This document shows, piece by piece, positions 1 to 12,818 of a stretch of DNA of 12,818 bases. The notes below the pieces were generated by a model that searched no databases, had not been told where the DNA came from, and worked only from the letters and a program-made list of their open reading frames with translations. The first letter of the stretch is position 1; every line of letters starts with the position of its first letter. The position numbers and the translations under genes are program-made. Origin of the DNA: a bacterium (GTDB lineage Bacteria > Electryoneota > JAOADG01); contig JAOADG010000020.1 in the NCBI GenBank assembly GCA_026417415.1, positions 1 through 12,818 on the forward strand, in the 5' to 3' direction.

Positions 1-179
1 TAGCAATACTTGGTTTCAATGTAGATATTTTTACCAGTGACTTTGTAAAGATTTCTACCTTTCCGAGTCACATTCACTTCGTAAATTTCACCATACCCTG
101 GTTGTATAAAAAGAAAAAATAGACACAATGAAATCAACCCAATGATGAATTTACTTAAGAATTGGATTCTGTGGTACAA
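1..179 (-). CDS. Secreted hypothetical protein, N-terminal part only (runs off the window start)
   Basis: An open minus-strand frame runs from about 179 down to base 1 without a stop. From the TTG at 179 it reads MYHRIQFLSK, then the hydrophobic run FIIGLISLCLFFLFI, then QPGYGEIYEVNVTRKG and NLYKV..NIYIETKYC at the edge. This is a good export signal (basic start, hydrophobic core, short polar end) followed by a beta-rich mature part. No in-frame ATG exists. The start is either TTG at 179, overlapping the lipoprotein gene by 29 bases, or TTG at 137, which gives a shorter signal; neither has a clear ribosome binding site. It follows the lipoprotein gene on the same strand, so the two are probably co-transcribed and translationally coupled. 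The mature part resembles short conserved exported proteins of unknown role. The gene is fairly sure, the start is not. Confidence 0.6.
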   Translation of the reverse strand, partial: MYHRIQFLSKFIIGLISLCLFFLFIQPGYGEIYEVNVTRKGRNLYKVTGKNIYIETKYC

Positions 180-915
180 AATGAATGGTGTACTTGTCAT
201 TCCCTAGTTCCATTATCAACTTAAAAGTTACGTGTTTTATATATTGAATAAATAACGGACTATCTTTTTGATTTGACAACTGATATAGATTTATTTTTAT
301 TATCCCAGTGATACCTTGATTCGGTAATAGAGAGTGTCGTTTCAACAAACTTGCATTGATTTCTGCATACTGTTGATTTTGGTGCTGCTGTAACCTCCCA
401 AGTTGTTCCATATTTTTTTGTTGAACTTCATACTTTTTTGTATAATCAATGGTTGTGGATTGAAGATTTATATCATGTCCATTTACTGTTCCATACGTAC
501 TCTGAGTGGAAACCCCAGCACTAAAACTCGATAATGCACTTGCAAATGATGCTACAAATAAGTTCCAATCATGCTGGCTTTTGATTTTTTTCATATACCC
601 TTTTGCATTATATACCCTTAAAGAGTACTCATTTTCATTATTATAACTTGCAAGAAATTGAAACTTCTCCGGAATTATATGGAGTAACGTATCCGAAGTA
701 TTTTTTATAATTAAGTTCAAGGTGATTTCATTGGAAGTAGATTGATAACCATAAATTCCGATAGTACTCTCTAATCCTTGAACTACAATTACTTCATTGT
801 CTTCAAAGTAAAAAATTTTCTCATGGTTTGGATCAACGATTTGAGGGGATAATAAATAATAACTTGGTGCGCAACCTAAAAACAACCAAGGAAAAATAAG
901 AAGTAAGTACCTCAT
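151..915 (-). CDS. Putative lipoprotein of unknown function
   Basis: 254 aa. The N-terminus MRYLLLIFPWLFLGCAP is a lipoprotein signal with lipobox LFLGC, predicting lipidation at Cys15 and cleavage before it; Ala at +2 would not retain it at the inner membrane under E. coli rules. Residues about 40-105 are strand-rich with a pattern like small immunoglobulin-like beta-sandwiches (NLIIKNTSDTLLHI). Residues about 120-160 are rich in Ala, Ser, Gly and Thr, and 160-195 is polar and Gln-rich (MEQLGRLQQHQNQQ), possibly a short coiled coil. The ATG at 915 has AGGAG about 8 bases upstream, lying over the end of the preceding gene, whose stop is only 2 bases away. This points to one operon with the 99-aa secreted protein. 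I do not recognise a named family. Confidence 0.8.
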   Translation of the reverse strand: MRYLLLIFPWLFLGCAPSYYLLSPQIVDPNHEKIFYFEDNEVIVVQGLESTIGIYGYQSTSNEITLNLIIKNTSDTLLHIIPEKFQFLASYNNENEYSLRVYNAKGYMKKIKSQHDWNLFVASFASALSSFSAGVSTQSTYGTVNGHDINLQSTTIDYTKKYEVQQKNMEQLGRLQQHQNQQYAEINASLLKRHSLLPNQGITGIIKINLYQLSNQKDSPLFIQYIKHVTFKLIMELGNDKYTIHFVPQNPILK

Positions 916-917
916 CT

Positions 918-1217
918 CTATCTCCTGAGTTTATAAGGATCAAAAGATTGATTGGGTTTGATTTGATACGGATAATTCCATTGTGGGGGTGTCACTTGAG
1001 TACCCCAACTTCCTGTATAGGGATTAATGTTGCCTTTGGTACTCCAGTTGTTGTAAAAATTGCCATCTGGAAATGAGCGATAGTGTTGATTGACGAATGT
1101 TCCGTTGGATCGTATATAACTTCTTACATACACATCATTCGTACCCGCTACTAAAGATGAATTGAAAACACATAAAACGAAAAATAAACCGATCAAAATG
1201 GTTTGAATTGCTTTCAT
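918..1217 (-). CDS. Small secreted protein with an Asn-Pro-Tyr-Thr-Gly motif
   Basis: 99 aa with a signal peptide: MKAIQTILIGLFFVLCVFNSSLVAG, probable cleavage near Ala24. The mature part begins VYVRSYIRSNGTFVNQHYRS and continues through DGNFYNNWSTKGNINPYTG. This matches a pattern common in short bacterial exported proteins (V+VRGY.R.dGTyV..H.R...dg...nNws..GN.NPYTG), often annotated as hypothetical; no function is established that I know of. About 75 residues remain after cleavage, with many Asn, Tyr and Pro and no Cys. The ATG at 1217 has AGGAG about 6 bases upstream, which fixes the start. It lies 2 bases before the lipoprotein gene and should be co-transcribed with it. Confidence 0.8.
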   Translation of the reverse strand: MKAIQTILIGLFFVLCVFNSSLVAGTNDVYVRSYIRSNGTFVNQHYRSFPDGNFYNNWSTKGNINPYTGSWGTQVTPPQWNYPYQIKPNQSFDPYKLRR

Positions 1218-1248
1218 GTTCTACTCCTATAGATTACCAAAACAAGGT

Positions 1249-1304
1249 TTGCCATCTTGAGAGAACTTAAACAGGGGACACCGCCTTTTCTATCAAGATG
1301 GCAA
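1249..1304. repeat. Perfect 12-bp inverted repeat around a 32-base spacer
   Basis: The arms are TTGCCATCTTGA (1249-1260) and TCAAGATGGCAA (1293-1304), perfectly complementary. The spacer contains GGGGACACCGCC followed by TTTT. It lies between the stop of the barrel gene (1324) and the start of the 99-aa secreted protein (1217). On the minus strand the second arm is followed by ACCTTGTTTTGG, so it could end transcription of the barrel gene, though the loop is long and the T tract poor. The alternative is a REP-like or miniature mobile palindrome, since GGGGACA-type cores occur in repeats linked to IS200-like REP transposases. That likeness is from memory and weak. Confidence 0.7.
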
Positions 1305-1323
1305 TAAAATTCCTTATACTCAA

Positions 1324-1911
1324 TCAATACAACATTCCGTTCACTGTTAACATAATCGCAGTTGTGTTCGTGGTCAGTGTTACACCATTCACTGTTTCAG
1401 ATGGTTCACCAAACCCCATACTTAGTTCTACACACCAATGTTTAGAAAATTCATAACCTGCTCCGAACATCACCCCTGAACCAGTAGAGCTGTTATCTCC
1501 ACTACTGCTCCATGCAATCCAAGTAGATCTACCAAAACCTCCGGAAAAATAGAAAGATGGTGCTTCTGTTTTGAGGTAATAACTTCCCGAGATAGTACCA
1601 TACCCAGCAGCCATATCCGAGGTACTTCCCGCAGCATTATCCATTTCAAACCAATTCACCTTTGAACTCCAGTAGATTGACCACTGATTTTGTGGAGCGT
1701 ACCCTATTTTGAAATTGGTCACAAATGGGTTCTTAGATTCTGAGCCAGAAACTGATCTATAAGGCGTGGACAGTTCTTGAGTGTAACTAATGCTTCCAAA
1801 TCCAATCCCAAAGCCGAGAATAAATCCTTGTCGTTCGTTATCAAAAGCATAAAGCGAGTGTGAAAAAACAAATATACAAAAGAGAATAGATAAACAGATC
1901 ATTTTGTACAT
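1324..1911 (-). CDS. Small outer-membrane beta-barrel protein
   Basis: 195 aa from the ATG at 1911. The signal peptide is MYKMICLSILFCIFVFSHSLYA, cleaved before FDNERQ. The mature part of about 173 residues alternates polar and apolar residues in strands split by Gly/Ser-rich turns: FILGFGIGFGSISYT, FVTNFKIGYAP, WSIYWSSKVNWFEM, GTISGSYYL, FYFSGGFGR, GVMFGAGYEF, WCVELSMGFG and AIMLTVNGMLY. That is about eight strands, with a C-terminal aromatic (Tyr) as in outer-membrane barrels. Size and pattern fit the eight-stranded OmpA/OmpW-like group. The frame stays open to a TTG at 1977, but AGGAG (1917-1921) lies 5 bases before the ATG at 1911, which begins exactly at the signal peptide, so I chose that start. 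No OmpA-like C-terminal peptidoglycan domain follows. Confidence 0.82.
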   Translation of the reverse strand: MYKMICLSILFCIFVFSHSLYAFDNERQGFILGFGIGFGSISYTQELSTPYRSVSGSESKNPFVTNFKIGYAPQNQWSIYWSSKVNWFEMDNAAGSTSDMAAGYGTISGSYYLKTEAPSFYFSGGFGRSTWIAWSSSGDNSSTGSGVMFGAGYEFSKHWCVELSMGFGEPSETVNGVTLTTNTTAIMLTVNGMLY

Positions 1912-1916
1912 ATTGA

Positions 1917-1921
1917 CTCCT
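1917..1921 (-). promoter_or_regulatory. Ribosome binding site fixing the barrel-gene start
   Basis: On the minus strand AGGAG is followed by TCAAT and then the ATG at 1911. It decides the start over the longer frame that opens at 1977, where no such site is seen and where the signal peptide would be buried behind 22 extra residues. Confidence 0.75.
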
Positions 1922-2018
1922 GTGTCTGGTGGTGAACGATGGAAAGAACTCCCAATCACGTAAAGAGGCATCATCAAACCACAATGAACTTAATGATTAC
2001 ATCATCATCTACAAATGG

Positions 2019-2047
2019 AATATAAATTCACAAGTTGAAAAAATCAA
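2019..2047 (-). promoter_or_regulatory. Candidate sigma70-type promoter for the outer-membrane barrel gene
   Basis: Reading the minus strand, TTGATT (2047-2042) and TATATT (2024-2019) are 17 bases apart, close to the TTGACA-N17-TATAAT consensus. Transcription would start near 2012, giving an untranslated leader of about 100 bases before the ATG at 1911. The surroundings are AT-rich, so chance matches are likely; the ideal spacing and correct orientation are the support. Confidence 0.4.
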
Positions 2048-2078
2048 GCAAAAGGTTGTGAATAATAAAATTTCCAAA

Positions 2079-2095
2079 ACGTCAAAAACTGACGT
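2079..2095. repeat. Short dyad ACGTCA-N5-TGACGT
   Basis: Two 6-base arms, ACGTCA (2079-2084) and TGACGT (2090-2095), are perfect complements around AAAAC. An outer pair, CCAAAAC (2074-2080) and GTTTTGG (2112-2118), is also complementary but overlaps the inner arm by two bases, so the two are alternatives. The site lies about 30 bases upstream of the candidate barrel-gene promoter, where an operator could sit. It may equally be a chance dyad in AT-rich DNA. Confidence 0.3.
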
Positions 2096-2116
2096 GCTGT
2101 AATGTTTTTTTGTTTT

Positions 2117-2188
2117 GGTTAATTGGAAAGGTCAAAAGCAAATTCAAATTTCACGAAGACAACTTCAAAACTGGTTAGAAAGGTCAAA
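2117..2188. repeat. Direct repeat with core GAAAGGTCAAA, two copies
   Basis: GAAAGGTCAAA occurs at 2126-2136 and 2178-2188, 52 bases apart (about five helical turns). Each copy is preceded by GGTTA, directly in the second copy and with four extra bases (ATTG) in the first. The copies lie between the microprotein gene and the barrel-gene promoter. Two same-orientation copies on one helix face would suit an activator or repressor site, but nothing in the window identifies a regulator. Confidence 0.35.
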
Positions 2189-2234
2189 TTGAAGCGTCTA
2201 AAAGAATAAAGGGGAATGGCGTTATTTGGGCCTG

Positions 2235-2357
2235 TTATTGATCTTCTTTTTCAACGTTACCATCCAGTTTCTCATCTGATTTAAAGCGCAATTTAATCAC
2301 AAAATATACTACCAATCCCACGAAACAACCTAAAAGTCCATAAAGATAAGGTTCCAT
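2235..2357 (-). CDS. 40-aa single-pass membrane microprotein
   Basis: The ATG at 2357 is preceded by TAGGAGGAATC, the most complete Shine-Dalgarno site in the window. The product is 40 aa: MEPYLYGLLGCFVGLVVYFV, then IKLRFKSDEK, then LDGNVEKEDQ. Residues about 4-21 form one hydrophobic helix; the Lys/Arg cluster (IKLRFK) right after it predicts, by the positive-inside rule, an outward N-terminus and a cytoplasmic tail of about 18 charged residues. The helix holds Gly8-Leu-Leu-Gly and Gly14, the kind of small-residue face used for helix pairing. The gene stands alone on the minus strand in a long spacer, about 120 bases from the repeats at 2126-2188 and far from the barrel gene. No known family is recognised. 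Confidence 0.6.
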   Translation of the reverse strand: MEPYLYGLLGCFVGLVVYFVIKLRFKSDEKLDGNVEKEDQ

Positions 2358-2360
2358 GAT

Positions 2361-2367
2361 TCCTCCT
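2361..2367 (-). promoter_or_regulatory. Strong ribosome binding site of the 40-aa microprotein
   Basis: Minus-strand AGGAGGA, with a short spacer (AATC) before the ATG at 2357. It is the main evidence, together with the membrane helix, that this very short frame is translated. Confidence 0.65.
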
Positions 2368-2901
2368 AGACCGAACGGCGTTGATTTGTATACTTATTTT
2401 TATGAAACAAAATGAAACGATATAGATTCTTACACCTGATAGTAATTATTGAAGTGTAAAATTAAATAAATAGAATTAAAGAATATACAGTTCATTACGA
2501 AGGTAATTGGTTCAAAATGAATTGTCAAGTTAGGTTTATTCAATTGAATTTTTTTAAAGACGAATTCTATTGAATAGGTTATTCCATTATATGTTTAAAG
2601 TTCAACAAAATTTCCAATGTTGTAAATTTTTGTAGGTGTTTTTATTGTATCTAACAATTCTTTTTTAATCTATTGGTCCAATCAAAATGAGAAGACCCGT
2701 ACGATTTCAAAAACTTTATGGATTCTTTCCAATCACAGAAAGTACAATGGTTCATAAGGCACCAAGTGCGCTGAAACACCAACTCAATGACACAGATTAC
2801 TTTCTTAATTTGCTAATTTTACAAATTCTTGATTACATTGCTATTTAGAATATCTTTAGTATTACTTCAAAGAAAACACAGAGTCGTTATCGAGTAGAAG
2901 A
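2368..2901. other. AT-rich intergenic region upstream of the glycan operon
   Basis: No convincing gene is seen here. It includes the palindrome TTCAATTGAA (2539-2548), part of a larger dyad TATTCAAT (2537-2544) / ATTGAATA (2569-2576), and many T and A runs. On the minus strand TATACA, about 40 bases before the microprotein ATG, could serve as a -10 box but has no good -35. A 53-codon plus-strand frame at 2687-2848 lacks a ribosome binding site. The region must carry the promoters for both the operon (plus) and the microprotein (minus). Confidence 0.5.
2829..2858 (+). promoter_or_regulatory. Tentative promoter of the glycan operon
   Basis: TTGATT (2829-2834) and TATCTT (2851-2856) are 16 bases apart, a weak sigma70 fit. 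The same bases also resemble the Bacteroidetes-type promoter (TTG, 19 bases, TATCTTTA against TAnnTTTG). Transcription would begin about 35-40 bases before the GH38 ATG at 2902. It is the best candidate near the start, not a strong match. Confidence 0.25.
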
Positions 2902-5900
2902 ATGAATCAGAAACAACCGAACCAACTTTTTACCTGTACCTTTCACGGATCGGCACAATCTTTATGGACTACCATTTCTGGGTATGATCAAACCTTATCG
3001 GGCAACTCCATCACTTACCAGTCCCCACATCCCAACGTCAAAAAAGGGCTTATCACCCGTGCGAAAGAAGGATTTCTTTCTATCCGTTGGCAAAGTGCTG
3101 TGGTACCCGACAATATTGAAGGTATGCTCCAGTTGGTGTTGCTAATCGGGATGGGTGGACCACAGTGGGCACCTCACGCATTTCACTTGGAAGTCAATCA
3201 CCAGTTGCTTTTTACCTTTTCCACCTATACCAATGGAACGTCAAGCAATTGGCTTAGGAAACACGAAAATGGTGCAGAGCTTGAGTTTCGGAAATTGTAT
3301 CAAGATGTTCATCAAGATGTATTTGGATATCTATTGCTGCGCTTACCCTCTACGGGGTACACTCGCGGTGAACCGCTGCACTTGGCGCTTAAGACCGAAG
3401 ATGCGCAAAGCAATGATTGGATCATCGTATTTGAACATCGGATTGGAAAACGCCCGTTTTTTCAAGTTGAACCCCTTTTGAAACACGAAGAGCATCATCT
3501 GGTTCAATTGGTTCGGATGGTGGTAGATGCCCTTGAAGACCAACAACTTTATATCCTTACCCCACAAAAAGAAATGCATTTTTCTTTGTCAATCGGTATC
3601 CATACGTTTGAAATCCCTATCCCTGCAGTAGAAACCGTTTCCGAAGAAAACATAATTCTAAACTATGCAGATCAAACCACTGAAACCGTTTCATTACGGC
3701 TTACACCCCTACGGCAACGGACCGTATATATCCTCCCCTACTCCCACAACGATATTGGGTACACGCACCACCAATTTGAAGTGGAAAAAAGACAATGGCA
3801 ACATATTGAACAAGCGGTTGAACTTTGGGAGCAGACCCGCTCCCGTCCCAACGGCGAATCAAGCAAATGGAATCTTGAGGTGTTGTGGGCACTGGATACG
3901 TGGCTTCAATCCACTACAAGACCTTGGAAAAACCGTTTTTGGAGAGCCGTCCAAGAAGGGGGTATCGGTCTGAATGCACTTTATGCCAACTTTTTAACGG
4001 GGATGGCTTCAGAACAAGAACTGTACCATTTTATTCAATTTGCTAAAGAATTGTGTGATCAACATCCAATACAGATTGATACTGCTGTAATGACCGATAT
4101 TCCTGGGTGCAATTGGGGATTGGTGAAAGTTTTGGCTGAAAATGGGATACGCTTTTTTTTATCTGCACCCAATGAATTTGATCGGGTTGGCAACATCTAC
4201 CAACAAGGTGACCAGCCGTTCTACTGGCTTGATCCCACCCAACAATATAAGATACTTTTTTGGATTGCAGGTGCAAGTTATTCCCTATTTCACCGTGGAC
4301 CACTTAGTAAAATGGGAGTGGAGCGGATGTTAGAATACTTAAGAACCTTGGAGACAAATCAATACCCCTATGATATGGTTGCACTCCCTTACACCATCGG
4401 AGGGGATAATGGACCTCCTGATCCGACTTTATCTGATTTCGTAGCGGAATGGAACCGACATTATGTTTCACCGACTTTGCGAATTGCAACGGTTACAGAA
4501 TTTTTTCACGATTTTGAAAAACAATACGGGAAAACTTTACCAACCCAATGGGGTGATTTGACCCCATATTGGGAAGATGGAGTTGGGAGCACTGCACGCG
4601 AAACGGCAATGGTACGGAACGCTGTAGATCTGTTGGTGCAAGCAGAGGCACTACAAACCTATCATTTCAAAAAGAATTCTCCGACCAAACAAATCCAAAG
4701 GGTTTGGCATCAAATTTTACTGTACGATGAACATACTTGGGGTGCATACAACAGCGTTTCTGAACCGGACCTCCCTGAAGTTAAAGCCCAATGGCACACC
4801 AAACAAAGGTTCGCTATTCAAGCTTACCAAGGAGCCACAAAACTATTGGATCGCACTTTACAAAAACTGTATCGCCATTTTGGAAAAGAGTCCGATGGGA
4901 TCGTGGTGAATTCTTTACCATGGGAGGAAAGCGGATGGGTTACGATTCCTAATCAGCCCCATTGGAAGAGCATCTTTCTTCTCAACACCAAGCAGTTGCT
5001 TCCCATTTACCACGATGATCCTTTTGCTCGGGTCTATATTCCCAAACTACTCCCATGGGAAATAAGTGGATTTGAGGGGCGTGCAGAAATGGTGGAACCT
5101 TTATCGTTTCCGCAACTGAAACGGAGTGCTTACCATATTGAAAATGAGTTCCTTCGCCTTGAGGTGAATCCACTTAGCGGTGCAATCCAAAGTTTGGTTA
5201 CCTTAAACGATGGAAAAGAGTGGGTTCAACCCCAATCACAGTACGGTGTCGGCGAGTTTCTTACTATTCTCGGAAAATTTCCCAACCAAGCCCAGCGTTT
5301 ATCCAAAGTACATATTCAAACTTCAGTTCATGCTGCAAAAGCGCAAATCACTATTCAAGCCCAAGCCCCTACATGTGATCATTTTCAAGCATGCTATCGC
5401 CTCTATCCCTACCAAGATTTTTTTGAAATGGAAATCAAATTCGTTAAAAAACCTCTCCGAGCCAAAGAAGCGATGCATATTGCCTTTCCGTTTCAAGTAG
5501 AAGGTGGTGTAGTACGATACGATGTTCCTTTTGGGTTTGTCCAACCGGAAGTCAACCAATTGAAAGGTTCCAATAAGAATTTCTTTTGTGCCCAAAGTTG
5601 GTTTGATGTTTCCAATGATACCGTTGGTCTTTGTTGCGTGATGTTAGACAGTTTTCTAATAGAAACAGAGGATATGATCGCAGAAATCGGATGGCGACCA
5701 TTTGCCCTTGACAAACCGCCGGTATTTGCTTATCTTCTAAACAATTATTGGCATACAAACTACAAAGCCGATCAAGAAGGTCTGATCCGTTTTCGTTTTA
5801 TGATTAAACCACATTTAACCTTTTCATATGAAGAGAATGTGCGTTTTGCTTTACAGATGAAACAAAGTATAGTCAGTTTTGCAAAAGAATTTAATGAATC

Positions 5901-5922
5901 AATTCATTCCAACAGCATTTAA
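2902..5922 (+). CDS. GH38-like alpha-mannosidase, cytoplasmic
   Basis: 1006 aa, no signal peptide. Residues 1-270 form a beta-rich domain of unclear family. The catalytic domain starts at about 273 with RTVYILPYSHNDIGYT, where His282 and Asp284 match the zinc-binding H-x-D of GH38. It continues with GGIGLNALYANFLTG (353-367), then MTDIPGCNWG (397-406), in which Asp399 is the likely nucleophile and metal ligand, and LLYDEHTWGA (606-615), where His611 is a likely metal ligand. A C-terminal beta domain from about 740 (IENEFLRLEVNPLSGAIQSL) is typical of GH38. GH38 enzymes cleave alpha-mannosides with retention; the HNDIGY and TDIPG variants place this in a divergent bacterial branch, so the exact linkage is unknown. 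It is the first gene of a five-gene operon. The upstream site (GTAGAAGA) is weak. Confidence 0.82.
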   Translation: MNQKQPNQLFTCTFHGSAQSLWTTISGYDQTLSGNSITYQSPHPNVKKGLITRAKEGFLSIRWQSAVVPDNIEGMLQLVLLIGMGGPQWAPHAFHLEVNHQLLFTFSTYTNGTSSNWLRKHENGAELEFRKLYQDVHQDVFGYLLLRLPSTGYTRGEPLHLALKTEDAQSNDWIIVFEHRIGKRPFFQVEPLLKHEEHHLVQLVRMVVDALEDQQLYILTPQKEMHFSLSIGIHTFEIPIPAVETVSEENIILNYADQTTETVSLRLTPLRQRTVYILPYSHNDIGYTHHQFEVEKRQWQHIEQAVELWEQTRSRPNGESSKWNLEVLWALDTWLQSTTRPWKNRFWRAVQEGGIGLNALYANFLTGMASEQELYHFIQFAKELCDQHPIQIDTAVMTDIPGCNWGLVKVLAENGIRFFLSAPNEFDRVGNIYQQGDQPFYWLDPTQQYKILFWIAGASYSLFHRGPLSKMGVERMLEYLRTLETNQYPYDMVALPYTIGGDNGPPDPTLSDFVAEWNRHYVSPTLRIATVTEFFHDFEKQYGKTLPTQWGDLTPYWEDGVGSTARETAMVRNAVDLLVQAEALQTYHFKKNSPTKQIQRVWHQILLYDEHTWGAYNSVSEPDLPEVKAQWHTKQRFAIQAYQGATKLLDRTLQKLYRHFGKESDGIVVNSLPWEESGWVTIPNQPHWKSIFLLNTKQLLPIYHDDPFARVYIPKLLPWEISGFEGRAEMVEPLSFPQLKRSAYHIENEFLRLEVNPLSGAIQSLVTLNDGKEWVQPQSQYGVGEFLTILGKFPNQAQRLSKVHIQTSVHAAKAQITIQAQAPTCDHFQACYRLYPYQDFFEMEIKFVKKPLRAKEAMHIAFPFQVEGGVVRYDVPFGFVQPEVNQLKGSNKNFFCAQSWFDVSNDTVGLCCVMLDSFLIETEDMIAEIGWRPFALDKPPVFAYLLNNYWHTNYKADQEGLIRFRFMIKPHLTFSYEENVRFALQMKQSIVSFAKEFNESIHSNSI

Positions 5923-5938
5923 CCATTGAGGTGGTCCT

Positions 5939-6913
5939 ATGGCAATAGAACGATATGAAAAAAATCCTATATTAACCTATAGAGACATTCCCCCGATAAC
6001 CTATGCTTGGAATGATGTAAGCAGTGTTTTTAATCCTGCAGCCATTTTGTACGATAACAAAATCATTTTACTTTTGCGTATTCAAAATCGTGGACGAGAG
6101 ACCTCTTTTGCTGTGGCTGAAAGTCAAGATGGTAAATTGTTTCAAGTTCGTCCCAAACAGTTTGAAATTTTAGGTATTCCAAAACTGAATTCACCGATCT
6201 ACCATATCTATGACGCACGACTTACTCTGTTGGAAGGGAAAATTTACATGACCATTGCTATGGATCTTGACAATGTCACCCTTAGTGCTTTATGTGAAGT
6301 TCATCCAAATTTTGATTTTGCTAAATTTCTCTGCTTTTTGACGGATCTTGATTCACGCAATGCCGTGTTGTTTCCTGAAAAAATCAACGGTCACTATTAT
6401 GCGCTCATTCGCCCGAATAACGTTGCTGGTGCAATAGTAACCACAGGCAGCATCATCACACTTTTGTCCTCAACCGATTTAAACCATTGGCAAAACGTAG
6501 GAGAAGTAATGCAAGGTCGGCTACGGTATTGGGATGAATGGATTGGTGCAGGCCCACCACCGATTAAAACCAAGTATGGTTGGCTTTGCATCTATCATGG
6601 AGTAGCCACTCATTTTGGTGCTGGAAACATCTACCAAATGGGGGTCGCAATGCTTGACCGTACCCATCCTAACAAAGTGATTGGACGCTCCCGTTACAAC
6701 TGTTTGGAGCCAAGAGAACCCTACGAGTTGATGGGACAAGTACCGAATGTGGTCTTCCCTACCGGAATTGTCGTATTAAATTACGACGAAGAGGGAAATG
6801 CTTTACCCGAATCACGCTTTCTACTTTATTATGGTGCAGCAGATACTTGCGTAGCACTGGTACGAGGTACTATCCAAGATTTAATCAATGCCTGCTTTGA
6901 GGGGGCGCGATGA
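5939..6913 (+). CDS. GH130 beta-1,4-mannoside phosphorylase
   Basis: 324 aa, the usual length for GH130, no signal peptide. Motifs in order: YEKNPILTYRDIPP (6-19), VFNPAAILYDNKIILLLRIQN (30-50), YDARLT (91-96), DSRNAVLFPEKING (138-151), IGAGPPPIKT..GWLCIYHG (202-221) and VVFPTGIVV (271-279). Asp92 is the likely general acid. Arg140, Asn141, Arg158, Lys210 and His220 fall where GH130 phosphorylases bind phosphate, so phosphorolysis is more likely than hydrolysis. The family converts beta-mannosides plus phosphate to mannose-1-phosphate; beside GH38 and GH20 the likely substrate is Man-beta-1,4-GlcNAc from N-glycans, though beta-mannan oligosaccharides cannot be excluded. GAGGTGG sits 4 bases before the ATG, and the gap from GH38 is 16 bases. 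The stop overlaps the next start as ATGA. Confidence 0.9.
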   Translation: MAIERYEKNPILTYRDIPPITYAWNDVSSVFNPAAILYDNKIILLLRIQNRGRETSFAVAESQDGKLFQVRPKQFEILGIPKLNSPIYHIYDARLTLLEGKIYMTIAMDLDNVTLSALCEVHPNFDFAKFLCFLTDLDSRNAVLFPEKINGHYYALIRPNNVAGAIVTTGSIITLLSSTDLNHWQNVGEVMQGRLRYWDEWIGAGPPPIKTKYGWLCIYHGVATHFGAGNIYQMGVAMLDRTHPNKVIGRSRYNCLEPREPYELMGQVPNVVFPTGIVVLNYDEEGNALPESRFLLYYGAADTCVALVRGTIQDLINACFEGAR

Positions 6914-7824
6914 ATGTACGATGGCTGGTGCTAATTTTGTTGTTTCCTCTTGTTGCTGTGGGTGATCCCAATTTTCCAACCCCACAGATACCCTATCAAC
7001 CTAAACGTTATCTTTGTACTTTTACTACGGCATCCCCAGTTATAGATGGTCAAATCAACGATCCTTGTTGGCAAAATGCTGCTTGGAGCGATCTCTTTGT
7101 GGATATTGAAGGGGATCTAAAACCCAAACCGTATCGTCAGACCCGCGTGAAAATGGTATGGGATTCGGCTTACTTTTATGTTGCTGCATATTTAGAAGAG
7201 CCCCATTTGTGGGCAACTTACGATCAAAGAGATATGGTGATTTACCACGAAAACGATTTTGAAGTGTTTATTGATCCTGATTATGATACGTACAACTATT
7301 ACGAGTTAGAACTGAATGCTTTGAATACGGTTTGGGATCTCCTTTTAACCAAGCCGTATCGGGATGATGGTTGCGCAATAGATGATTGGGATATCAAGGG
7401 GTTAAAGACCGCCGTGCATTTGTATGGAACTTTGAATAACCCCCTGGATGTGGACAGTTGTTGGACGGTAGAAATTGCATTCCCTTGGAAAGCGCTTGCA
7501 CCTTGTGCCAAGCGACCTACACCACCTCGTCACGGCGATGCTTGGAAAGTTAATTTTTCAAGGGTTCAATACGATTTGGATGTGGTCCACGGAAAATACC
7601 AAAAACGCAAAGATGCTAAAAGTGGGAAGCCCTTACCAGAATACAATTGGGTGTGGTCTCCACAGGGGCTCATTGCCATGCACTATCCGGAACAGTGGGG
7701 TTGGGTAATCTTTTCTACCACATCACAAGCACCCCAGCAAACTGATCCGCCTTTAACCGAGGAAAGTGAACGACAACGGGAGCGCATTTGGAAGGAGTAC
7801 TATCAAAAACGACTCACCGAATAA
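6910..7824 (+). CDS. Secreted CBM9-like carbohydrate-binding protein
   Basis: 304 aa. The signal peptide is MNVRWLVLILLFPLVAVG with cleavage near residue 18. From about 35 it is one CBM9-like domain (the CBM9_2/DUF1083 type): SPVIDGQINDPCWQNAAWSD (42-61) is the classic opening, followed by RVKMVWDSAYFYVAAYLEE (79-97), NDFEVFIDPD (115-124), YYELELNALNTVWDLLL (130-146), WTVEIAFPWKAL (185-196) and WKVNFSRVQYD (212-222). The last 35 residues are charged and tail-like. No catalytic domain is attached. It starts inside the stop of GH130 (ATGA) with GAGGGGG just upstream, so it is translationally coupled. It is the operon's only exported glycan-related protein and could capture sugar in the periplasm or outside; whether this subfamily truly binds sugar is not settled. 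Confidence 0.85.
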   Translation: MNVRWLVLILLFPLVAVGDPNFPTPQIPYQPKRYLCTFTTASPVIDGQINDPCWQNAAWSDLFVDIEGDLKPKPYRQTRVKMVWDSAYFYVAAYLEEPHLWATYDQRDMVIYHENDFEVFIDPDYDTYNYYELELNALNTVWDLLLTKPYRDDGCAIDDWDIKGLKTAVHLYGTLNNPLDVDSCWTVEIAFPWKALAPCAKRPTPPRHGDAWKVNFSRVQYDLDVVHGKYQKRKDAKSGKPLPEYNWVWSPQGLIAMHYPEQWGWVIFSTTSQAPQQTDPPLTEESERQRERIWKEYYQKRLTE

Positions 7825-7862
7825 CCCCCTAAATTTTTCCATTTCAAATAGTAGAGTAAACT

Positions 7863-9827
7863 ATGATCCTTACTCCGATTGATCTTGCGATTGTACTGGG
7901 ACTACTGATTCTAATGGTGAGTACGGTGATGACCAGTCGCTCCCAAATGAAAAGTGTAGCCGATTTTTTAGCCGCAAACCGATCTGCAGGTAGATATCTA
8001 ATTGCAGTTTCTGGTGGGATTGCCGCCATTGGCGCCATCACCATTGTGGGAAATTTTGAAATGAATTTTATGGCGGGCTTTGCCATGACTTGGTGGGGAA
8101 TGTCCATGGGGGTGATTATCCTTTTGGTCACATTGAGTGGTTGGGTGGTGTATCGCTTTCGTCAAACCCGCTGCCTTACCTTAGCACAATTCTTTGAAGT
8201 GCGTTATTCCAGAAAATTCCGTATCTTTACTGGGATGCTGGCATTCTTTTCCGGAATTGTGAATATGGGAATTTTTCCTGCCGTAGAAGCTCGTTTCTTT
8301 ATTTACTTTTGTGGACTCCCACATACCGTTGAGTTTTTGGGAATTGAACTTTCAACCTTTGCCCTCATTATGGCCACACTGATAGGTATCTCCATTTGGT
8401 TTGTGTTTAGTGGCGGCCAAGTGGCAGTGATCGTATCTGATTTTTTTCAAGGGACTTTTGTGAACATCGTGATGGTGTTGATGGTGGTCTATTTTGCACT
8501 CAAAGTAGATTGGAATTTGATATTTGAAGCATTGCAACAAGCACCGGTGAACAAGTCCTTAATTAACCCCTTCAAAACGGGCGAAGTGGAAAATTTCAAC
8601 TTTTGGTATTTTTTAATCGGTGTAGTGGGTTACCTATATTCTGTAATGTCTTGGCAAGGGACTGGCGCTTACAACGCTTCGGCAGTCAATCCGCACGAAG
8701 CCAAAATGGCAGGCGTACTCAGTTTATGGCGCGGCATTCCTCAATCCATTATGATGGGTTTTATTCCTATTGTGGCTTATACGGTTCTGAATCATCCTCA
8801 TTTTGCAGAGATTGCCAAAGAGATTGGGAATCAAATGATTGGTATTCATCCGGAAGCGGTGCGCAGTCAAGTGAAAGTCCCGTTGGTGTTGCAACACTTG
8901 CTCCCAACGGGATTGATGGGCGCTTTCGTAGCAGTGATGCTTAGTGCTGCTATCACCACGGAAGCCACTTATATGCATTCGTGGGGTAGTATTTTGGTAC
9001 AAGATGTGATCCTCCCATTACGGAAGAAACCGTTCAGCAACCCCAAACAACATTTACTTGCGTTGCGGCTTGCCATTCTGTTTGTTGCAGTATTTATTTT
9101 CTGCTTTAGTTTACTGTTTAAGCAAACCCAATACATCTTCCTCTTTTTTGCCATAACGGGTGCTATTTTTGCAGGGGGTTCGGGTGCTGTGATTATTGGG
9201 GGATTGTATTGGAAATATGGGACTACTCCCGCTGCTTGGGCTGCATTGATCACCGGCTCTACCATTTCCGTTGTCGGGATCATAATCCACCATTATCATG
9301 AGAATTTCTTTATCAATGGGCAAGAATTTTGGGCGATTTCCATGGGAGCATCCGCGTTTATGTTTGTGCTTGTTTCTTTGATCGGCAAACGCAAAGTGTA
9401 CGATTTTGACAAATTGTTCCACCGTGGAAAATATGCATTAGCAGAAGACCAAGTGATACGGGAAACGGTTGCAGACCGCTTTTGGAAACTTTTTGGCATG
9501 GGAAAAGAGTTTTCTTGGGGTGATCGTATCATCTACATCGCCAACTATGTTTGGACTGTAGGATGGTTTCTGGTATTTATTATTGGGACCATTTACAACT
9601 TATCCAATGAAGTGAGCGATGCAGGTTGGATGAAGTTTTGGAAAATCCATTTAGCCATTCATTTAGGGTTAGCCGTAATTTCGGTCATTTGGTTTACCAT
9701 TGGGGGGGTTTTTGACTTACGTAAAATGTTTCGTTTGCTAAGCACACGAAAACGGGATGTCCGAGACGACGGGTTCGTCCGACCAGAAGAACAATTGCCA
9801 TCAGTAACAAGCGAGTCCCAACTATGA
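7863..9827 (+). CDS. SSS-family sodium:solute symporter
   Basis: 654 aa inner-membrane protein. Helix 1 is at 7-24. SVADFLAANRSAG (31-43), VFSGGQVAVIVSDFFQGTFV (181-200) and MLSAAITTEATYMHSWGSILVQDV (359-382) are SSS (LeuT-fold) signatures; Thr365/Thr366 in the last lie where Na+ ligands are expected in helix 8. Other hydrophobic segments include 45-70, 74-96, 121-148, 162-182, 247-268, 290-308, 345-363, 400-418, 423-447, 456-475 and 488-507. Two more helices (about 556-578 and 594-614) follow a loop at 508-550, longer than classic SSS carriers. It is likely the uptake route for the sugar degraded by its neighbours, driven by Na+, but SSS substrates cannot be read from sequence. A 38-base gap with a weak ribosome site precedes it. 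Confidence 0.88.
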   Translation: MILTPIDLAIVLGLLILMVSTVMTSRSQMKSVADFLAANRSAGRYLIAVSGGIAAIGAITIVGNFEMNFMAGFAMTWWGMSMGVIILLVTLSGWVVYRFRQTRCLTLAQFFEVRYSRKFRIFTGMLAFFSGIVNMGIFPAVEARFFIYFCGLPHTVEFLGIELSTFALIMATLIGISIWFVFSGGQVAVIVSDFFQGTFVNIVMVLMVVYFALKVDWNLIFEALQQAPVNKSLINPFKTGEVENFNFWYFLIGVVGYLYSVMSWQGTGAYNASAVNPHEAKMAGVLSLWRGIPQSIMMGFIPIVAYTVLNHPHFAEIAKEIGNQMIGIHPEAVRSQVKVPLVLQHLLPTGLMGAFVAVMLSAAITTEATYMHSWGSILVQDVILPLRKKPFSNPKQHLLALRLAILFVAVFIFCFSLLFKQTQYIFLFFAITGAIFAGGSGAVIIGGLYWKYGTTPAAWAALITGSTISVVGIIIHHYHENFFINGQEFWAISMGASAFMFVLVSLIGKRKVYDFDKLFHRGKYALAEDQVIRETVADRFWKLFGMGKEFSWGDRIIYIANYVWTVGWFLVFIIGTIYNLSNEVSDAGWMKFWKIHLAIHLGLAVISVIWFTIGGVFDLRKMFRLLSTRKRDVRDDGFVRPEEQLPSVTSESQL

Positions 9828-11395
9828 ACCACTACCACACTGATTTATCTGTAAAAAACATTACTTTGGTGGAAACTGAACCTTTGAATCTTCAACAATT
9901 CATTGGCTTTCAATTTTCGGAGTATAATCCGATGCTTGCTCCTTTTGTTGAGACCTTGGAAATAGAAGCATTGGACCAAAATCTTCCTATTCGGCGAGCT
10001 AACGAAGTTAGCGAGGATTGTACACCCCTTATCTTTCATCATTCTGAATCGGTTCACCCTGAAGGGTATATTTTAACCATTCAAGCGAATGGTATTGAGA
10101 TTTATGCTTCCGACCGTGTGGGTTGGTGGTACGGGTACCAGACGTTACTAAACCTTTTGAAGCAACAAATAAAGTCCAAATGCGGATGGTCACTCCCTTG
10201 CTGTCGTATCAATGATTACCCTACTTATTCTTGGCGGGGGATGCATTTGGACGTGGTGCGTCATTTCTTCCCTATTGAAAACGTTTTGCAATACATCACC
10301 ATCCTTTCACGATTGAAATTCAATCGTTTTCATTGGCATCTAACAGACGATCAAGGTTGGCGGATTGAAATTCCGCAGTATCCACGTTTGCAAGAGATCT
10401 CAGCGTTCCGAATCAATAGTCATTGTCAGCGATATGGGGGGTATTATACACAAGCAGAGATTAGAAAAGTAGTGGAGTTTGCAGCCTTAAGAGGAATTAC
10501 AGTGGTTCCGGAAATTGAAATGCCGGGCCATTCCAGTAGCGTTTTTGCAGCGTATCCCCAATTTACTTGTCGTGAGGGGAGTTATACGGTCCCTACGGAA
10601 TGGGGAATATTTGAGGATGTTTATTGTGCTGGTAATGATGAAGGGCTTACATTTATCAAAAGCGTAATTGATGAGGTTCTGCAACTGTTTCCCTCTAAGG
10701 TGATTCACATCGGTGGGGATGAGTGTCCCAAAACTCGTTGGAAAGAGTGTCCAAAATGTCAAATGCGAATGCAGAAGCACAATTTAAGAAACGAAGATGA
10801 ACTCCAAAGTTGGTTTATGGGTCAAATCGTAGAATACTTGCACAGCAAAGGACGGCACGCCATCGGTTGGAATGAGATCTTAGAAGGGGGACCTCCAAAA
10901 GGAGTGATGGTAATGGCGTGGCAGAATATGCAAGTTGGATATCTTGCTGCCGCCTTAGGACACGACGTGGTGATGTGTCCGATGGAGTATTGCTATTTCG
11001 ATTCGTATCAAGGTCCACGAGAAACAGAACCTACCGCATTTCCAAGAGATGTATATCTTGAAAAAGTTCAACAATTTGACCCACTTTTAGTTGATGAAAT
11101 AGAAAAATTTATATCAACTAACCATTATCACTTGACAACTAAATATTTTAATGTTAAATTTGGTGAATTCAATCATTTCCCTTTTAGCAAGATTGATTTT
11201 ATTGAACGGATTAAGGAGCATATCCTCGGCGGACAAGGGTGTGTTTGGACGGAATATATGGAAGATTGGAAACAGGTTGAGTATATGCTGTTTCCAAGAA
11301 TCAACGCATTGGCAGAAACATTGTGGGGAAAAGAAACCAAAGGGATGTCAGAAAAGGGTCAAGTGATTGGGTTGACTCTTTTGAATAAAATCTAA
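9824..11395 (+). CDS. GH20 beta-N-acetylhexosaminidase, cytoplasmic
   Basis: 523 aa, no signal peptide. Residues 1-125 form the small alpha/beta domain before the barrel (YILTIQANGIEIYASDRVGWWYG at 82-104). The barrel starts at YSWRGMHLDVVRHFFP (135-150), then FHWHLTDDQGWRIEIP (169-184), VVPEIEMPGHSSS (227-239) and HIGGDECPK (295-303). Asp299 and Glu300 are the catalytic pair of substrate-assisted GH20 enzymes. Active-site Trp appear in IGWNEI (347-352), MAWQN (364-368) and CVWTEY (473-478). The enzyme releases terminal beta-GlcNAc or GalNAc. Oddities: an insertion at about 421-466 in unusually AT-rich DNA, and a C-terminus that ends about 20 residues after ALAETLWG where homologues continue, with a possible frameshift. 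The start overlaps the symporter stop as ATGA. Confidence 0.88.
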   Translation: MNHYHTDLSVKNITLVETEPLNLQQFIGFQFSEYNPMLAPFVETLEIEALDQNLPIRRANEVSEDCTPLIFHHSESVHPEGYILTIQANGIEIYASDRVGWWYGYQTLLNLLKQQIKSKCGWSLPCCRINDYPTYSWRGMHLDVVRHFFPIENVLQYITILSRLKFNRFHWHLTDDQGWRIEIPQYPRLQEISAFRINSHCQRYGGYYTQAEIRKVVEFAALRGITVVPEIEMPGHSSSVFAAYPQFTCREGSYTVPTEWGIFEDVYCAGNDEGLTFIKSVIDEVLQLFPSKVIHIGGDECPKTRWKECPKCQMRMQKHNLRNEDELQSWFMGQIVEYLHSKGRHAIGWNEILEGGPPKGVMVMAWQNMQVGYLAAALGHDVVMCPMEYCYFDSYQGPRETEPTAFPRDVYLEKVQQFDPLLVDEIEKFISTNHYHLTTKYFNVKFGEFNHFPFSKIDFIERIKEHILGGQGCVWTEYMEDWKQVEYMLFPRINALAETLWGKETKGMSEKGQVIGLTLLNKI

Positions 11396-11441
11396 AATCT
11401 GAAAAATACTTCTTAACCATTTGTACTATTCTTAATCTTTG

Positions 11442-12122
11442 ATGCAAATTTTAAAGTTACAGTTTCTGAATGGATTGATTTTCGTTGAGATTTGTGGGAA
11501 CCTATGGTTTCTGGATACGGGTGCCCCGTTTACCTTTGGTTACCGTCCCCATCTTGACATTGATGGACGATCGTTTTCAGTGCAACCACGGCAAAACGAT
11601 AGGATCATTGATTCATTGATACGGAATCACGATGCAAGAGTGGTGGGATTTTTGGGGAATAATGTCATCAATTTATTGGATTTTATTTTTCATCTCCCCA
11701 AAAACTTTTGCATTGTATCCCAAAAAGAGCTGCAACTTGAAGGGCAAGCCGTTCCTATTACAAAGCGACACGGTCCATACCGCTTGAACGTTACCATCAA
11801 AGAACGCCAATTTACCACCATTTTTGATACGGGTGCAGAAATCAACTACATCCAAGATGACATCATTCGCGAGTTTGAACCGATGGGTAGGTTTGATGAT
11901 TTTAATCCGTTTCTGGGGCACTTTCATTCAGAAACCTATCGTGTGGAGGTGTGGATTGGTGGAATTCTGTTTCCTTTGAGGTGTGGTTTTTTACCAGAAG
12001 CAGGGATCCGACCGTTCCTTCGGGTTGGAGTCCAAGGGGTGATTGGAAATGCGATTATGCACCATCGGGTTGTGGGCTATTTTCCCAGACGAAACCTGTT
12101 GGTGCTGGGCGAAGAGTGTTAA
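11442..12122 (+). CDS. Small bilobal aspartic-protease-like protein (retropepsin-type), copy 1
   Basis: 226 aa, no signal peptide or membrane helix. It carries two DTGA motifs, WFLDTGAP (Asp25) and TIFDTGAE (Asp129). Each is followed by the hydrophobic-Gly element of retropepsin-like folds: GFLGNNVI (69-76) and GVIGNAIM (199-206). Each half is about 105-115 residues, one retropepsin lobe, so the chain looks like a fused dimer forming one active site. The stretch FEPMGRFDDFNPFLGHFHSE (145-164) is strongly conserved in the neighbour. I start at ATG 11442 rather than the TTG just before it, because the paralogue aligns from that Met without gaps; no ribosome site is obvious. It lies 46 bases after GH20, possibly in the same transcript. 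Peptidase activity is inferred from motifs only. Confidence 0.75.
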   Translation: MQILKLQFLNGLIFVEICGNLWFLDTGAPFTFGYRPHLDIDGRSFSVQPRQNDRIIDSLIRNHDARVVGFLGNNVINLLDFIFHLPKNFCIVSQKELQLEGQAVPITKRHGPYRLNVTIKERQFTTIFDTGAEINYIQDDIIREFEPMGRFDDFNPFLGHFHSETYRVEVWIGGILFPLRCGFLPEAGIRPFLRVGVQGVIGNAIMHHRVVGYFPRRNLLVLGEEC

Positions 12123-12189
12123 TGGAGTATTTTTAACCTGTCTTTAGAGGCGGTTGGTTTTTTGAAAAATTTTTCCTTGGAGTTTTTTT

Positions 12190-12818
12190 ATGCAACGATA
12201 TCCTTTACTTTTCAAAAGAGGGCTAATTTTTATAGAAGTTTCCAATCATCTATGGATATTGGACACGGGCGCTCCAAACAGTTTTGGAGATATCTCTCAA
12301 ATAGAACTTGATCACCAGTTGTTTTCTATACAAAAGAGTTTTATTGGAATTTCCAGAGCATTCTTGTCGCCCAACTTTGGTTCCGATTTTATCGGTTTGA
12401 TAGGAAATGACGTGATCAATCAATTTGATTTCATTTTTAATCTCAAACATGGTGAATTGATTGTATCTAATGAAGAACTAAAGTGTGACGGACAAGAAGT
12501 ACCATTTACTCAACTACTTGGATCACCTATTGTAAATATTACTATTCAAACTCAAACCTATTCCATGATATTGGATACGGGTGCAGAAATCAGTTATCTC
12601 CATCATAATTGGATATCACAATTTCGTCCCATGGGCCGTTTTGATGACTATAACCCGATTTTAGGTAAATTTAGTTCAGAAACCTATCAGGTAGAAATGA
12701 ACTTAGGTGGTGTAAAGTTTTCTGTGCGGTGTGGAATTTTTCCTGAAGAATCAAGCCACTTATTGTCTATGTTCGGTGTAGATGGAATCCTGGGGAATCC
12801 CATTCTACACGATAGAGT
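12190..12818 (+). CDS. Small bilobal aspartic-protease-like protein, copy 2 (3' end outside the window)
   Basis: The 209 visible residues begin MQRYPLLFKRGLIFIEV. The frame is open to the window edge. DTGA motifs lie at Asp25 (LWILDTGAPN) and Asp129 (MILDTGAEIS), exactly as in copy 1. Second elements are GLIGNDVI (69-76) and GILGNPIL (199-206). Hand alignment with copy 1 is ungapped over all 209 residues with about 94 identities (45%); the longest shared block is PMGRFDD.NP.LG.F.SETY.VE (147-169). GGAG (12179-12182) lies 7 bases before the ATG, a better ribosome site than copy 1 has. The 67-base gap contains GAAAAATTTTTC but no clear terminator, so the two may share a transcript. This is an old tandem duplication; both copies keep all four motifs. 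Confidence 0.75.
   Translation, partial: MQRYPLLFKRGLIFIEVSNHLWILDTGAPNSFGDISQIELDHQLFSIQKSFIGISRAFLSPNFGSDFIGLIGNDVINQFDFIFNLKHGELIVSNEELKCDGQEVPFTQLLGSPIVNITIQTQTYSMILDTGAEISYLHHNWISQFRPMGRFDDYNPILGKFSSETYQVEMNLGGVKFSVRCGIFPEESSHLLSMFGVDGILGNPILHDR

Follow-up and report, generated by a model that had tools for sequence, protein, structure and literature searches.

Can a whole aspartic protease, with two catalytic lobes in a single chain, be made in 226 residues and kept in the bacterial cytoplasm? The question is raised by two adjoining genes, here called ASP1 and ASP2, at the 3' end of the window, by which we mean the whole 12,818-nucleotide stretch of DNA that was analysed: an entire contig (C25) of a 2.2-Mb genome in 40 contigs. 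It touches on an older one, since the origin of two-lobed pepsins from a one-lobed, dimeric ancestor is a long-standing question (PMC2761423). We think it likely that the two genes encode paralogous endopeptidases of clan AA that stay in the cytoplasm, each a single chain made of two unequal lobes of the retropepsin type.

Two genes, four motifs

ASP1 is an intact reading frame. ASP2 runs off the end of the window after 209 residues, so a length of about 226 amino acids for both, as a first-pass annotation gave it, holds for ASP1 and cannot be seen for ASP2 in the window alone. The missing C terminus appears to be supplied by another contig, C30, the end of which (as reverse complement) matches the final 97 nt of C25 apart from four synonymous differences, then adds 17 residues and a stop (VVGYFPRRNVMVLGEVH), giving 226 residues in total if the two are joined. 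The fragment on C30 may continue ASP2, the differences being strain variation at the contig break, or it may belong to a third copy of the gene; a whole-genome search found no further copies beyond it. ASP2 (12190-12816) has 36% GC and a GC3 of 30%, against 44% for both in ASP1. Elsewhere on C30, positions 623-7951 hold two cyclopropane-fatty-acid-synthase-like methyltransferases together with amine-oxidase-like, desaturase-like and lipocalin-like proteins, all called by eye.

Table 1. Coordinates of the features discussed, in window positions unless stated otherwise
Feature	Position	Strand	Remarks
GH38, GH130, CBM9-like exported protein, sodium:solute symporter	2902..9827	+	
GH20 beta-hexosaminidase	9824..11395	+	stop 46 nt upstream of ASP1 start
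ASP1	11442..12119	+	intact ORF, 226 aa; two-lobed aspartic-protease-like; without signal peptide
ASP1 lobe 1 DTGA, residues 25-28	11514..11525	+	context FLDTGA
ASP1 lobe 1 psi-loop element GFLGN, residues 69-73	11646..11660	+	Gly72 = Asp25 + 47 residues
ASP1 lobe 2 DTGA, residues 129-132	11826..11837	+	context IFDTGA
ASP1 lobe 2 candidate flap PMGRFDDFNPFLGHFHSETYRVE, residues 147-169	11880..11948	+	block best conserved between copies
ASP1 lobe 2 psi-loop element GVIGN, residues 199-203	12036..12050	+	Gly202 = Asp129 + 73 residues
ASP2	12190..12818	+	209 aa within window; truncated at contig end
ASP2 lobe 1 DTGA, residues 25-28	12262..12273	+	context ILDTGA
ASP2 lobe 1 psi-loop element GLIGN, residues 69-73	12394..12408	+	
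ASP2 lobe 2 DTGA, residues 129-132	12574..12585	+	context ILDTGA
ASP2 lobe 2 candidate flap PMGRFDDYNPILGKFSSETYQVE, residues 147-169	12628..12696	+	
ASP2 lobe 2 psi-loop element GILGN, residues 199-203	12784..12798	+	
C25/C30 overlap	12722-12818 = C30 (L004, G000:C30) 16319-16415		97 nt

The motifs that first drew attention to the pair are where they were said to be. DTGA begins at residues 25 and 129 in ASP1 and ASP2 alike, and each DTGA is followed by a hydrophobic-Gly element (GhhGN at 69-73 and 199-203 in both copies). Clan AA is marked, among other things, by hydrophobic-hydrophobic-Asp-Thr/Ser-Gly, which is present in every lobe of both proteins, and by a psi-loop of hydrophobic-hydrophobic-Gly, which is found as FLG/LIG at 70-72 and VIG/ILG at 200-202 and is aligned by profile. 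Two DTGA motifs in one sequence arose in none of 200,000 shuffles of ASP1.

The copies are identical at 94 of 209 positions in a gap-free alignment, the 45% that had been claimed. The claim that both are under selection also stands: the NG86 method gives a pN of 0.35 and a dN of 0.47 at a pS of 0.757, which is to say that synonymous sites are saturated, and selection has therefore preserved the protein. The codon-level dN/dS proposed for the pair thus makes constraint evident but, with dS saturated, yields no ratio. Among 11-residue blocks the most identical are the one holding the first DTGA (8/11) and two successive blocks over PMGRFDDxNPxLGxFxSET (8/11 each); the DTGAP of lobe 1 is fully identical in both copies. 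The best conserved block, PMGRFDDxNPxLGxFxSETYxVE, lies at the flap position of lobe 2. All of this evidence on conservation comes from two paralogues and one 97-nt overlap, with no orthologue.

Orthologues of the pair were absent from 38 genomes of the phylum in single-sequence and profile searches. Two sub-threshold matches in the profile search were set aside, L005 since it lies in an unrelated 866-aa frame and L006 with an E of 0.11 in an 854-aa frame. A GTDB scan with short exact peptide patterns returned 141 stretches, none confirmed, and one with the DNA of MGRFDDxNP returned 10 matches, none of them a relative on inspection; viral contigs gave no homologue by short exact patterns. Diverged relatives would escape each of these three scans. 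Phages and plasmids held no homologue.

Lobes of unequal size

Are both halves really aspartic-protease lobes? Pfam, one of the checks proposed at the outset, answers in part. Against RVP (PF00077, cut-off 20.7) ASP2 scores 23.3, but across 28 residues only, and ASP1 14.4; against Asp_protease_2 (PF13650, cut-off 24.3) the scores are 13.8 for ASP1 and 19.9 for ASP2, the latter match spanning all of ASP2 lobe 2. Both fall below the PF13650 cut-off, and we therefore call ASP1 and ASP2 relatives, not members, of Asp_protease_2. ASP1 is below every Pfam cut-off, lobe 1 alone matches no Pfam model even at an E of 10, and at that same E the pair has no match to a pepsin-family model. Searches of PHROGs, NCBIfam and Rfam added nothing of use on either protein. 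Lobe 1 and lobe 2 show no similarity when compared directly; in pepsins, similarity between the lobes is likewise limited to the DTG and psi-loop motifs (PMC2761423).

Because Pfam recognises lobe 2 only, we built a profile of our own from 38 lobes detected with PF13650, some in this phylum and some in other genomes. A profile of lobe 1 from the two copies matches it at an E of 8.3e-6 (a single comparison; score 32.7), with DTGA and the GFLGNNVI psi-loop aligned and a long deletion between them, and that of lobe 2 at 7e-7 (again a single comparison; score 38.9). Sixty shuffles that kept the DTGA block reached maxima of 28.4 for lobe 1 and 32.0 for lobe 2. Set against six two-lobed proteins, the pair profile aligns through lobe 2 (E 5.4e-6, a single comparison) and, in a second and collinear alignment, over a stretch that starts at psi-loop 1, takes in DTGA 2 and ends at psi-loop 2 (69-206; E 8.1e-5, likewise a single comparison), and a further comparison with two-lobed proteins puts lobe 2 at 2.6e-5; the six proteins and the 38 lobes overlap as reference sets. 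Taken together, the profiles support an assignment of both halves of ASP1 and ASP2 to the aspartic-protease lobes of clan AA.

The lobes are not equal, however, as they had been supposed to be, each with its own flap. From catalytic Asp to psi-loop Gly there are 73 residues in lobe 2 and just 47 in lobe 1. The reference lobes, which had been pre-filtered for 50-92, run from 57 to 84; a recheck at 30-110 added a single ambiguous case at 50, and the protein concerned offers an alternative at 74 as well. In HIV protease the catalytic residue is Asp25, the flap covers about 43-58 and the psi-loop Gly is Gly86, a spacing of 61. By that yardstick, lobe 1 would be about the size of an HIV-protease-type lobe minus its flap. 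Forty-seven residues are too few for an ordinary flap, and lobe 1 therefore probably lacks one. The conserved block at 147-169 sits 18-40 residues past Asp129, a position that would match that of the HIV protease flap after Asp25. We infer a single flap per chain, on lobe 2. AlphaFold, run on two-sequence alignments with ASP1 or ASP2 first, gave models with a pLDDT of 32.5 and 35.1, unusable as structures; in both, residues 142-172 are drawn as a long hairpin that turns near 156-158, at a low local pLDDT of about 35-52.

Location, neighbours and rival readings

Where would such an enzyme work? With DTGA at residue 25, and with a TTG at 11439, one codon before the ASP1 start, as the earliest start codon that the preceding stop allows, there is no room for an N-terminal extension and hence for a signal peptide. 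Most exported two-lobed proteins are more hydrophobic at the N terminus than the pair. The residue after DTG is Ala in each of the four motifs; in the second lobe of pepsins, replacement by Ala at this place is tied to a neutral pH optimum, as in renin and HIV protease (PMC2761423), and by analogy suggests one for ASP1 and ASP2. With that Ala and no signal peptide, a neutral, cytoplasmic enzyme would be expected. Of the fused cytoplasmic retropepsin dimer first imagined, then, two lobes by profile, the lack of an export signal and the constraint on the motifs survive, but the equality of the lobes does not.

In the enzyme we favour, the catalytic dyad would consist of Asp25 and Asp129, placed where the two lobes meet. 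Lobe 1 would have no flap-forming stretch, and the flap of lobe 2 (block 147-169) would close over the substrate. As in pepsin, each active site would then have a single flap, though the C-terminal lobe would carry it. No part of the two copies is better conserved than this flap block, and ASP1 and ASP2 therefore probably cut similar target sequences. Their likeliest role would be limited proteolysis of an intracellular substrate. More tentatively, the pair may be a minimal natural cytoplasmic enzyme that arose by independent fusion of retropepsin lobes and subsequent reduction, losing the flap N-terminally and keeping it C-terminally, which is pepsin reversed.

The neighbours hint at another job. 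The five-gene plus-strand cluster at 2902-11395 resembles a pathway for cytoplasmic breakdown of N-glycan type. ASP1 and ASP2 could belong to this glycan operon and degrade the peptide part of glycopeptides imported with N-glycans, a role compatible with the enzyme we favour; given GH38, GH130 and GH20 next door, such trimming of peptides on imported glycans is the alternative function, and on balance we doubt it. The genes share a strand, ASP1 follows closely on the GH20 stop, and the gap between them has no terminator-like or sigma-70-like promoter site. GH38, GH130 and GH20 have no signal peptide, which would place their action, like that of the pair, in the cytoplasm. The tie is one of adjacency, however. 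Orthologues of the pair are lacking in the 38 phylum genomes, and in the nearest relative (G023), which has no copy of ASP1 or ASP2, the GH38 homologue (49% identity) stands with no other window genes alongside, on a contig that ends 4.9 kb downstream. The deviating composition of ASP2 also speaks against this role, and the sodium:solute symporter of the cluster is no evident importer of glycopeptides.

Two further readings change what the chain itself does. ASP1 or ASP2 might not be self-contained, lobe 2 pairing with lobe 2 of another molecule, as a homodimer or an ASP1-ASP2 heterodimer, and lobe 1 being accessory or regulatory. Such an arrangement would account for Pfam recognising lobe 2 only and for the lack of a flap-sized stretch in lobe 1, and two co-located paralogues could heterodimerise; yet lobe 1 has kept its psi-loop and a DTGAP identical in both copies, and a two-lobed relative of solved structure (9iy9) has both lobes in one chain. 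We consider it unlikely. Alternatively, the two-lobed fold may have been kept for binding peptides or proteins instead of cutting them. The catalytic activity of the pair is, after all, a prediction, and some two-lobed relatives have probably lost the second catalytic motif: in L062 and L063 (genomes G039 and G045), both two-lobed Asp_protease_2 proteins, the second lobe reads VDSAAS and VDSASS. In ASP1 and ASP2, on the other hand, four of four catalytic motifs are intact DTGA despite copies that differ at 55% of positions, and a mere binding protein seems to us quite improbable.

Comparison with known aspartic proteases

A two-lobed architecture new to bacteria was considered and dropped, and with it the idea that a fused two-lobed retropepsin is a distinct kind of protein: judged by sequence, fused single-chain retropepsin-like proteins in bacteria are already known. 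Of the phylum's own genomes, G026 encodes three two-lobed Asp_protease_2 proteins (290, 314 and 431 aa) and G032 one with a PDZ domain; more occur in MAGs labelled Verrucomicrobia, Bacteroidetes and uncultured bacterium. PDB entry 9iy9 ('Exported protein', 420 aa), for which we found no descriptive paper, aligns over both lobes with a profile of the two-lobed proteins at an E of 1.3e-21. Like ASP1 and ASP2, these exported proteins (PF13650 twice) carry two DTG/DSG lobes per chain with a psi-loop GhhG in each, and their profile similarity to the pair is detectable. Those examined differ in length, their two lobes taking up about 250-280 residues against 226 in all here, in an Asp-to-Gly spacing of 72-84 residues, against 47 in lobe 1 of the pair, and in location, with hydrophobic export-type N termini in all six inspected and no signal in ASP1 or ASP2. 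What looks new here is the small size, the missing signal peptide and the asymmetry of the lobes. The phylum also offers single-lobed genes: L038, L047 and L048 (genomes G008, G038 and G037) are retropepsin-like, 123-145 aa long, with DSGA, and lie in neighbouring pairs.

Retropepsins (A2) are homodimers of one flap-bearing lobe (PMC12239564, PMC11957791). Lobe 2 of the pair resembles one such lobe (RVP), whether of a retropepsin or of the single-lobed bacterial RimB, RloA and APRc, but ASP1 and ASP2 have two lobes in one chain, the first apparently short for the usual flap. RimB has a cytoplasmic target, ribosomal protein RpsF (PMC11957791), and the pair, too, would act in the cytoplasm. Pepsins (family A1, including the bacterial shewasins) share with the pair a single chain, unequal lobes and, as proposed here, one flap; they are about 330 residues long, however, and their flap (Tyr75) precedes Asp215 and so belongs to the N-terminal lobe (PMC2761423), whereas ASP1 and ASP2 have 226 residues and no Pfam pepsin match. 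Even as no more than a divergent relative of the exported two-lobed Asp_protease_2 proteins, the pair would be uncommon in being cytoplasmic. If our reading is right, its short two-lobed chain, in which one lobe is reduced, would represent a compact design of an intermediate-like kind, easily testable and near in size to the engineered tethered dimers of HIV protease (203 residues; 1hvc, 1g6l). Those share its overall plan, with weak and non-significant sequence matches (E 0.6-1.3); they are artificial, with near-identical lobes and two flaps, whereas ASP1 and ASP2 are natural and unequal.
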